A stretch of DNA of 48,726 nucleotides, from assembly GCA_025351745.1 (NCBI GenBank), contig JANXVI010000039.1:1-48726 (forward strand), given 5' to 3'. The translations under genes and the position numbers were made by a program. Of this stretch, positions 1-48,726 are shown one piece after another. Source of the stretch: Rhodoferax sp. GTDB taxonomy: Bacteria; Pseudomonadota; Gammaproteobacteria; Burkholderiales; Burkholderiaceae_C. Below the pieces are notes generated by a model. That model did no database searches. It was not told the DNA's origin and saw nothing but the letters and a program-made list of their open reading frames with translations. Within the stretch, counting starts at the first letter, position 1. Each line of letters starts with the position of its first letter.

Positions 1-1008
1 AAACAGGCCGGTCATGTTCGGGTCCAGCTCCACCAAGGTCACGCTTTCCACGCTGGGGTATTTCAGGATCTCACGCACGGCCATGCCGTCGCCACCGCCC
101 AGCACGGCCACCTTGCGCGGTGCGCCGAAGGCCGACATCACGGGGTGGACCAGGGCCTCGTGGTAGCGGTATTCATCGCGCTCGGCAAACTGCAGGTTGC
201 CATTCAAAAACAGCTTGTGCCCGGTGCGGCCGTTGGTGACGACGATGCGCTGGTAGGGCGATGTGGCGGCCAGCACGATGCGGTCGTGGTAGAACTTGTC
301 TTCGGCCAATGTGGTGATGTGATCGGCCACGGCAAAGCCCACGCCGAGGGCCACCACGGTTAACACACAGGCCCAGGCATGGGCACCCCAGTGGCGCAAT
401 TCATGGCGGAAGACCCATAGCGTCCAGAACGCAACTGCCGCATTCAGCAGGCCGAACAGTAGCCCGGTGCGAATCAGCCCCAACTGCGGCACCAGCAACA
501 GCGGAAAGGCCACCGACACGGCCAGCGCACCCAGGTAGTCAAAGGTCAGCACCTGCGACACCAAGTCTTTGAGCGCCACTTCGCGCTTGAGGATGCGCAT
601 GACCAGTGGAATCTCCAGCCCCACCAAAATGCCGACCACGCCGACCATGCTGTACAACAAGAAGCGGAAGGCGCCCGGCATGTAGGCGTTTGACAAGAAC
701 AGCAAGCCGGGCATGGCGCCACCTGCCAAGGCCACCATCAGCTCGATACGCAGAAAGTGCGCAGGCAATTGCCGGTCAAAAAAGCGCGACAACCACGAGC
801 CCACGCCCATGGCGAACAGATAACAACCGATAACCGTGGAGAACTGCAGGACCGAGTCGCCCAGCAGGTAAGAGGCCAACGCACCTGCGGCAAGTTCGTA
901 GACCAGACCGCATGCCGCCACGACAAAGACGCTGGCGAGCAGCGTGACTTCCAGCGGACGGGGTGTTGCGCCCCGTGTAGGCGCCTCTATCGAATCCGAC
1001 AAATGCAA
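1..1008 (-). CDS. Membrane-anchored spermidine synthase-like aminopropyltransferase (partial)
   Basis: The gene runs off the left window edge, so its C-terminus is missing and the ORF track does not list it. Translating the minus strand gives an N-terminal half rich in hydrophobic segments (for example LLASVFVVAACGLVYEL and FLLYSMVGVVGILVGLEIP), about six to seven membrane helices, followed by a soluble methyltransferase-fold region with the spermidine-synthase signature VAVLGGGDGMAVREILKYP and VTLVELDPNM. Family knowledge: these enzymes move aminopropyl groups from decarboxylated AdoMet to an amine, here at the membrane. No ATG is available near the N-terminus; the TAA stop of the DUF350 gene is in the same frame and abuts a TTG (start used), with another TTG six bases on. 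It is the last visible gene of the SPFH-DUF4178-DUF350 operon. The family is clear; the substrate and exact start are not. Confidence 0.85.
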   Translation of the reverse strand, partial: MHLSDSIEAPTRGATPRPLEVTLLASVFVVAACGLVYELAAGALASYLLGDSVLQFSTVIGCYLFAMGVGSWLSRFFDRQLPAHFLRIELMVALAGGAMPGLLFLSNAYMPGAFRFLLYSMVGVVGILVGLEIPLVMRILKREVALKDLVSQVLTFDYLGALAVSVAFPLLLVPQLGLIRTGLLFGLLNAAVAFWTLWVFRHELRHWGAHAWACVLTVVALGVGFAVADHITTLAEDKFYHDRIVLAATSPYQRIVVTNGRTGHKLFLNGNLQFAERDEYRYHEALVHPVMSAFGAPRKVAVLGGGDGMAVREILKYPSVESVTLVELDPNMTGLF

Positions 1009-1227
1009 TTAATGGATAGCCGCAGCGATGATCACGCAGATGCCCAAGCTCATGGCCGCAACGACCAATGCCAGCGCAACGTTTTGTTTCTCGACAATCT
1101 CGCCCCACAAATCGTAGGGCGTGATCTTGTCGATGATGATGAAGCACAGCCAAAATATGATCACGCCCATCAGCGCGAACACCAGGGAGCTGAGCACGAC
1201 GCCCGGTTTTATCAATTCAAAGCCCAT
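1009..1227 (-). CDS. DUF350 family small membrane protein
   Basis: A 72-residue protein with two membrane segments (about residues 12-32 and 50-70) separated by a short polar loop, YDLWGEIVEKQN, typical of DUF350. The ATG has a clean SD, AGGAG, about six bases upstream. Its stop codon directly abuts the likely TTG start of the spermidine-synthase-like gene, and only 30 bases separate it from the DUF4178 gene, so it is co-transcribed with both. Known context: DUF350 is repeatedly found with DUF4178, SPFH and spermidine-synthase genes in envelope-stress neighbourhoods; its biochemical role is not established. Confidence 0.85.
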   Translation of the reverse strand: MGFELIKPGVVLSSLVFALMGVIIFWLCFIIIDKITPYDLWGEIVEKQNVALALVVAAMSLGICVIIAAAIH

Positions 1228-1257
1228 GGAATTCTCCTAATAAAAATATGGGATGCA

Positions 1258-2760
1258 TCACTTGTGACCTCCACCACCCGAAAAACCGCCATACGAACCA
1301 CCCGAACTACGCGAGCTGGAGGACGATGAACAATTCTCCACCTGCGGATCGCAACTGGAGCAACGGCTTAGCATGGAAATCAGGATAAGCGTGATAACCA
1401 GGACCACGATGATGGTGCCAATGCCTATTCCTTTTGCGGCGCTGAACGGCGTTACATCGCGTTTGAGCAGGTCCTGCTTGTCCTCCAGCTTGAAGGCTTT
1501 GGCCACCACTTCACTGTCGATCTGATCGCCACTGGACCACACCAGCTCGGTCGGACTTTGCTCCATGGACAGCAGGCGCTTGCCGTTGGCGAAGTCTTTG
1601 TTCTTGGTCGTCTGGCCGCGCTGCACCAGCCAGTAGAACTCACCACACACGTAATTGGTCTCAGCGGTGTAGCTGTATTTCAGCGTGTAGTTGGTGCCCA
1701 TGTAGCTAGCGCTGCTGGCCGCAGAGCTGGACATGGCTGGCGCACCGGTGGTGGGGCGCACCAGGCTCCAGCCTTCTTCCGAATCCACCAAAAAACTGAA
1801 ACCCCGCTTCTGGTTGTAAAGCAGGTACTCGCTCCAACCAAAGTGTTCGTCATCGCCCGGCGCCACGCCCATGCGGTGCTGGAAACCCACCACCTGCCAT
1901 TGCACACCTTGCAACTGCCCCAAACTGCCCAGCGGAATCACCGGCTGAACCGGCTCTTCTTGTATGGCGGACTTGAGCTCGCCACCAATGCCCTGGCTCA
2001 GATCGATAACGCTATTGCAACTGCCGCAGGTAATACTCTTGCTGGTGGCCAGCGTGACGGTGACCGGTGCTCCGCAGTGCGGGCAATTGAATTGGCGGCC
2101 TTTTTCTTCTTTGGTCGAATCGTCCTTTAACCCTTTGAGCGCCAGGTCGTCCAGCAACACGGCCGTGCCTTGCGACACGGCGGGCGGTGTGCCGGTGTAG
2201 TCAATGCTGATGACCTCGCCACTGGCACTGCGCAATTCGACCACATCAAAGGGCTGACCCAGTGGCGGCAGTTTGGGCAACTCGCCCTGCGCGCTGATCA
2301 GCGTTGCCGATACATTGCTGGCGACACTAAATGGGTTGCCATTGACGTTTACCTGATTGCCCACCACGTAGCGGTCGGCCGGTGGCATATTGCGCTGCTG
2401 GGTGTCGGGTTGCGTGATGACATAGGCGCCGTTGTCTTCTGCCAGCCAGCCAGACTGGCCGTCGTCGAACATCGCATTCCACTCGGCCCAAGTACCCTCC
2501 GCAGTTTTGTACTGCAGACGCCCGATCAGCGTGAAATTGCGCTTTTGGTATTTGCCACTGGCAAAGAGTTGCAGCGGACTGTGGTCGTCAAACAGTTCGG
2601 CCATTTTGCCGATGCGAGACAGCACATCGCCATTGCGCACCACCGTGCTCTGGCAAAAGCCGCAGACGGCGTGCGTGGACTGTGCGGAGCGAAACTCCAC
2701 CGGTGCACCGCACCCGGGGCAGGGCGCGGTGTATTTACGCTGTGCGGTTTCAGTGGCCAA
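1258..2760 (-). CDS. DUF4178 domain protein with two zinc ribbons and C-terminal membrane anchor
   Basis: A 500-residue protein. It has an N-terminal zinc ribbon (CPGCGAP ... CGFC), a first DUF4178 module (about 55-200, with the FTLIGRLQYKTAEGTWAEWN pattern), a second zinc ribbon (CPHCGAP ... CGSC, about 225-250), a second DUF4178-like module (about 280-400, VVGFQHR and WSEYLLYN), one membrane helix (IGTIIVVLVITLILISML, about 447-464) and a Cys/Ser/Gly-rich tail. The only usable start before the first ribbon is TTG; an in-frame TAA lies 24 bases upstream of it. No SD precedes it, because the arm of a hairpin repeat (2764-2849) occupies that position. It sits between the SPFH and DUF350 genes of the operon. 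The function is unknown beyond its association with envelope-stress clusters. Confidence 0.85.
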   Translation of the reverse strand: MATETAQRKYTAPCPGCGAPVEFRSAQSTHAVCGFCQSTVVRNGDVLSRIGKMAELFDDHSPLQLFASGKYQKRNFTLIGRLQYKTAEGTWAEWNAMFDDGQSGWLAEDNGAYVITQPDTQQRNMPPADRYVVGNQVNVNGNPFSVASNVSATLISAQGELPKLPPLGQPFDVVELRSASGEVISIDYTGTPPAVSQGTAVLLDDLALKGLKDDSTKEEKGRQFNCPHCGAPVTVTLATSKSITCGSCNSVIDLSQGIGGELKSAIQEEPVQPVIPLGSLGQLQGVQWQVVGFQHRMGVAPGDDEHFGWSEYLLYNQKRGFSFLVDSEEGWSLVRPTTGAPAMSSSAASSASYMGTNYTLKYSYTAETNYVCGEFYWLVQRGQTTKNKDFANGKRLLSMEQSPTELVWSSGDQIDSEVVAKAFKLEDKQDLLKRDVTPFSAAKGIGIGTIIVVLVITLILISMLSRCSSCDPQVENCSSSSSSRSSGGSYGGFSGGGGHK

Positions 2761-2763
2761 GGA

Positions 2764-2849
2764 GGGAGGGGCGGTAGAGGGTTATGCGCAGGAAAAGGAG
2801 GAGCCCGAAGGACGGGGGACACGAAGCAGAACGCTCTGCCGCTCCTCCC
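2764..2849. repeat. Hairpin-forming dispersed repeat, family A copy 1
   Basis: About 86 bp with imperfect inverted arms: GGGAGGGGCGGTAGAG on the left against CTCTGCCGCTCCTCCC on the right, 19 of 23 positions pairing. The arms flank a core that includes GGAGGAGCCCGAAGG and CGGGGGACACG. The core and inner arms match a second copy at 41853-41942 with about four differences over 46 bases. The copy lies between the SPFH stop and the TTG start of the DUF4178 gene, three bases from that start. No transposase is encoded, so it is MITE- or REP-like. Confidence 0.8.
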
Positions 2850-2864
2850 GGCCCCGCCCTACCG

Positions 2865-3911
2865 CTAGACCAGCTTCTTCAACAACTCGGCCTTCTTGGC
2901 GGCAAATTCGTCCTCGCTCAGAATACCCTTGGCTTTGAGTTCGCCCAGCTTCTCCAGCGTGGACAGAATGTCGTCGGGCTTGAGCGTGGCCGCCGCTTGT
3001 GCCGCAGCGGCCTGAGCGGCACCCTGGTTGTTGCCCTGGAGCCCGGCCTGCAGGTTTTGCGCCAGCACCTGGCCCAGTGCCACGCCGGCACCCAGGCCCA
3101 TGGCGTCGCCAGCAATGCCACCACCTCCACCGCCGCCCTCGGCAAATTTGGGGATGGCCTGTGCGGTCTGGTACTGCATGAACTTGCCCATGTCGTTGCC
3201 GACCATGCCCATGCCGATTTTCTGGTCCAGAATCTTTTGCAGCTCTTCGGGCAGCGAGACGCTTTGCACCGTCATGTTTTCGAGCTTCAGGCCCAGCTTG
3301 GCCATCTCGGGGTCAAGCTGGGTGCGCAGCGCCTTGGCAAACTCGATCTGGTTGGAGGCCAGGTCCAGGAACGGGATGCCGCTGGCCGCAATGGCATTGC
3401 TGATGTTTTGCAACACCAGGCCGCGCAGCTGGCCATCCAGTTCAGACACCGTGTATTCCTCACGGGTGCCGGAGATTTCGGTGTGGAACAGCTTGGGGTC
3501 GGTTACGCGAAATGCGTAGTTACCAAAGGCGCGGATGCGTACCGCGCCAAAGTCTTTGTCGCGGATGGTGATGGGCTGGGGCGTGCCCCACTTCTGGTCG
3601 ATCTGTTGGCGCGTGCTAAAGAAGTACACATCGCTCTTGAAGGGGGACTCAAACAGCTTGTCCCAGTTCTTCAAATAGGTCAGTACGGGCAGCGTTTGCG
3701 TGGTCAGCTTGTAGGTGCCGGGGCCAAACACGTCAGCGATCTTGCCTTCATTGACGAAGATGGCCATTTGCGATTCGCGCACGGTGAGCGAGCCACCGTT
3801 CTGGATTTCCATGTCGCGCATGGGAAAGCGCCATGCCAGGGTGCCGTCGCCCTCTTCGGTCCACTGGATGATGTCTATGAACTGTTTCTTGATGAAATCC
3901 ATTAGAGCCAT
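2865..3911 (-). CDS. SPFH domain protein with C-terminal SHOCT domain (YdjI-like)
   Basis: A 348-residue protein beginning MALMDFIKKQFIDIIQW, the usual N-terminus of the SPFH/YdjI 'virion core-like' family. The SPFH region spans about residues 20-230, a glycine/alanine/glutamine-rich linker (about 240-305) follows, and a SHOCT domain (LGELKAKGILSEDEFAAKK) closes the protein. The ORF track extends the frame to 4535, but the ATG at 3911 has a strong SD, AAGGAGG, nine bases upstream and the extra 208 residues are not family-like, so the shorter start is used. It is the first gene of the minus-strand cluster with DUF4178, DUF350 and the spermidine-synthase-like gene. Family knowledge suggests a membrane-associated scaffold; the exact role is inferred. 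Confidence 0.88.
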   Translation of the reverse strand: MALMDFIKKQFIDIIQWTEEGDGTLAWRFPMRDMEIQNGGSLTVRESQMAIFVNEGKIADVFGPGTYKLTTQTLPVLTYLKNWDKLFESPFKSDVYFFSTRQQIDQKWGTPQPITIRDKDFGAVRIRAFGNYAFRVTDPKLFHTEISGTREEYTVSELDGQLRGLVLQNISNAIAASGIPFLDLASNQIEFAKALRTQLDPEMAKLGLKLENMTVQSVSLPEELQKILDQKIGMGMVGNDMGKFMQYQTAQAIPKFAEGGGGGGGIAGDAMGLGAGVALGQVLAQNLQAGLQGNNQGAAQAAAAQAAATLKPDDILSTLEKLGELKAKGILSEDEFAAKKAELLKKLV

Positions 3912-4014
3912 GGTGTGGGCCTCCTTCATTAGGGTTAACTGGAACCGGTCGCAATGATACACAGCAAGCGCCGCCTTGTGTCGCCTCAACAGTTGTATGG
4001 GATATGCTGGTGCG

Positions 4015-5136
4015 ATGAGCCTGCTTTTCACACCCTGCACACTATCCTCCCCACGCGGCGCCCTGCGACTTGCCAACCGCATCGTCGTCGCGCCCATGTG
4101 CCAGTACGCCGCCGACAACGGCCAGGCCACCGACTGGCACCTGATGCACTGGGGAAACCTGCTCAACAGCGGTGCCGCCCTGTTCACCATCGAAGCCACC
4201 GCCGTGGTGCCTGAGGGCCGCATTACCCCGGCCTGCCTGGGCCTGTGGGACGATTGCACCGAAGCCGCCCTGGCCAACACCTTGCAGCGCGCCCGCAAAC
4301 TGGCGCCGCCCACACCGGTATGCATACAGCTTGCCCATGCGGGCCGCAAGGCCTCCAGCGCATTACCGTGGGCTGGTGCACAACTGCTGCCCCGCGCGCA
4401 CGGTGGCTGGGAGACCTTTGGCCCGTCGGCATTGCCGCAAGTAGCCGCCGAGCCCCCGCCCACGGAAATGACCCGCGCCCATATGGAGCATGTGCGTGAT
4501 GCTTTTGTGCAGGCCGCGCAGCGCGCCGACCGCATGGGGATTGAGGCTATTGAGCTGCACGGTGCGCACGGCTATTTGATTCACGAATTTTTGTCGCCGA
4601 TTGCCAACCAGCGCATTGATGAGTACGGCGGCAGCTTTGACAACCGCATCCGCTTTCCGCTCGAAGTATTTACCGCCATGCGCAAGGTGTTCACAGGCGT
4701 GCTGGGCATACGCATTTCAGCCAGCGACTGGATAGATGGCGCGTGGGATGTTGCACAGAGCGCGGAGTTTGCGATTCGCCTCAAGGCCCTGGGCTGCGAC
4801 TTCATCCATGTGTCGTCGGGTGGGATATCGCCAGCACAGAAGATTGCACTGGGTGCGGGCTTCCAGGTACCGTTTGCACGCGACATCCGCCAGGCCAGCG
4901 GCCTGCCAACCATTGCCGTCGGCTTGATCACCGATGCGCACCAGGCCGAAGCGGTGCTGCAAGCCGGGGAAGCCGACCTGGTGGCACTGGCCCGCGCCTT
5001 CTTGTATGAGCCGCGCTGGGGCTGGCATGCAGCGGCTGCGCTGGGCGGTGAGGTGGCCGCCAAAGAAAACTATTGGCGCTGCCTCCCCCGCGAGGTGCAG
5101 GCCATATTTGGCAAGGTGGCCACTGGGGTGCGCTGA
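4015..5136 (+). CDS. NADH:flavin oxidoreductase, Old Yellow Enzyme family (YqjM/XenA-like)
   Basis: A 373-residue TIM-barrel FMN enzyme that reduces activated C=C bonds with NAD(P)H. Visible signatures are the N-terminal RIVVAPMCQYAADNG (with the Cys and Tyr typical of the YqjM subclass), HAGRKAS, the HGAHGYLIHEFLSP substrate/FMN region and QRIDEYGGSFDNR, plus the C-terminal phosphate-binding VGLITDAHQAE ... VALARAFLYEP. The track start at 3976 adds 13 residues; the ATG at 4015 (MSLLFTPCTL) gives the family length and N-terminus. It is divergent from the SPFH gene with about 100 bases between them. Substrate is not predictable; candidates are enones or nitro compounds. Confidence 0.9.
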   Translation: MSLLFTPCTLSSPRGALRLANRIVVAPMCQYAADNGQATDWHLMHWGNLLNSGAALFTIEATAVVPEGRITPACLGLWDDCTEAALANTLQRARKLAPPTPVCIQLAHAGRKASSALPWAGAQLLPRAHGGWETFGPSALPQVAAEPPPTEMTRAHMEHVRDAFVQAAQRADRMGIEAIELHGAHGYLIHEFLSPIANQRIDEYGGSFDNRIRFPLEVFTAMRKVFTGVLGIRISASDWIDGAWDVAQSAEFAIRLKALGCDFIHVSSGGISPAQKIALGAGFQVPFARDIRQASGLPTIAVGLITDAHQAEAVLQAGEADLVALARAFLYEPRWGWHAAAALGGEVAAKENYWRCLPREVQAIFGKVATGVR

Positions 5137-5173
5137 TCCCTTTTCGGTGCAAGCGAATGCGCCGTCAAACAAA

Positions 5174-5204
5174 TTGACACACTTTATATCGAAAGACTTA
5201 TCAG
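5174..5204 (+). promoter_or_regulatory. Candidate sigma-70 promoter for the PEP-CTERM-like gene
   Basis: A perfect -35 hexamer TTGACA at 5174-5179 is followed after about 19 bases by a moderate -10 (TATCAG). It lies in the AT-richer 209-base gap between the oxidoreductase and the exported-protein gene, leaving a leader of about 135 bases. This is a visual call only. Confidence 0.35.
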
Positions 5205-5345
5205 TACTTACCCTCGATTTGATCCACAACATGTAAACCTCTGGCTAGTATCCGACTCGCCGCTCGAAACCCGTGTGCCCAATAACCGTTGGACATGTGT
5301 ATTTCGTGCGGCATTTTCTTTTACCCAAGCAAAGGTTCTCTCTCC

Positions 5346-6092
5346 ATGAAACATCTATTCCGTCGCATCGCTCTGGTTGCGGCTATTGCATCGAGTGCCG
5401 GCGCAGTTCAGGCCGAGCTGATTGATTTCGAGCAGCCGGTCGGTGGCCCAACCGCTCCAAATGCACCGTTCCTCCTCCACGGGGATGAGTTTTTGCAGGG
5501 CAGCTACTACTTTGACGCATTCTCGAACGCTGCGGGCGCGACGGTGGCTGATCTGGTCGGGGCCATGATCAACGGCAGCGATTTGTCAGCCTGCTTTGGT
5601 GTGGTGTGCCCAACCAATAATTCCACGACCTTTTTTGGCGCGCTCAACGACGGAGTTGTGGCTTTTGGTCGAACCGATGGCCAGTCTTTCTCCGTAAATG
5701 GTTTTGACGCCAGCTTTATCGGTGCTTCGAGTTCCGCCCTGCCACCCGTCAGCGGCTTGCTGCGTTTGCAAGGTGTCACCAGCGCGGGCACGAGCTTGAG
5801 CCAGACTTTCCAATTGGCAGGACCAGATACCAGTGGCGCGCTAGGCTTTGGCCGCTACCTGACCAACGGCAGTTTTGCCTCCACTCAGTTTGCAACCGTT
5901 TACGCGTTTGGATTCGCCTGCAATACCGATGGTGCCTGCAGCGCATTTTCGTCCGACCGCGGGCAATTTGCCCTTGACAACCTCAATGTGTCTGCGGTGC
6001 CAGAAGCCGAGACCTCCGCCATGTTCGCCATGGGCTTGCTAGCCATGGGTGCCACAGTGCGACGCCGCCGTCAACAACAACCGTCTGCGTAA
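5346..6092 (+). CDS. Exported protein with PEP-CTERM-like sorting signal
   Basis: A 248-residue protein with a cleavable signal peptide (MKHLFRRIALVAAIASS..., predicted cut after AVQA), a beta-rich extracellular body with two Cys pairs (CFGVVC and CNTDGAC) and a C-terminal sorting signal: the motif VPEAET, a hydrophobic helix MFAMGLLAMGATV and an RRRR tail. Family knowledge: such tails are processed by exosortase and tie proteins to exopolysaccharide or biofilm matrix. The motif reads P-E-A instead of the usual P-E-P, so recognition may be altered. The track start (TTG, 5289) would add 19 residues before the signal peptide; the ATG at 5346 is preferred. A secreted subtilase follows after 30 bases, probably in the same transcript. 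No exosortase gene is in the window. Confidence 0.75.
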   Translation: MKHLFRRIALVAAIASSAGAVQAELIDFEQPVGGPTAPNAPFLLHGDEFLQGSYYFDAFSNAAGATVADLVGAMINGSDLSACFGVVCPTNNSTTFFGALNDGVVAFGRTDGQSFSVNGFDASFIGASSSALPPVSGLLRLQGVTSAGTSLSQTFQLAGPDTSGALGFGRYLTNGSFASTQFATVYAFGFACNTDGACSAFSSDRGQFALDNLNVSAVPEAETSAMFAMGLLAMGATVRRRRQQQPSA

Positions 6093-6122
6093 GCACTGCG
6101 GCCATCGACACAAGGAACATTT

Positions 6123-9100
6123 GTGACCCCTATGAAATTGCGATTTACGCCTCTGACGGCGCTGCTGCTGCTCGGAATGTCCACGTCGGCTTTCGCGCAA
6201 AGCCGTGCCACCTATATTGTGCAACTGGCTGCCGAACCTGTGGCCAGCTATACCGGCACCGTGCCCGGCTACAGCGCCACCCTGCCAGCACCCGGCACAC
6301 GCCTGAACACCCGCTCTGCAGCAGCCCTGGCCTACAGGGGCTATCTGGACGCGCAACAAACCAGTGTGACGTCACTGATTGTAGGCGCGCCCATCGTTGC
6401 CCGCTACTCCACCGTGTACAACGGTTTTGCTGCGCGCCTGACCCCTGCCGAAGTACAAGCCCTCAAATCCAGTCCCTTGGTGGTGGAGGTGTTTGCAGAC
6501 GAAGCACGCAAGCTCGAAACCATTTCCACCCCCGCATTCCTGGGCTTAAGCACGCCCGGTGGCGTGTGGTCACAAACCATTGCCGGTCTGGCCCTCAAAG
6601 GCGAGGACATCATCATTGGCGTGGTCGATGGCGGCATTTGGCCCGAAAGCCCTTCGTACGCGGACCGGGTGAACGGCGGCACACCCGTATTTGGCAGCGG
6701 CAGCCTGGCTTATGGCCCACCACCTGCGGGTTGGAGCGGCACCTGCGTGGCCGGTGAAGGCTTTACGCCTGCGACCCATTGCAACAACAAGCTTATTGGA
6801 GCCCAGTACTTCAATGCTGGCTTCCTGGCATCGGGCAACACCAAACACTGGACTGAGTTCTTCTCACCCCGCGATTCGGTCGCTGGTGCAACCGGCCACG
6901 GCGGCCACGGATCGCACACCTCATCTACCGCGGGCGGCAACAGTGGCGCGCCGGTGACCCTGGGTGGCATCAGCGTAGGTACCGCGTCGGGCATTGCACC
7001 GCGCGCCCGTATTGCAGCCTACAAGGTCTGCTACACCTATGTGAACGCCACTGCCGAAGACGGAACGGGTAGCCAAAATTCTTGCTTCACGTCTGACAGC
7101 GTTTCCGCCATTGACAAGGCCGTGGCCGATGGTGTCAACGTCATCAACTACTCCATCAGCGGTAGCCAGACCAGCGTCAACGACCCGGTCGAGCAGGCTT
7201 TTCTGCGTGCCACCAATGCTGGGGTCTTTGTTGCAGCGTCCGCCGGCAATAGCGGCCCCGCCGTTGCCGTTGCCCATGTCGGCCCCTGGTTGACAACGGT
7301 TGCCGCGTCCACCCATGACCGCGCACTGTCCGCAAATGCCACCCTGGGCAATGGCGCGGTGTACACCGGTGCGTCATTCAATGCTGTCGCATTGCCGGCC
7401 ACGCCCGCTATTCGCGCAGAAGACGCGGGTCTGCCGGGTGCAGATGCAACCCAGTTGCGACTGTGCTACCTGTCGCCCGCCGTGCTGGACCCCGCCAAGG
7501 TCGCTGGCAAGGTCGTCATTTGCACCCGAGGCACCATTGCCCGAACCGACAAGAGCGCCGCCGTCAAGGCTGCGGGCGGTGTCGGCATGGTGCTGGCGGA
7601 CAACGGTGCCGGTTTGGTGGCCGACGTGCACACCATCCCCTCCGTGCACGTTAACGCTACGGACGGCGCTGCCATCAAAGCCTATGCCCAGGCGGGCGAT
7701 GGCACGGTCGCCATTGGCACGTATTTCAATGCCGGCAAGCCCGCTCCGGTCATGGCCGGGTTCTCTTCACGCGGTCCCAACGCCGGCGACGCGAACATGC
7801 TCAAGCCCGACCTGACGGCCCCTGGCGTGGACATCATTGCCACCGTCACACCCGGCCTGACCAACGCCGAACGCGATGCCGTGGCAAACGGCACATTTGT
7901 CCCACCCGCTGATTGGTCGTCTTACCAAGGCACATCCATGTCCAGCCCCCATGTGGCCGGTCTGGCAGCACTGCTCAAGCAAGCGCACCCCACCTGGTCG
8001 CCTGCAGCCATCAAATCAGCCCTGATGACGACGACCATTCCTACGCTCAATGATGGTCTGGCCGGTGAGCAAAATGGTTTGTTGCCCTGGTCGCAGGGTG
8101 CAGGACATGTTGTTCCCGGCAAGGCCTTGGATCCGGGCCTCGTGTATGACAACGGCAAAGTAGAGTTCATTCGCTACCAGTGCAATGTCAACAAGCCTGC
8201 GGTGACACCTGCGTCAGACTGCATCACCTACGGAACGCTCGACCAGACCTACAACTTCAACCTGCCCAGCATCACAGTCGGCGCAGTCGTTGGCAACACG
8301 GTCGTCACCCGCAAGGTGACCAATGTGGGCGCGGGCGCTGCCACGTATTCGGCCACCGCTTCAGTGCCCGGATTTACCACCGTGGTGACCCCCTCCAGCC
8401 TGACCCTGGCGCCAGGTGAAACCAAGAGTTTCACGGTAACACTGACTGGAGCGGGTGTGGCCGACGGCCAATGGGCCTACGGCTCGCTGGTCTGGAGCGA
8501 TGGTACGCACGTGGTCCGCAGCCCCGTGACGGCACGCACTGGCAAGACCATTCAGGCTCCGGCAGGCATCACCGCTACCACGGTGTCCGGCAACCGCCTG
8601 ATCACGTTGACGACCAATTTCAATGGCCGCATCACCGCGAATAAGGGTGGAATGAAGCCCGTCACCGTGGGTTCGGTGGCCAGCCTTGCACCGGGTGCTC
8701 CGTCCGCAGCAACCTTGAAGGCTGCCTGTGTTGCGGGTGTCGACACCGCGTCCATCAAGGTCTATCCGTTTGTCCTGCCGGTTGGCACCATCGTGGCTCG
8801 GTTCGAGACACGTGACGCCGATGTCGGAACAGTGGGTGATGACAACGACCTGATCATCGTGTCGCCGTCGGGTGCGTCGGTGTATTCGGGCAACGATGGA
8901 TCCAACGAGGCTGTCCAAGTAGTCAGCCCCACACCGGGAACCTACAGGGTTTGCGTGGCCGCGTATGGTGGCGCAGCGGCCATGACGCACAAACTGTCAA
9001 GCTGGGTAGTCACCGCTGCGGATGCGTCGAGCAGCTTCAATGTGTTTTTACCGAGCACCGTATACGCCGGTAGCACCGCAACTGCTGGCTTGATGTGGTC

Positions 9101-9257
9101 GGGCTTGGCCACGGGTGGCCGCTATATTGGCGGCGTGGAGTTCAAGGATGCGGGTGGCGGGGTACAAGCGGCAACCGTATTGCGCGTGGACACCACCGGA
9201 GCCGCACCGTTGGCCTTTACCGAGCGGGCCGTGTCGACCAAGAAACTGGGGCGCTAA
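6123..9257 (+). CDS. Secreted S8 subtilisin-like serine protease with PA and Fn3-like domains
   Basis: A 1044-residue protease with a signal peptide (about 1-25, ending SAFAQS), an I9-type propeptide (TYIVQLAAEP), and the subtilase catalytic triad: Asp about 169 in IGVVDGGIWP, His about 265 in GHGSHTSST and Ser about 605 in GTSMSSPHVAG. A PA domain is inserted before the Ser (about 430-540, GKVVICTRGTIARTDKS). After the catalytic domain comes an Fn3-like domain (VVTRKVTNVGAGAATYS) and a C-terminal beta domain. The layout resembles cucumisin-like subtilases. The GTG start at 6123 has AAGGA six bases upstream; an ATG at 6132 is the alternative. It likely shares a transcript with the upstream PEP-CTERM-like gene, and a terminator follows at 9318. 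Confidence 0.9.
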   Translation: MTPMKLRFTPLTALLLLGMSTSAFAQSRATYIVQLAAEPVASYTGTVPGYSATLPAPGTRLNTRSAAALAYRGYLDAQQTSVTSLIVGAPIVARYSTVYNGFAARLTPAEVQALKSSPLVVEVFADEARKLETISTPAFLGLSTPGGVWSQTIAGLALKGEDIIIGVVDGGIWPESPSYADRVNGGTPVFGSGSLAYGPPPAGWSGTCVAGEGFTPATHCNNKLIGAQYFNAGFLASGNTKHWTEFFSPRDSVAGATGHGGHGSHTSSTAGGNSGAPVTLGGISVGTASGIAPRARIAAYKVCYTYVNATAEDGTGSQNSCFTSDSVSAIDKAVADGVNVINYSISGSQTSVNDPVEQAFLRATNAGVFVAASAGNSGPAVAVAHVGPWLTTVAASTHDRALSANATLGNGAVYTGASFNAVALPATPAIRAEDAGLPGADATQLRLCYLSPAVLDPAKVAGKVVICTRGTIARTDKSAAVKAAGGVGMVLADNGAGLVADVHTIPSVHVNATDGAAIKAYAQAGDGTVAIGTYFNAGKPAPVMAGFSSRGPNAGDANMLKPDLTAPGVDIIATVTPGLTNAERDAVANGTFVPPADWSSYQGTSMSSPHVAGLAALLKQAHPTWSPAAIKSALMTTTIPTLNDGLAGEQNGLLPWSQGAGHVVPGKALDPGLVYDNGKVEFIRYQCNVNKPAVTPASDCITYGTLDQTYNFNLPSITVGAVVGNTVVTRKVTNVGAGAATYSATASVPGFTTVVTPSSLTLAPGETKSFTVTLTGAGVADGQWAYGSLVWSDGTHVVRSPVTARTGKTIQAPAGITATTVSGNRLITLTTNFNGRITANKGGMKPVTVGSVASLAPGAPSAATLKAACVAGVDTASIKVYPFVLPVGTIVARFETRDADVGTVGDDNDLIIVSPSGASVYSGNDGSNEAVQVVSPTPGTYRVCVAAYGGAAAMTHKLSSWVVTAADASSSFNVFLPSTVYAGSTATAGLMWSGLATGGRYIGGVEFKDAGGGVQAATVLRVDTTGAAPLAFTERAVSTKKLGR

Positions 9258-9317
9258 GCCAATGTTCTGATCGAAGCGGGGCTCCACGCAGTTGGGGTCC
9301 CGTGGATCACACCCGCA

Positions 9318-9349
9318 AGGGCTGCAGACGCAAGTTTGCAGCCCTTTTT
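9318..9349 (+). terminator. Rho-independent terminator after the subtilase gene
   Basis: A perfect 9-bp stem AGGGCTGCA / TGCAGCCCT with a 10-base loop is followed by a run of five to six T. It lies about 60 bases after the subtilase stop and before the convergent lipoprotein gene. Confidence 0.85.
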
Positions 9350-9395
9350 CTATTGCGCAGTTGTGAGAGAAGGGGCAAACAAGAACCGTCGACCG

Positions 9396-9833
9396 TCAGT
9401 TGTCCACGTTTGGGGTCTTCTTCAACACACAACGCTGGGCTTGGCACACCGCGCCCGGGTCGGCAAGGTATAGGCAGGTGGAGGCCATACCCGAATCGGT
9501 TTGGCGGCCGCGTTGCGACGTCGCCAGTTGCTCCGCCAGACCATGCAGGCGTTCACCCGTTTCACCACCCGTTTGCGTGGACCATGCCCGCCATGCCGCG
9601 GGGCCGCCGCAGGAACGGGAACCGATGCCTACCGTGCGGCATTGGGCATCGGAGCTGCAGGGTGCTTGACCTATGGTGGCGTTGATTTGTGCCAGGACGG
9701 CTGCTTCCGCCGCCCGCCCGTCCAACGGTGCCCCGGCTTGGCTAGGGTCCGGTGCTGCAGCGGTGCAAGCAGCCATTCCCAGCAGCGTGCAAAGAACCAG
9801 GGCGTATCGACAGACAAGGGGTGGGCGGTCCAT
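9396..9833 (-). CDS. Small Cys-containing lipoprotein, function unknown
   Basis: A 145-residue protein with an N-terminal hydrophobic segment and lipobox GMAAC, making Cys23 the likely lipidated residue. The mature part has four further cysteines in a conserved-looking pattern (APCSSDAQCRTVGIG, SRSCGG, STCLYL, AVCQAQRC), suggesting disulfides in the periplasm. I do not recognise a named family. It lies 89 bases downstream of ackA on the same strand, so it could be read from that operon or from its own promoter, and it is convergent with the subtilase gene. Confidence 0.65.
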   Translation of the reverse strand: MDRPPLVCRYALVLCTLLGMAACTAAAPDPSQAGAPLDGRAAEAAVLAQINATIGQAPCSSDAQCRTVGIGSRSCGGPAAWRAWSTQTGGETGERLHGLAEQLATSQRGRQTDSGMASTCLYLADPGAVCQAQRCVLKKTPNVDN

Positions 9834-9922
9834 GGCGGAGTCTTTCTCGTGCAGGCGTTAACACATAAGTGAGCACAGTATGCGTCGACTCCAATTCCCA
9901 CATAGTCCACTGGCGCGCGCAC

Positions 9923-11113
9923 TCAACCACCCATCCCCAAAACGGCGACTGCGGCTTGTGCAGCGATGCGGCCTTCGTCGGTGGGGATCATCCAGACTTC
10001 TACGGAGCTGCCCTGCGCGTGCAATCTTGCGGCTGCATCCATGCTTGCGTGGGCATTGCATTCAGTATCCAGCCGGATGCCGAGGAAAGCCAATTGCTGG
10101 CACACCACTGCGCGCAGCACCGCATCGTGCTCACCAATGCCACCGGTGAAAACCAGTGCGTCCAGCCCGCCCAGGCAGGCGGCCATGGCGCCCGCTTCGC
10201 GGATCACGCGGTAGGTGAACATCTGGATGGCAAGGCGCGCGCGCGGTGTGTCTGCAGCACGCAGTTGCCGCATGTCGGCAGAGAGGCCCGAAACCCCCAG
10301 CAGACCACTGTGGCGGTACAGCAGGTCCTCCAACCTGGCACGATCCCACCCTTGCCCCAGCAGGTGCAGCAGAACCCCCGCGTCCAGCGAACCGCAGCGG
10401 GTACCCATCATGAGCCCATCGAGCGCTGAAAAGCCCATGCTGGTGGCGCGGCTGTGGCCATCAAGCGCACCACACAGGCTCGCGCCATTTCCCAGATGCG
10501 CCATCACCACGCGCCCCTTGGCGCGCGGGGTTAACCGGGCCAGGCATTGCATGACATATTGGTAGGAAAGGCCGTGAAACCCATAGCGGCGCACACCTTG
10601 GTCGGCCAGGGTGTGTGGCAGTGCAAAGGCGTATTCGACCTCTGGCATGCTGGCATGGAAGGCGGTGTCAAAGCAGGCAACTTGCAGCAATGCAGGAAAC
10701 GCCACTGCAAACGCACGGATGCCGGCGACGTTGTGCGGCTGGTGCAAGGGCGCCAATGGCGAAAAACCCTCCAGGGCCTGCAGCACCTTTGCATCCACAC
10801 GCACCGGCTGCCCGTAAACACCCCCACCATGCACCACCCGGTGTGCAATGGCGCGCAGGTCTTGCCCGGCAGCGGCTTCCTGCAACAGGTTTTGCAGCGC
10901 GCGCAAGGCGCATGCAAATGGCTCTTCACCATGGCACGGCAATTCGGTTTGCGTGGCGCTGCCATTGGCTGCCCAGCGCAACAGCAGAGGGCCTTGCGTG
11001 GCCAGGCCATCCACACTGCCGGACAGCAGTGCCGCCCCGTCGGGATCGCTGTCAGCAGGGTACAGAGCAAATTTCAGTGTGGACGAACCTGCGTTGACTG
11101 CAAGCACCGTCAT
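9923..11113 (-). CDS. ackA: Acetate kinase
   Basis: A 396-residue protein that interconverts acetyl phosphate plus ADP with acetate plus ATP. Signatures include the N-terminal NAGSSTLKFALYP, FDTAFHASMP, GFHGLSYQYV, AHLGNGASLCG and the late FTGGIGEHDAVLR. Length matches the family (about 400). Its ATG overlaps the stop of the upstream maoC-pta gene by four bases (ATGA), so the two are translationally coupled and form a Pta-Ack pair: acetyl- or acyl-CoA to acyl phosphate to acid with ATP gain. The operon fabI-phaC-maoC/pta-ackA links this to PHA and fermentation-type carbon flow. Confidence 0.95.
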   Translation of the reverse strand: MTVLAVNAGSSTLKFALYPADSDPDGAALLSGSVDGLATQGPLLLRWAANGSATQTELPCHGEEPFACALRALQNLLQEAAAGQDLRAIAHRVVHGGGVYGQPVRVDAKVLQALEGFSPLAPLHQPHNVAGIRAFAVAFPALLQVACFDTAFHASMPEVEYAFALPHTLADQGVRRYGFHGLSYQYVMQCLARLTPRAKGRVVMAHLGNGASLCGALDGHSRATSMGFSALDGLMMGTRCGSLDAGVLLHLLGQGWDRARLEDLLYRHSGLLGVSGLSADMRQLRAADTPRARLAIQMFTYRVIREAGAMAACLGGLDALVFTGGIGEHDAVLRAVVCQQLAFLGIRLDTECNAHASMDAAARLHAQGSSVEVWMIPTDEGRIAAQAAVAVLGMGG

Positions 11114-12519
11114 AGACGCGTCTTGCGGTTGTGGTGCGCAACGAGCTTGGCCAGCAACGCCGAGGCAATGCGGGCAGACGCGCCGTCGGCACGGCTGGTG
11201 AGTGCAATGGGCACCCGCGCGCCCAGCACAATTCCCGCCGACGTTGCGCCACCCAAGTATTGCAGTTGTTTACCCAGCATGTTGCCCGACTCCAGATCGG
11301 GCACCACCAGAATGTCGGCATCACCCGCCACGTCGGATGCAATGTGTTTGATGCTGGCAGCGTGCGCTGAGATGGCATTGTCATAAGCCAGCGGCCCGTC
11401 CAGCAGCGCGCCGACAATCTGGCCGCGCTGGGCCATCTTGCACAAGGCGGCAGCGTCCAGCGTCGACGGAATGGCGGGGTTGATGGTTTCAACGGCCGAC
11501 AAAATGGCCACCTTTGGTAAGGCTATGCCCATCACTTGCGCAAACACAATCGCGTTTTGCACAATGTCGGCTTTTTCTGCCAATGTGGGGCGAATGTTCA
11601 GGGCCGCGTCGGTCAGAAACAAGGGCTTGGCATAAGTTGGCACGTCAAACCGGAACACGTGCGACATGCGTCGCTCGGTGCGCAATGCCACCAGGGTGAC
11701 GACCGCATGAATCAGCTCATCGGTGTGCAGGCTGCCCTTCATCAAGGCCTGCACGCGGTTGTCGGCGGCCATCAAGGCTGCAGTCTCGGCGGCTGCGTGG
11801 CTGTGGGGCACCGACTCGATGGTGATGCCGCTGATGTCAATGCCGTGTTCGTGGGCCAGATCACGCAGCCGTGCTTCGGGGCCAATGAGCACCGGATCAA
11901 TCAGCCCCAGGCGCGCGGCCTCCATGGCGCCCTGCAGCGAATCCGCATCGCACGGGTGCACCACGCCGCAGCGCACGGGCGCCAGCCCATCACCCAGTGC
12001 CAGCAAGGCACGCAGGCGTGCTTCGGGGTCAAATAACTGGATCTGCGGCACCTGCACTTGCAGCCGACGCACCCGCTGCGTCGGCGCCAGCACCCGGGCC
12101 ATGCCAAAGAGCACCCGCTCGCTGCGCTGGTTTTGTACCTGGCAGTCCAGCTCGACGCTCTTTTTCTCATCGTTTTTGGCAGTCACGGTGACGGTCACGG
12201 TCAACGTGTCCCCCAACCGCACCGGCCGCGTGAAGTGCAGCGCCTGCTCCATGTAGATGGTGCCCGGGCCGGGAAACACCGTGCCCAACAATGCAGAGAT
12301 CAGCGCACCACCCCACATGCCATGCGCAATCACACCATGGAACAAGGTGGCATCGGCATAGGCCGGGTCCAGGTGGGCGGGATTGGTGTCGCCCGACACG
12401 GCGGCAAACGCGCGGATGTCTTCCAGCGTGAGGGTGCGCACGGTACGCGCACTTTGCCCCAGGCGGATCTCGTTGTAGGTGACGTTGTCGGTGTACTCGG
12501 GGGTGGCAACGGCTTGCAT
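11110..12519 (-). CDS. Bifunctional MaoC-like enoyl-CoA hydratase / phosphate acetyltransferase
   Basis: A 469-residue fusion. The N-terminal hot-dog MaoC domain (about 1-150) carries the R-specific hydratase signature AAVSGDTNPAHLDPAYAD and GMWGGALISALLG. The C-terminal part (about 165-469) is a phosphate acetyl/butyryltransferase, with VKIAILSAVE-like TPs and DILVVPDLESGNMLGKQL near the end. It would make (R)-3-hydroxyacyl-CoA and/or convert acyl-CoA to acyl phosphate for the overlapping acetate kinase. The track start (12546) overlaps phaC; the ATG at 12519 has AAGGA nine bases upstream and is preferred. It lies 16 bases after phaC and overlaps ackA by four bases. Confidence 0.9.
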   Translation of the reverse strand: MQAVATPEYTDNVTYNEIRLGQSARTVRTLTLEDIRAFAAVSGDTNPAHLDPAYADATLFHGVIAHGMWGGALISALLGTVFPGPGTIYMEQALHFTRPVRLGDTLTVTVTVTAKNDEKKSVELDCQVQNQRSERVLFGMARVLAPTQRVRRLQVQVPQIQLFDPEARLRALLALGDGLAPVRCGVVHPCDADSLQGAMEAARLGLIDPVLIGPEARLRDLAHEHGIDISGITIESVPHSHAAAETAALMAADNRVQALMKGSLHTDELIHAVVTLVALRTERRMSHVFRFDVPTYAKPLFLTDAALNIRPTLAEKADIVQNAIVFAQVMGIALPKVAILSAVETINPAIPSTLDAAALCKMAQRGQIVGALLDGPLAYDNAISAHAASIKHIASDVAGDADILVVPDLESGNMLGKQLQYLGGATSAGIVLGARVPIALTSRADGASARIASALLAKLVAHHNRKTRL

Positions 12520-12535
12520 GGGGATGGATCCTTGT

Positions 12536-14344
12536 TCAATCGGCATGGCGGACCATCACATAGGTGCCTGGTGCATCGCACAAGGAGGCTTCCGCAGGAA
12601 TGGCGCGGGCAGACACACGCTTGCCCGAGCGTGCTTGTAGCCACTGGTCCAACGCTTCCCACCACGAGCCTTCGTGCCGGGGCGCCGCGGCCTGCCAAGC
12701 TGCGGGCTCGGTCCAGCCGTGGCCTGCTTCAACGCTGGCCATTTGGTAGCTGCGCTTGGGATGCCCGGGCTCGGACACAATGCCTGCGTTGTGGCCACCC
12801 GCAGCAAGGATGAAGGTGGTGTGCACGTCGGTCAGCCGGTGGATTTTGTAAACGGAAGTCCACGGGCACACGTGGTCGCGCACGGTGCCCACCACCAGCA
12901 TGGGTGCCTTGATGTCTGTGAGGTCTACCTCCACGCCGCCACAATGGAACTGGCCCGTTGCTAGCGCGTTGTGCAGAAACAACTGGTCCAGGTACTCCGA
13001 GTGCATGCGCGCGGGCAGGCGGGTCACGTCGGCATTCCAGGCCATCATGTCGTTGCCCACTTCGTCTTGCCCCAGCAAATAGCGCCGCGTGTTGCGTGAC
13101 CAGATCAGGTCGCGGGAATTGAGAAACTGGAAAGTGCCCGCCATTTGCCGGCCCGAAAGAAAACCGGTACGTGCCATCTGCGCCTGCAGGGTCTTAACCT
13201 GGTCTTTGTCAATGAAGACACCCATTTCTCCTGGCTCAGAAAAGTCGGTCAATGCAGCCAGCAGGCTCACGCTGGCCAGCTCGGGGAAACGACCACGCTC
13301 GGCCGCGGTGCCATCGCCCCGGCCCAGACGGGCCGCTGCAATCGACAACAAGGTGCCCCCCAGGCAATAGCCCATGGCGTGGATCCGCGCTGCACCGGTT
13401 CCCTCGCGAATGGCGGCCATCGCGTCAAAAACGCCCATGCGCACGTAGTCGTCCAGACCCAGGTCGCGGTCGCTCGCATCGGGGTTGCGCCAGGACACCA
13501 TAAACACGGTGTAGCCCTTGCCCACCAGGTAGCGCACCATGGAGTTGCCGGGCGACAGGTCCAGGATGTAGTACTTCATGATGCACGATGGCACGATCAG
13601 AACCGGCTCGGCAACAACCGTGTCGGTGGTCGGTGCGTACTGGATCAATTCGATCAAGTGGTTGCGAAACACCACGTTGCCGGGTGTCACGGCCACGTTT
13701 TTCCCCACCACATAAACCTGCGAAGCCGCTTCAGTCGGGCCGGTCTGCATACGTTCGCGCTGCTGCTGTGCGGCGTCTTGCAGAAAGCTCTGGTAGCCCT
13801 TGATCCAGCTCTGCCCCAGCGTTGAAATGCCCAGCTTCAAAACTTCCGGGTTGGTCAATGGATAGTTGCTAGGAGCCAGCGCGTCCATCATTTGGCGGGT
13901 ATAGAAACGCAGCATCTGCTGGTGGTGCCCAGACATGCCCTCGGCCTCTGCAGCCTCTTGCCACCACGCGTCACAGGCTTGAAAAGTCGCCTTGAACACA
14001 TTGAAAGGCCACTGGCTCCAGCCATCACCATCAAAGCGGTGGTCCGACTCCACAGGGGCTGCGGCCGCGCCAGACGAGTCCGTACGCAGCTTGCCGGCAA
14101 TTTGCGTCGGGATTGTCAAGGCCTTGTGCATGAGCGCCATTTTCCGTGCGGGAGAGGCTGCAAGGTGCACGGCCCAGTCGCCGTAAGCCTGCGCCAATGC
14201 GGTGGGCGACAAGCCCATGCTGCCGCGTGCCAGCAGCGCGCGAAGCCAGGACTGCAGCGCGGAGTCGGCGTCCAGGTTGTGGTTCGGCCGGTGTGATGAA
14301 TCGGTGGCTGGGGGGGGCGTTTTGGAGGATGTCATATTGCGCAT
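12536..14344 (-). CDS. phaC: Poly(3-hydroxyalkanoate) synthase
   Basis: About 602 residues. It polymerises (R)-3-hydroxyacyl-CoA on the surface of PHA granules. The alpha/beta-hydrolase nucleophile motif is G-Y-C-L-G-G with Cys about 327 (the lipase box with Cys in place of Ser), and the late catalytic His is in AAGGHNAGIV. The N-terminal PhaC domain includes NVFKATFQACDAWW. The track start is a GTG at 14368; ATGs at 14344 and 14335 are equally possible and none has a clear SD, so the start is uncertain by up to 11 residues. fabI ends 27 bases upstream and maoC-pta starts 16 bases downstream, giving a PHA operon with its own hydratase. Confidence 0.92.
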   Translation of the reverse strand: MRNMTSSKTPPPATDSSHRPNHNLDADSALQSWLRALLARGSMGLSPTALAQAYGDWAVHLAASPARKMALMHKALTIPTQIAGKLRTDSSGAAAAPVESDHRFDGDGWSQWPFNVFKATFQACDAWWQEAAEAEGMSGHHQQMLRFYTRQMMDALAPSNYPLTNPEVLKLGISTLGQSWIKGYQSFLQDAAQQQRERMQTGPTEAASQVYVVGKNVAVTPGNVVFRNHLIELIQYAPTTDTVVAEPVLIVPSCIMKYYILDLSPGNSMVRYLVGKGYTVFMVSWRNPDASDRDLGLDDYVRMGVFDAMAAIREGTGAARIHAMGYCLGGTLLSIAAARLGRGDGTAAERGRFPELASVSLLAALTDFSEPGEMGVFIDKDQVKTLQAQMARTGFLSGRQMAGTFQFLNSRDLIWSRNTRRYLLGQDEVGNDMMAWNADVTRLPARMHSEYLDQLFLHNALATGQFHCGGVEVDLTDIKAPMLVVGTVRDHVCPWTSVYKIHRLTDVHTTFILAAGGHNAGIVSEPGHPKRSYQMASVEAGHGWTEPAAWQAAAPRHEGSWWEALDQWLQARSGKRVSARAIPAEASLCDAPGTYVMVRHAD

Positions 14345-14371
14345 GGATAACGGTTGGGGGGGCAGCACAAC

Positions 14372-15154
14372 TCAAGCGACCGCGTGGCAACCGGCATCGA
14401 CATAAATCGTTTGCCCTGTCATGCCAGATGCTGCATTGCTGCACAAGAAGGCGGTCAGGCTGCCTATTTCTTCAAGGGTCACCAGACGACCCAACGGAGA
14501 CTTGCTGCGGGCATGCGCCATCAGGGCATCAAAGTCTTCGATGCCCGATGCCGCTCGGGTCAAGATTGGCCCTGGCGACACCGCGTGCACGCGAATGCCC
14601 TTGGGACCCAACTCCAGCGCCATGTAGCGCACCAAAGATTCCAGCGCCGCCTTGACCGGCCCCATGAGCCCGTAGTGGGCAATGGCCTCGGCCGCGCCCT
14701 GGTAGCTCATGGTCACCAGGCTGCCGCCTTGTGGCATGTGAGGCAAACAAAACTGGGCCAGGTGCGCAAACGAATGGCACGACACCTCCATCGCACGGGT
14801 GAAGCCAGCTGCGGAGCTGTTCACCACGTCTCCGTGCAGGTCTTCCAGCGGCGCCCAGGCAATCGAGTGCACCACGCAATCGAGTTGGCCCAGATGGCCA
14901 CTCGCTTTCTCGACCAGTGCTGCAATATCTCCCGGTGTTTCGACATTGCAGGTGTACAGCGGGACACCCAGTTCGGCTGCCAGCGGCGCAACGCTTTGGT
15001 AGGCCCGTTCGTTCAGGCACGAGAGCACCAATTCCGCGCCTGAGCGGTGCATCTCGCGGGCACAACCCCAGGCAATGCTGTGCGCGTTGGCCAAACCGAC
15101 GATCAGTGCCTTTTTGCCGGCCAGGAGCGGCACGTTGCTGTACAAATTTGTCAT
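14372..15154 (-). CDS. fabI: Enoyl-[acyl-carrier-protein] reductase, FabI type
   Basis: A 260-residue SDR enzyme. Signatures are the FabI nucleotide site KALIVGLANAHSIAWG, VHSIAWAP, the Tyr/Lys-type active region SYQGAAEAIAHYGLMGPVKAALE and the C-terminal MTGQTIYVDAGCHA. It reduces enoyl-ACP with NAD(P)H; beside phaC and a MaoC hydratase it could be a second, condition-specific FabI. The track start at 15220 adds 22 unrelated residues; ATG 15154 (MTNLYSNVPLL) matches the family. A candidate FNR/ANR operator lies 100 bases upstream. It is the first gene of the phaC operon. Confidence 0.88.
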   Translation of the reverse strand: MTNLYSNVPLLAGKKALIVGLANAHSIAWGCAREMHRSGAELVLSCLNERAYQSVAPLAAELGVPLYTCNVETPGDIAALVEKASGHLGQLDCVVHSIAWAPLEDLHGDVVNSSAAGFTRAMEVSCHSFAHLAQFCLPHMPQGGSLVTMSYQGAAEAIAHYGLMGPVKAALESLVRYMALELGPKGIRVHAVSPGPILTRAASGIEDFDALMAHARSKSPLGRLVTLEEIGSLTAFLCSNAASGMTGQTIYVDAGCHAVA

Positions 15155-15253
15155 GCATTCTTTAAGGATGGAAATAGGTTGGAGGAATTCTCCAAGTACG
15201 CCACGACGGCCCCGTGACAATCAAGGCGTAGACCTCCCTAACTTCGCTCGCCC

Positions 15254-15267
15254 TTGATCCAGGTCAA
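15254..15267 (-). promoter_or_regulatory. Candidate FNR/ANR-type operator upstream of fabI-phaC-maoC/pta-ackA
   Basis: TTGATCCAGGTCAA on the plus strand (TTGACCTGGATCAA on the minus strand) matches the TTGAT-N4-ATCAA consensus at nine of ten defined positions. It sits in the 152-base gap between mgtA and fabI, about 100 bases upstream of the fabI start, a position that allows an activator site and a long leader. Family knowledge: FNR/ANR activates under low oxygen. Confidence 0.6.
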
Positions 15268-15306
15268 GTCCGGGTCGTGGTTCGGCCAATCGGTTGTGCG
15301 GTTTGG

Positions 15307-17823
15307 CTACACCTTCCCCACCATGCGGCGGTAAAACCACTGCTTGCCCGCCTCCACCAGCGTGAGGTAGGCCACCAAGAGGCTGACCAGCAAGGCAAAG
15401 AACGACCACGGCAGAGCGGTAAACCCGAGGTACGGGGCCAATGGCGTAAAGGGCAAGGCCATGGCGAGAGCCACAACACCCAGCGAGGTTGCGGTCAGCC
15501 ACGGATGGGCGCGGCTGCGCCATGGCAAGCGCCGGGTGCGGATCACAAAAATCACCAATACCTGGGTGGCCATCGACTCAACAAACCAGCCAGTGCGAAA
15601 CAGCGCCTCGTCCGCCGCAAACAGCCGCAGCAGCGCGTAAAAAGTGATGAAGTCAAACACCGAGCTGATCGGTCCAATGGTCAGCATGAAATTGCGGATG
15701 AACGCCATGTCCCAGCGCTTGGGGCGCTCCAGGTCTTCGGCATCCACATGGTCCATGGGCAGGGTGATCTCGGAGACGTCGTACAGCAGATTGTTGAGCA
15801 AAATCTGCAGCGGCAGCATCGGCAAGAAGGGCAGGAACAGGGTGGCTGCGGCCATGCTGAACATGTTGCCAAAATTGGAGCTGGTGGCCATCATGATGTA
15901 TTTCATGACGTTGCCAAAGGTACGCCGCCCCTCCTGGATGCCTGCATGTAGCACCATCAGGTCGTTTTCCAGCAGAATCATCGCCGCGGCCTGCTTGGCC
16001 ACGTCCACTGCGCCGTTGACCGAAATACCGACATCAGCGGTGTGCAGGGAAGGCGCGTCGTTGATGCCATCGCCCAGATAGCCCACCACATGGCCGCGCG
16101 CCTTGAGCGCCAGGATGATACGGTTCTTCTGCGCCGGGTTGACGCGGCAAAACAGGTTTACCTCTTCCACGCGGGCACGCAGGGCGTCGTCGTTCATGGC
16201 TGCAACATCGGTGCCCGTCAATACCCCCTGGATGGCAACGCCAAGCTCGGCGCATACGTGCCGCGTCACCCGTTCGTTGTCGCCGGTCACGATCTTCACG
16301 GCGATACCGCTTGCTGCCATCGCCTTGAGAGCGGCCCCGGCACTGACTTTGGGTGGATCGAGAAACGCGGCGAAGCCGGCAAAGACCAGTTCACTTTCGT
16401 CCGAAATTCCGGCGTGGGGATGGTCGGGCGGCACGTCGCGCCAGGCAATGCCCAGCACGCGAAAGCCCTCTTCACCCAGCGCGTCAAACACGGCGGTGGT
16501 CTGTCGCAGCGCCGCAGCGTCCATGGGCTGGTTGGTGCCGTCTGCACCTCTGTAGGTCGTGCACAGGCGCAGCACGTCTTCGGGTGCGCCCTTGAGCATC
16601 AGTTGGCGCTGGCTACCGCGTTCCAGCAACACCGAGACACGCCGACGTTCAAAGTCGAACGGTACTTCGTCGATCTTGGCCCACCCCGCCACGGTCTGCT
16701 CGGTGTGCGCCAGAATGGCGTCGTCTAGCGGGCTCTTGATGCCGCTTTCAAAGTAGCTGTTCAAGTACGCCAGTTCCAGCACCGCGTCACTTGGGTTTCC
16801 AAGCGGGTCCACATGCCGCTCCAGCCGGATGCGCGCTTCGGTCAGTGTGCCGGTCTTGTCGGTACACAGCACGTCCATGGCGCCCATGTCCTGAATCGCC
16901 GAGGGCCGCTTCACAATCACCTTGAGTGCTGCCATGCGGATCGCACCGCGCGTCAGCGTGACCGACACCACCATCGGCAACAGCTCGGGCGTCAGCCCCA
17001 CGGCGAGTGCCACGGCAAATAGAAATGACTCGATCAGAGCGCGGTGCAATGCCACATTCACCAACAGTGTGAAGAGCACCAGCAACACCGTAAAACGCAT
17101 GATCAGCATGCCAAAGCGGCGGGTGCCAATCTCGAACGCGGTCGGTGGCGCGCTCTCGGCCAAACTGACAGCAATCTGCCCCAGCGCCGTCGCACTGCCC
17201 GTGCGCAGGATCTCAACACGCGCTGAGCCACTGACCACGGAGCTGCCCATGAAGACCGCATTCGCAGATTCCAGGTCAAAGGCCGCGTGTGCGGGGTCAC
17301 CAGCCCGTGATTCGGTATCGGTGAGGGGCTTCTTTTCAACCGGATAAGGTTCGCCCGTCAGTTGCGCCTGGTTCACGAACAAGTCATTGGCTTCACGCAC
17401 TTCTGCATCGGCGGGCACCAGATCGCCGGCCGATAGCAAGACCACATCTCCGGGCACCAGGTCTGCAACCGGGACCGCAATGGGCTGGCCATCGCGCAGC
17501 GTAAGCGCCGTGACGGCCACCTGCAGCGCCAGGCGCGCGGCGGCCTGTCCGGCACGGTAGGCCTGCACAAAATCCAGCGTCACGCTCATCACCACAATCG
17601 TGCCGATGATGAGTGCGCCCGTGGCATCCCCCGTCAGTGCCGTGATGACGCTGGCCACCAGCAAAATGATCACCAGGGGATTTTTGAACTGCGCCAGGAA
17701 TTGCAACAACACCGCGCGCTGCTGGGCGTTGCGCAGCACGTTGGGGCCAAAGTGCGCCAGTCGGCTGGCGGCTTCGGACTGTGAAAGTCCAGTGGCGGGT
17801 GGGGTGGGGTTCATGTAGCCCAT
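15307..17823 (-). CDS. mgtA: Magnesium-translocating P-type ATPase (MgtA/MgtB type)
   Basis: An 838-residue P3B-type pump of the inner membrane. Motifs: actuator TGEPYPVEK, phosphorylation DKTGTLTE with Asp about 322, the hinge GDGINDAPSLHTADVGISV, and the MgtA-type C-terminal region SNFGNMFSMAAATLFLPFLP followed by NNLLYDVSEITLP. About ten membrane helices are visible. The ATG at 17823 has AGGGG five bases upstream; an ATG at 17814 is possible, and the track's 17859 start adds residues over the divergent murU start. Only 35 bases separate it from murU. The substrate is assigned by similarity to MgtA; H+ or another cation cannot be excluded. No Mg-sensing leader is evident. Confidence 0.88.
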   Translation of the reverse strand: MGYMNPTPPATGLSQSEAASRLAHFGPNVLRNAQQRAVLLQFLAQFKNPLVIILLVASVITALTGDATGALIIGTIVVMSVTLDFVQAYRAGQAAARLALQVAVTALTLRDGQPIAVPVADLVPGDVVLLSAGDLVPADAEVREANDLFVNQAQLTGEPYPVEKKPLTDTESRAGDPAHAAFDLESANAVFMGSSVVSGSARVEILRTGSATALGQIAVSLAESAPPTAFEIGTRRFGMLIMRFTVLLVLFTLLVNVALHRALIESFLFAVALAVGLTPELLPMVVSVTLTRGAIRMAALKVIVKRPSAIQDMGAMDVLCTDKTGTLTEARIRLERHVDPLGNPSDAVLELAYLNSYFESGIKSPLDDAILAHTEQTVAGWAKIDEVPFDFERRRVSVLLERGSQRQLMLKGAPEDVLRLCTTYRGADGTNQPMDAAALRQTTAVFDALGEEGFRVLGIAWRDVPPDHPHAGISDESELVFAGFAAFLDPPKVSAGAALKAMAASGIAVKIVTGDNERVTRHVCAELGVAIQGVLTGTDVAAMNDDALRARVEEVNLFCRVNPAQKNRIILALKARGHVVGYLGDGINDAPSLHTADVGISVNGAVDVAKQAAAMILLENDLMVLHAGIQEGRRTFGNVMKYIMMATSSNFGNMFSMAAATLFLPFLPMLPLQILLNNLLYDVSEITLPMDHVDAEDLERPKRWDMAFIRNFMLTIGPISSVFDFITFYALLRLFAADEALFRTGWFVESMATQVLVIFVIRTRRLPWRSRAHPWLTATSLGVVALAMALPFTPLAPYLGFTALPWSFFALLVSLLVAYLTLVEAGKQWFYRRMVGKV

Positions 17824-17858
17824 TGTCGCCCCTGAGCGACAGGGCAAAATGTCCGGCA

Positions 17859-18713
17859 ATGACCATGCACCCCACGCCCTCCAACCCCACCTGCGCCATG
17901 TTGCTGGCCGCCGGCCGTGGCGAGCGCATGCGCCCGCTGACGGACCACACCCCCAAACCCTTACTGACCGTTCAGGGCAAGCCGCTGATGCAGTGGCACC
18001 TGGAGGCGCTGGCCCGGGGCGGTTTTGACAAAGTAGTGGTCAACACGGCGTGGCTGGGAGACCAGATTGCAGACAAGTATCCCAATGTTTTCAGCCCGCA
18101 GCCCTCGTCGAATATGCCGAAGGTACTATCAAATCAGGAGCAACCAGTCAACACCGTCCACATCCAGTACTCGCACGAGGGCCGCGATTTTGGCGGCGCG
18201 TTGGAGACCGCAGGCGGCATTGCCCGCGCCTTGCCGCTGCTGTGCCCGGCCCAGGCCAATGGCGTGTTCTGGGCGCTGGCGGGGGATGTGTTCGCGCCGG
18301 AGTTTGCGTTCCGCCAGGCCGATGTGGACCGCTTCGTCGCCAGCGGCAAGCTGGCCCACCTGTGGCTGGTGCCCAACCCCACCCACAATCCGCACGGCGA
18401 CTTTGGCCTTGCTATCCCATCCGAAAGTGTGAACGGTGTGGGCTTTGTCTTGAACCTGCCTGTCGACGACCCGCAAGCGCGCTACACCTACAGCACCATA
18501 GGCCTGTACCGAGCCGCGTTGTTTGCGCAGCCTTGGTGCGATATCCCTGCTGGAAATCCGCAGGGTATGAAAGCCGCATTGGTGCATTTGTTGCGAGCGG
18601 GCATGGCGAAGCGACAAATCACCGCCCAGTTGTACACCGGCCGCTGGACAGACGTGGGTACGCCCGAGCGGCTAGCGCAACTCAATGCGGCGCCACCACA
18701 AGAAGCGCGATGA
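17859..18713 (+). CDS. murU: N-acetylmuramate alpha-1-phosphate uridylyltransferase
   Basis: A 284-residue nucleotidyltransferase with the signature AAGRGERMRPLTDHTPKPLL and the metal/nucleotide residues in WALAGDVFAPEF. In the peptidoglycan recycling bypass it makes UDP-MurNAc from MurNAc-1-P produced by AmgK. Its usual partner amgK is in this window but 21 kb away. Residues about 75-100 (NVFSPQPSSNMPKVLSNQEQ) are an extra stretch relative to the family; 44 of those bases are a dispersed repeat (18101-18144) read in-frame. The start ATG 17859 is preferred over upstream in-frame codons inside mgtA. It overlaps the following cytochrome gene by four bases (ATGA). Confidence 0.85.
   Translation: MTMHPTPSNPTCAMLLAAGRGERMRPLTDHTPKPLLTVQGKPLMQWHLEALARGGFDKVVVNTAWLGDQIADKYPNVFSPQPSSNMPKVLSNQEQPVNTVHIQYSHEGRDFGGALETAGGIARALPLLCPAQANGVFWALAGDVFAPEFAFRQADVDRFVASGKLAHLWLVPNPTHNPHGDFGLAIPSESVNGVGFVLNLPVDDPQARYTYSTIGLYRAALFAQPWCDIPAGNPQGMKAALVHLLRAGMAKRQITAQLYTGRWTDVGTPERLAQLNAAPPQEAR
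18101..18144 (+). repeat. Dispersed 44-bp repeat, family C copy 3, inside murU
   Basis: Begins GCCCTCGTCGAAT and ends CTATCAAATCAGGAGC.... It aligns without gaps to three other copies: 20940-20983, 35599-35642 on the minus strand, and 41026-41069. It is in-frame in murU and encodes about 15 residues absent from the usual family pattern. Confidence 0.6.
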
Positions 18714-19525
18714 GCAAGCTGTCGAATACCTCTGTCCTGCCCAACCGAGCCCCTGCCATCTGGCACCCCGCGTTCCGTCGTTGGACTGTGGCAGGCGTTC
18801 AACTGGCGCTGCTATTTGCCGCTGCCACGGTATTGACGCCATCGCACGCCGCAGGTGCCACCACCGCGGCAGCAGCGGCAGCGGCAGCAACACCGCGCAC
18901 TGTGCCCGACACCATCGCCCAGCGCGTGCTGGCCTGCACGGTGTGCCACGGCAAGGACGGGCGTGCCACCAACGCGGGATACTTCCCCCGCATTGCGGGC
19001 AAGCCGGCTGGCTACCTGTACAACCAGTTGCGCAACTTCCGCGACGGACGTCGCACCAACCCCGCAATGTTGCACCTGGTCGATCACCTGTCTGACGCCT
19101 ACTTGCGCGAGATGGCCGACTACTTCGCCAGCCAAGACCTGCCCTACCCGCCGCCCCAAACTGCCACTGCCCCAGCCGCAGTGCTGCAACGCGCCCAGGC
19201 GCTGGTGCAGCATGGCGACACGCAACGCCAGATTCCCGCCTGCGCGCAGTGCCACGGCAGTGCGATGACTGGCGTGCTGCCCGCCTTCCCCGGCCTGCTG
19301 GGCCTGCCGCGGGACTATCTGATTGGCCAGCTCGGCGCGTGGCAGACCGACAAGCGACACGCCGCCGCACCCGACTGCATGGGCCAGATCGCCAAGCGCC
19401 TGACGGTAGATGAGGTCAGTGCCATCGCCACATGGTTGTCGTCGCAAACGCTGCCCACCCAGGCCCACGCCGCAGCCGCCAGCACCACGCCGCTGCCGGT
19501 GGAATGTGGCAGTGGCCGCCAATAA
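18710..19525 (+). CDS. Diheme cytochrome c, exported
   Basis: A 271-residue protein with an N-terminal signal or anchor helix (VAGVQLALLFAAATVL, about 28-43), an Ala-rich linker and two class I heme sites, CTVCH (about 77-81) and CAQCH (about 179-183). The patterns FPRIAGKPAGYLYNQLRNF and FPGLLGLPRDYLIGQL are those of cytochrome c4/c553-type tandem domains. It would carry electrons in the periplasm. The ATG overlaps the murU stop by four bases, so the cell-wall gene and the cytochrome are co-transcribed. A triheme cytochrome follows after 20 bases. Confidence 0.88.
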   Translation: MSKLSNTSVLPNRAPAIWHPAFRRWTVAGVQLALLFAAATVLTPSHAAGATTAAAAAAAATPRTVPDTIAQRVLACTVCHGKDGRATNAGYFPRIAGKPAGYLYNQLRNFRDGRRTNPAMLHLVDHLSDAYLREMADYFASQDLPYPPPQTATAPAAVLQRAQALVQHGDTQRQIPACAQCHGSAMTGVLPAFPGLLGLPRDYLIGQLGAWQTDKRHAAAPDCMGQIAKRLTVDEVSAIATWLSSQTLPTQAHAAAASTTPLPVECGSGRQ

Positions 19526-19545
19526 GCAAAAGAAGCGCCGCCGCC

Positions 19546-20859
19546 ATGACCCCCTCTACCTCCAACCCTTTTTCGTCCCCGCGCAAACCGGCCCCGCTGT
19601 GGCTGCGCGCCGCGCGCGTGCTGCTGGCGCTCGGCATCGTAACCAGCGCGCTGGTTGCCTGGCTGAACGTGCGCGGCGAAGCCAGCCTAGACCTCAACGC
19701 CCCGGCAAACCCCACCGCCACACCCGCCCAGCTCGCCCAGGGCGCCTACCTCGCCCGCGCCGGCAATTGCGCGGCCTGCCACACCGCGCGCGGCGGGGCC
19801 GACTACGCCGGTGGCCTCGGTATTGCAACGCCCTTTGGCACGGTTTACACCAGCAACCTGACGCCCGACGCGTCCACCGGCTTGGGCAACTGGACGCAGG
19901 GCGCGTTCTGGCGCGCCATGCACCATGGCCGCTCGGCCGACGGGCACCTGCTATACCCGGTGTTCCCCTATACCAGCTACACCAACATCAGCCGCAGCGA
20001 CAGCGACGCGCTGTATGCCTACCTGCGCAGCCTGGCACCGGTGGCGCAGGCCAACCGGCCGCACGAGCTGGCGTTTCCCTACAGCAACCAGGCATCGTTG
20101 GCGGTGTGGCGGGCCCTGTTCTTCCGCGCGGCGGAATTCGCGCCGGAGCCCACCCACACCGCCGAGTGGAACCGGGGCGCCTACCTGGTGCGCGGCCTGG
20201 GCCACTGCGCCGCCTGCCATACCGAGCGCAATCTGCTGGGCGCCAGCCGCAGCGCACTGGCGTTGCAGGGCGGCGCCATACCGATGCAGCACTGGTACGC
20301 ACCGTCACTGGCCTCCGCCCGTGAGGCGGGCGTCGCCGAATGGGATACGCAGGAGGTGGTGGCGCTGTTGAAGACCGGCACGTCGCGCCACGGCAGCGTC
20401 ATGGGCCCGATGGCCGACGTGGTGTTTGGCAGCACCCAGTACCTGAGCGACGCCGACCTGCAGGCCATGGCCGTCTTTTTGAAAGAGCTACCACAGCAAA
20501 CGCTGGCACCGCGCACTGCGAGGGCACCGGAGCCGGCACAGTTCAGCAGTGGACAGAAACTCTACAAACAGCACTGCGCCGAATGCCATGGCGAACAGGG
20601 CGAGGGCGCGCGCGGCGCCTACCCGCCACTGGCTGGCAACCGCGTTGTTACCCTGGAATCGCCCGCCAACCTGGTGCAGACCGTGCTGCACGGCGGCTAC
20701 CCACCCGCCACGACCGGCAACCCGCGCCCCTATGGCATGCCGTCCTTCCAACAGACGCTGGAGGGCCCGCAGATCGCCGCCGTGCTCTCCTACATCCGCC
20801 ATGCGTGGGGCAATGCGGCCAGCCCGGTGTCGGCGCTGGAGGTCATACAAAACCAATAG
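19546..20859 (+). CDS. Triheme membrane-bound cytochrome c (dehydrogenase cytochrome subunit type)
   Basis: A 437-residue protein with one N-terminal membrane helix (ARVLLALGIVTSALVAWL) and three heme c sites: CAACH, CAACH and CAECH. The first domain pattern YTSNLTPDASTGLGNWT is typical of cytochrome subunits of membrane alcohol, gluconate or aldehyde dehydrogenases that pass electrons to ubiquinone or an oxidase. The catalytic dehydrogenase that would normally be adjacent is not here. The ATG at 19546 is used; an in-frame ATG at 19504 overlapping the upstream gene is possible. It forms an operon with murU and the diheme cytochrome. Confidence 0.85.
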   Translation: MTPSTSNPFSSPRKPAPLWLRAARVLLALGIVTSALVAWLNVRGEASLDLNAPANPTATPAQLAQGAYLARAGNCAACHTARGGADYAGGLGIATPFGTVYTSNLTPDASTGLGNWTQGAFWRAMHHGRSADGHLLYPVFPYTSYTNISRSDSDALYAYLRSLAPVAQANRPHELAFPYSNQASLAVWRALFFRAAEFAPEPTHTAEWNRGAYLVRGLGHCAACHTERNLLGASRSALALQGGAIPMQHWYAPSLASAREAGVAEWDTQEVVALLKTGTSRHGSVMGPMADVVFGSTQYLSDADLQAMAVFLKELPQQTLAPRTARAPEPAQFSSGQKLYKQHCAECHGEQGEGARGAYPPLAGNRVVTLESPANLVQTVLHGGYPPATTGNPRPYGMPSFQQTLEGPQIAAVLSYIRHAWGNAASPVSALEVIQNQ

Positions 20860-20939
20860 AGCTCCCGCACGGCATATCTATACCCAAATTAGGTTTTATG
20901 AATTATTTTCGGGAGAATTTAGAGTAAAATCAGGCTATG
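20860..20939. other. AT-rich intergenic segment, no gene
   Basis: After the triheme cytochrome stop the sequence drops sharply in GC (for example AATTATTTTCGGGAG). No ORF, hairpin with T-run or RNA gene is apparent. It leads into repeat family C and then a decayed gene, so the whole stretch to 21232 lacks an intact gene. Confidence 0.5.
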
Positions 20940-20983
20940 GCCCTCGTAGAATGGACTTATACCGCTATCAACACCATAGCATG
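20940..20983 (+). repeat. Dispersed 44-bp repeat, family C copy 1
   Basis: GCCCTCGTAGAATGGAC...CTATCAACACCATAGC. The 13 bases before it (AAATCAGGCTATG) also resemble those before copy 2 (GAATCGGCCTCTA). It overlaps the first codon of the dioxygenase remnant. Confidence 0.6.
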
Positions 20984-21223
20984 TCTCTACCCCAACGGAT
21001 CGCAGAACACGGCTATGCCACCATTCCCCAGGTGCTTACCACCACCGAATGTGACACCTTATCGCCGTGCGCGTGTGTATCGACCCCCGTGATGTGGATG
21101 ACGGGCCGTTGCGCGTCATTGCCGGGTCGCCCATCCCGAGCAGGTCTGCCTAGTGGCGCGGGGCGGGGTCATGCTGATGTGGCCGGACGCAGTTTGATGC
21201 ACAGCGGCGGCGCGCTTCAGTAG
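20981..21223 (+). pseudogene. Remnant of a phytanoyl-CoA dioxygenase-like (PhyH) gene
   Basis: Three fragments in two frames can be read. First MSLPQRIAEHGYATIPQVLT plus TTEC (an N-terminal PhyH pattern). Then, in a shifted frame, RVCIDPRDVDDGPLRVIAGS, matching the family's 'D-x-D-NGPLRVIPGSH' region, running on to VARGGVMLMWPDAV before a stop. Finally, back in the first frame, LMHSGGALQ. The family is normally 250-300 residues, so most of the middle, including the metal-binding HxD, is deleted and at least two frameshifts are present. It ends ten bases before the sensor kinase start. Confidence 0.6.
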
Positions 21224-21232
21224 ACTCCCACC

Positions 21233-23200
21233 ATGGCTGCTCCCACCCTTGCCCACCACACCCAGAACGGAGCTGTGCCGCCTTCGGCTGGGCTGTCGCC
21301 GTGGGCCCGGTTTCTGTGGGAAGCGCCGCTGCTGCTGTCCATGCTGTTCACCGCGCTGGTTGTGATCTGGGCGCAAGACAATGACACGCTAGAGCGCAAG
21401 GCGCTGCGCCAGTCGGTGATGGCGGACACGTTGAGCCTTGAGGCGCAACTTGCAGCGCGGCTGGAGACGGAGGCGGTCAAGCTGCGCGCCGCTGCCACCC
21501 ACTTGCCACCCGCCGGGGCAGACCCCAACCAGCAGCTTGCTACGCTGCCCGAGATCGCTGCCGGCCTGGACCGGCGTTGGCTCAGCGTGATCTGGCTCGA
21601 TGCCAATATGCGGATCGTGGCCGAGGCTAGGCGAGAACAACGGCCAGGCACCCACGGCCAATTTCAATCCCAGGCACAGGGCATTAGCCTGCATCTGATC
21701 GCACCCACGAGCGACGAGCGTCGACCGCAGACAGGCCAACTGATCGCGCGCTACGACCCCACCGATCTGATCAAAAGCAAAGACTTCTGGTGGCTGGCGG
21801 CGCAGTACGAAGTGCAATTGCTGTCTGGCCTGGGCGAAGTGATTGTGTCCACCGAGACCCCGGGCCAGGTCGCTCGGGGTGAGACTTTTGAGACACCGTT
21901 CAACGCAGTGCCCGACGCACGCCTGCGCCTGACCCAGCGCGTGCGCCAACCCCACTGGTTCACCACACTGCCCGTGGTACTGATTGTGGGGTTTTTGGTG
22001 TTGATCAGCATTGCCACGCTGCTGCTGCGTCGGCAGATGCGCCAGGTGACGCGTACCGAAGGCGCGTGGCGCACGGAAGCGGCCTGGCGCCAGTCACTGG
22101 AAGAGTCCGCCCTGGTCGGCCTGCGCGCGCGCGATCTGGACGGCAAGCTGCTGTTTGCCAACCGCACTTTTTGCGAGATGGTGGGCTATTCGGTGGATGA
22201 GTTGGTAGCGCAGGGCTCGGCACCCGACGCGATGGTGAAAACCACGCAGGACCACTCCGCCATCCACCCCACACAGCGCGCAGGCCAAGAGACCCGCTGG
22301 CGCCACCGCGATGGCCGCATCCTGGATGTGATGGTGTTCGAGTCACCGCTGGTCGACGGAGCGGGCCAGCAGGTGGGCTGGATGGGCTCCATCGTCGATG
22401 TGACGGAGCGCAAACGCCTAGAAGAGCTGGAGCGCCGCCAGCGCGAGGTGTTGAGCAACCATGCCCGCCTGTCCACGCTGGGTGAGGTGGCGTCCACATT
22501 GGCCCACGAGTTGAACCAACCGCTGACCAGCATCGTCAGTTACAGCGCAGGCATTGCCAAGGCGCTGGGGAAGCAACCCGGCACCCAGCCCGACCTGCTA
22601 GCCGCTGCCCAGGCCTTGTCGCGCCACGCATCACTGGCGGGCGGCATTGTGCACCGCATACGCTCGCGCCTGGCGCGCCGGGACTTGGTCCTGCTGGCTT
22701 GTGATGTCAACACCATCGTCTCCGACGCGGTGGCCCTGCTCACACCCGATCTCAAACGCGCGGGGGTCGCAGTGTCCTTGTCACTAGACAGTTCCCTGCC
22801 CCTTGTACGCATGGACCGCATTGGCATCGAGCAAGTCATAACCAACCTGCTGCGCAATGCAAGCGACGCTATGGCGCAGAGCGCGTCGCCCCGCGCAATA
22901 AGCGTGCGCACGGCGCTATGTGTGGTGCCGCCCCTGCGGGACAGTGCGGGCTGGGTCACGGTCATCGTCACGGACACCGGACCTGGGCTGGATGGTCGCG
23001 ACATCGAGACCCTGACCGAAGCTTTCTTTTCGACCAAAAAGGAAGGAACGGGCCTGGGCCTGGCGATCTGCCGCTCCATACTGGAGTCGCACGGCGGGGC
23101 TTTATACGCCCAGGATGCTGAACGCGCAGGTGCCTGTTTCAGCTTTTCGTTGCCCCCCGATAAGGCATCACAAGAGACCCAAGCGGCAGCTACACCATGA
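21233..23200 (+). CDS. PAS-domain sensor histidine kinase
   Basis: A 655-residue inner-membrane kinase. Order: cytoplasmic N-terminus, TM1 (about 33-47, LLLSMLFTALVVIWA), a periplasmic sensor region of about 190 residues, TM2 (about 243-262, VVLIVGFLVLISIATLLL), a PAS domain with PAC region (about 285-395, LFANRTFCEMVGYSVDEL and GSIVDVTERK), HisKA with phospho-His about 425 in LAHELNQPLTS, and HATPase (NLLRNASDAM, TDTGPGLDG, GTGLGLAICRSILESHGG). It overlaps the downstream FixJ-type regulator by four bases. Architecture resembles DctS/FixL-like systems; the PAS lacks an obvious heme His and the signal is unknown. Confidence 0.92.
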   Translation: MAAPTLAHHTQNGAVPPSAGLSPWARFLWEAPLLLSMLFTALVVIWAQDNDTLERKALRQSVMADTLSLEAQLAARLETEAVKLRAAATHLPPAGADPNQQLATLPEIAAGLDRRWLSVIWLDANMRIVAEARREQRPGTHGQFQSQAQGISLHLIAPTSDERRPQTGQLIARYDPTDLIKSKDFWWLAAQYEVQLLSGLGEVIVSTETPGQVARGETFETPFNAVPDARLRLTQRVRQPHWFTTLPVVLIVGFLVLISIATLLLRRQMRQVTRTEGAWRTEAAWRQSLEESALVGLRARDLDGKLLFANRTFCEMVGYSVDELVAQGSAPDAMVKTTQDHSAIHPTQRAGQETRWRHRDGRILDVMVFESPLVDGAGQQVGWMGSIVDVTERKRLEELERRQREVLSNHARLSTLGEVASTLAHELNQPLTSIVSYSAGIAKALGKQPGTQPDLLAAAQALSRHASLAGGIVHRIRSRLARRDLVLLACDVNTIVSDAVALLTPDLKRAGVAVSLSLDSSLPLVRMDRIGIEQVITNLLRNASDAMAQSASPRAISVRTALCVVPPLRDSAGWVTVIVTDTGPGLDGRDIETLTEAFFSTKKEGTGLGLAICRSILESHGGALYAQDAERAGACFSFSLPPDKASQETQAAATP

Positions 23201-23874
23201 CAGCGACAACCACACCAACGACCATATACCTCTGCGACGACGACGAAGGCGTGCGCTCGTCGATCGCCTTTCTGTTGCGCCAGCATGACCTTCAAGTGGT
23301 CACGTACAACAGTGGCCCCGAATTGTTGACGGCACTCGACGGTGCAAGCGCAACGCCGCGCGGCATCTTTATTTTGGATGTGCGCATGGAGCCGTTGTCG
23401 GGCTTACAAGTCCATGACGCGCTGATCGGCCGCGGCTTGGGCGACCGCATGCCGATGCTATTTTTGAGCGGCCATGGTGACATTCCGATGGCAGTAAGTG
23501 CCATGGCAAAGGGTGCTTTCAGCTTTATTGAAAAGCCCTATGCCGACGATGCGCTGGTGCACCTGATCCACAAGGCTTTGGAGTTGGAACAGCAGTGGCA
23601 TGGGCGTATGGCCCGCGTCGACGCGCTGCGCCAACTGATAGACGGCCTGTCTCGCCAACAGGTGCGGTTGATGCCCATGGTGGCAGCGGGCGAGCTGAAC
23701 AAGACCATTGCGTGGAAGATGGAGCTCAGCGTGCGCACGGTGGAGGAACACCGGCGCAAGATTTTTGACCGCCTCAACGTGCATTCGGCCGCCGAGCTTG
23801 CTACGCTGCTGGCCGAGGCGCGGACGGCGGGGATTGCGATTCCTTCTTTTGATGCGAATACGCCTGGCGTTTGA
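23197..23874 (+). CDS. FixJ-family response regulator
   Basis: A 225-residue regulator with an N-terminal receiver domain (acidic pocket CDDDEG, phospho-acceptor Asp about 61 in FILDVRMEP, Thr/Ser switch LFLSGHGD, Lys in IEKPYAD) and a C-terminal LuxR-type HTH (ELNKTIAWKMELSVRTVEEHRRKI). The start ATG overlaps the kinase stop (ATGA), so the pair is translationally coupled and very likely cognate. The downstream gene is convergent, so no target gene is obvious nearby. The residue usually read as RQ-x-E in LuxR domains appears as QQVRLMPMV, mildly divergent. Confidence 0.92.
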   Translation: MTATTTPTTIYLCDDDEGVRSSIAFLLRQHDLQVVTYNSGPELLTALDGASATPRGIFILDVRMEPLSGLQVHDALIGRGLGDRMPMLFLSGHGDIPMAVSAMAKGAFSFIEKPYADDALVHLIHKALELEQQWHGRMARVDALRQLIDGLSRQQVRLMPMVAAGELNKTIAWKMELSVRTVEEHRRKIFDRLNVHSAAELATLLAEARTAGIAIPSFDANTPGV

Positions 23875-23916
23875 GGCTTTGTTTTTGACAACCCACTCCC
23901 CCACCCGGCGAGCGGT

Positions 23917-25419
23917 TCAAGCCAACCAGGCCTTCAGGTCCGCCTTCAGCTTCTTCAAGTCATCCGTGCGGGTGTACATCATGTGACCGGCATCGTAGTA
24001 GCGGTGCGTGATGCGCGCCATGACCTCCGGGGGCAAATCCATGCGGGCCAGGGAGTAGTCGCTGGCCGAATAGGGCGTACCCAGGTCGTAGTAGCCGCTG
24101 GCAACCAACACACGCAAATGCGGATTGCGCCGCAGCGCACGCGCCAACGCCCCGCTGGTGCTGGTGTAGCTATTGCCCTTGGACTCACCTTGTAGCCAGT
24201 TCCACGACTTGTTGACGTCCAGGGACAGCACCTCGTAGCGCTGGTCGGTTTGCACGCCGAGCTGCTCGCGCAAATAGCCATTGCTGGCCATGGTGTAGGG
24301 CCCCATGATGGCCTCCAGCCCAGGGTCAAACTCCCAGGTTCTCGACTTGCGCACACCCATCGGCCCGGTGACGCGCGCCTCCAGCCGACCGACCATGCGG
24401 CCCTGGTCGCGCAACAGTTCGCTGAAGAACAGTTGGTCCGAGATGCGTAAGTCGTTGTCCTCTATGACATCCGTGCGCAGTCCGGTCAGCTCGGTGAGGC
24501 GCTTGGCGATACGGTTGCGTTGCGCCGGGGCCAGGCGCGCGCCCTGGTGCAGTGCAGCCAGGTAGTCGGTCTGCACAAAGGCCTCGGCGGCGGCACGGGC
24601 TTGCGCGCCAGATTCGCCCAGCGGCCCCTTGAGCTTGCCGTGGTATTGCGCCGCAGCCGCAAAGCCGGGCACAAACAGAGCGTGGGCCAGATCGTTCTTG
24701 CCTTCAAATTCCAGCGTTTGAATATCCATGGCGCAGCTCACCAGAATGACGCCAGCCAAGGCAATTCCCAGATCCAACAGCTTGTCGGCCAAAGCCGCGC
24801 CGCGGGTGGTGCCATAGCTTTCGCCCGCCAGATAGACCGGCGAACCCCAGCGCTGGTTGCGGCTCAGGTAGACGCGTATGCACTCGGCCAGCGCGTCCAC
24901 ATCGCCGTCCACACTGAGCATCTGCTTGCGGGCTGCCGCGCTGGCGGTCAGCGAATAGCCGGTGTGCGGCGGGTCCACAAACACCAGGTCAAAGTGCTCG
25001 AACCAGGTGTGGGGGTTGTCCTCCACTGCATAGGGCGGGGGCGGCATGCTGCCGTCGTCGTTGATAGGCACGCGCTTGGGACCCAGTGCGCCCAGGTGCA
25101 ACCAGATGGACGCAGAGCCCGGTCCGCCGTTGAACGCAAACAAGATGGGCCGGTCGGCCGGTTTGGGTGCTACGCTTTTGTGCTGCAGCGTGTAGCTGGT
25201 CACGAACAGTGCAGCGTCGGGCTCGCCCTTGTGGCTGTCTGACATATGGGCGACGATGGGCACGAAGCCTGCACTGGCGCTGTAGTGCCGAGTCTTGCCA
25301 CCCACGGTGACACTGCCGGTGCTGACCTGCGGGGCTTGCAGCAGCAGGCGCTCCACGCGCTCGCGTTGGCGCTTCTTCTCGCTGTCGTCAGGAATGGGTT
25401 TGTCGTTGTTGTCCGTCAT
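23917..25419 (-). CDS. Peptidase S10 serine carboxypeptidase-like protein
   Basis: A 500-residue alpha/beta hydrolase. Signatures: FAFNGGPGSASIWLHLG (oxyanion region), the nucleophile Ser about 201 in LAGESYGTTRG, Asp in VLVASGYYDLGTPY and His in YYDAGHMMYT. Family knowledge: it removes C-terminal residues from peptides at acid pH in eukaryotes; bacterial members have unclear substrates. There is no convincing signal peptide (the N-terminus MTDNNDKPIPDD is polar), so it may be cytoplasmic. Convergent with the response regulator, and 33 bases upstream lies the end of the TetR gene on the same strand. Confidence 0.88.
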   Translation of the reverse strand: MTDNNDKPIPDDSEKKRQRERVERLLLQAPQVSTGSVTVGGKTRHYSASAGFVPIVAHMSDSHKGEPDAALFVTSYTLQHKSVAPKPADRPILFAFNGGPGSASIWLHLGALGPKRVPINDDGSMPPPPYAVEDNPHTWFEHFDLVFVDPPHTGYSLTASAAARKQMLSVDGDVDALAECIRVYLSRNQRWGSPVYLAGESYGTTRGAALADKLLDLGIALAGVILVSCAMDIQTLEFEGKNDLAHALFVPGFAAAAQYHGKLKGPLGESGAQARAAAEAFVQTDYLAALHQGARLAPAQRNRIAKRLTELTGLRTDVIEDNDLRISDQLFFSELLRDQGRMVGRLEARVTGPMGVRKSRTWEFDPGLEAIMGPYTMASNGYLREQLGVQTDQRYEVLSLDVNKSWNWLQGESKGNSYTSTSGALARALRRNPHLRVLVASGYYDLGTPYSASDYSLARMDLPPEVMARITHRYYDAGHMMYTRTDDLKKLKADLKAWLA

Positions 25420-25452
25420 GTGCTGTGCCTGCGGGTAATGGTGGGGCGCAGT

Positions 25453-26112
25453 CTAAGGGACTTTGCGATTCTTTCTGTTGGGAACGGTTGCGACAGCCGG
25501 GTTGCCTGGCGTCAGGGGTCCCAAGGCCCGCATCGTCAATTGGCGCACCAGGGCGTCGGGGTCTCGCATGGCGGAAGGCAGATGGTCGAAAGCGCCGTCA
25601 ATCAACAAATTACTGAGGCCGTGCGAAAGGCTCCAACCGCACAGGGCCAATTCAGGGCCATTGATGGGGTCGTGCGCACAGGCGGCCGCCATCAGCAGGC
25701 CAAGGGCACGGTTGGATGCTGCTTGCAGCGCGGGGTACGACGACGCCTGCGCCAGTTGCGGTGCGAACATCAACCGAAACCGCGCGGGTTGCACACGGGC
25801 GCAGCGCACATAGGCCTGTCCGATTTGCAACAGGCGCTCATGTGTGTCGGGCGTGTTGCTGGCCTGCTCCACGGCATCGGCCAGCGCAGTAAAACCTCTT
25901 TCGGCGACTGCCGCCAACAGGTCGTTCAGGCTGGCAAAGTGGTGGTAGGGGGCGGCGTGGGATACCCCGGCCGCTTTGGCGACATCGCGCAGCATGGTGC
26001 CGTGCAGGCCCCGCACGGCCAAGGTGGCTTCTGCGGCCAGCAACAGGGATTCGCGCAGGTTGCCGTGGTGGTATGCCTTGGGCGGTGGCGCAGCGCGTTT
26101 GGGAGATTTCAT
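25453..26112 (-). CDS. TetR/AcrR family transcriptional regulator
   Basis: A 219-residue protein with an N-terminal TetR HTH (TMLRDVAKAAGVSHAAPYHHF, about 40-60) and a helical ligand-binding domain of the WHG-type C-terminal class. The basic N-terminus is KSPKRAAPPPKAYHHG. It is divergent from two small membrane-protein genes; the 80-base gap contains two inverted repeats that are probable operators, so it likely represses itself and those genes. The S10 peptidase lies downstream on the same strand and may be co-transcribed. Confidence 0.9.
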   Translation of the reverse strand: MKSPKRAAPPPKAYHHGNLRESLLLAAEATLAVRGLHGTMLRDVAKAAGVSHAAPYHHFASLNDLLAAVAERGFTALADAVEQASNTPDTHERLLQIGQAYVRCARVQPARFRLMFAPQLAQASSYPALQAASNRALGLLMAAACAHDPINGPELALCGWSLSHGLSNLLIDGAFDHLPSAMRDPDALVRQLTMRALGPLTPGNPAVATVPNRKNRKVP

Positions 26113-26117
26113 ACAGA

Positions 26118-26138
26118 TATCTTGACACGAGAAAGATA
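26118..26138. promoter_or_regulatory. Inverted repeat, candidate TetR operator 1
   Basis: TATCTT-N9-AAGATA, a perfect 6-bp dyad, six bases upstream of the tetR-type start codon. Its right half resembles the left half of the second dyad at 26160. Confidence 0.5.
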
Positions 26139-26159
26139 AGCATGCAACAATTCATTCAT

Positions 26160-26178
26160 ATCTTTTCTCTGTAAAGAT
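26160..26178. promoter_or_regulatory. Inverted repeat, candidate TetR operator 2
   Basis: ATCTTT-N7-AAAGAT, a perfect 6-bp dyad, just upstream of the SD (AGGAG) of the divergent membrane-protein gene. With the first dyad it shares the TATCTTT-type half-site. Confidence 0.5.
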
Positions 26179-26192
26179 TAACCAGGAGTTGC

Positions 26193-26615
26193 ATGCTACT
26201 TGCCCCCGCCCTGATCCTTGCCAGCGCCACGGTGCTGGGCCTGTTGGGCGGTTTGCACCTGCTCTTTACCTTTTACGGCAACCAATTCGATCCAAGGGAT
26301 GCCATAGTGACCGAGGCGCTACGGGTGGTCTCACCCGTCATCTCCCGCCAGACCACGATGGCGCGCGCAGCAAAGGGCTTCCACGCCAGCCACAGCCTGG
26401 GCGCCATGCTGTTTGCACTGGTATGGGGCTATCTGGCGCTGCACCAGTGGCCGATGCTGCTGCAATCGACGTTCTTTTTGGCCTTGGGCATGGGCGTACT
26501 GCTGGCCTACCTGGCGCTGGCGCAGCGCTACTGGTTCAGCGTGCCGCAACGCGGCATTGCCTTGGCCAATGTTTTATATGCAATCGGTTTGGGCCTGGGC
26601 CTGCTGGCCAGCTAA
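26193..26615 (+). CDS. Small four-helix membrane protein, unknown function
   Basis: A 140-residue hydrophobic protein with about four membrane helices (residues about 4-28, 68-85, 88-108 and 118-139) and a short hydrophilic stretch between the first two (FDPRDAIVTEAL, RQTTMARAAKGFHASHS). AGGAG lies six bases before the ATG. I do not assign a named family with certainty. It is the first gene divergent from the TetR regulator, followed eight bases later by a DUF4345 protein, so the two membrane proteins probably act together under that regulator. Confidence 0.75.
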   Translation: MLLAPALILASATVLGLLGGLHLLFTFYGNQFDPRDAIVTEALRVVSPVISRQTTMARAAKGFHASHSLGAMLFALVWGYLALHQWPMLLQSTFFLALGMGVLLAYLALAQRYWFSVPQRGIALANVLYAIGLGLGLLAS

Positions 26616-26623
26616 GGGTTGCC

Positions 26624-27013
26624 ATGCACAAACGACCCCTGCAGATCGTCACTGCCCTGATGGGCATCGTGCCAGTGGCCACCGGCCTGGTTCAACTGAT
26701 GGGTATACACGACCCGCTGTATGCCCACTTGCACTTGCCCGCAGATGCCACGCTGGACAGCAATATGCGCTTCCTGGCTGGTGTATGGCTGGGCTTGGGC
26801 CTGGTCACGTGGTGGCTGGTGCCGCGCATCACACATCAGACGGCGCTGTTCCGCGGCCTGTGGCTGATGATCTTTTTGGGCGGCGTGGGCAGATTGGTGT
26901 CCTTGGTCGGCGTGGGGCTGCCGCCGCCGCCCTTCATCGCTTTCACGGTGCTGGAGATACTGGGCGCGCCGCTTTTTGTCTATTGGCAACACCAGGTTGC
27001 GCAAAACAGATAG
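26624..27013 (+). CDS. DUF4345 family membrane protein
   Basis: A 129-residue protein with four membrane helices. The pattern NMRFLAGVWLGLGLVTWW followed by FLGGVGRLVSLVGVG-LPPPPF is characteristic of DUF4345. The track start at 26189 is an artefact of a long open frame through the upstream gene; ATG 26624 begins MHKRPLQIVTALMG. It is eight bases downstream of the preceding membrane-protein gene, in one operon. No function is established for the family. Confidence 0.8.
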   Translation: MHKRPLQIVTALMGIVPVATGLVQLMGIHDPLYAHLHLPADATLDSNMRFLAGVWLGLGLVTWWLVPRITHQTALFRGLWLMIFLGGVGRLVSLVGVGLPPPPFIAFTVLEILGAPLFVYWQHQVAQNR

Positions 27014-27114
27014 GCGCTGTCCTGCTGATGCGGTGGAGACGCTTGGACATCAGCAGGCCGTGGCCTTCCAAAGCCTTGGAGAGCGACGTTGTGGCACCGC
27101 CGCCAACGCCCCAC

Positions 27115-27471
27115 TCAGAAATTATTTGGCAGGGCCGCGCGGTAGGTGTTGGGCTCCAGCGGCACCAAAATCCACATCAACACATAAAAAACCAGGCCGC
27201 TACCGCCAAAAATCAGCATCAGCGCAAACAACAGACGCCACAGCCAGGAATCCATGCCTGTCAATTGGGCCAAGCCTCCGCATACGCCCCCCAGCCACTG
27301 ATCGGAGCGGGAACGGCGCAGACCATTGAGTACCGTGGCGTTGGGGCGGGGCATGGCGGGCGCGGGGGGTTGCTGCAACAAACGCGCCTTGGCCTGTGCA
27401 AACTCGTCTTCGCTCAGCGCTGCGCGGTTGCGCATCTGTTCCAGGTTTTCCAATTCTTGGGCCAAAGTCAT
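27115..27471 (-). CDS. PspC domain protein with N-terminal SHOCT-like segment
   Basis: A 118-residue protein. Residues about 1-32 (QMRNRAALSEDEFAQAKARL) resemble a SHOCT module; residues about 55-110 form a PspC domain (QWLGGVCGGLAQLTGMDSWL then LMLIFGGSGLVFYVLMWILVP) with one membrane helix. The ATG at 27471 has GAGG eight bases upstream; the longer track start (27585) adds residues without family support. PspC proteins sense or transmit envelope stress in the phage-shock response. No pspA or pspF lies nearby, but the SPFH-SHOCT gene at 2865 carries a related module. Confidence 0.85.
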   Translation of the reverse strand: MTLAQELENLEQMRNRAALSEDEFAQAKARLLQQPPAPAMPRPNATVLNGLRRSRSDQWLGGVCGGLAQLTGMDSWLWRLLFALMLIFGGSGLVFYVLMWILVPLEPNTYRAALPNNF

Positions 27472-27684
27472 GGTGACATCCTCTGCTTTCACACTACCCG
27501 CACCGTAGGGCACAGCTTCTTTTCTGTGATCAAGATTGCGGTGGGTTAGCAATCTCGATGGCCCAAGATTAGGTCGACAGTCCACATTTCGCCAGCGCTA
27601 TGTGACCAATTGCTTATTGCACGCCACAGACGCATGTTTGCGCAGCCCGGCTTGCAAATGCCACTGAATGGGCACGCGTAATCT

Positions 27685-27706
27685 AAATGAGATAGACTCG
27701 CATTTA
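27685..27706 (+). promoter_or_regulatory. Candidate Fur box upstream of feoAB
   Basis: AAATGAGATAGACTCGCATTTA is a near-palindrome (AAATGAGA against AAATGCGA) and resembles a 19-bp Fur box. It lies 43 bases before feoA, where iron-replete Fur would block transcription. Confidence 0.55.
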
Positions 27707-27748
27707 GGCTGGCATATCCGGCAACATCAACCTGCCCAACTTTCCACC

Positions 27749-28009
27749 ATGCGCCTAACCGATCTCCCCACAGGTACACATGCCACCGTGGCACGGGTGA
27801 GCGGGAATTCGGCGATGGCAGATACCGCAACCTTGCAGCGACTGGGCGAACTGGGTTTTATCCCCGGTGAGCCCCTGCAATTGCTGCGCCGCGGCTTGGG
27901 TGGACGCGAACCGCTGGCTGTAGTCGTCGGTGAAACCATGTTTGCGCTGCGTTTCGTCGAAGCGGAATGCATTGAGGTGCAACCCTTGAACGCGGCCCAA
28001 TCAGTATGA
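27749..28009 (+). CDS. feoA: Ferrous iron transport protein A
   Basis: An 86-residue SH3-like protein (MRLTDLPTGTHATV ... RLGELGFIPGEPLQLLRRG ... ALRFVEAECIEVQ) that binds and supports FeoB at the cytoplasmic face. The track start at 27668 adds 27 residues, including the Fur-box region; ATG 27749 matches the family. It overlaps feoB by four bases (ATGA). A Fur-like box lies upstream, consistent with induction when iron is scarce. Confidence 0.93.
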   Translation: MRLTDLPTGTHATVARVSGNSAMADTATLQRLGELGFIPGEPLQLLRRGLGGREPLAVVVGETMFALRFVEAECIEVQPLNAAQSV

Positions 28010-29907
28010 GTGCCGTCGCTTCTCCATTGATCGCAGCCCCGTGGAATGTGGCCCTGGTGGGCAACCCGAACTGCGGCAAGACGGCACTATTCAATCTGCT
28101 AACGGGCGCCCGCCAGAAGGTTGCCAACTACGCCGGCGTGACTGTGGAGCGCAAGGTCGGTCTGCTGCGACTGGCGAGTGGCCAAACGGTGTCGGTAATC
28201 GACTTGCCAGGCGTCTACAGTCTGCACCCGGCCACTCCCGACGAAGAAGTCACGCTGGAAGTTATTGAAGGCAGGCGTGCCGGCGAGTCACCGATAGATG
28301 CCATCGTGGCGGTGGTAGACGCGACCAATCTGCGCATGAATTTGCGTTTGGTGCTGGAGGTGCAGCGCCTGGGCCATCCGGTCATCGTCGCCCTGAACAT
28401 GGCGGATGTGGCGCGGCAACGTGGGTTGGTCATTGATGTCGCTCTGCTTGCGGCAGAACTGGGTTGCCCGGTGGTGGAAACCGTGGCTGTGCAGCACAAC
28501 GGGCACACGAAATTGCTGGCCCAACTGGACCAAGATCTGGCATGTGCACTGGCTACACAGTCCGCAGGTACCAGTGCAACCATCGCAGCCCAACAACACC
28601 CGCCACGCGACAGCGCTACCTTACAGGCCGAAGTGCGGCGCATTCTGGCCATTGCTGCACCGCAGGCTGGACAATTCCAGCGCTTCCATTTTCGGGTGGA
28701 TGCATGGGCCATGCATCCCGTGTGGGGCCTGGTGATTCTGGCTGCATTGCTGTTCTTGGTATTCCAGGCGGTGTTTTCATGGGCCAATGTGCCGATGGAT
28801 GCCATCAAAGCCGGCATGGCGTGGACGGCGGAATGGACCAGCGGGCATATGGACGACGGCCCTTTGCGCAGCCTGCTGGTGGACGGCGTTATCGCCGGGG
28901 CTGGCGGGGTGCTGGTGTTCTTGCCGCAGATTCTGATTCTGTTTTTCTTCATCCTGTTGCTGGAAGACTCGGGCTACCTGCCCCGCGCTGCTTTTTTACT
29001 AGACAACCTGATGGGCAAGGTGGGCTTGTCGGGCCGCGCGTTCATACCCCTGCTGTCGAGTTTTGCGTGTGCCATTCCCGGCATCATGGCCACGCGCACG
29101 ATTGCCAATTGGCAAGACCGGTTGGCCACCATCATGGTGGCCCCGCTGATGACCTGCTCGGCGCGGCTGCCAGTTTATGCGTTGTTGATTGGCGCTTTTG
29201 TGCCCGACCGCAGCGTCGGCATGTTCAACCTGCGGGGGCTGACGCTATTTGGCTTGTATGTGGCCGGTGTCGTGTCGGCAATGGGGGTGGCCTGGGTATT
29301 CAAACGTGTGTGGATGAAGAGCCGTTACCAGCCACTGATGCTGGAACTACCACCCTACCGTGTGCCCGGTTTGCGCAACCTGTTCTTGGGCTTGTGGGAG
29401 CGCGCCCGCATCTTCCTGCGGCGTGTGGGCACCATTATTTTTGCATTGATGGTGGTGCTGTGGTTCATGTCCACCTACCCCGGGCCACCCGACGGCGCCA
29501 TCGGCCCGGCCATCCAGTACAGCATGGCCGGCATGCTAGGACATTTCTTGGAACCCCTGTTTGCACCCATCGGTTTCAACTGGCAGATTTCAGTGGCCCT
29601 GGTTCCGGGGCTGGCAGCGCGCGAGGTTGCAGTAGGCGCGCTGGGGACTGTCTATTCGTTGTCAGCCGCAGGTGACTCGGTCGCCAGTAGCCTTGCACCG
29701 GTCATCGCCAAAGGCTGGTCGATGGCCACGGCGTTTTCCTTGTTGGCCTGGTATGTGTTTGCGCCGCAATGCATTTCCACATTGACCGTTGTCAAGCGCG
29801 AAACCAACTCGTGGCGCTACCCTATTCTGATGGCAGCCTATATGTTCGGACTGGCCTACGCAGCGTCGTTTGTGACTTACCGCCTGACACTGTGGTTGGG
29901 GGGTTGA
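28006..29907 (+). CDS. feoB: Ferrous iron transporter B (GTPase permease)
   Basis: A 633-residue inner-membrane Fe(II) transporter. The N-terminal G domain has G1 GNPNCGKTALFN, G2-type NYAGVTVERK, G3 DLPGVYSL and G4 NMAD. It is followed by a GDI-like helical part and about eight to ten membrane helices with Gate motifs (GFLPQ-like VLVFLPQILILFFF, SSFACAIPGIMATR, CSARLPVYALLIGAF). Slightly shorter than the E. coli protein (about 770). Coupled to feoA by a four-base overlap and followed after four bases by a Cys-rich small protein. Confidence 0.95.
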   Translation: MSAVASPLIAAPWNVALVGNPNCGKTALFNLLTGARQKVANYAGVTVERKVGLLRLASGQTVSVIDLPGVYSLHPATPDEEVTLEVIEGRRAGESPIDAIVAVVDATNLRMNLRLVLEVQRLGHPVIVALNMADVARQRGLVIDVALLAAELGCPVVETVAVQHNGHTKLLAQLDQDLACALATQSAGTSATIAAQQHPPRDSATLQAEVRRILAIAAPQAGQFQRFHFRVDAWAMHPVWGLVILAALLFLVFQAVFSWANVPMDAIKAGMAWTAEWTSGHMDDGPLRSLLVDGVIAGAGGVLVFLPQILILFFFILLLEDSGYLPRAAFLLDNLMGKVGLSGRAFIPLLSSFACAIPGIMATRTIANWQDRLATIMVAPLMTCSARLPVYALLIGAFVPDRSVGMFNLRGLTLFGLYVAGVVSAMGVAWVFKRVWMKSRYQPLMLELPPYRVPGLRNLFLGLWERARIFLRRVGTIIFALMVVLWFMSTYPGPPDGAIGPAIQYSMAGMLGHFLEPLFAPIGFNWQISVALVPGLAAREVAVGALGTVYSLSAAGDSVASSLAPVIAKGWSMATAFSLLAWYVFAPQCISTLTVVKRETNSWRYPILMAAYMFGLAYAASFVTYRLTLWLGG

Positions 29908-29911
29908 TGGC

Positions 29912-30178
29912 ATGACTGCACAAACGTTGGTCGTCTTCTTGCTGGTGTCAGCCTGCAGCCTGTATGTTGTGTGGATGCTGATGCCCGCCGTGGCGCGCCG
30001 ATTTGTGGCGCAATGGCTGTTGCGGTTGCCATTGGGGCAGCGACTGAAGGCTCCGATGGTGCGCGCGGCGTCTTCGTCCTCCGGCTGCGATTGCAGTGGC
30101 TGCGACAAGGTCGTGCGCGGGCAGCGTGAGAGTCAAACTACGCAAGCTATTCGCTTCCATCCACGGCCCAAACGCTGA
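29912..30178 (+). CDS. FeoB-associated Cys-rich small membrane protein
   Basis: An 88-residue protein with one N-terminal helix (TLVVFLLVSACSLYVVWML) and a cytoplasmic Cys cluster, GCDCSGCDK. This gene type often follows feoB in betaproteobacteria in place of FeoC. It is four bases downstream of feoB, so same operon. The Cys cluster may bind metal or a cluster; that is inference. Confidence 0.75.
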   Translation: MTAQTLVVFLLVSACSLYVVWMLMPAVARRFVAQWLLRLPLGQRLKAPMVRAASSSSGCDCSGCDKVVRGQRESQTTQAIRFHPRPKR

Positions 30179-30322
30179 AGCGCGCGCAGTCTGGCGCGAC
30201 TTTTTCACCGCCCTTCGCGCCACGCTGCATTCCGTCGCAAGCGGCTTGGCAACGCCAGGCATGGCCCCTACAGTTCGCTCATCGGGTCACCAATGACCTG
30301 CCAGCAACAACCGGAGATCACC

Positions 30323-30538
30323 ATGACACCTACGCGCAAAAGCCGTTTTAGCTTCGCCGCTTTCACCTTCGCAACGGCAGCAGTCGCCCTGGTGAACGGC
30401 AGTATGTTGATGGGCTTTGACCAGCTCGCCAGCAGCGGCCGTGACACCCTCGTCATCAGCACGCAGCTGGTCAAAAGCAGTGCTGCGCCGCGCACTGTGA
30501 CGCTGGAACGCGTAGTCATTTCGACCCGCCGCGTCTAG
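30323..30538 (+). CDS. Small exported or membrane protein, unknown
   Basis: A 71-residue protein with a basic N-terminus and one hydrophobic segment (FAAFTFATAAVALVNGSMLM), then a short polar tail (TVTLERVVISTRRV). GGAG lies eight bases before ATG 30323, supporting this start over the track's 30293. It lies 34 bases upstream of lepB and is probably co-transcribed. I do not recognise a family. Confidence 0.6.
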   Translation: MTPTRKSRFSFAAFTFATAAVALVNGSMLMGFDQLASSGRDTLVISTQLVKSSAAPRTVTLERVVISTRRV

Positions 30539-30572
30539 GCGACTTTGCTGAACTAGCTCGCCGGAGGTCTCC

Positions 30573-31241
30573 GTGAAATATTTTCTCAAACAGAACCGGG
30601 GATTCATCGCATTCCTGGTTTGCTTCGGTTTCTTCAGGCTTGCCGTCGCCGACTGGAACCCCATACCGACAGGCTCCATGCGCCCCACGCTGCTGGAAGG
30701 CGATGTGGTGCTGGTCAATAGGATTGCCTACGACTTTAAGCTGCCACTCAGTGATGTGTCCCTTTTCGATATCGGCAAACCCGAACGCGGCGATGTCATA
30801 ACCTTTACATCGCCTGTCGATGGCGTGCGTCTGATCAAGCGCCTCATAGCCCTGCCTGGTGATGTCGTGCAACTGCGCAACGAAGTGTTGACCATCAACG
30901 GCGTGGTGGCCCAATATTCGGGGCCTGACGCTGTAACCGAGCCGCTGGACAATGGCGCCACCACATCCGCATTGCACATTCGCGAACGAATGGCTGGCAA
31001 TGAACGCACCGTGCAGTTCTTGCCCGAGATCGGTGCGCGGCGCGACTTCGGTCCTATCGTAGTGCCGACCGGCAACTACTTCTTTTTGGGTGACAACCGC
31101 GACAACAGCGCCGACTCGCGCTACATCGGTTTCGTGCCGCGACATCTACTCATAGGCAAGGCCCATCACATCGTTGTGTCGGCCGCCATCAAGGGCGATT
31201 GGTTACCACGCTTTGAGCGCATCGGGCAGCGCATTGAATAG
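30573..31241 (+). CDS. lepB: Signal peptidase I
   Basis: A 222-residue membrane serine protease that removes signal peptides. Catalytic Ser about 35 is in PTGSMRPTLLEGD and Lys about 89 in LIKRLIALPGDVV; the C-terminal box is GDNRDNSADSR. It has only one clear N-terminal hydrophobic segment (FIAFLVCFGFFRLA), and is shorter than the 324-residue E. coli enzyme, so it may be a second, accessory copy. The start GTG has GGAGG six bases upstream. Not linked to lepA or rnc here, which is the usual place of the main copy. Confidence 0.92.
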   Translation: MKYFLKQNRGFIAFLVCFGFFRLAVADWNPIPTGSMRPTLLEGDVVLVNRIAYDFKLPLSDVSLFDIGKPERGDVITFTSPVDGVRLIKRLIALPGDVVQLRNEVLTINGVVAQYSGPDAVTEPLDNGATTSALHIRERMAGNERTVQFLPEIGARRDFGPIVVPTGNYFFLGDNRDNSADSRYIGFVPRHLLIGKAHHIVVSAAIKGDWLPRFERIGQRIE

Positions 31242-31410
31242 ACTGCGTTCGGCACTGTATCAATCCATGCTGATTCTGCATCGAGCCTGTGGCAAATACG
31301 GGTGAGTACCCACCCGCGATGGCAACGCCCAGGTCTACAATACAAAGCCCATAACAGGGCACCGGGCCATGCGCCTTCTTCGCACGGACAGGCGCCGCAG
31401 AGGATGCAAG

Positions 31411-33771
31411 ATGCCAATTCAGACGCCGATTTCCCCCAAGCCACCGATCTCCAATTCTGCGGAAAAGAGCGCCCAGTTGCGCCAAGCCGCGCTGGAGTAC
31501 CACGAGTTTCCGACACCAGGGAAAATCGCCGTCAGTGCCACCAAGCAATTGGTCAATCAACATGACTTGGCACTGGCTTACTCGCCCGGCGTCGCCGCAC
31601 CTTGCGAGGAGATCGTCAAAGACCCCAACAACGCCTACAAGTACACCAGCCGCGGCAACCTGGTCGCGGTCATCACCAACGGCACAGCCGTTCTTGGCCT
31701 GGGTGACATCGGGCCACTGGCCTCCAAGCCGGTTATGGAAGGCAAGGGCGTGCTATTCAAGAAATTCGCCGGCATCGACGTGTTTGACTTGGAGATTGAC
31801 GAGAAGCACGACCTGGACAAGCTGGTTGACATCATTGCCTCGCTAGAGCCGACTTTCGGTGGCATCAACCTGGAAGACATCAAGGCACCCGATTGCTTTT
31901 ACGTGGAGCGCAAGCTGCGCGAGCGCATGAAGATTCCAGTCTTCCACGACGACCAGCACGGCACCGCTATCTGCGTCGGTGCGGCAATTCTGAATGGCCT
32001 CAAGGTCGTCGGCAAAGATCCGAAAAAGGTCAAGCTAGTCACATCCGGAGCGGGTGCGGCGGCGCTTGCTTGCCTGGGCTTGATGGTGAAACTGGGCATC
32101 CCGCGTGAAAACATTTGGGTTACCGACTTGGCGGGCCTCGTCTACGAAGGCCGCGTCGAACTGATGGACGAGGACAAGACCCAGTTTGCGCAAAACACGA
32201 ACGAACGCTCTCTGCGCGAAGCCATCGTCGGTGCCGACATCTTTCTTGGCTTGTCTGCCGGTGGCGTGCTCAAGCCCGATATGGTCAAGACCATGGCCGC
32301 CCGGCCGCTGATTTTTGCACTGGCCAACCCAACGCCCGAAATCCTGCCCGAAGAGGTCAAGGCGGTGCGGGACGACGCCATCATGGCCACCGGCCGCACG
32401 GACTACCCCAACCAGGTCAACAACGTGCTGTGCTTTCCGTACATTTTCCGGGGTGCACTGGATGCCGGTGCTTCCACCATCACAGTTGAAATGGAGATTG
32501 CAGCCGTGCACGCCATTGCCGACCTGGCGCAGGCCGAACAAAGTGAAGTGGTCGCCATGGCTTATGCCGGTGAGCAACTCGCCTTTGGCCCCGAATACCT
32601 GATTCCCAAACCGTTTGACCCGCGCCTGATGATGAAGATCGCGCCGGCCGTCGCCCAGGCCGCAGCCGACAGCGGTGTCGCGTTGCGCCCCATCGCCGAC
32701 ATGGATGCCTACCGCGAGCGATTGCAAAGCTTTGTCTACGCGTCGGGAACGACGATGAAGCCCATCTTCACGGCCGCCAAGAAGGCGCTGAAGAAACGCG
32801 TGGCCTTTGCCGAAGGTGAAGAGGAACGCATCCTGCGCGCAGCCCAGATCGTCGTTGACGAGGGCATTGCCTTACCCACGCTGATCGGTCGCCCCAGTGT
32901 CATCGCCGAACGGGTGGAGAAATTCGGACTGCGTTTGAAAGAGGGAGTGGACTACAACGTGGTCAACGTAGAGCAGGACCACCGCTATCGCGATTTCTGG
33001 CAGACGTACCACCAGATGACCGAGCGCAAGGGCGTGACCGCTCAAATGGCCAAGATAGAGATGCGCCGACGCCTGACGTTGATCGGCTCCATGCTGCTGC
33101 ACAAGGGCGATGTGGACGGCATGATTTGCGGCACCTGGGGCACAACGGCCGTGCACCTCCAGTACATCGACCAGGTCATTGGCAAGCGTCCGCCTTCGGG
33201 CGACGACATCGGGGTCGCGGACGTGCCCATCTACGCCTGCATGAATGGCCTGATGCTGCCGGGGCGCCAGGTCTTCCTGGTCGACACCCATGTCAACTAC
33301 GACCCTACGGCACCGCAGCTGGCCAAGATCACCATGATGGCGGCCGAAGAGATGCGCCGCTTTGGCTTTAAGCCCAAGGTCGCCTTGCTAAGCCATTCCA
33401 GCTTTGGCAGCAGCAACGAACCCAGCGCGCTGAAGATGCGCGATACGCTGGCTCTGCTGCAACGGCAGGCGCCCTGGCTGGAGGTCGACGGCGAAATGCA
33501 CGGCGACGTAGCCCTGGACGGCGCTGCCCGCAAAATGCTGATGCCTAACAGCACGCTGAATGGCGATGCCAACTTATTGGTCTTGCCCAATATCGACGCG
33601 GCCAATATCGCCTACAACCTGCTGAAAACCGCCGCCGGTGGCAACATCGCCATTGGACCCGTGTTGCTGGGTGCCGCCAAACCGGTGCATGTACTCACCG
33701 CCAGTACGACGGTACGGCGAATTGTAAATATGACAGCGCTTACTGTGGCAGATGCGAATGCCAGCCGTTAG
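31411..33771 (+). CDS. maeB: NADP-dependent malic enzyme with phosphotransacetylase-like C-terminus
   Basis: A 786-residue protein. The N-terminal malic enzyme domain (about 15-425) has [35 protein letters not shown] and the NAD(P)-binding [14 protein letters not shown]. The C-terminal PTA-like domain (about 440-780) has [12 protein letters not shown] and [18 protein letters not shown]; in this family it is regulatory, without transacetylase activity. It converts malate to pyruvate plus CO2 with NADPH. ATG 31411 has an AGAGG about seven bases upstream, so the track's 31369 start is not used. A TACAAT sequence about 75 bases upstream could be its -10. Confidence 0.95.
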
Positions 33772-33837
33772 GACCGAATGGAAAAGTTTGCGCCCACTTA
33801 CTTCACAAAATATTACATAGTCTATGCTTAAAATTTG

Positions 33838-33855
33838 AGCAAGGCCTTGCTTTTT
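33838..33855 (+). terminator. Weak hairpin with T-run after maeB
   Basis: AGCAAGGCCTTGCT palindrome followed by TTTTT. The stem can only be five bp with a four-base loop. AT-rich sequence with a TTCACA-N15-TATGCT promoter-like pair at 33802-33828 lies just before it, so it may instead be part of the leader of the RNase gene. Confidence 0.35.
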
Positions 33856-33923
33856 GGAACGGAATACACGACACTCTATCTCTTGGATTTTCCGGGTTTA
33901 CCCGGAGCCGTTTGAGAGGTTTC

Positions 33924-34310
33924 ATGGTGCGCAGAGGTATTGCTAAGTTAGTGCTCACCAGCGTATTGCTGTTGGTGTCCGGGGCTTGGGGGGCTGTACA
34001 AGCCAGGGAGTCAAACCCAGCCAGCGCTACGGTTGCACTGAACCAATTGCCACCGCAAGGTGTCGAAACCTACCAGTTGATCCACCAGGGTGGACCCTTT
34101 CCATTTGAAAAGGACGGTGTGGTTTTTGGCAACCGCGAGCGGGTGCTACCAGCCGCAAAGCGTGGTTACTACCGCGAATACACCGTCAAAACACCCCGGT
34201 CACGCGACCGAGGCGCCCGTCGAATTGTGTGTGGAGGCCAAACCACTGCACCAGATGCCTGTTACTACACGGCCGATCACTATGCGAGTTTTCGCAAGAT
34301 CGTGCCTTGA
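33924..34310 (+). CDS. Secreted barnase-type guanyl-specific ribonuclease
   Basis: A 128-residue protein with a signal peptide (KLVLTSVLLLVSGAWGAVQA) and a microbial RNase (N1/T1/barnase) fold: GGPFPFEKDGVVFGNRERVL, a Glu in YYREYTV, Arg in RGARRIVCG and the late His in YYTADHYASFRKIV. These fit the barnase Glu73, Arg83/87 and His102 positions. The two Cys (VCGG and ACYY) may form a disulfide. ATG 33924 has GAGAGG just upstream. A barstar gene follows after 35 bases, which would protect the cytoplasm from unexported enzyme. Confidence 0.85.
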   Translation: MVRRGIAKLVLTSVLLLVSGAWGAVQARESNPASATVALNQLPPQGVETYQLIHQGGPFPFEKDGVVFGNRERVLPAAKRGYYREYTVKTPRSRDRGARRIVCGGQTTAPDACYYTADHYASFRKIVP

Positions 34311-34345
34311 ACCGAATTTGTACCTTTTAAGAAAGTGAAGTAGGA

Positions 34346-34747
34346 ATGGATATGCCACTTCGAACCGTCAGAACGAACATCGTTCAATCGATTCGGGCCT
34401 TTAGGGTGCCGGATTTGCAGGAAGCTGCACAGGGCTTGGGTCACCACTTCCTGTATGCCAATTTGGCCGAAGCACAGACCAAGCAGGATGTGTTGGACAT
34501 GATTGGCAGTCAATTCAAGTTGCCCGCGCATGTGGGCAAGAATTTTGACGCGCTGTACGACAGCATGACCGACCCGGTGCACAAGTCGGGTCCACAGCCT
34601 GGCTTCATCGCCGTGCTGGAGCACATTCCCGCCAACACCAAGTTTGACAAGGAAGCGCGCGAGCAACTGCTCGACATCTTCCGAGACACTGCCGACTATT
34701 GGGGGGACCGGAAAATACCGTTCCGATGCTTCTATTCTTTTCTGTAG
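34346..34747 (+). CDS. Barstar family ribonuclease inhibitor
   Basis: A 133-residue cytoplasmic protein with the barstar pattern: LYANLAEAQTKQDVLDMIG, LPAHVGKNFDALYDSM and IPFRCFYSFL near the end. It would bind and block the RNase encoded just upstream. The SD AAGTAGGA sits only one base before ATG 34346 but six before ATG 34352 (MPLRTV), so the second start may be the true one. The upstream RNase and this gene make a single unit. Confidence 0.85.
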   Translation: MDMPLRTVRTNIVQSIRAFRVPDLQEAAQGLGHHFLYANLAEAQTKQDVLDMIGSQFKLPAHVGKNFDALYDSMTDPVHKSGPQPGFIAVLEHIPANTKFDKEAREQLLDIFRDTADYWGDRKIPFRCFYSFL

Positions 34748-34780
34748 CCCGTTCTGCACACACCAGCCAAGCAGAACGGG
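34748..34780. other. Perfect 10-bp hairpin after the barstar gene
   Basis: CCCGTTCTGC and GCAGAACGGG flank a 13-base loop, starting at the barstar stop. There is no T-run on either strand, so it is not a classic terminator; it may stabilise the mRNA end. Confidence 0.55.
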
Positions 34781-34950
34781 CGAACGAGGCAAACGGTACC
34801 ACCGCCCAAGCCGCATCCATTGCGGGTATTGATGTGGCTACTGAATCGGGCGAGAAGATGCCCACCGACAAATTGTTGGACGTGTCCCCATTGGCGCTGC
34901 GCATGAGCAGCCCCTTTAATTCGGGGTATTGGCTCGCAGCGGCGTAAAAG
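34781..34950. other. Gene-poor segment
   Basis: An open frame (end of the track ORF 34699..34947, ending MSSPFNSGYWLAAA) crosses it but has no SD or family match and begins inside the barstar gene. I see no supported gene; it could be the relic of a small ORF. Confidence 0.4.
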
Positions 34951-35030
34951 GGTTCCCCCCCCTGAGGCGCTATGCGTCTTCCCCCTTGGGGGGGACACGC
35001 ACAGTGGCCTGGCAGAGCCAGTTCCACGGG
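34951..35030. repeat. GC-rich palindromic repeat (CCCCCTTGGGGGG core)
   Basis: Two poly-C/poly-G blocks, CCCCCCCCTGAGGCGC and CCCCCTTGGGGGGGAC, then AGTGGCCTGGCAGAGCCA. The C5-T-(T/C)-G5 core is shared with the elements at 35970 and 43363. It resembles extragenic palindromes common in Comamonadaceae genomes (recalled, not searched). Confidence 0.5.
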
Positions 35031-35054
35031 TGTCCTGGAAAACTACCCTTCACC

Positions 35055-35086
35055 AAAAAAAAGCCCACCAATCGGTGGGCTTTTTT
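35055..35086. terminator. Bidirectional Rho-independent terminator
   Basis: A8-GCCCACC-AATC-GGTGGGC-T6: a perfect 7-bp stem with an A-run and a T-run, so it can stop transcription on both strands. It abuts the ksgA stop (minus strand) and faces the barstar side. Confidence 0.9.
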
Positions 35087-35903
35087 ACGCCTGCTTTGCA
35101 AGGCTTGGGTGCTGCACCAATGCCACGTATTCGTCCACCGGCACTTCCTCGGCTCGCCTTTGTACATCGAAGCTGCCGCTGAATCCCTGATCGTCCAGCC
35201 AACGGCCCAGTGTGTTGCGCAGTATCTTGCGGCGCTGACTGAAGGCCACTTGCACGAGTTCGCTCAACAGCGTCACGTCCAGCGCGGGCGGATGCTCCAG
35301 CGGAACCATGCGCACGACGGCACTGTTGACGCGGGGCGGAGGATCGAAACTTTCAGGTGGCACCAGCAACACATTCTTCATTGCATAGCGCCACTGCAAC
35401 ATCACGCTCAGCCGCCCAAAGGCCGATGTTGCAGGCTTCGCCACCATGCGGTCGATGACCTCTTTTTGCAACATGAAGTGCTGGTCTTCCACAACATTCA
35501 CGGCGTCCAGCAGATGGAACAGGATGGGAGTCGAAATGTTGTAGGGCAGGTTGCCCACCACACGCAGCTTCTCGGATGCGGCGGGCATGGCGGCATCGTT
35601 TGCTATTGAATTCGTAGCTATCCACGTAGACTGCACGAGGGCAAAGTCCACTTTCAACGCATCGGCCTCGATGACGGTGAGCTGGCCATGTGCCCGCAAC
35701 CGAACAGCCAGATCGCGGTCCAGCTCGATGACGGTCAAATGCCCCAAGCGCTCAACCAAGGGTTGGGTCAGCGCCGCCAGCCCCGGGCCGATCTCCACCA
35801 TGCGCTGCCCCGGCTTGGGCGCGATAGCATCCACAATGGCATCGACGATGCCCCCATCGGTCAAAAAATGCTGGCCAAAACGTTTGCGCGCGATGTGTTT
35901 CAT
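35085..35903 (-). CDS. rsmA: 16S rRNA dimethyladenosine transferase
   Basis: A 272-residue KsgA that dimethylates A1518 and A1519 of 16S rRNA. Signatures: [49 protein letters not shown] and the C-terminal [13 protein letters not shown]. Between the SAM-site Asp region ([12 protein letters not shown]) and VVGNLPYN there is an extra stretch, [20 protein letters not shown], encoded largely by a dispersed repeat (35599-35642). The insertion is in-frame and on a loop, so the enzyme is probably active. surA is upstream after 125 bases; the pdxA gene that often lies between surA and ksgA is absent. Confidence 0.93.
35599..35642 (-). repeat. Dispersed 44-bp repeat, family C copy 4, inside ksgA
   Basis: On the minus strand it reads GCCCTCGTGCAGTCTACGTG...TAGCTACGAATTCAATAGC. 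It aligns without gaps to copy 2 (41026-41069) at about 30 of 44 positions. In-frame in ksgA. Confidence 0.65.
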
Positions 35904-35969
35904 GGGACAAAGCGACGCGCAGTCGACGGCGTGACGGGCAAAAGTCCACGCCGGGCCGCCCCAAGTGGA

Positions 35970-36020
35970 CTTAGCCCCCTCGGGGGGCAGCGACCCGCAG
36001 AGCGGTGGAGCGTGGGGGTC
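35970..36020. repeat. GC-rich palindromic repeat, family B copy
   Basis: TAGCCCCCTCGGGGGGCAGCGACCCGCAGAGCGGTGGAGCGTGGGGG. The sequence pattern CCCCCTCGGGGG-CAG-GACCCGC-nAGCGG-G-n-CGTGGGG is repeated at 43363-43411. It lies between surA and ksgA. Confidence 0.65.
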
Positions 36021-36028
36021 ATATAGTT

Positions 36029-37339
36029 TTACTGCGGCGGCTCGCGAAACTCCACGAATGCATTGGCCCTGATCTCCTGAGCCCAGGTGGTGAAAGCGGC
36101 GTCATACTTGCTGGCGCGCAACTGGTTGCGTATGGTCTCGCGCACTTCCTGGGGCTTCATTTCCACGCGGCGACGTTCCATCAATTCGATCAGGTGCACA
36201 CCAAAACGCGACACCATCGGAGGGCTGATCTGGCCTTCCGCCAAACGGTTCATGGTCTCTTCAAACTCGGGCACAAAGGCACCGGGGCTAACCCAACCCA
36301 AATCACCGCCCTGCGTGGAACTACCGTCTTGCGAGTGCTCGCGGGCCAGGGCGGCAAACGTAGCGGTCTTGGCCTCAATACGCTTCTTGAAGTCGGCCAG
36401 CTTGGCAAGGGCCGCCGCTTGCGTCAACTCAGGGCTGGTGCGCAACAAGATGTGCCGTGCATGGCTTTGGACGATGGCCATGGAAGGCGCAGCGGGCGCC
36501 TTGCGTTCGATCACTTTCAAAATGTGGAACCCGGCGTTGGTGCGCACGATGTCCGACACTTCGCCCACGCCCAGATTTTGGGTCGCGGTCAGGAATGCTG
36601 GAGGAAAACGATCGGCCCGGCGTAGTCCCAATTGACCGCCATTGGCCCGGTCACCAGCCGAAAGCTCCTGTACCAGGGCAGCGAAGTCTTCACCTGCGCG
36701 GATGCGGGCCAGCACTTTTTGCGCCTGCGCGAACAGGACAGCAGCCTGGTCGCTGGTTGCTTTTTCGGGCACCGAAACCAGCAGGTGGGCCAGGTTGACT
36801 TCTTGCGCCAACGGGTCTGCACTGCCGCCTTGCTGTTCCGCCAGCGCGCGGTCGATGTCCGCCTCGGAGATGCGGATACGGCCTTCGACCTGTTGCTCAT
36901 GCAGACGCGACAGGATCACCTGGTCACGCAACTGTTTGCGGAACTGGCCGATTGTCATTCCGTCCTTGCGCACACGGGCACGCAATTCAGCGACATCCAC
37001 CTGGTTTTGGCGGGCAACAGCTTGTTCTGATTGGTCGACGATGGCTTCGTCGACACGGATGCCGGCCTCTTGGGCCACTTGCAATTGCGCCCGCTCGTTG
37101 ATCAGGCGCTCCAACACCCGGCGGCGCAAATCGTCCATGGGCGGTACGGTCTGGCGTTGCTGCGTGAGATCGTTGATCACGCGCTGCATGGCCGACCGGA
37201 CCTCGCTGTTGGTGATGGGCTCGGAGCTCACCACGGCCACAATATAGTCCGCCTGCTGCGCGGCTTGGGCATGCGCCCCAAACGCCAGAACGCTGCAATA
37301 TATGCCCAATAGAGGGGTTGCCCACATTCGAAAATTCAT
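36029..37339 (-). CDS. surA: Periplasmic chaperone / peptidyl-prolyl isomerase
   Basis: A 436-residue exported protein with a signal peptide (ending AFGAHAQA), an N-terminal SurA chaperone domain ([16 protein letters not shown], about 30-175) and two parvulin domains (about 175-275 with [14 protein letters not shown] and [19 protein letters not shown]; about 290-390 with [14 protein letters not shown] and [16 protein letters not shown]). It helps outer-membrane proteins, including LptD, fold. lptD lies six bases upstream on the same strand, the classical lptD-surA order. The SD is GAGAG. Confidence 0.95.
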
Positions 37340-37345
37340 GGTCTC

Positions 37346-39781
37346 TCAATCAAAGTTGGTAAAGCGGCTGCTCGTGCCGCCCGAATCACGCAAATTTTGG
37401 TAGCGCGAAATGTTTTGGGTCAGGGCCTGTATGGGGTTTCCACCCAAACCCAGACGCGTAAAACCGACAAATTCAAGCTGAAACATCACGCGCCCAGTTG
37501 CTGTGGAACTGCTGGTTTGCACCCGCTCCAGCACCACACGTGCCAGCCAGCAGCCCGCATCGTACTCGACACCCAAAACCGTGTCGACCAGGCGCCGCTC
37601 GTTCAAGCTGTAGTTGAGGCGCCCCACGCTGTAATAGCGTCCTTCACCTTGACCCTTGCCCGGGCCCAGTTCTTGGCCTTTGTCGCCCCACAGACTGTTC
37701 AGCGGCCACTGCCAGCTGATATCAATCTGCTCGCTGACATCGCGCTGAGATCGGTAGGCCACATTGAGCACCTGGTAGTCGCCGGGGTTATAGCGCACAC
37801 CAACGGTTGAGCGCACGGACCGGTCGGTCTTGCCGTTGTACTGTACCGTTGTGTCCAGCGCCCAATGGTCTTGCACATTGACAGAGGCACCCAGCATCAC
37901 GTCGCTAAAGCCCGCCTGTGCCGGTGCGTCGGTCGGATTCAGCGTCACCCGTTGGTCGGCAAAGCGCAGGCGTTGGGCCACACCAAAGCGGGCCAACTGG
38001 CCACCAGTATCAGCGTCCAGGAAACGCGTCGTCAGCCCCAGAGTCAATAAATTATTGTCGGAGATCTTGTCGTGTCCGACAAATGCGTTTTCCGTGAAGA
38101 TGGTTGCAAAATTGAAGTCGTTGCTGGCCGTGTCGTAATTGGGCAGCGCGCTTTGGCTGCGATAAGGCGTGTAGACGTAAAAGGCCCGCGGCTCCAGTGT
38201 CTGCACCAAGCTGCGGCCAAACAGTTTCGTGTCGCGTTCGAACACCAGGCCGCTGTCCAGGCTGAACGTGGGCACTACGCTGTCCGCCGTCTGCGAGCCG
38301 TTGGCCAACAAACTGTCGAACTGGTAACTGGCTGCATGCAATTGCAATTTGGGTGTTACATAGCCTGCCGGAGCCAACCACGGGCGGCTGACTTGCAGCA
38401 GGGCCACGGCGCGCTGGGCATTGGGTTGCAAGGTGCGGCTTTTGTCGGCATCAAACTGCGTGAAGTCACCATCCAGCGACCAGTCAATGCCGTGGACATT
38501 GGTCAACGCATAGCGGGCCGTGATCTGCGGCATCCGGTCATAGGGCGGCACGATTGGCGCAGTCACGTCTTGCAGCGTTTGCCACTTGAGCAAGCGCAGG
38601 CTGCTGGAAAACGCGCCTAGCCCCCACGTGGCAGTCAGGCCCGACGGCAGCAGGCGCTGTGTGGTCGCCACCCCCACGCTGGCGCTGGTATTGGCAATGG
38701 CGTTGGCATCGGCAATGGTGCTGGTCGTGGTGAAATCACGCCAATAATTGTCATCACTGACACGGTTGATATTGGCTGCCAAGCCGACGGAGCCAATCGG
38801 TGTCGCCAACACGCCCTGGTGCAGGAACGACAGCCCCCAGCGGTTAGAGTCGGTCAGCTTGTCGCCCGGCATAAAGTTGGCGCGCACTACGCCGGAGTAT
38901 TCAGGCTCCAGATAGCGGAATTCGGCACCTAGATCCACGCCACGGCGCGTCATCAGCGTCGGGGTGATGGTGGCATCTCGGTTGGGCGCGATGTTCCAGT
39001 AATACGGCAGAGACAACTCAAGACCGTTGTCGGTGCCAAGGCCTATGGTGGGCGGCAGGAGACCGGACTTGCGCTTGGCGGACAGCGGGAAGCTGATGGC
39101 TGGCACCGGCAGGATCGGCACGCCCTTGAAGCTCAGCACCACGCCTTGGGCAGTGCCAATGTCTTCGTCGTTGTCCAGGCTGATGCGCGAGGCGCGCAGA
39201 ATCCAGTCGGGCAGCCACTCGGGACCGGGCTTGCGTCGGCAGGTGGTGTAACTGGCATCGTGAATGACGGTATGGTTTTCGTCAATAAACTCCGCCCGTT
39301 TGGCTTCGCCTTGGCCATCGTTCTTCAGAAAGTGGTAACGAGGCTCATCAAAATAGCCCTCAAAGGCATCGACCTTGAGCTCCAGCTTGGGGCCTTCAAA
39401 CATGTCGCCCTTGCGGTTGATGCGTACATTGCCGCTAGCCTTGGCCTGGTCGGCGGGCTGGTCGTACTCCATGCGGTCGGCCCGGATCACGGTGCCGGCC
39501 TTGCGAAAGACCACATTGCCTTCAATCACCGCCTCCAGGTCAGGGCGGCCCGACATGCGGTCGCCTTCGATAAACACCGGGAGTTCCGACGTCTGCGGTG
39601 GCAACTGCTCATCCAACACCAGGCTGGACTTGAGCGGCAGCCCATCTTCAGCTGGCGTGTTCGCCACTGGCGCTGTGCCTTGCGCGCGCACGCCCCCTGC
39701 GGCACAGGCCAATCCGATCAGCACCACCAGCTTGGAGAGCGCAAAACGCTGCGTGGGCGAACGAAGACTCAGGTCACGCAT
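37346..39781 (-). CDS. lptD: LPS-assembly outer-membrane protein
   Basis: An 811-residue protein with a signal peptide (VVLIGLACAAGGVRA), an N-terminal OstA/LptA-like beta-jellyroll (FIEGDRMSGRPDLEAVIEGN..., about 65-200) and a large C-terminal beta-barrel (SGLLPPTIGLGTDNGLELSLP onward). A Cys in YTTCRRKPGPEW is in the conserved disulfide region. With LptE it inserts LPS into the outer leaflet. It heads the lptD-surA operon and is divergent from amgK across 103 bases. Confidence 0.95.
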   Translation of the reverse strand: MRDLSLRSPTQRFALSKLVVLIGLACAAGGVRAQGTAPVANTPAEDGLPLKSSLVLDEQLPPQTSELPVFIEGDRMSGRPDLEAVIEGNVVFRKAGTVIRADRMEYDQPADQAKASGNVRINRKGDMFEGPKLELKVDAFEGYFDEPRYHFLKNDGQGEAKRAEFIDENHTVIHDASYTTCRRKPGPEWLPDWILRASRISLDNDEDIGTAQGVVLSFKGVPILPVPAISFPLSAKRKSGLLPPTIGLGTDNGLELSLPYYWNIAPNRDATITPTLMTRRGVDLGAEFRYLEPEYSGVVRANFMPGDKLTDSNRWGLSFLHQGVLATPIGSVGLAANINRVSDDNYWRDFTTTSTIADANAIANTSASVGVATTQRLLPSGLTATWGLGAFSSSLRLLKWQTLQDVTAPIVPPYDRMPQITARYALTNVHGIDWSLDGDFTQFDADKSRTLQPNAQRAVALLQVSRPWLAPAGYVTPKLQLHAASYQFDSLLANGSQTADSVVPTFSLDSGLVFERDTKLFGRSLVQTLEPRAFYVYTPYRSQSALPNYDTASNDFNFATIFTENAFVGHDKISDNNLLTLGLTTRFLDADTGGQLARFGVAQRLRFADQRVTLNPTDAPAQAGFSDVMLGASVNVQDHWALDTTVQYNGKTDRSVRSTVGVRYNPGDYQVLNVAYRSQRDVSEQIDISWQWPLNSLWGDKGQELGPGKGQGEGRYYSVGRLNYSLNERRLVDTVLGVEYDAGCWLARVVLERVQTSSSTATGRVMFQLEFVGFTRLGLGGNPIQALTQNISRYQNLRDSGGTSSRFTNFD

Positions 39782-39884
39782 CGGGTAAAACGGGGAGCAA
39801 GGGGCATCGACAAGGGATTTCTATTTGGCGCAACGGGCTGTCACAGGAGGTGGTGTTCGGGTGGCTTTGTAGAATGGATTATCC

Positions 39885-41009
39885 ATGAGCCCAACGCCCA
39901 CCCCCCTGGCCCCGGCCGCCCTGCAAATCCCCGTGTGGAGCGATGCCTCCCGGCAGGCCCTTTTTGACACCTGGTTCTCCAGAATTCAGGAGCCGCATCG
40001 GCTCGTACCCGATTCCCTGCGTGCGGCCTCGGTCGATGCCAGCTTTCGGCGTTACCTGCGGGTCGATAGCACTGCAGGCAGCGTACCCACGAGCCGCGTC
40101 ATTATGGATGCACCACCCGACAAGGGCGACTGCAAGCCCTTCGTCGCCGTCGCCGAGTTGATGAGACGGGCCGGGCTGAAAGTACCCGAGATACTGGCCT
40201 GGGACGAGGCCAATGGCTTCATGCTGCTGACCGATCTGGGCACCCACACCATGAAGGACGTCATACAGCCCGACAGCCCGCCACCGCTGGAGCTGTACCT
40301 GGATGCAGTGGAAACCCTGGTCCAATGGCAAAAAGCCTCACGCGAGGGCGTATTGCCAGTCTTTGACCGCGCCTTTGTGATGCGGGAGATGGAGCTTTTC
40401 CCGCAGTGGTACATCGGCGAATACCGTAAGGTCACACCGGACGCTGCGCAGCGCCAGGTACTGGACAAGTCCTTTACCGCGATTGCAGACAGCGCCCTGG
40501 CTTGGCCGAATGTCTTCATGCACCGGGACTTCATGCCGCGAAACCTGATGGCCCCCGTGAATGTAGCCCCCACGCACGGCAAACCCTCCGCCACCCGCCT
40601 GGGAGTATTGGACTTCCAGGACGCCGTCTACGGCCCTATTACCTACGACATTGCCAGCCTGTTGCGCGATGCCTTCCTGAGCTGGGAAGAAGACTTCTGC
40701 CTGGACATCACCATCCGATACTGGGAGAAAGCCCGCAAGGCCGGCCTGCCGGTGGGCAATGACTTTGGCGAGTTCTACAAGGCCGTGGAGTGGATGGGCC
40801 TGCAGCGCCACCTGAAGATCGTCGGCCTGTTTGCACGGCTGACGCTGCGCGACGGCAAGCCGGTCTACCTGACGGATACCCCACGCTTCATCGCCTACAT
40901 CCGCACCACCTGCGCCCGCTACATGGAGCTCAAACCGCTGCTACGTCTGGTTGAAAAGGTGGAAGGTATCGCGGTGCCCAACGCCTATGCTTTTGGCCGG
41001 ACGGCTTAA
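39885..41009 (+). CDS. amgK: Anomeric MurNAc/GlcNAc kinase (aminoglycoside phosphotransferase fold)
   Basis: A 374-residue kinase with the APH-type catalytic loop FMHRDFMPRNLM and the DFG-equivalent LDFQDAVYGPITYD. In Pseudomonas amgK sits beside lptD with murU downstream, and it makes the 1-phosphate used by MurU. Here it is divergent from lptD, supporting that identity, but it is followed by rsmE instead of murU (which is at 17859). A TAGAAT -10-like sequence lies 15 bases before the start. Confidence 0.85.
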   Translation: MSPTPTPLAPAALQIPVWSDASRQALFDTWFSRIQEPHRLVPDSLRAASVDASFRRYLRVDSTAGSVPTSRVIMDAPPDKGDCKPFVAVAELMRRAGLKVPEILAWDEANGFMLLTDLGTHTMKDVIQPDSPPPLELYLDAVETLVQWQKASREGVLPVFDRAFVMREMELFPQWYIGEYRKVTPDAAQRQVLDKSFTAIADSALAWPNVFMHRDFMPRNLMAPVNVAPTHGKPSATRLGVLDFQDAVYGPITYDIASLLRDAFLSWEEDFCLDITIRYWEKARKAGLPVGNDFGEFYKAVEWMGLQRHLKIVGLFARLTLRDGKPVYLTDTPRFIAYIRTTCARYMELKPLLRLVEKVEGIAVPNAYAFGRTA

Positions 41010-41025
41010 GCAGAATCGGCCTCTA

Positions 41026-41069
41026 GCCCTCGTAAACATTGCGTGTGTAGCTCCTAATTTCATAGTGAA
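41026..41069 (+). repeat. Dispersed 44-bp repeat, family C copy 2
   Basis: GCCCTCGTAAACATTGCGTG...TAGCTCCTAATTTCATAG, in the 68-base amgK-rsmE gap, preceded by AATCGGCCTCTA that resembles the bases before copy 1. The rsmE start follows nine bases later without an SD. Confidence 0.65.
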
Positions 41070-41077
41070 TTTATTGC

Positions 41078-41851
41078 ATGCCCCGTTTCTACTGCCCCGT
41101 TCCGCTGGCTAGCGACGCGCTGTTGGACCTGCCCGCAGGCGCGGCGCGCCATGTGCAGGTGCTGCGCCTGCAACCGGGCGACAGCATCACGCTGTTCAAC
41201 GGGCGCCATGGCCTGCACAGTGAGGCCGACGCGTGGGCCAGCATGGGCGGCGAGTTTGAAGCCACCATCACCCACATGGGCCGTAGCGACGTGGGGGTGC
41301 GCGTGGGTGCGCACAGCGCGGTCGAGCGCGAGTCCGACGACGGCGCCTCCGTGCACCTGGCGGTCGGCATGCCCGCCAATGACCGCATGGACTGGCTGGT
41401 GGAAAAAGCCACCGAGCTGGGCGTGGCCAGCATCCAGCCGCTGATGACCGAACGCAGCGTGCTGCGCCTGTCCGGCGAACGGGCCGACAAGAAGATCGCC
41501 CACTGGCAAAGCGTGGCCATTGCGTCGTGCGAGCAATGCGGCGGTAACCGCGTGCCGCTGGTGCACGGCGTCAAGACTTTGGCCGCGTGGTTGCAGGCAC
41601 TGCCTGCGCCGGGGTCGGACGCGCGATGCCTGCTGTCGCTGGCGGACGGCTCGGTTCCCTTGCACCAACTGCACGGCACAGGCGGTTTGACACAACAGCA
41701 CACCACCTTTCTCTCTGGCCCCGAAGGCGGTCTGGGCACTGCGGAAGAAGCTGCTGCCATTGCGCACGGCTTCGCACCAGTCAGTCTTGGCCCTCGTGTG
41801 TTGCGCGCCGAGACTGCGGCCCTAACAGCATTGGCCCGACTGCTAGCCTAA
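41078..41851 (+). CDS. rsmE: 16S rRNA (uracil-1498-N3)-methyltransferase
   Basis: A 257-residue SPOUT-class enzyme. The N-terminal PUA-like part is MPRFYCPVPLASDALLDL ... HVQVLRLQPGDSI; the knotted SAM site is LSGPEGGLGTAEEAAAIA with SLGPRVLRAETA. It methylates U1498 of 16S rRNA. The start ATG lacks an SD because a dispersed repeat fills the upstream region. It follows amgK on the same strand; a hairpin repeat begins two bases after its stop. Confidence 0.93.
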   Translation: MPRFYCPVPLASDALLDLPAGAARHVQVLRLQPGDSITLFNGRHGLHSEADAWASMGGEFEATITHMGRSDVGVRVGAHSAVERESDDGASVHLAVGMPANDRMDWLVEKATELGVASIQPLMTERSVLRLSGERADKKIAHWQSVAIASCEQCGGNRVPLVHGVKTLAAWLQALPAPGSDARCLLSLADGSVPLHQLHGTGGLTQQHTTFLSGPEGGLGTAEEAAAIAHGFAPVSLGPRVLRAETAALTALARLLA

Positions 41852-41852
41852 A

Positions 41853-41942
41853 GGGGTCTGGGCGGCAGAGCGTTCTGAGCAGGTAAAGGAGGAGCCCGAA
41901 GGGCGGGGGACACGGAGCAGAACGTTCTGCCGCCCAGACCCC
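41853..41942. repeat. Hairpin-forming dispersed repeat, family A copy 2
   Basis: Inverted arms of 25 bp with one mismatch (GGGTCTGGGCGGCAGAGCG and its complement CGTTCTGCCGCCCAGACCC) flank a 40-base loop that carries AAAGGAGGAGCCCGAAGGGC. It abuts the rsmE stop. Core matches copy 1 at 2764-2849. Confidence 0.85.
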
Positions 41943-42071
41943 GCCCCCGCAGAAAGCAAGAGCACCATCAGGGTTTGTACGCGTCTAGGTTAGTGCCCCA
42001 ACTCCTGCATGCGTGGGCATACTACAGTGACGCATTTGGTTGCCTTTGACCTATTCGCGAGGAGACATTTC

Positions 42072-43394
42072 TTGATACCCGAAGCTATGCGCAACACCGT
42101 TCGTGCCACAGGTCTGGGAGCCTTGATGAAGGGCGCAGGCCTGCTGACACGCTTCATACCCATACCGCAACCCACCTTGCTCGTTGGCCCCGGTTCCAGT
42201 GCTCGTCTGGGGCAAGCCATTGCCGGTTTTGGGCACCGCAAGATCCTGATCGTGACCGACAGCATCATCTCCAAGCTGGGCCTGCTCAAAGGCCTGACCG
42301 ACGCACTGACTGCAGGCGGTGCGCAATTCGTGGTGTTTGATGAGATCACCCCCGATGCCCCCATTCCGCTGGTGCAAAAGGGCATCGACTTCTACAAGGA
42401 CCAAGGCTGCGACGCCATCGTCGCCTTTGGCGGTGGCTCGTCCATGGATGCCTCCAAGGCAATTGCTGTGGCGGCTAACAACCCCAAACCGCTGAACCAC
42501 TTGGCGGGTTACCTCAAGGGCCTGCGCACCCCCGTCAAGATTTACGCCGTGCCGACCACCGCTGGCACTGGCTCCGAGGTGACCGTTGCCGCCGTGATTT
42601 CCGACCCGGTCAACCACAAGAAGCTGGTCATCGTCGACCCGCGCATGGTGCCCAAGATGGCCGCGCTGGACCCAACGCTGATGACAGGTCTGCCCCCCCA
42701 CATCACTGCCGCCACCGGTATCGACGCATTGACCCATGCGATCGAGGCCTTTGTCGGCAACTGGACCACCCCCTACTCCGACGGCATGGCGATGTCCGCC
42801 GTAGGCCTTATCTTCGAAAACCTGCGCACGGCGTACAACCACGGCAAGAACCTGGAGGCACGCGAAAAGATGTCGCTGGCCTCCACCTATGCGGGTTTTG
42901 CGTTCACGCGCGCCAACGTGGGCTATGTACACGCCATCGCCCACCAGTTTGGCGGCCTCTACCACACGCCCCATGGCCTGGCCAATGCCATCATGCTGCC
43001 GCTGGTGTTGAAGTATTCGCACCCGGCCATCGTCGACCGGCTGGCCTTGCTGGCGGTGGCCGCCAAAATCGGCACCGAGGATGAAGACAACGACACGCTG
43101 GCACAAAAGTTCCTGGATGCGGTGGACCAACTCAACCGCGATCTGGACATTCCCACCTTCCTGGCGGCGTTGAAGGAATCCGACATTCCCGCCTTGGCCA
43201 AGGCCGCGTGCTGGGAGGCGCACACCGGATACCCGGTGCCGCGCTACATGTCGCAGCAAGTGTGTGAAGATCTGATCCGCAAGGCGCTGCCGCCCAAGGC
43301 CCCCAAGGCCACGACTGCAGCCCCAGCGAAAAAAATGGTAAAAAGGCGGCAGGCTGAAACACGACCCCCCTCGGGGGCACAGAGACCCGCGTAG
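42072..43394 (+). CDS. Iron-containing alcohol dehydrogenase
   Basis: A 440-residue group III dehydrogenase. Signatures: FGGGSSMDASKA, PTTAGTGSEVT, GIDALTHAIEAFVGN (Asp/His metal ligands upstream and here) and HAIAHQFGGLYHTPHG with the last His ligands. It interconverts alcohols and aldehydes with NAD(P)H. The TTG start at 42072 has AGGAG seven bases upstream; ATG 42087 is an alternative and the track's 42009 start is not supported. The last ten or so residues (RPPSGAQRPA) are encoded by a GC-rich palindromic repeat, which also supplies the stop. The next gene is an acyl-reductase-like protein, so aldehyde is a likely substrate. Confidence 0.9.
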   Translation: MIPEAMRNTVRATGLGALMKGAGLLTRFIPIPQPTLLVGPGSSARLGQAIAGFGHRKILIVTDSIISKLGLLKGLTDALTAGGAQFVVFDEITPDAPIPLVQKGIDFYKDQGCDAIVAFGGGSSMDASKAIAVAANNPKPLNHLAGYLKGLRTPVKIYAVPTTAGTGSEVTVAAVISDPVNHKKLVIVDPRMVPKMAALDPTLMTGLPPHITAATGIDALTHAIEAFVGNWTTPYSDGMAMSAVGLIFENLRTAYNHGKNLEAREKMSLASTYAGFAFTRANVGYVHAIAHQFGGLYHTPHGLANAIMLPLVLKYSHPAIVDRLALLAVAAKIGTEDEDNDTLAQKFLDAVDQLNRDLDIPTFLAALKESDIPALAKAACWEAHTGYPVPRYMSQQVCEDLIRKALPPKAPKATTAAPAKKMVKRRQAETRPPSGAQRPA

Positions 43395-43411
43395 CGGCGC
43401 ATCGTGGGGAC
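43363..43411. repeat. GC-rich palindromic repeat, family B copy, overlapping the dehydrogenase 3' end
   Basis: GACCCCCCTCGGGGGCACAGAGACCCGCGTAGCGGCGCATCGTGGGG, matching the copy at 35970-36020 in core and spacing. It encodes the C-terminus and stop of the alcohol dehydrogenase. Confidence 0.65.
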
Positions 43412-43439
43412 AATACAGTAATAATTTGAGGAGCGGTTG

Positions 43440-45719
43440 ATGATGAAAAAAGTAGTGACAGTGACACTGGGTTCGTCCAAACAGGATTTCGAATTCAAGA
43501 CCCAGTTTTTGGGCCAATCCTTTTCGGTGCGCCGCATGGGTGCCGACCAGGACACCGGCAAGGCTTGGGAGCTGATGCGCCGCCAACAGGCCACGGCCGA
43601 TGCCATTGGCCTGGGCGAAATCCCTGACCACTACCATGTGGGCCTGCGTACCGTCATCAACAAGGAAACCCAGCGCCTGACCAATGTCGTGACGCGTGTG
43701 CCGGTGACCACTGGTGCTACCTTGCGCCGCCTGCTGCAGGTGCGCGCGGTGCGCTATGTGCAAAAGGAGCTGGGTCACTACTTCAACAACAACCTGGTGC
43801 TATTCCTCTCGGGCATGCGCAACTACGACATGGCCGTTGCCATGTCCGACTACACCAAGAACCTGAGCTTTGCCGACGCGCTGTTCCAAACCGGCGCACC
43901 CACCATGCTCGGATCGCTGGATCAGCTGGAGCTGTATGCCAAGGGCAGCGAGTTCATGCTGTCGGGCAAATCCGGCCAGATGCTGGAAGCGGCCATGGCC
44001 GGTTTCAAGAACCGCATGGTCGCGGATGTGGTGGCCAAGTCCCACGTCATTGTGGGCACCTTCGCCGAACTCAAAGCGGTCAGCAATGCCACCAACCTCG
44101 AAGGCAAGACCATCATCACCTCCGCGGTAGACGATCAGCGCATGGCCTTCTTCACCAAGTGCAAGGTCAACCTGGTCATCGACGTGTCGCCCAAGTTGTT
44201 CCCCGAAGTGGTGGGTATCAACACCATTGAGGCCATGATCCTGGCCACGCTGGAGAAACCGCAAGAGGAAGTGTCGGACGACGATTTCGATGAAATCCTG
44301 AACGAGCTGGACATCAAGCCGCGTTTGCTGCATCCCACCGGCAAGTTCCGCAACATCCGCCGCTTTGCGTTTGTGATCCACCCCTTAAGCCAGAACTACA
44401 TCCGCAACGCGTTTCCTATTCCGAAGTCCACGCCCAAGTTTGTGATGGACAAGGTCGAGACCTTTGCCGCCCATATGCCACCCATGGTGTATTGCAAGAT
44501 GAGCAACATCGTCTCGCCCACTGGCGCCGAGGCCGAAGGTTGGCTGATCAGCGTTGGCGGCACGCCCAGGGAAATGCTGTCGCGCAGCCCCGAGTTCACC
44601 TACCGTCGCCTGTTGCAAGCCTCCAAGATGGCCGAAAAAATGGGGGCACAAATCATGGGCCTGGGCGCCTTCACCAAGGTCGTGGGCGACGCCGGCGTGA
44701 CCGTTGCGCGCCGTTCCAGCCTGCCCATCACTACGGGCAACAGCTACTCGGCATCGGGCGCGCTCTGGGCCGCTGCCGACGCCATGCGCCGCATGGGCCT
44801 GTTGACCGTCAACAAGCACAACAAAAAAGTCGCCGCCAAGACCATGGTGATTGGCGCTTCGGGCTCCATCGGCTCGGTCAGTGCCCGCCTGCTGGCCATG
44901 TCGTTTGACGAGGTGTATCTGGCAGGTCGCACGCTGAGCAAGCTGGACGAACTCAAAGCCTCCATCCTGAAGGAAACCCCCGACGCCAAGGTCTTCACTA
45001 CCATCGACTACAACGAGTTGCTCGCCGACATGGACATGATCGTCACGTCCACTTCGGGCGCTGGCAAAGAAATTCTGGACATCATGCGGGTCAAGCCTGG
45101 CTGCGTCATCACGGACGTAGCACGCCCGCTGGACCTGCCCGCATCCGATGTGGCCAAACGCCCCGACGTGCTGGTTATCGAATCCGGCGAGATTGATCTG
45201 CCCACCAAAGTCAAGGGCATGAAGAGCATCTCCTTGCCGCCCAACGTGATCTACGCCTGCCTGGCCGAGACCATTGTGCTGGCACTGGAAGGCCGCTTCG
45301 AGGTCTTCACCGTGGGCCGCGACACCGAGTGGGAAAAAGTCAAGGAAATCTACAAGCTGGGCCTCAAGCACGGCATGAAGCTGGCGGCCATCTCGGGCGT
45401 CAACGGGGTCTTTACCGACGAAGCCATTGCCAAGGTTGTCGCGCTGGCCAGAAAGTCTCGCCTAACCTGGAAAGATAGCGCAACAGTCACCAAAGGCAGC
45501 AAGACCGTGGCCGCAAGAGCTCCCGTAGAAAAGGCGCCCGCTAAAGCGGCGACCAAGCCCAAACCACCTGCAAAGACTGCTGCCAAGCCGGTAGCAAAAA
45601 AAGTGGTGAAGGCTCCCGCCAAAAAGACCGCCGTTTCCAAGAAAGCACCAGCGAAGAAAACTGCCTCAGCTCCTGCTGCCACCAAAAAGACAGCCGCACG
45701 TAAACGATCAGCAGCCTGA
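43440..45719 (+). CDS. Acyl-ACP reductase-like oxidoreductase with long N-terminal domain and H1/AlgP-like basic tail
   Basis: A 759-residue protein in three parts. Residues about 1-305 are an N-terminal region I do not recognise (FLSGMRNYDMAVAMSDYTKN, KTIITSAVDDQRM). Residues about 308-680 resemble cyanobacterial long-chain acyl-ACP reductase: MGLGAFTKVVGDAGVTV, PITTGNSYSA, a Rossmann site MVIGASGSIGSVSARLL, TARN-like LAGRTLSKLDEL and YACLAETIVLALEGRFE, where Cys about 607 aligns with the known catalytic Cys294 (ACFAEAMLLEFEG). Residues about 686-759 are a Lys/Ala/Pro-rich tail (KKAPAKKTAS, KTAARKRSAA) as in AlgP or histone H1. Start ATG 43440 has GAGGAG six bases upstream. It follows the alcohol dehydrogenase by 45 bases and is probably co-transcribed. 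Likely acyl-CoA/ACP to aldehyde; this is inference. Confidence 0.72.
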   Translation: MMKKVVTVTLGSSKQDFEFKTQFLGQSFSVRRMGADQDTGKAWELMRRQQATADAIGLGEIPDHYHVGLRTVINKETQRLTNVVTRVPVTTGATLRRLLQVRAVRYVQKELGHYFNNNLVLFLSGMRNYDMAVAMSDYTKNLSFADALFQTGAPTMLGSLDQLELYAKGSEFMLSGKSGQMLEAAMAGFKNRMVADVVAKSHVIVGTFAELKAVSNATNLEGKTIITSAVDDQRMAFFTKCKVNLVIDVSPKLFPEVVGINTIEAMILATLEKPQEEVSDDDFDEILNELDIKPRLLHPTGKFRNIRRFAFVIHPLSQNYIRNAFPIPKSTPKFVMDKVETFAAHMPPMVYCKMSNIVSPTGAEAEGWLISVGGTPREMLSRSPEFTYRRLLQASKMAEKMGAQIMGLGAFTKVVGDAGVTVARRSSLPITTGNSYSASGALWAAADAMRRMGLLTVNKHNKKVAAKTMVIGASGSIGSVSARLLAMSFDEVYLAGRTLSKLDELKASILKETPDAKVFTTIDYNELLADMDMIVTSTSGAGKEILDIMRVKPGCVITDVARPLDLPASDVAKRPDVLVIESGEIDLPTKVKGMKSISLPPNVIYACLAETIVLALEGRFEVFTVGRDTEWEKVKEIYKLGLKHGMKLAAISGVNGVFTDEAIAKVVALARKSRLTWKDSATVTKGSKTVAARAPVEKAPAKAATKPKPPAKTAAKPVAKKVVKAPAKKTAVSKKAPAKKTASAPAATKKTAARKRSAA

Positions 45720-45730
45720 GTTGCCTGACG

Positions 45731-45749
45731 GCCCCCGTACACTGGGGGC
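45731..45749 (+). promoter_or_regulatory. Hairpin flush with the MFS transporter start codon
   Basis: GCCCCC-GTACACT-GGGGGC, a perfect 6-bp GC stem whose right arm ends one base before ATG 45750 and contains the only G-run that could act as an SD. It lacks a T-run, so control of translation is more likely than termination. Confidence 0.45.
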
Positions 45750-46919
45750 ATGAACCGCAACCTCTGGTTACTGGCCCTGTGCCAAGGACTTTTTCTTACC
45801 AATAACGTGGCCTTCATTGCCATCAATGGGCTGGTGGGCCTGAGCCTTGCGCCCTTTGGCTGGATGGCCACGCTGCCCGTCATGGCCTACGTGGTGGGAG
45901 GTGCCATGAGCACGCCGCTGGTGGCGCACACACAATCGCGCTTTGGGCGGCGTGTATCGTTCCAGATGGGCCTGATGGTCGCCTTTGCATCGTCCTGTGT
46001 CGCGGCCTGGGCCGTACTCGACAAGAACTTCTGGCTGCTGGTAGCGGCCACCGTGGTCGCAGGCTACTACAGCGCCAATGGCCAGCTGTACCGTTTTGCT
46101 GCTGCCGAACTGGTGCCTGCACCGCAGCGTGAGCGCGCCGTATCACTGGTATTGGCAGGTGGGCTGATTGGCGCAATTGCCGGTCCCAATCTGGCAGCAC
46201 GCACGCGCGGTTTGTTGGAAGTGCCCTTTGCAGGCGCCTATGTGGTACTGGCGGCGGTGGCCTTGTTGGCCATGCTGCTGATGGCCTTAGTGCGCTTTCC
46301 GCAGCCTGTCGTAGCACCGAAGGGGCAGCATGGCGGACGGCCCCTGTCGGTCATCATGCGCCAGCCCGAATTCATCGTCGCCTGCGCCAGCGCCGCATTG
46401 GGCTACGGTGTCATGAACCTGCTGATGGCCGCAACACCGCTCGCTATGCAACAATGCGGCTTATCGTTTGACGATGCGGCGTTTGTACTGGAGTGGCATG
46501 TGATCGGCATGTTCGCGCCCGGCTTCTTCACCGGCGGCTGGATCAGGCGTTTCGGTACGCTGCCCGTGATGGGCGTTGGCGTGGTGCTGAACCTGCTGTG
46601 CGTCGCCATTGCACTTTCGGGTGTGGAGTTGCACCAGTTCACCGTCGCCCTGTTTCTGCTGGGTGTGGGCTGGAACTTTATTTTTACCGGCAGCACAACG
46701 CTCGCGTTGAACGCCTACCAGCCTGAGGAAAAAGACCGGGCCCAGGCGGCCATCAATTTCTGCGTGTTTGCGGTCCTGGCACTCACTTCATTGGCATCCG
46801 GTGCTCTGGTCACGACGCACGGCTGGAGTTTATTGAACTGGGGCTCGCTGGTACCCGTGTTGTTAACGGCTGGAACGCTGGCCTGGTTTGCGGCGCAACG
46901 CGACGCTGTGGGACGATAG
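45750..46919 (+). CDS. Major facilitator superfamily transporter
   Basis: A 389-residue protein with about 12 membrane helices. The helix 2-3 loop HTQSRFGRRVSFQMG fits the MFS motif A region (G-x-x-x-D-R-x-GRR, partly degenerate) and helix 5 has GGLIGAIAGPNLAARTRG (motif C-like). It lies 31 bases after the acyl-reductase-like gene and seven before pqiA. The substrate cannot be predicted. A GC hairpin covers its ribosome-binding region. Confidence 0.85.
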   Translation: MNRNLWLLALCQGLFLTNNVAFIAINGLVGLSLAPFGWMATLPVMAYVVGGAMSTPLVAHTQSRFGRRVSFQMGLMVAFASSCVAAWAVLDKNFWLLVAATVVAGYYSANGQLYRFAAAELVPAPQRERAVSLVLAGGLIGAIAGPNLAARTRGLLEVPFAGAYVVLAAVALLAMLLMALVRFPQPVVAPKGQHGGRPLSVIMRQPEFIVACASAALGYGVMNLLMAATPLAMQQCGLSFDDAAFVLEWHVIGMFAPGFFTGGWIRRFGTLPVMGVGVVLNLLCVAIALSGVELHQFTVALFLLGVGWNFIFTGSTTLALNAYQPEEKDRAQAAINFCVFAVLALTSLASGALVTTHGWSLLNWGSLVPVLLTAGTLAWFAAQRDAVGR

Positions 46920-46925
46920 CTGACC

Positions 46926-47549
46926 ATGGAGCGGGTGCCCGACACTATTGTTTGCGAAGGATGCGACGCGATCTACAGCCGTCCTACGCTGCGGCCCCGT
47001 GACGTTACGCGCTGCCCGCGTTGCAACTCCGAACTCGACCGCCACAACGGCGCCCAACGGCGGCGTATCCTGCCGCTGACTGTCGCGAGCCTGGTGATGT
47101 TCGCCATGGCAAACTGCTTTCCAATCGTGGAAATGGAAATGCGAGGTCTTCGCAATCAGACCACGCTGATGGGTGCGGTGATAGCGCTCAGCACCGATGG
47201 CAAATCGCTCGTCGCGCTGCTGCTGCTCGCAACGACGCTGCTGTTCCCACTGCTGCAACTGTGCATCCTGGTCTACCTGCTTGTGCCGCTGGCGCGCCAG
47301 CGTCGACCGGCCGGCTTTGCGACGCTCGTACGCTCCATGCAATCGCTGCGACCCTGGGGGATGATCGAGGTGTTTCTGCTCGGCGTCTTGGTCGCCATCG
47401 TCAAGCTCTCAAGCATGGCAACCGTAATCCCAGGGCCGGCACTTTATGCCTTCATGGCGCTCACCGTGCTGCTGACAGCGGTGCTGTCGTTCAATCCGCG
47501 CGGCTTCTGGGAAATGGCGTTCGAGACCACCGGCAAGGAGGCCGATTGA
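46926..47549 (+). CDS. pqiA: Paraquat-inducible protein A domain protein (first copy)
   Basis: A 207-residue inner-membrane protein with an N-terminal zinc ribbon (VCEGCDAIYS ... RCPRCNSEL) and about four helices (ILPLTVASLVMFAMANCFPI, LVALLLLATTLLFPLLQLCILVYLL and so on). The PqiA signature MANCFPIVEMEM is present. It makes with the next gene the two halves of the E. coli PqiA protein, here split into separate genes. Its stop overlaps the next start. PqiABC-type systems move lipids across the envelope. Confidence 0.9.
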   Translation: MERVPDTIVCEGCDAIYSRPTLRPRDVTRCPRCNSELDRHNGAQRRRILPLTVASLVMFAMANCFPIVEMEMRGLRNQTTLMGAVIALSTDGKSLVALLLLATTLLFPLLQLCILVYLLVPLARQRRPAGFATLVRSMQSLRPWGMIEVFLLGVLVAIVKLSSMATVIPGPALYAFMALTVLLTAVLSFNPRGFWEMAFETTGKEAD

Positions 47550-48253
47550 AGCACCCGTTCTTCCCGGTTCCACCGCAAGACACAGGCGCGGTTGTCACGG
47601 CCGCGTCGCTGGGTCTCAAGGCATGCCCGCACTGCGCGACGGTGTGGCGCGGCGCGCAGGACGGCGAGGCTTGCGGCGTCTGCGGCACGCGGATGCACAG
47701 GCGCAAGCCCGACAGCCTCAACCGTACGTGGGCGCTGCTGGTTGCGGCGTGCATTCTCTACATTCCCGCCAACTTGCTGCCGGTGATGATCACCAAGAGC
47801 TTCTTCGGCACGCAGCAGGACACCATCCTGAGCGGCATCATCTACTTCTGGGTGTCGGGGGCATATGGTCTGGCGGCCATCGTCTTCATCGCGAGTTTCC
47901 TGGTTCCGTTGTTCAAGCTGACGGTGCTGATGATTTTGCTAATCTCCGTCCAGCGGCGTAGCGCCTGGCGACAGCCCGAACGGGTTAAGCTGTATCGCAT
48001 GATAGAGATCATCGGCCGCTGGTCCATGCTCGACGTATTTGTCGTTTCGCTGCTGACTGGATTGGTGCAGATCCAAGGATTTGCACAGGTCACTGCGGGC
48101 GTAGGAATTGGGGCGTTCGGCGGGGTCGTGGTGTTGACCATGATGGCATCGCTGTCGTTCGACCCCAAGCTGATCTGGGACACCGCTGAACCCGACACAC
48201 CCGCTACATCCACAGTGCCGTCCGAACCAACTGCTGAGACCAAACCTGCATGA
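47546..48253 (+). CDS. pqiA: Paraquat-inducible protein A domain protein (second copy)
   Basis: A 235-residue protein with a zinc ribbon (ACPHCATVWRG ... ACGVCGTRM) and four helices, including VAACILYIPANLLPVMITKSFFG, the second-half PqiA signature. The TTG start overlaps the previous stop and has AAGGAGG four bases upstream; the track start at 47021 is an artefact. Overlaps the pqiB start by four bases. Confidence 0.9.
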   Translation: MKHPFFPVPPQDTGAVVTAASLGLKACPHCATVWRGAQDGEACGVCGTRMHRRKPDSLNRTWALLVAACILYIPANLLPVMITKSFFGTQQDTILSGIIYFWVSGAYGLAAIVFIASFLVPLFKLTVLMILLISVQRRSAWRQPERVKLYRMIEIIGRWSMLDVFVVSLLTGLVQIQGFAQVTAGVGIGAFGGVVVLTMMASLSFDPKLIWDTAEPDTPATSTVPSEPTAETKPA

Positions 48254-48726
48254 GTGACGAACAAAACCCTTCGGCCGAGCCGCTGCCCGCGCCACAGCTT
48301 CCCGCGCCCACCGTGGAGCGCCGTCGCGACTGGCTGCCGTCGCTGATCTGGCTTATCCCTATCGTTGCCGCACTGGTCGGCATCACGCTGGTCGCCAAGC
48401 TGCTGCTCGACCGTGGCCCGGAGATCACGCTGAGCTTCAAGTCCGCCGAAGGACTCGAAGCGGGCAAGACTGCCGTGAAATACAAGGAGGTGCAGATCGG
48501 CACCGTGCAGAGCATCACGCTGGCGCCGGACCGCCTGACCGTCAACGTCACCGTGCAGCTCAAGAAAGAGGCGAGCAGCTTCACCGCCGAGGACACGCGC
48601 TTCTGGGTAGTGCGCCCCCGGCTCGACACCTCGGGCATTTCCGGACTCAGCACCCTGTTGTCGGGTGCTTACATTGGTGCCGACGCAGGTGTGTCGGAGG
48701 AAACCAAGCGTGAATTCACCGGTCTC
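48250..48726 (+). CDS. pqiB: MlaD-domain lipid-transport protein PqiB (partial)
   Basis: The first 159 residues are present and the gene runs off the right edge. After a Pro-rich N-terminus it has one helix (LPSLIWLIPIVAALVGITLV) and the first MCE/MlaD domain (ITLSFKSAEGLEAGKTAVKY KEVQIG, GISGLSTLLSGAYIGAD). PqiB forms a periplasmic tunnel of stacked MCE rings. Overlaps pqiA by four bases. Confidence 0.92.
   Translation, partial: MSDEQNPSAEPLPAPQLPAPTVERRRDWLPSLIWLIPIVAALVGITLVAKLLLDRGPEITLSFKSAEGLEAGKTAVKYKEVQIGTVQSITLAPDRLTVNVTVQLKKEASSFTAEDTRFWVVRPRLDTSGISGLSTLLSGAYIGADAGVSEETKREFTGL

Follow-up and report, generated by a model that had tools for sequence, protein, structure and literature searches.

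A PspA-free, SPFH-type gene cluster around a predicted membrane aminopropyltransferase in Rhodoferax sp.

Four genes at the start of a Rhodoferax sp. contig form a conserved, co-directional unit, which is a PspA-free, SPFH-type variant of a published kind of operon. With a probability of roughly 0.55, the cluster was read as belonging to a system of an AdoMet decarboxylase, a membrane aminopropyltransferase, DUF350 and DUF4178 that performs periplasmic aminopropylation of an acceptor other than putrescine and adjusts the envelope. The decarboxylase (SpeD, on contig C419) would make decarboxylated AdoMet, and the aminopropyltransferase (hereafter the synthase), with its seven transmembrane (TM) helices, would pass the aminopropyl group, the unit from which polyamines are built, to the acceptor at the inner membrane, its catalytic domain most likely facing the periplasm. 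The product would then be oxidised or turned over by a flavin amine oxidase (on contig C281) that is anchored to the membrane on the periplasmic side. The zinc-ribbon/DUF4178, DUF350 and SPFH-SHOCT proteins may act as a cytoplasmic and membrane scaffold or regulator; since they would stand in the place of PspA-CesT, the system as a whole probably acts to adjust the inner membrane or the envelope. The evidence that points to the scaffold and envelope roles is gene association.

The window, i.e. the whole stretch of DNA that was analyzed (48,726 nucleotides), corresponds to contig C129 in full; the assembly (5.1 Mb) is fragmented, and the genome is about 92% complete. The genes for the SPFH-SHOCT, DUF4178 and DUF350 proteins and the truncated synthase are all on the minus strand (Table 1). 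The order given in the initial annotation was confirmed. Its description of short spacing was restricted to the last three genes, because the successive gaps are 105, 30 and 0 bp and the 105-bp gap is a repeat element. This hairpin-forming repeat (core GAAGGACGGGGGACACGAAG) occurs more than 40 times across the genome, at 75–94% identity, including once at 41860-41946 of the window. Its folding (-44 kcal/mol, z -1.05) was no better than that of shuffles of the same composition; a terminator or riboswitch in the gap was rejected on these grounds, and the repeat is probably outside the cluster's function. The intergenic region upstream of the SPFH gene is common to that gene and a divergent FMN-oxidoreductase gene. 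A -10-like element (TATNAT/CAATAT) was found in 42 of 56 SPFH upstream regions, compared to 2.3 in shuffles. Neither sigma54 nor sigmaE motifs were found upstream of SPFH in the 56 sequences, and this lack of the motifs of known envelope-stress regulons counts against the main reading. A search for a plasmid origin returned no match.

Table 1. Coordinates of the cluster's features and of related features at other loci (window positions unless a locus is named).
Feature	Location	Strand	Details
SPFH/Band_7_1 protein with C-terminal SHOCT helix pair	2865..3911	-	348 aa; first gene of the cluster; Pfam Band_7_1 3.2e-78, SHOCT 6.3e-9
DUF4178 protein	1258..2760	-	500 aa; two DUF4178 copies, Pfam E=9e-34
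DUF350 protein	1009..1227	-	72 aa; Pfam 1.1e-13
7-TM aminopropyltransferase fusion, 5' part	1..1008	-	PRK03612/NF002956 3.2e-128; Spermine_synth E=3e-15
Interspersed REP-like repeat	2759..2862	.	fills the SPFH-DUF4178 gap
Intergenic promoter region upstream of SPFH	3912..4014	-	TATNAT-like -10 element
Synthase continuation	L009:4040-4750 and L010:2691-3389	-	exact 141-bp overlap
Unannotated tail proteins, 49-100 aa	L148 6444-6746, L149 6813-7067, L150 9928-10212, L151 10382-10630, L156 8033-8182, L157 9998-10189		one TM, Gly-rich tail

The synthase gene runs past the contig end. As the initial annotation had proposed, sequence beyond the left edge was sought, and the 3' part was located on contigs C143 and C142, each of which has exactly 141 bp in common with the window start. 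The first 141 bp are also identical between these two contigs, which are thus alternative paths, i.e. two strain haplotypes. The joined reading frames were uninterrupted (525 and 521 aa for C143 and C142, respectively), and the C-terminal parts of the two haplotypes are 94% identical at the protein level. Both haplotypes also have a CHAP/TIGR02594 amidase-like gene in common, but the small genes that separate it from the synthase are wholly unlike in the two, an arrangement that resembles an exchangeable immunity cassette (region L009 1040-3870 and L010 1039-2607).

The roles of the donor- and acceptor-side residues are those of established spermidine synthase (SpdSyn) structures: GGGDG, VELD and DxxDP mark the decarboxylated-AdoMet site of SpeE, and the Tyr of PTYPSG is on the putrescine side. 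In the synthase alignments, GGGDG, VELD and the DxxDP aspartates were invariant or nearly so, and the donor-site residues were invariant over 38 sequences, down to 58% identity. As modeled by AlphaFold (pLDDT 87), the closest relative has seven TM helices, followed by an aminopropyltransferase domain at its C-terminus. The best matches of the catalytic domain were the T. thermophilus polyamine/agmatine aminopropyltransferase (1uir/3anx) and plant thermospermine synthase (6bq2), with which the synthase shares its fold and donor site; those enzymes are soluble, however, and lack the seven TM helices and altered acceptor loop found here. That loop, PTYPSG in spermidine synthases, is PSFGEWG in all full-length alignment rows shown, and Phe replaces the pocket Tyr, as it does in the T. 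thermophilus enzyme. The synthase has the donor site of canonical SpeE but not the Tyr of PTYPSG, and its closest full-length relative scored far below the cut-off of the curated SpeE model TIGR00417 (135.8 vs. 249.55 bits). The initial annotation had called the protein a membrane polyamine-transferring enzyme; a membrane aminopropyltransferase was upheld, but spermidine synthesis is doubtful because the acceptor side differs and such fusions reportedly do not replace spermidine synthase.

The sidedness of the synthase was predicted from the distribution of Lys+Arg residues in its loops. Over 38 homologues, the means were 2.9, 3.7 and 3.0 after TM2, TM4 and TM6, and 0, 1.0, 1.1 and 1.2 after TM1, TM3, TM5 and TM7, respectively; the loop after TM7 also has 2.8 acidic residues. 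By the positive-inside rule, which can mislead, the N-terminus is probably cytoplasmic and the catalytic domain periplasmic. The export signals of the oxidase (see below) agree with this placement. A periplasmic aminopropyltransferase would require decarboxylated AdoMet outside the cytoplasm, which is a point against the main reading; we know of no exporter of this compound, and the seven-TM part would be the obvious candidate for bringing it to the periplasm.

Co-occurrence was surveyed across 151 genomes from the family to which this one belongs, using counts that ignore shared ancestry. DUF4178 was present in 86 genomes, all of which were among the 88 with the synthase (Fisher p about 1e-40, uncorrected for shared ancestry). 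Where the two were on the same contig, they lay within 12 kb of one another in 80 of 80 pairs (median 2.1 kb). SpeD was found in 84/88 synthase genomes vs. 9/63 others, and 74 of these 84 had no separate ordinary SpdSyn-like match listed; thus, the membrane synthase is the evident user of the SpeD product. More than half of the sampled family genomes keep a decarboxylase with the membrane enzyme as its only evident customer. The genome under study has its own SpeD (C419:308-661, 1.8e-20) with an ESH processing site.

Gene order was examined at 80 named loci, mostly from Comamonadaceae, and counts were taken among the loci with room for the gene in question. DUF4178 was present at 73/77 and DUF350 at 70/75, and SPFH was upstream of DUF4178 at 60/69, being missing from the Comamonas and Delftia clusters; SpeD was within 10 kb of the synthase at 25/65. 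Downstream, 75 of the 77 named relatives with room for it had a PF01593-like flavin amine oxidase. This oxidase is the fifth core gene of the system and bears export signals in most relatives: a twin-arginine motif was found in 64/75 N-termini and a lipobox-like sequence in 50/75 (by regular expression, with some starts unresolved). The oxidase of the present genome (577 aa, beginning MQRRHFL...AAGC) has both twin-arginine and lipobox signals. It and the decarboxylase were overlooked in the initial annotation because both are outside the window. Fragments of a TonB-dependent receptor, all on the same strand, lie at the right end of C281 and the left ends of C143/C142, which suggests that C281 adjoins C143/C142 and that the oxidase is several kb downstream of the synthase. 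The contig ends had no overlap, and adjacency of oxidase and synthase in this genome is therefore not claimed.

Li, Kurihara, Kim, Liang and Michael reportedly described, in 2019, the linkage of an MFS/7TM-SpdSyn fusion with an AdoMet decarboxylase and DUF350; such fusions are said to co-occur with active AdoMet decarboxylases in bacteria without spermidine and to fail to complement a speE mutant. The present cluster has in common with that linkage the multi-TM-SpdSyn fusion, the decarboxylase in the genome and DUF350 directly upstream of the synthase. It differs in that DUF4178 and SPFH-SHOCT belong to the unit, relatives have an exported amine oxidase, and SpeD is on another contig. No later work on the membrane aminopropyltransferase fusion was found in the literature searched. 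An ordinary polyamine pathway, in which a soluble diamine is converted to spermidine, aminopropylagmatine or thermospermine on the cytoplasmic side and the membrane part has an export function, would fit the aminopropyltransferase fold and donor residues, the broad-range enzymes among the best matches and the presence of SpeD. It is nonetheless unlikely, given the predicted C-out topology, the changed acceptor residues, the low TIGR00417 score, the obligate linkage to DUF4178 and the reported failure of complementation.

The other members of the unit were examined for their relation to the membrane. The SPFH protein, whose identification as SPFH-SHOCT held, had been taken for a membrane scaffold; no TM segment was predicted (hydropathy maximum 1.38), and any scaffold formed by it would be peripheral or cytoplasmic at best. 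Two TM helices (segments 14-32 and 50-68) were predicted for DUF350. The DUF4178 protein consists, in order, of a zinc ribbon, DUF4178, a second zinc ribbon, a second DUF4178, a TM helix (445-463, hydropathy 2.86) and a glycine/serine tail that ends in SGGGGHK. All eight Cys of the zinc ribbons (two CxxC pairs) were invariant in 25 homologues. The named loci yielded 73 complete DUF4178 proteins. The terminal residues are -HK in 67 of them and -GGGK in one; the remaining five belong to deep lineages, and most of these have a second TM. Within the family, the last two residues are constant and those preceding the tail are variable. The tail should lie on the periplasmic side. In DUF4178 proteins of the Gallionella and sphingomonad types, the tail is replaced by a second TM and an acidic cytoplasmic end. 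At six loci outside the family, a separate small protein was found with a single TM and a Gly-rich tail whose last residues are GHK/GGK (GLRGGK, GLHGGK or GHK; Table 1); the two that were scanned (L149 and L157) had no Pfam match. The structure model of DUF4178 (pLDDT 81) matched nothing in the PDB at E below 0.001, and the matches to beta-barrels (Cap15, FABP) were too weak for naming the fold. By eye, a membrane protein beside DUF350 in PspA-type operons (L150 9363-9956) resembles the C-terminal region of Gallionella-type DUF4178 (...DDEGxWxE... / ...DGGESWSEG...; L133/L137 DUF4178 extracytoplasmic C-termini), which suggests a fusion or fission.

The acceptor in the main reading could be a membrane lipid or an envelope glycan, with the added aminopropyl groups altering surface charge, much as other cationic modifications of the envelope do. 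This is a special case of the main explanation, and is not contradicted by it. While the membrane-embedded enzyme, the periplasmic signals of the oxidase and the association with membrane-stress scaffolds (PspA or SPFH) are in its favor, the conserved gene set includes neither a lipid-binding domain nor a lipid-A-type gene, and this choice of acceptor is doubtful. A more specific proposal is that the seven-TM part delivers decarboxylated AdoMet, the periplasmic domain modifies the C-terminal lysine (-GGHK/-RGGK) of an outward tail, and the oxidase converts the modified tail; we regard this as a long shot. The tail in question is the end of the DUF4178 protein here and the separate 49–100-aa membrane protein in other lineages. 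The tail as a universal substrate is made less plausible by the Gallionella-type and sphingomonad-type proteins described above. Aminopropylation of the tail lysine, if true, would constitute a novel modification of a protein, with a loose parallel in hypusine. An outward catalytic domain, an exported oxidase and a lysine-ended tail would explain earlier failed searches for a soluble product, and these features turn the question of the acceptor, which dates from 2019, into specific tests.

The initial annotation had noted that such neighborhoods are known around Psp-type genes, and related PspA operons have indeed been published (Ravi 2024, PMC11237479). The group 2 operons of that study combine PspA-CesT/Tir with a 7TM-spermine synthase, DUF350, DUF4178 and the Ctha_1186 lipoprotein. 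A Band-7/SHOCT variant in group 3, with an AdoMet decarboxylase and a polyamine oxidase, has Band-7 in place of the PspA dyad; at its center is a glutathionylspermidine-synthetase-like ligase, and the band-7 protein of this variant contains two TMs. The present cluster resembles group 2 in having DUF4178, DUF350 and the 7TM synthase in one operon, but SPFH-SHOCT is found instead of PspA/CesT, DUF4178 is doubled and fused to a TM and a glycine tail, and the Ctha_1186 lipoprotein is absent from the window, the intergenic gaps leaving no room for it. It shares with the group 3 variant the SHOCT Band-7 protein replacing the PspA dyad, the decarboxylase and the oxidase; the ligase and the two-TM band-7 protein are absent here. 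New here are the predictions of a periplasm-facing synthase domain and oxidase and of an outward, glycine-rich -HK tail.

PspA was detected neither in the cluster nor in the genome at its roughly 92% completeness. Above the Pfam cut-off, it was found in 14/151 family genomes, 11 of which had the synthase (11/88 synthase genomes), and in 0/11 of the latter was it in the cluster. Because PspA is absent here and scarce in the family, the "Psp-type" label is an analogy; the classical PSP features (PspA with sigma54 control) were likewise lacking. A PspC-domain protein is encoded 24 kb away, as had been noted, at window positions 27471-27115 (PspC E=5e-22), with an N-terminal SHOCT-like pair below the Pfam cut-off (E=5e-4). 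Its proposed link to the cluster did not hold up: relatives inspected within about 10 kb gave no support for the gene as part of the system. At four distant, gammaproteobacterial-type loci (L148-L151), CesT_Tir_1, PspA, a single-DUF4178 protein, a long DUF350 and the synthase occur together, with SpeD adjoining the cluster in three of the four, an arrangement in line with the account of Ravi et al. 2024; at L152 and L155-L157, SPFH is present and PspA absent. SPFH-SHOCT and PspA-CesT thus occupy an equivalent slot in different lineages. This equivalence, along with the rarity of PspA in the family, would suit a PSP-like membrane repair system with SPFH-SHOCT in the place of PspA and with an aminopropyltransferase that has lost its catalytic role and serves as a structural or sensing part. 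That arrangement is very unlikely, as the invariant donor-site residues and the SpeD that goes with the synthase in 84 of 88 genomes argue for catalysis.

The initial annotation had staked the grouping on conserved linkage, and the unit was retained across relatives, spanning Comamonadaceae, Gallionella, Rhodocyclaceae, and alpha- and gammaproteobacterial-type genomes. Close relatives have much gene order in common and a REP-like element separates genes 1 and 2, but the notion that the four genes are neighbors by descent only, with no common function, is already contradicted, since the unit persists across distant lineages with its order rearranged and its orientation even reversed (L156, L157) and has not been dispersed by foreign insertions inside the operon of some relatives. 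The operon is an insertion spot for defense genes. At L044 (9266-15443), a type III restriction-modification module, comprising Mod, a further 562-aa gene and Res, is located between DUF350 and the synthase, with PADLOC matches of 1e-175 and 1e-190; similar insertions, judged by gene sizes only, are present at L045, L064, L089 and L129.
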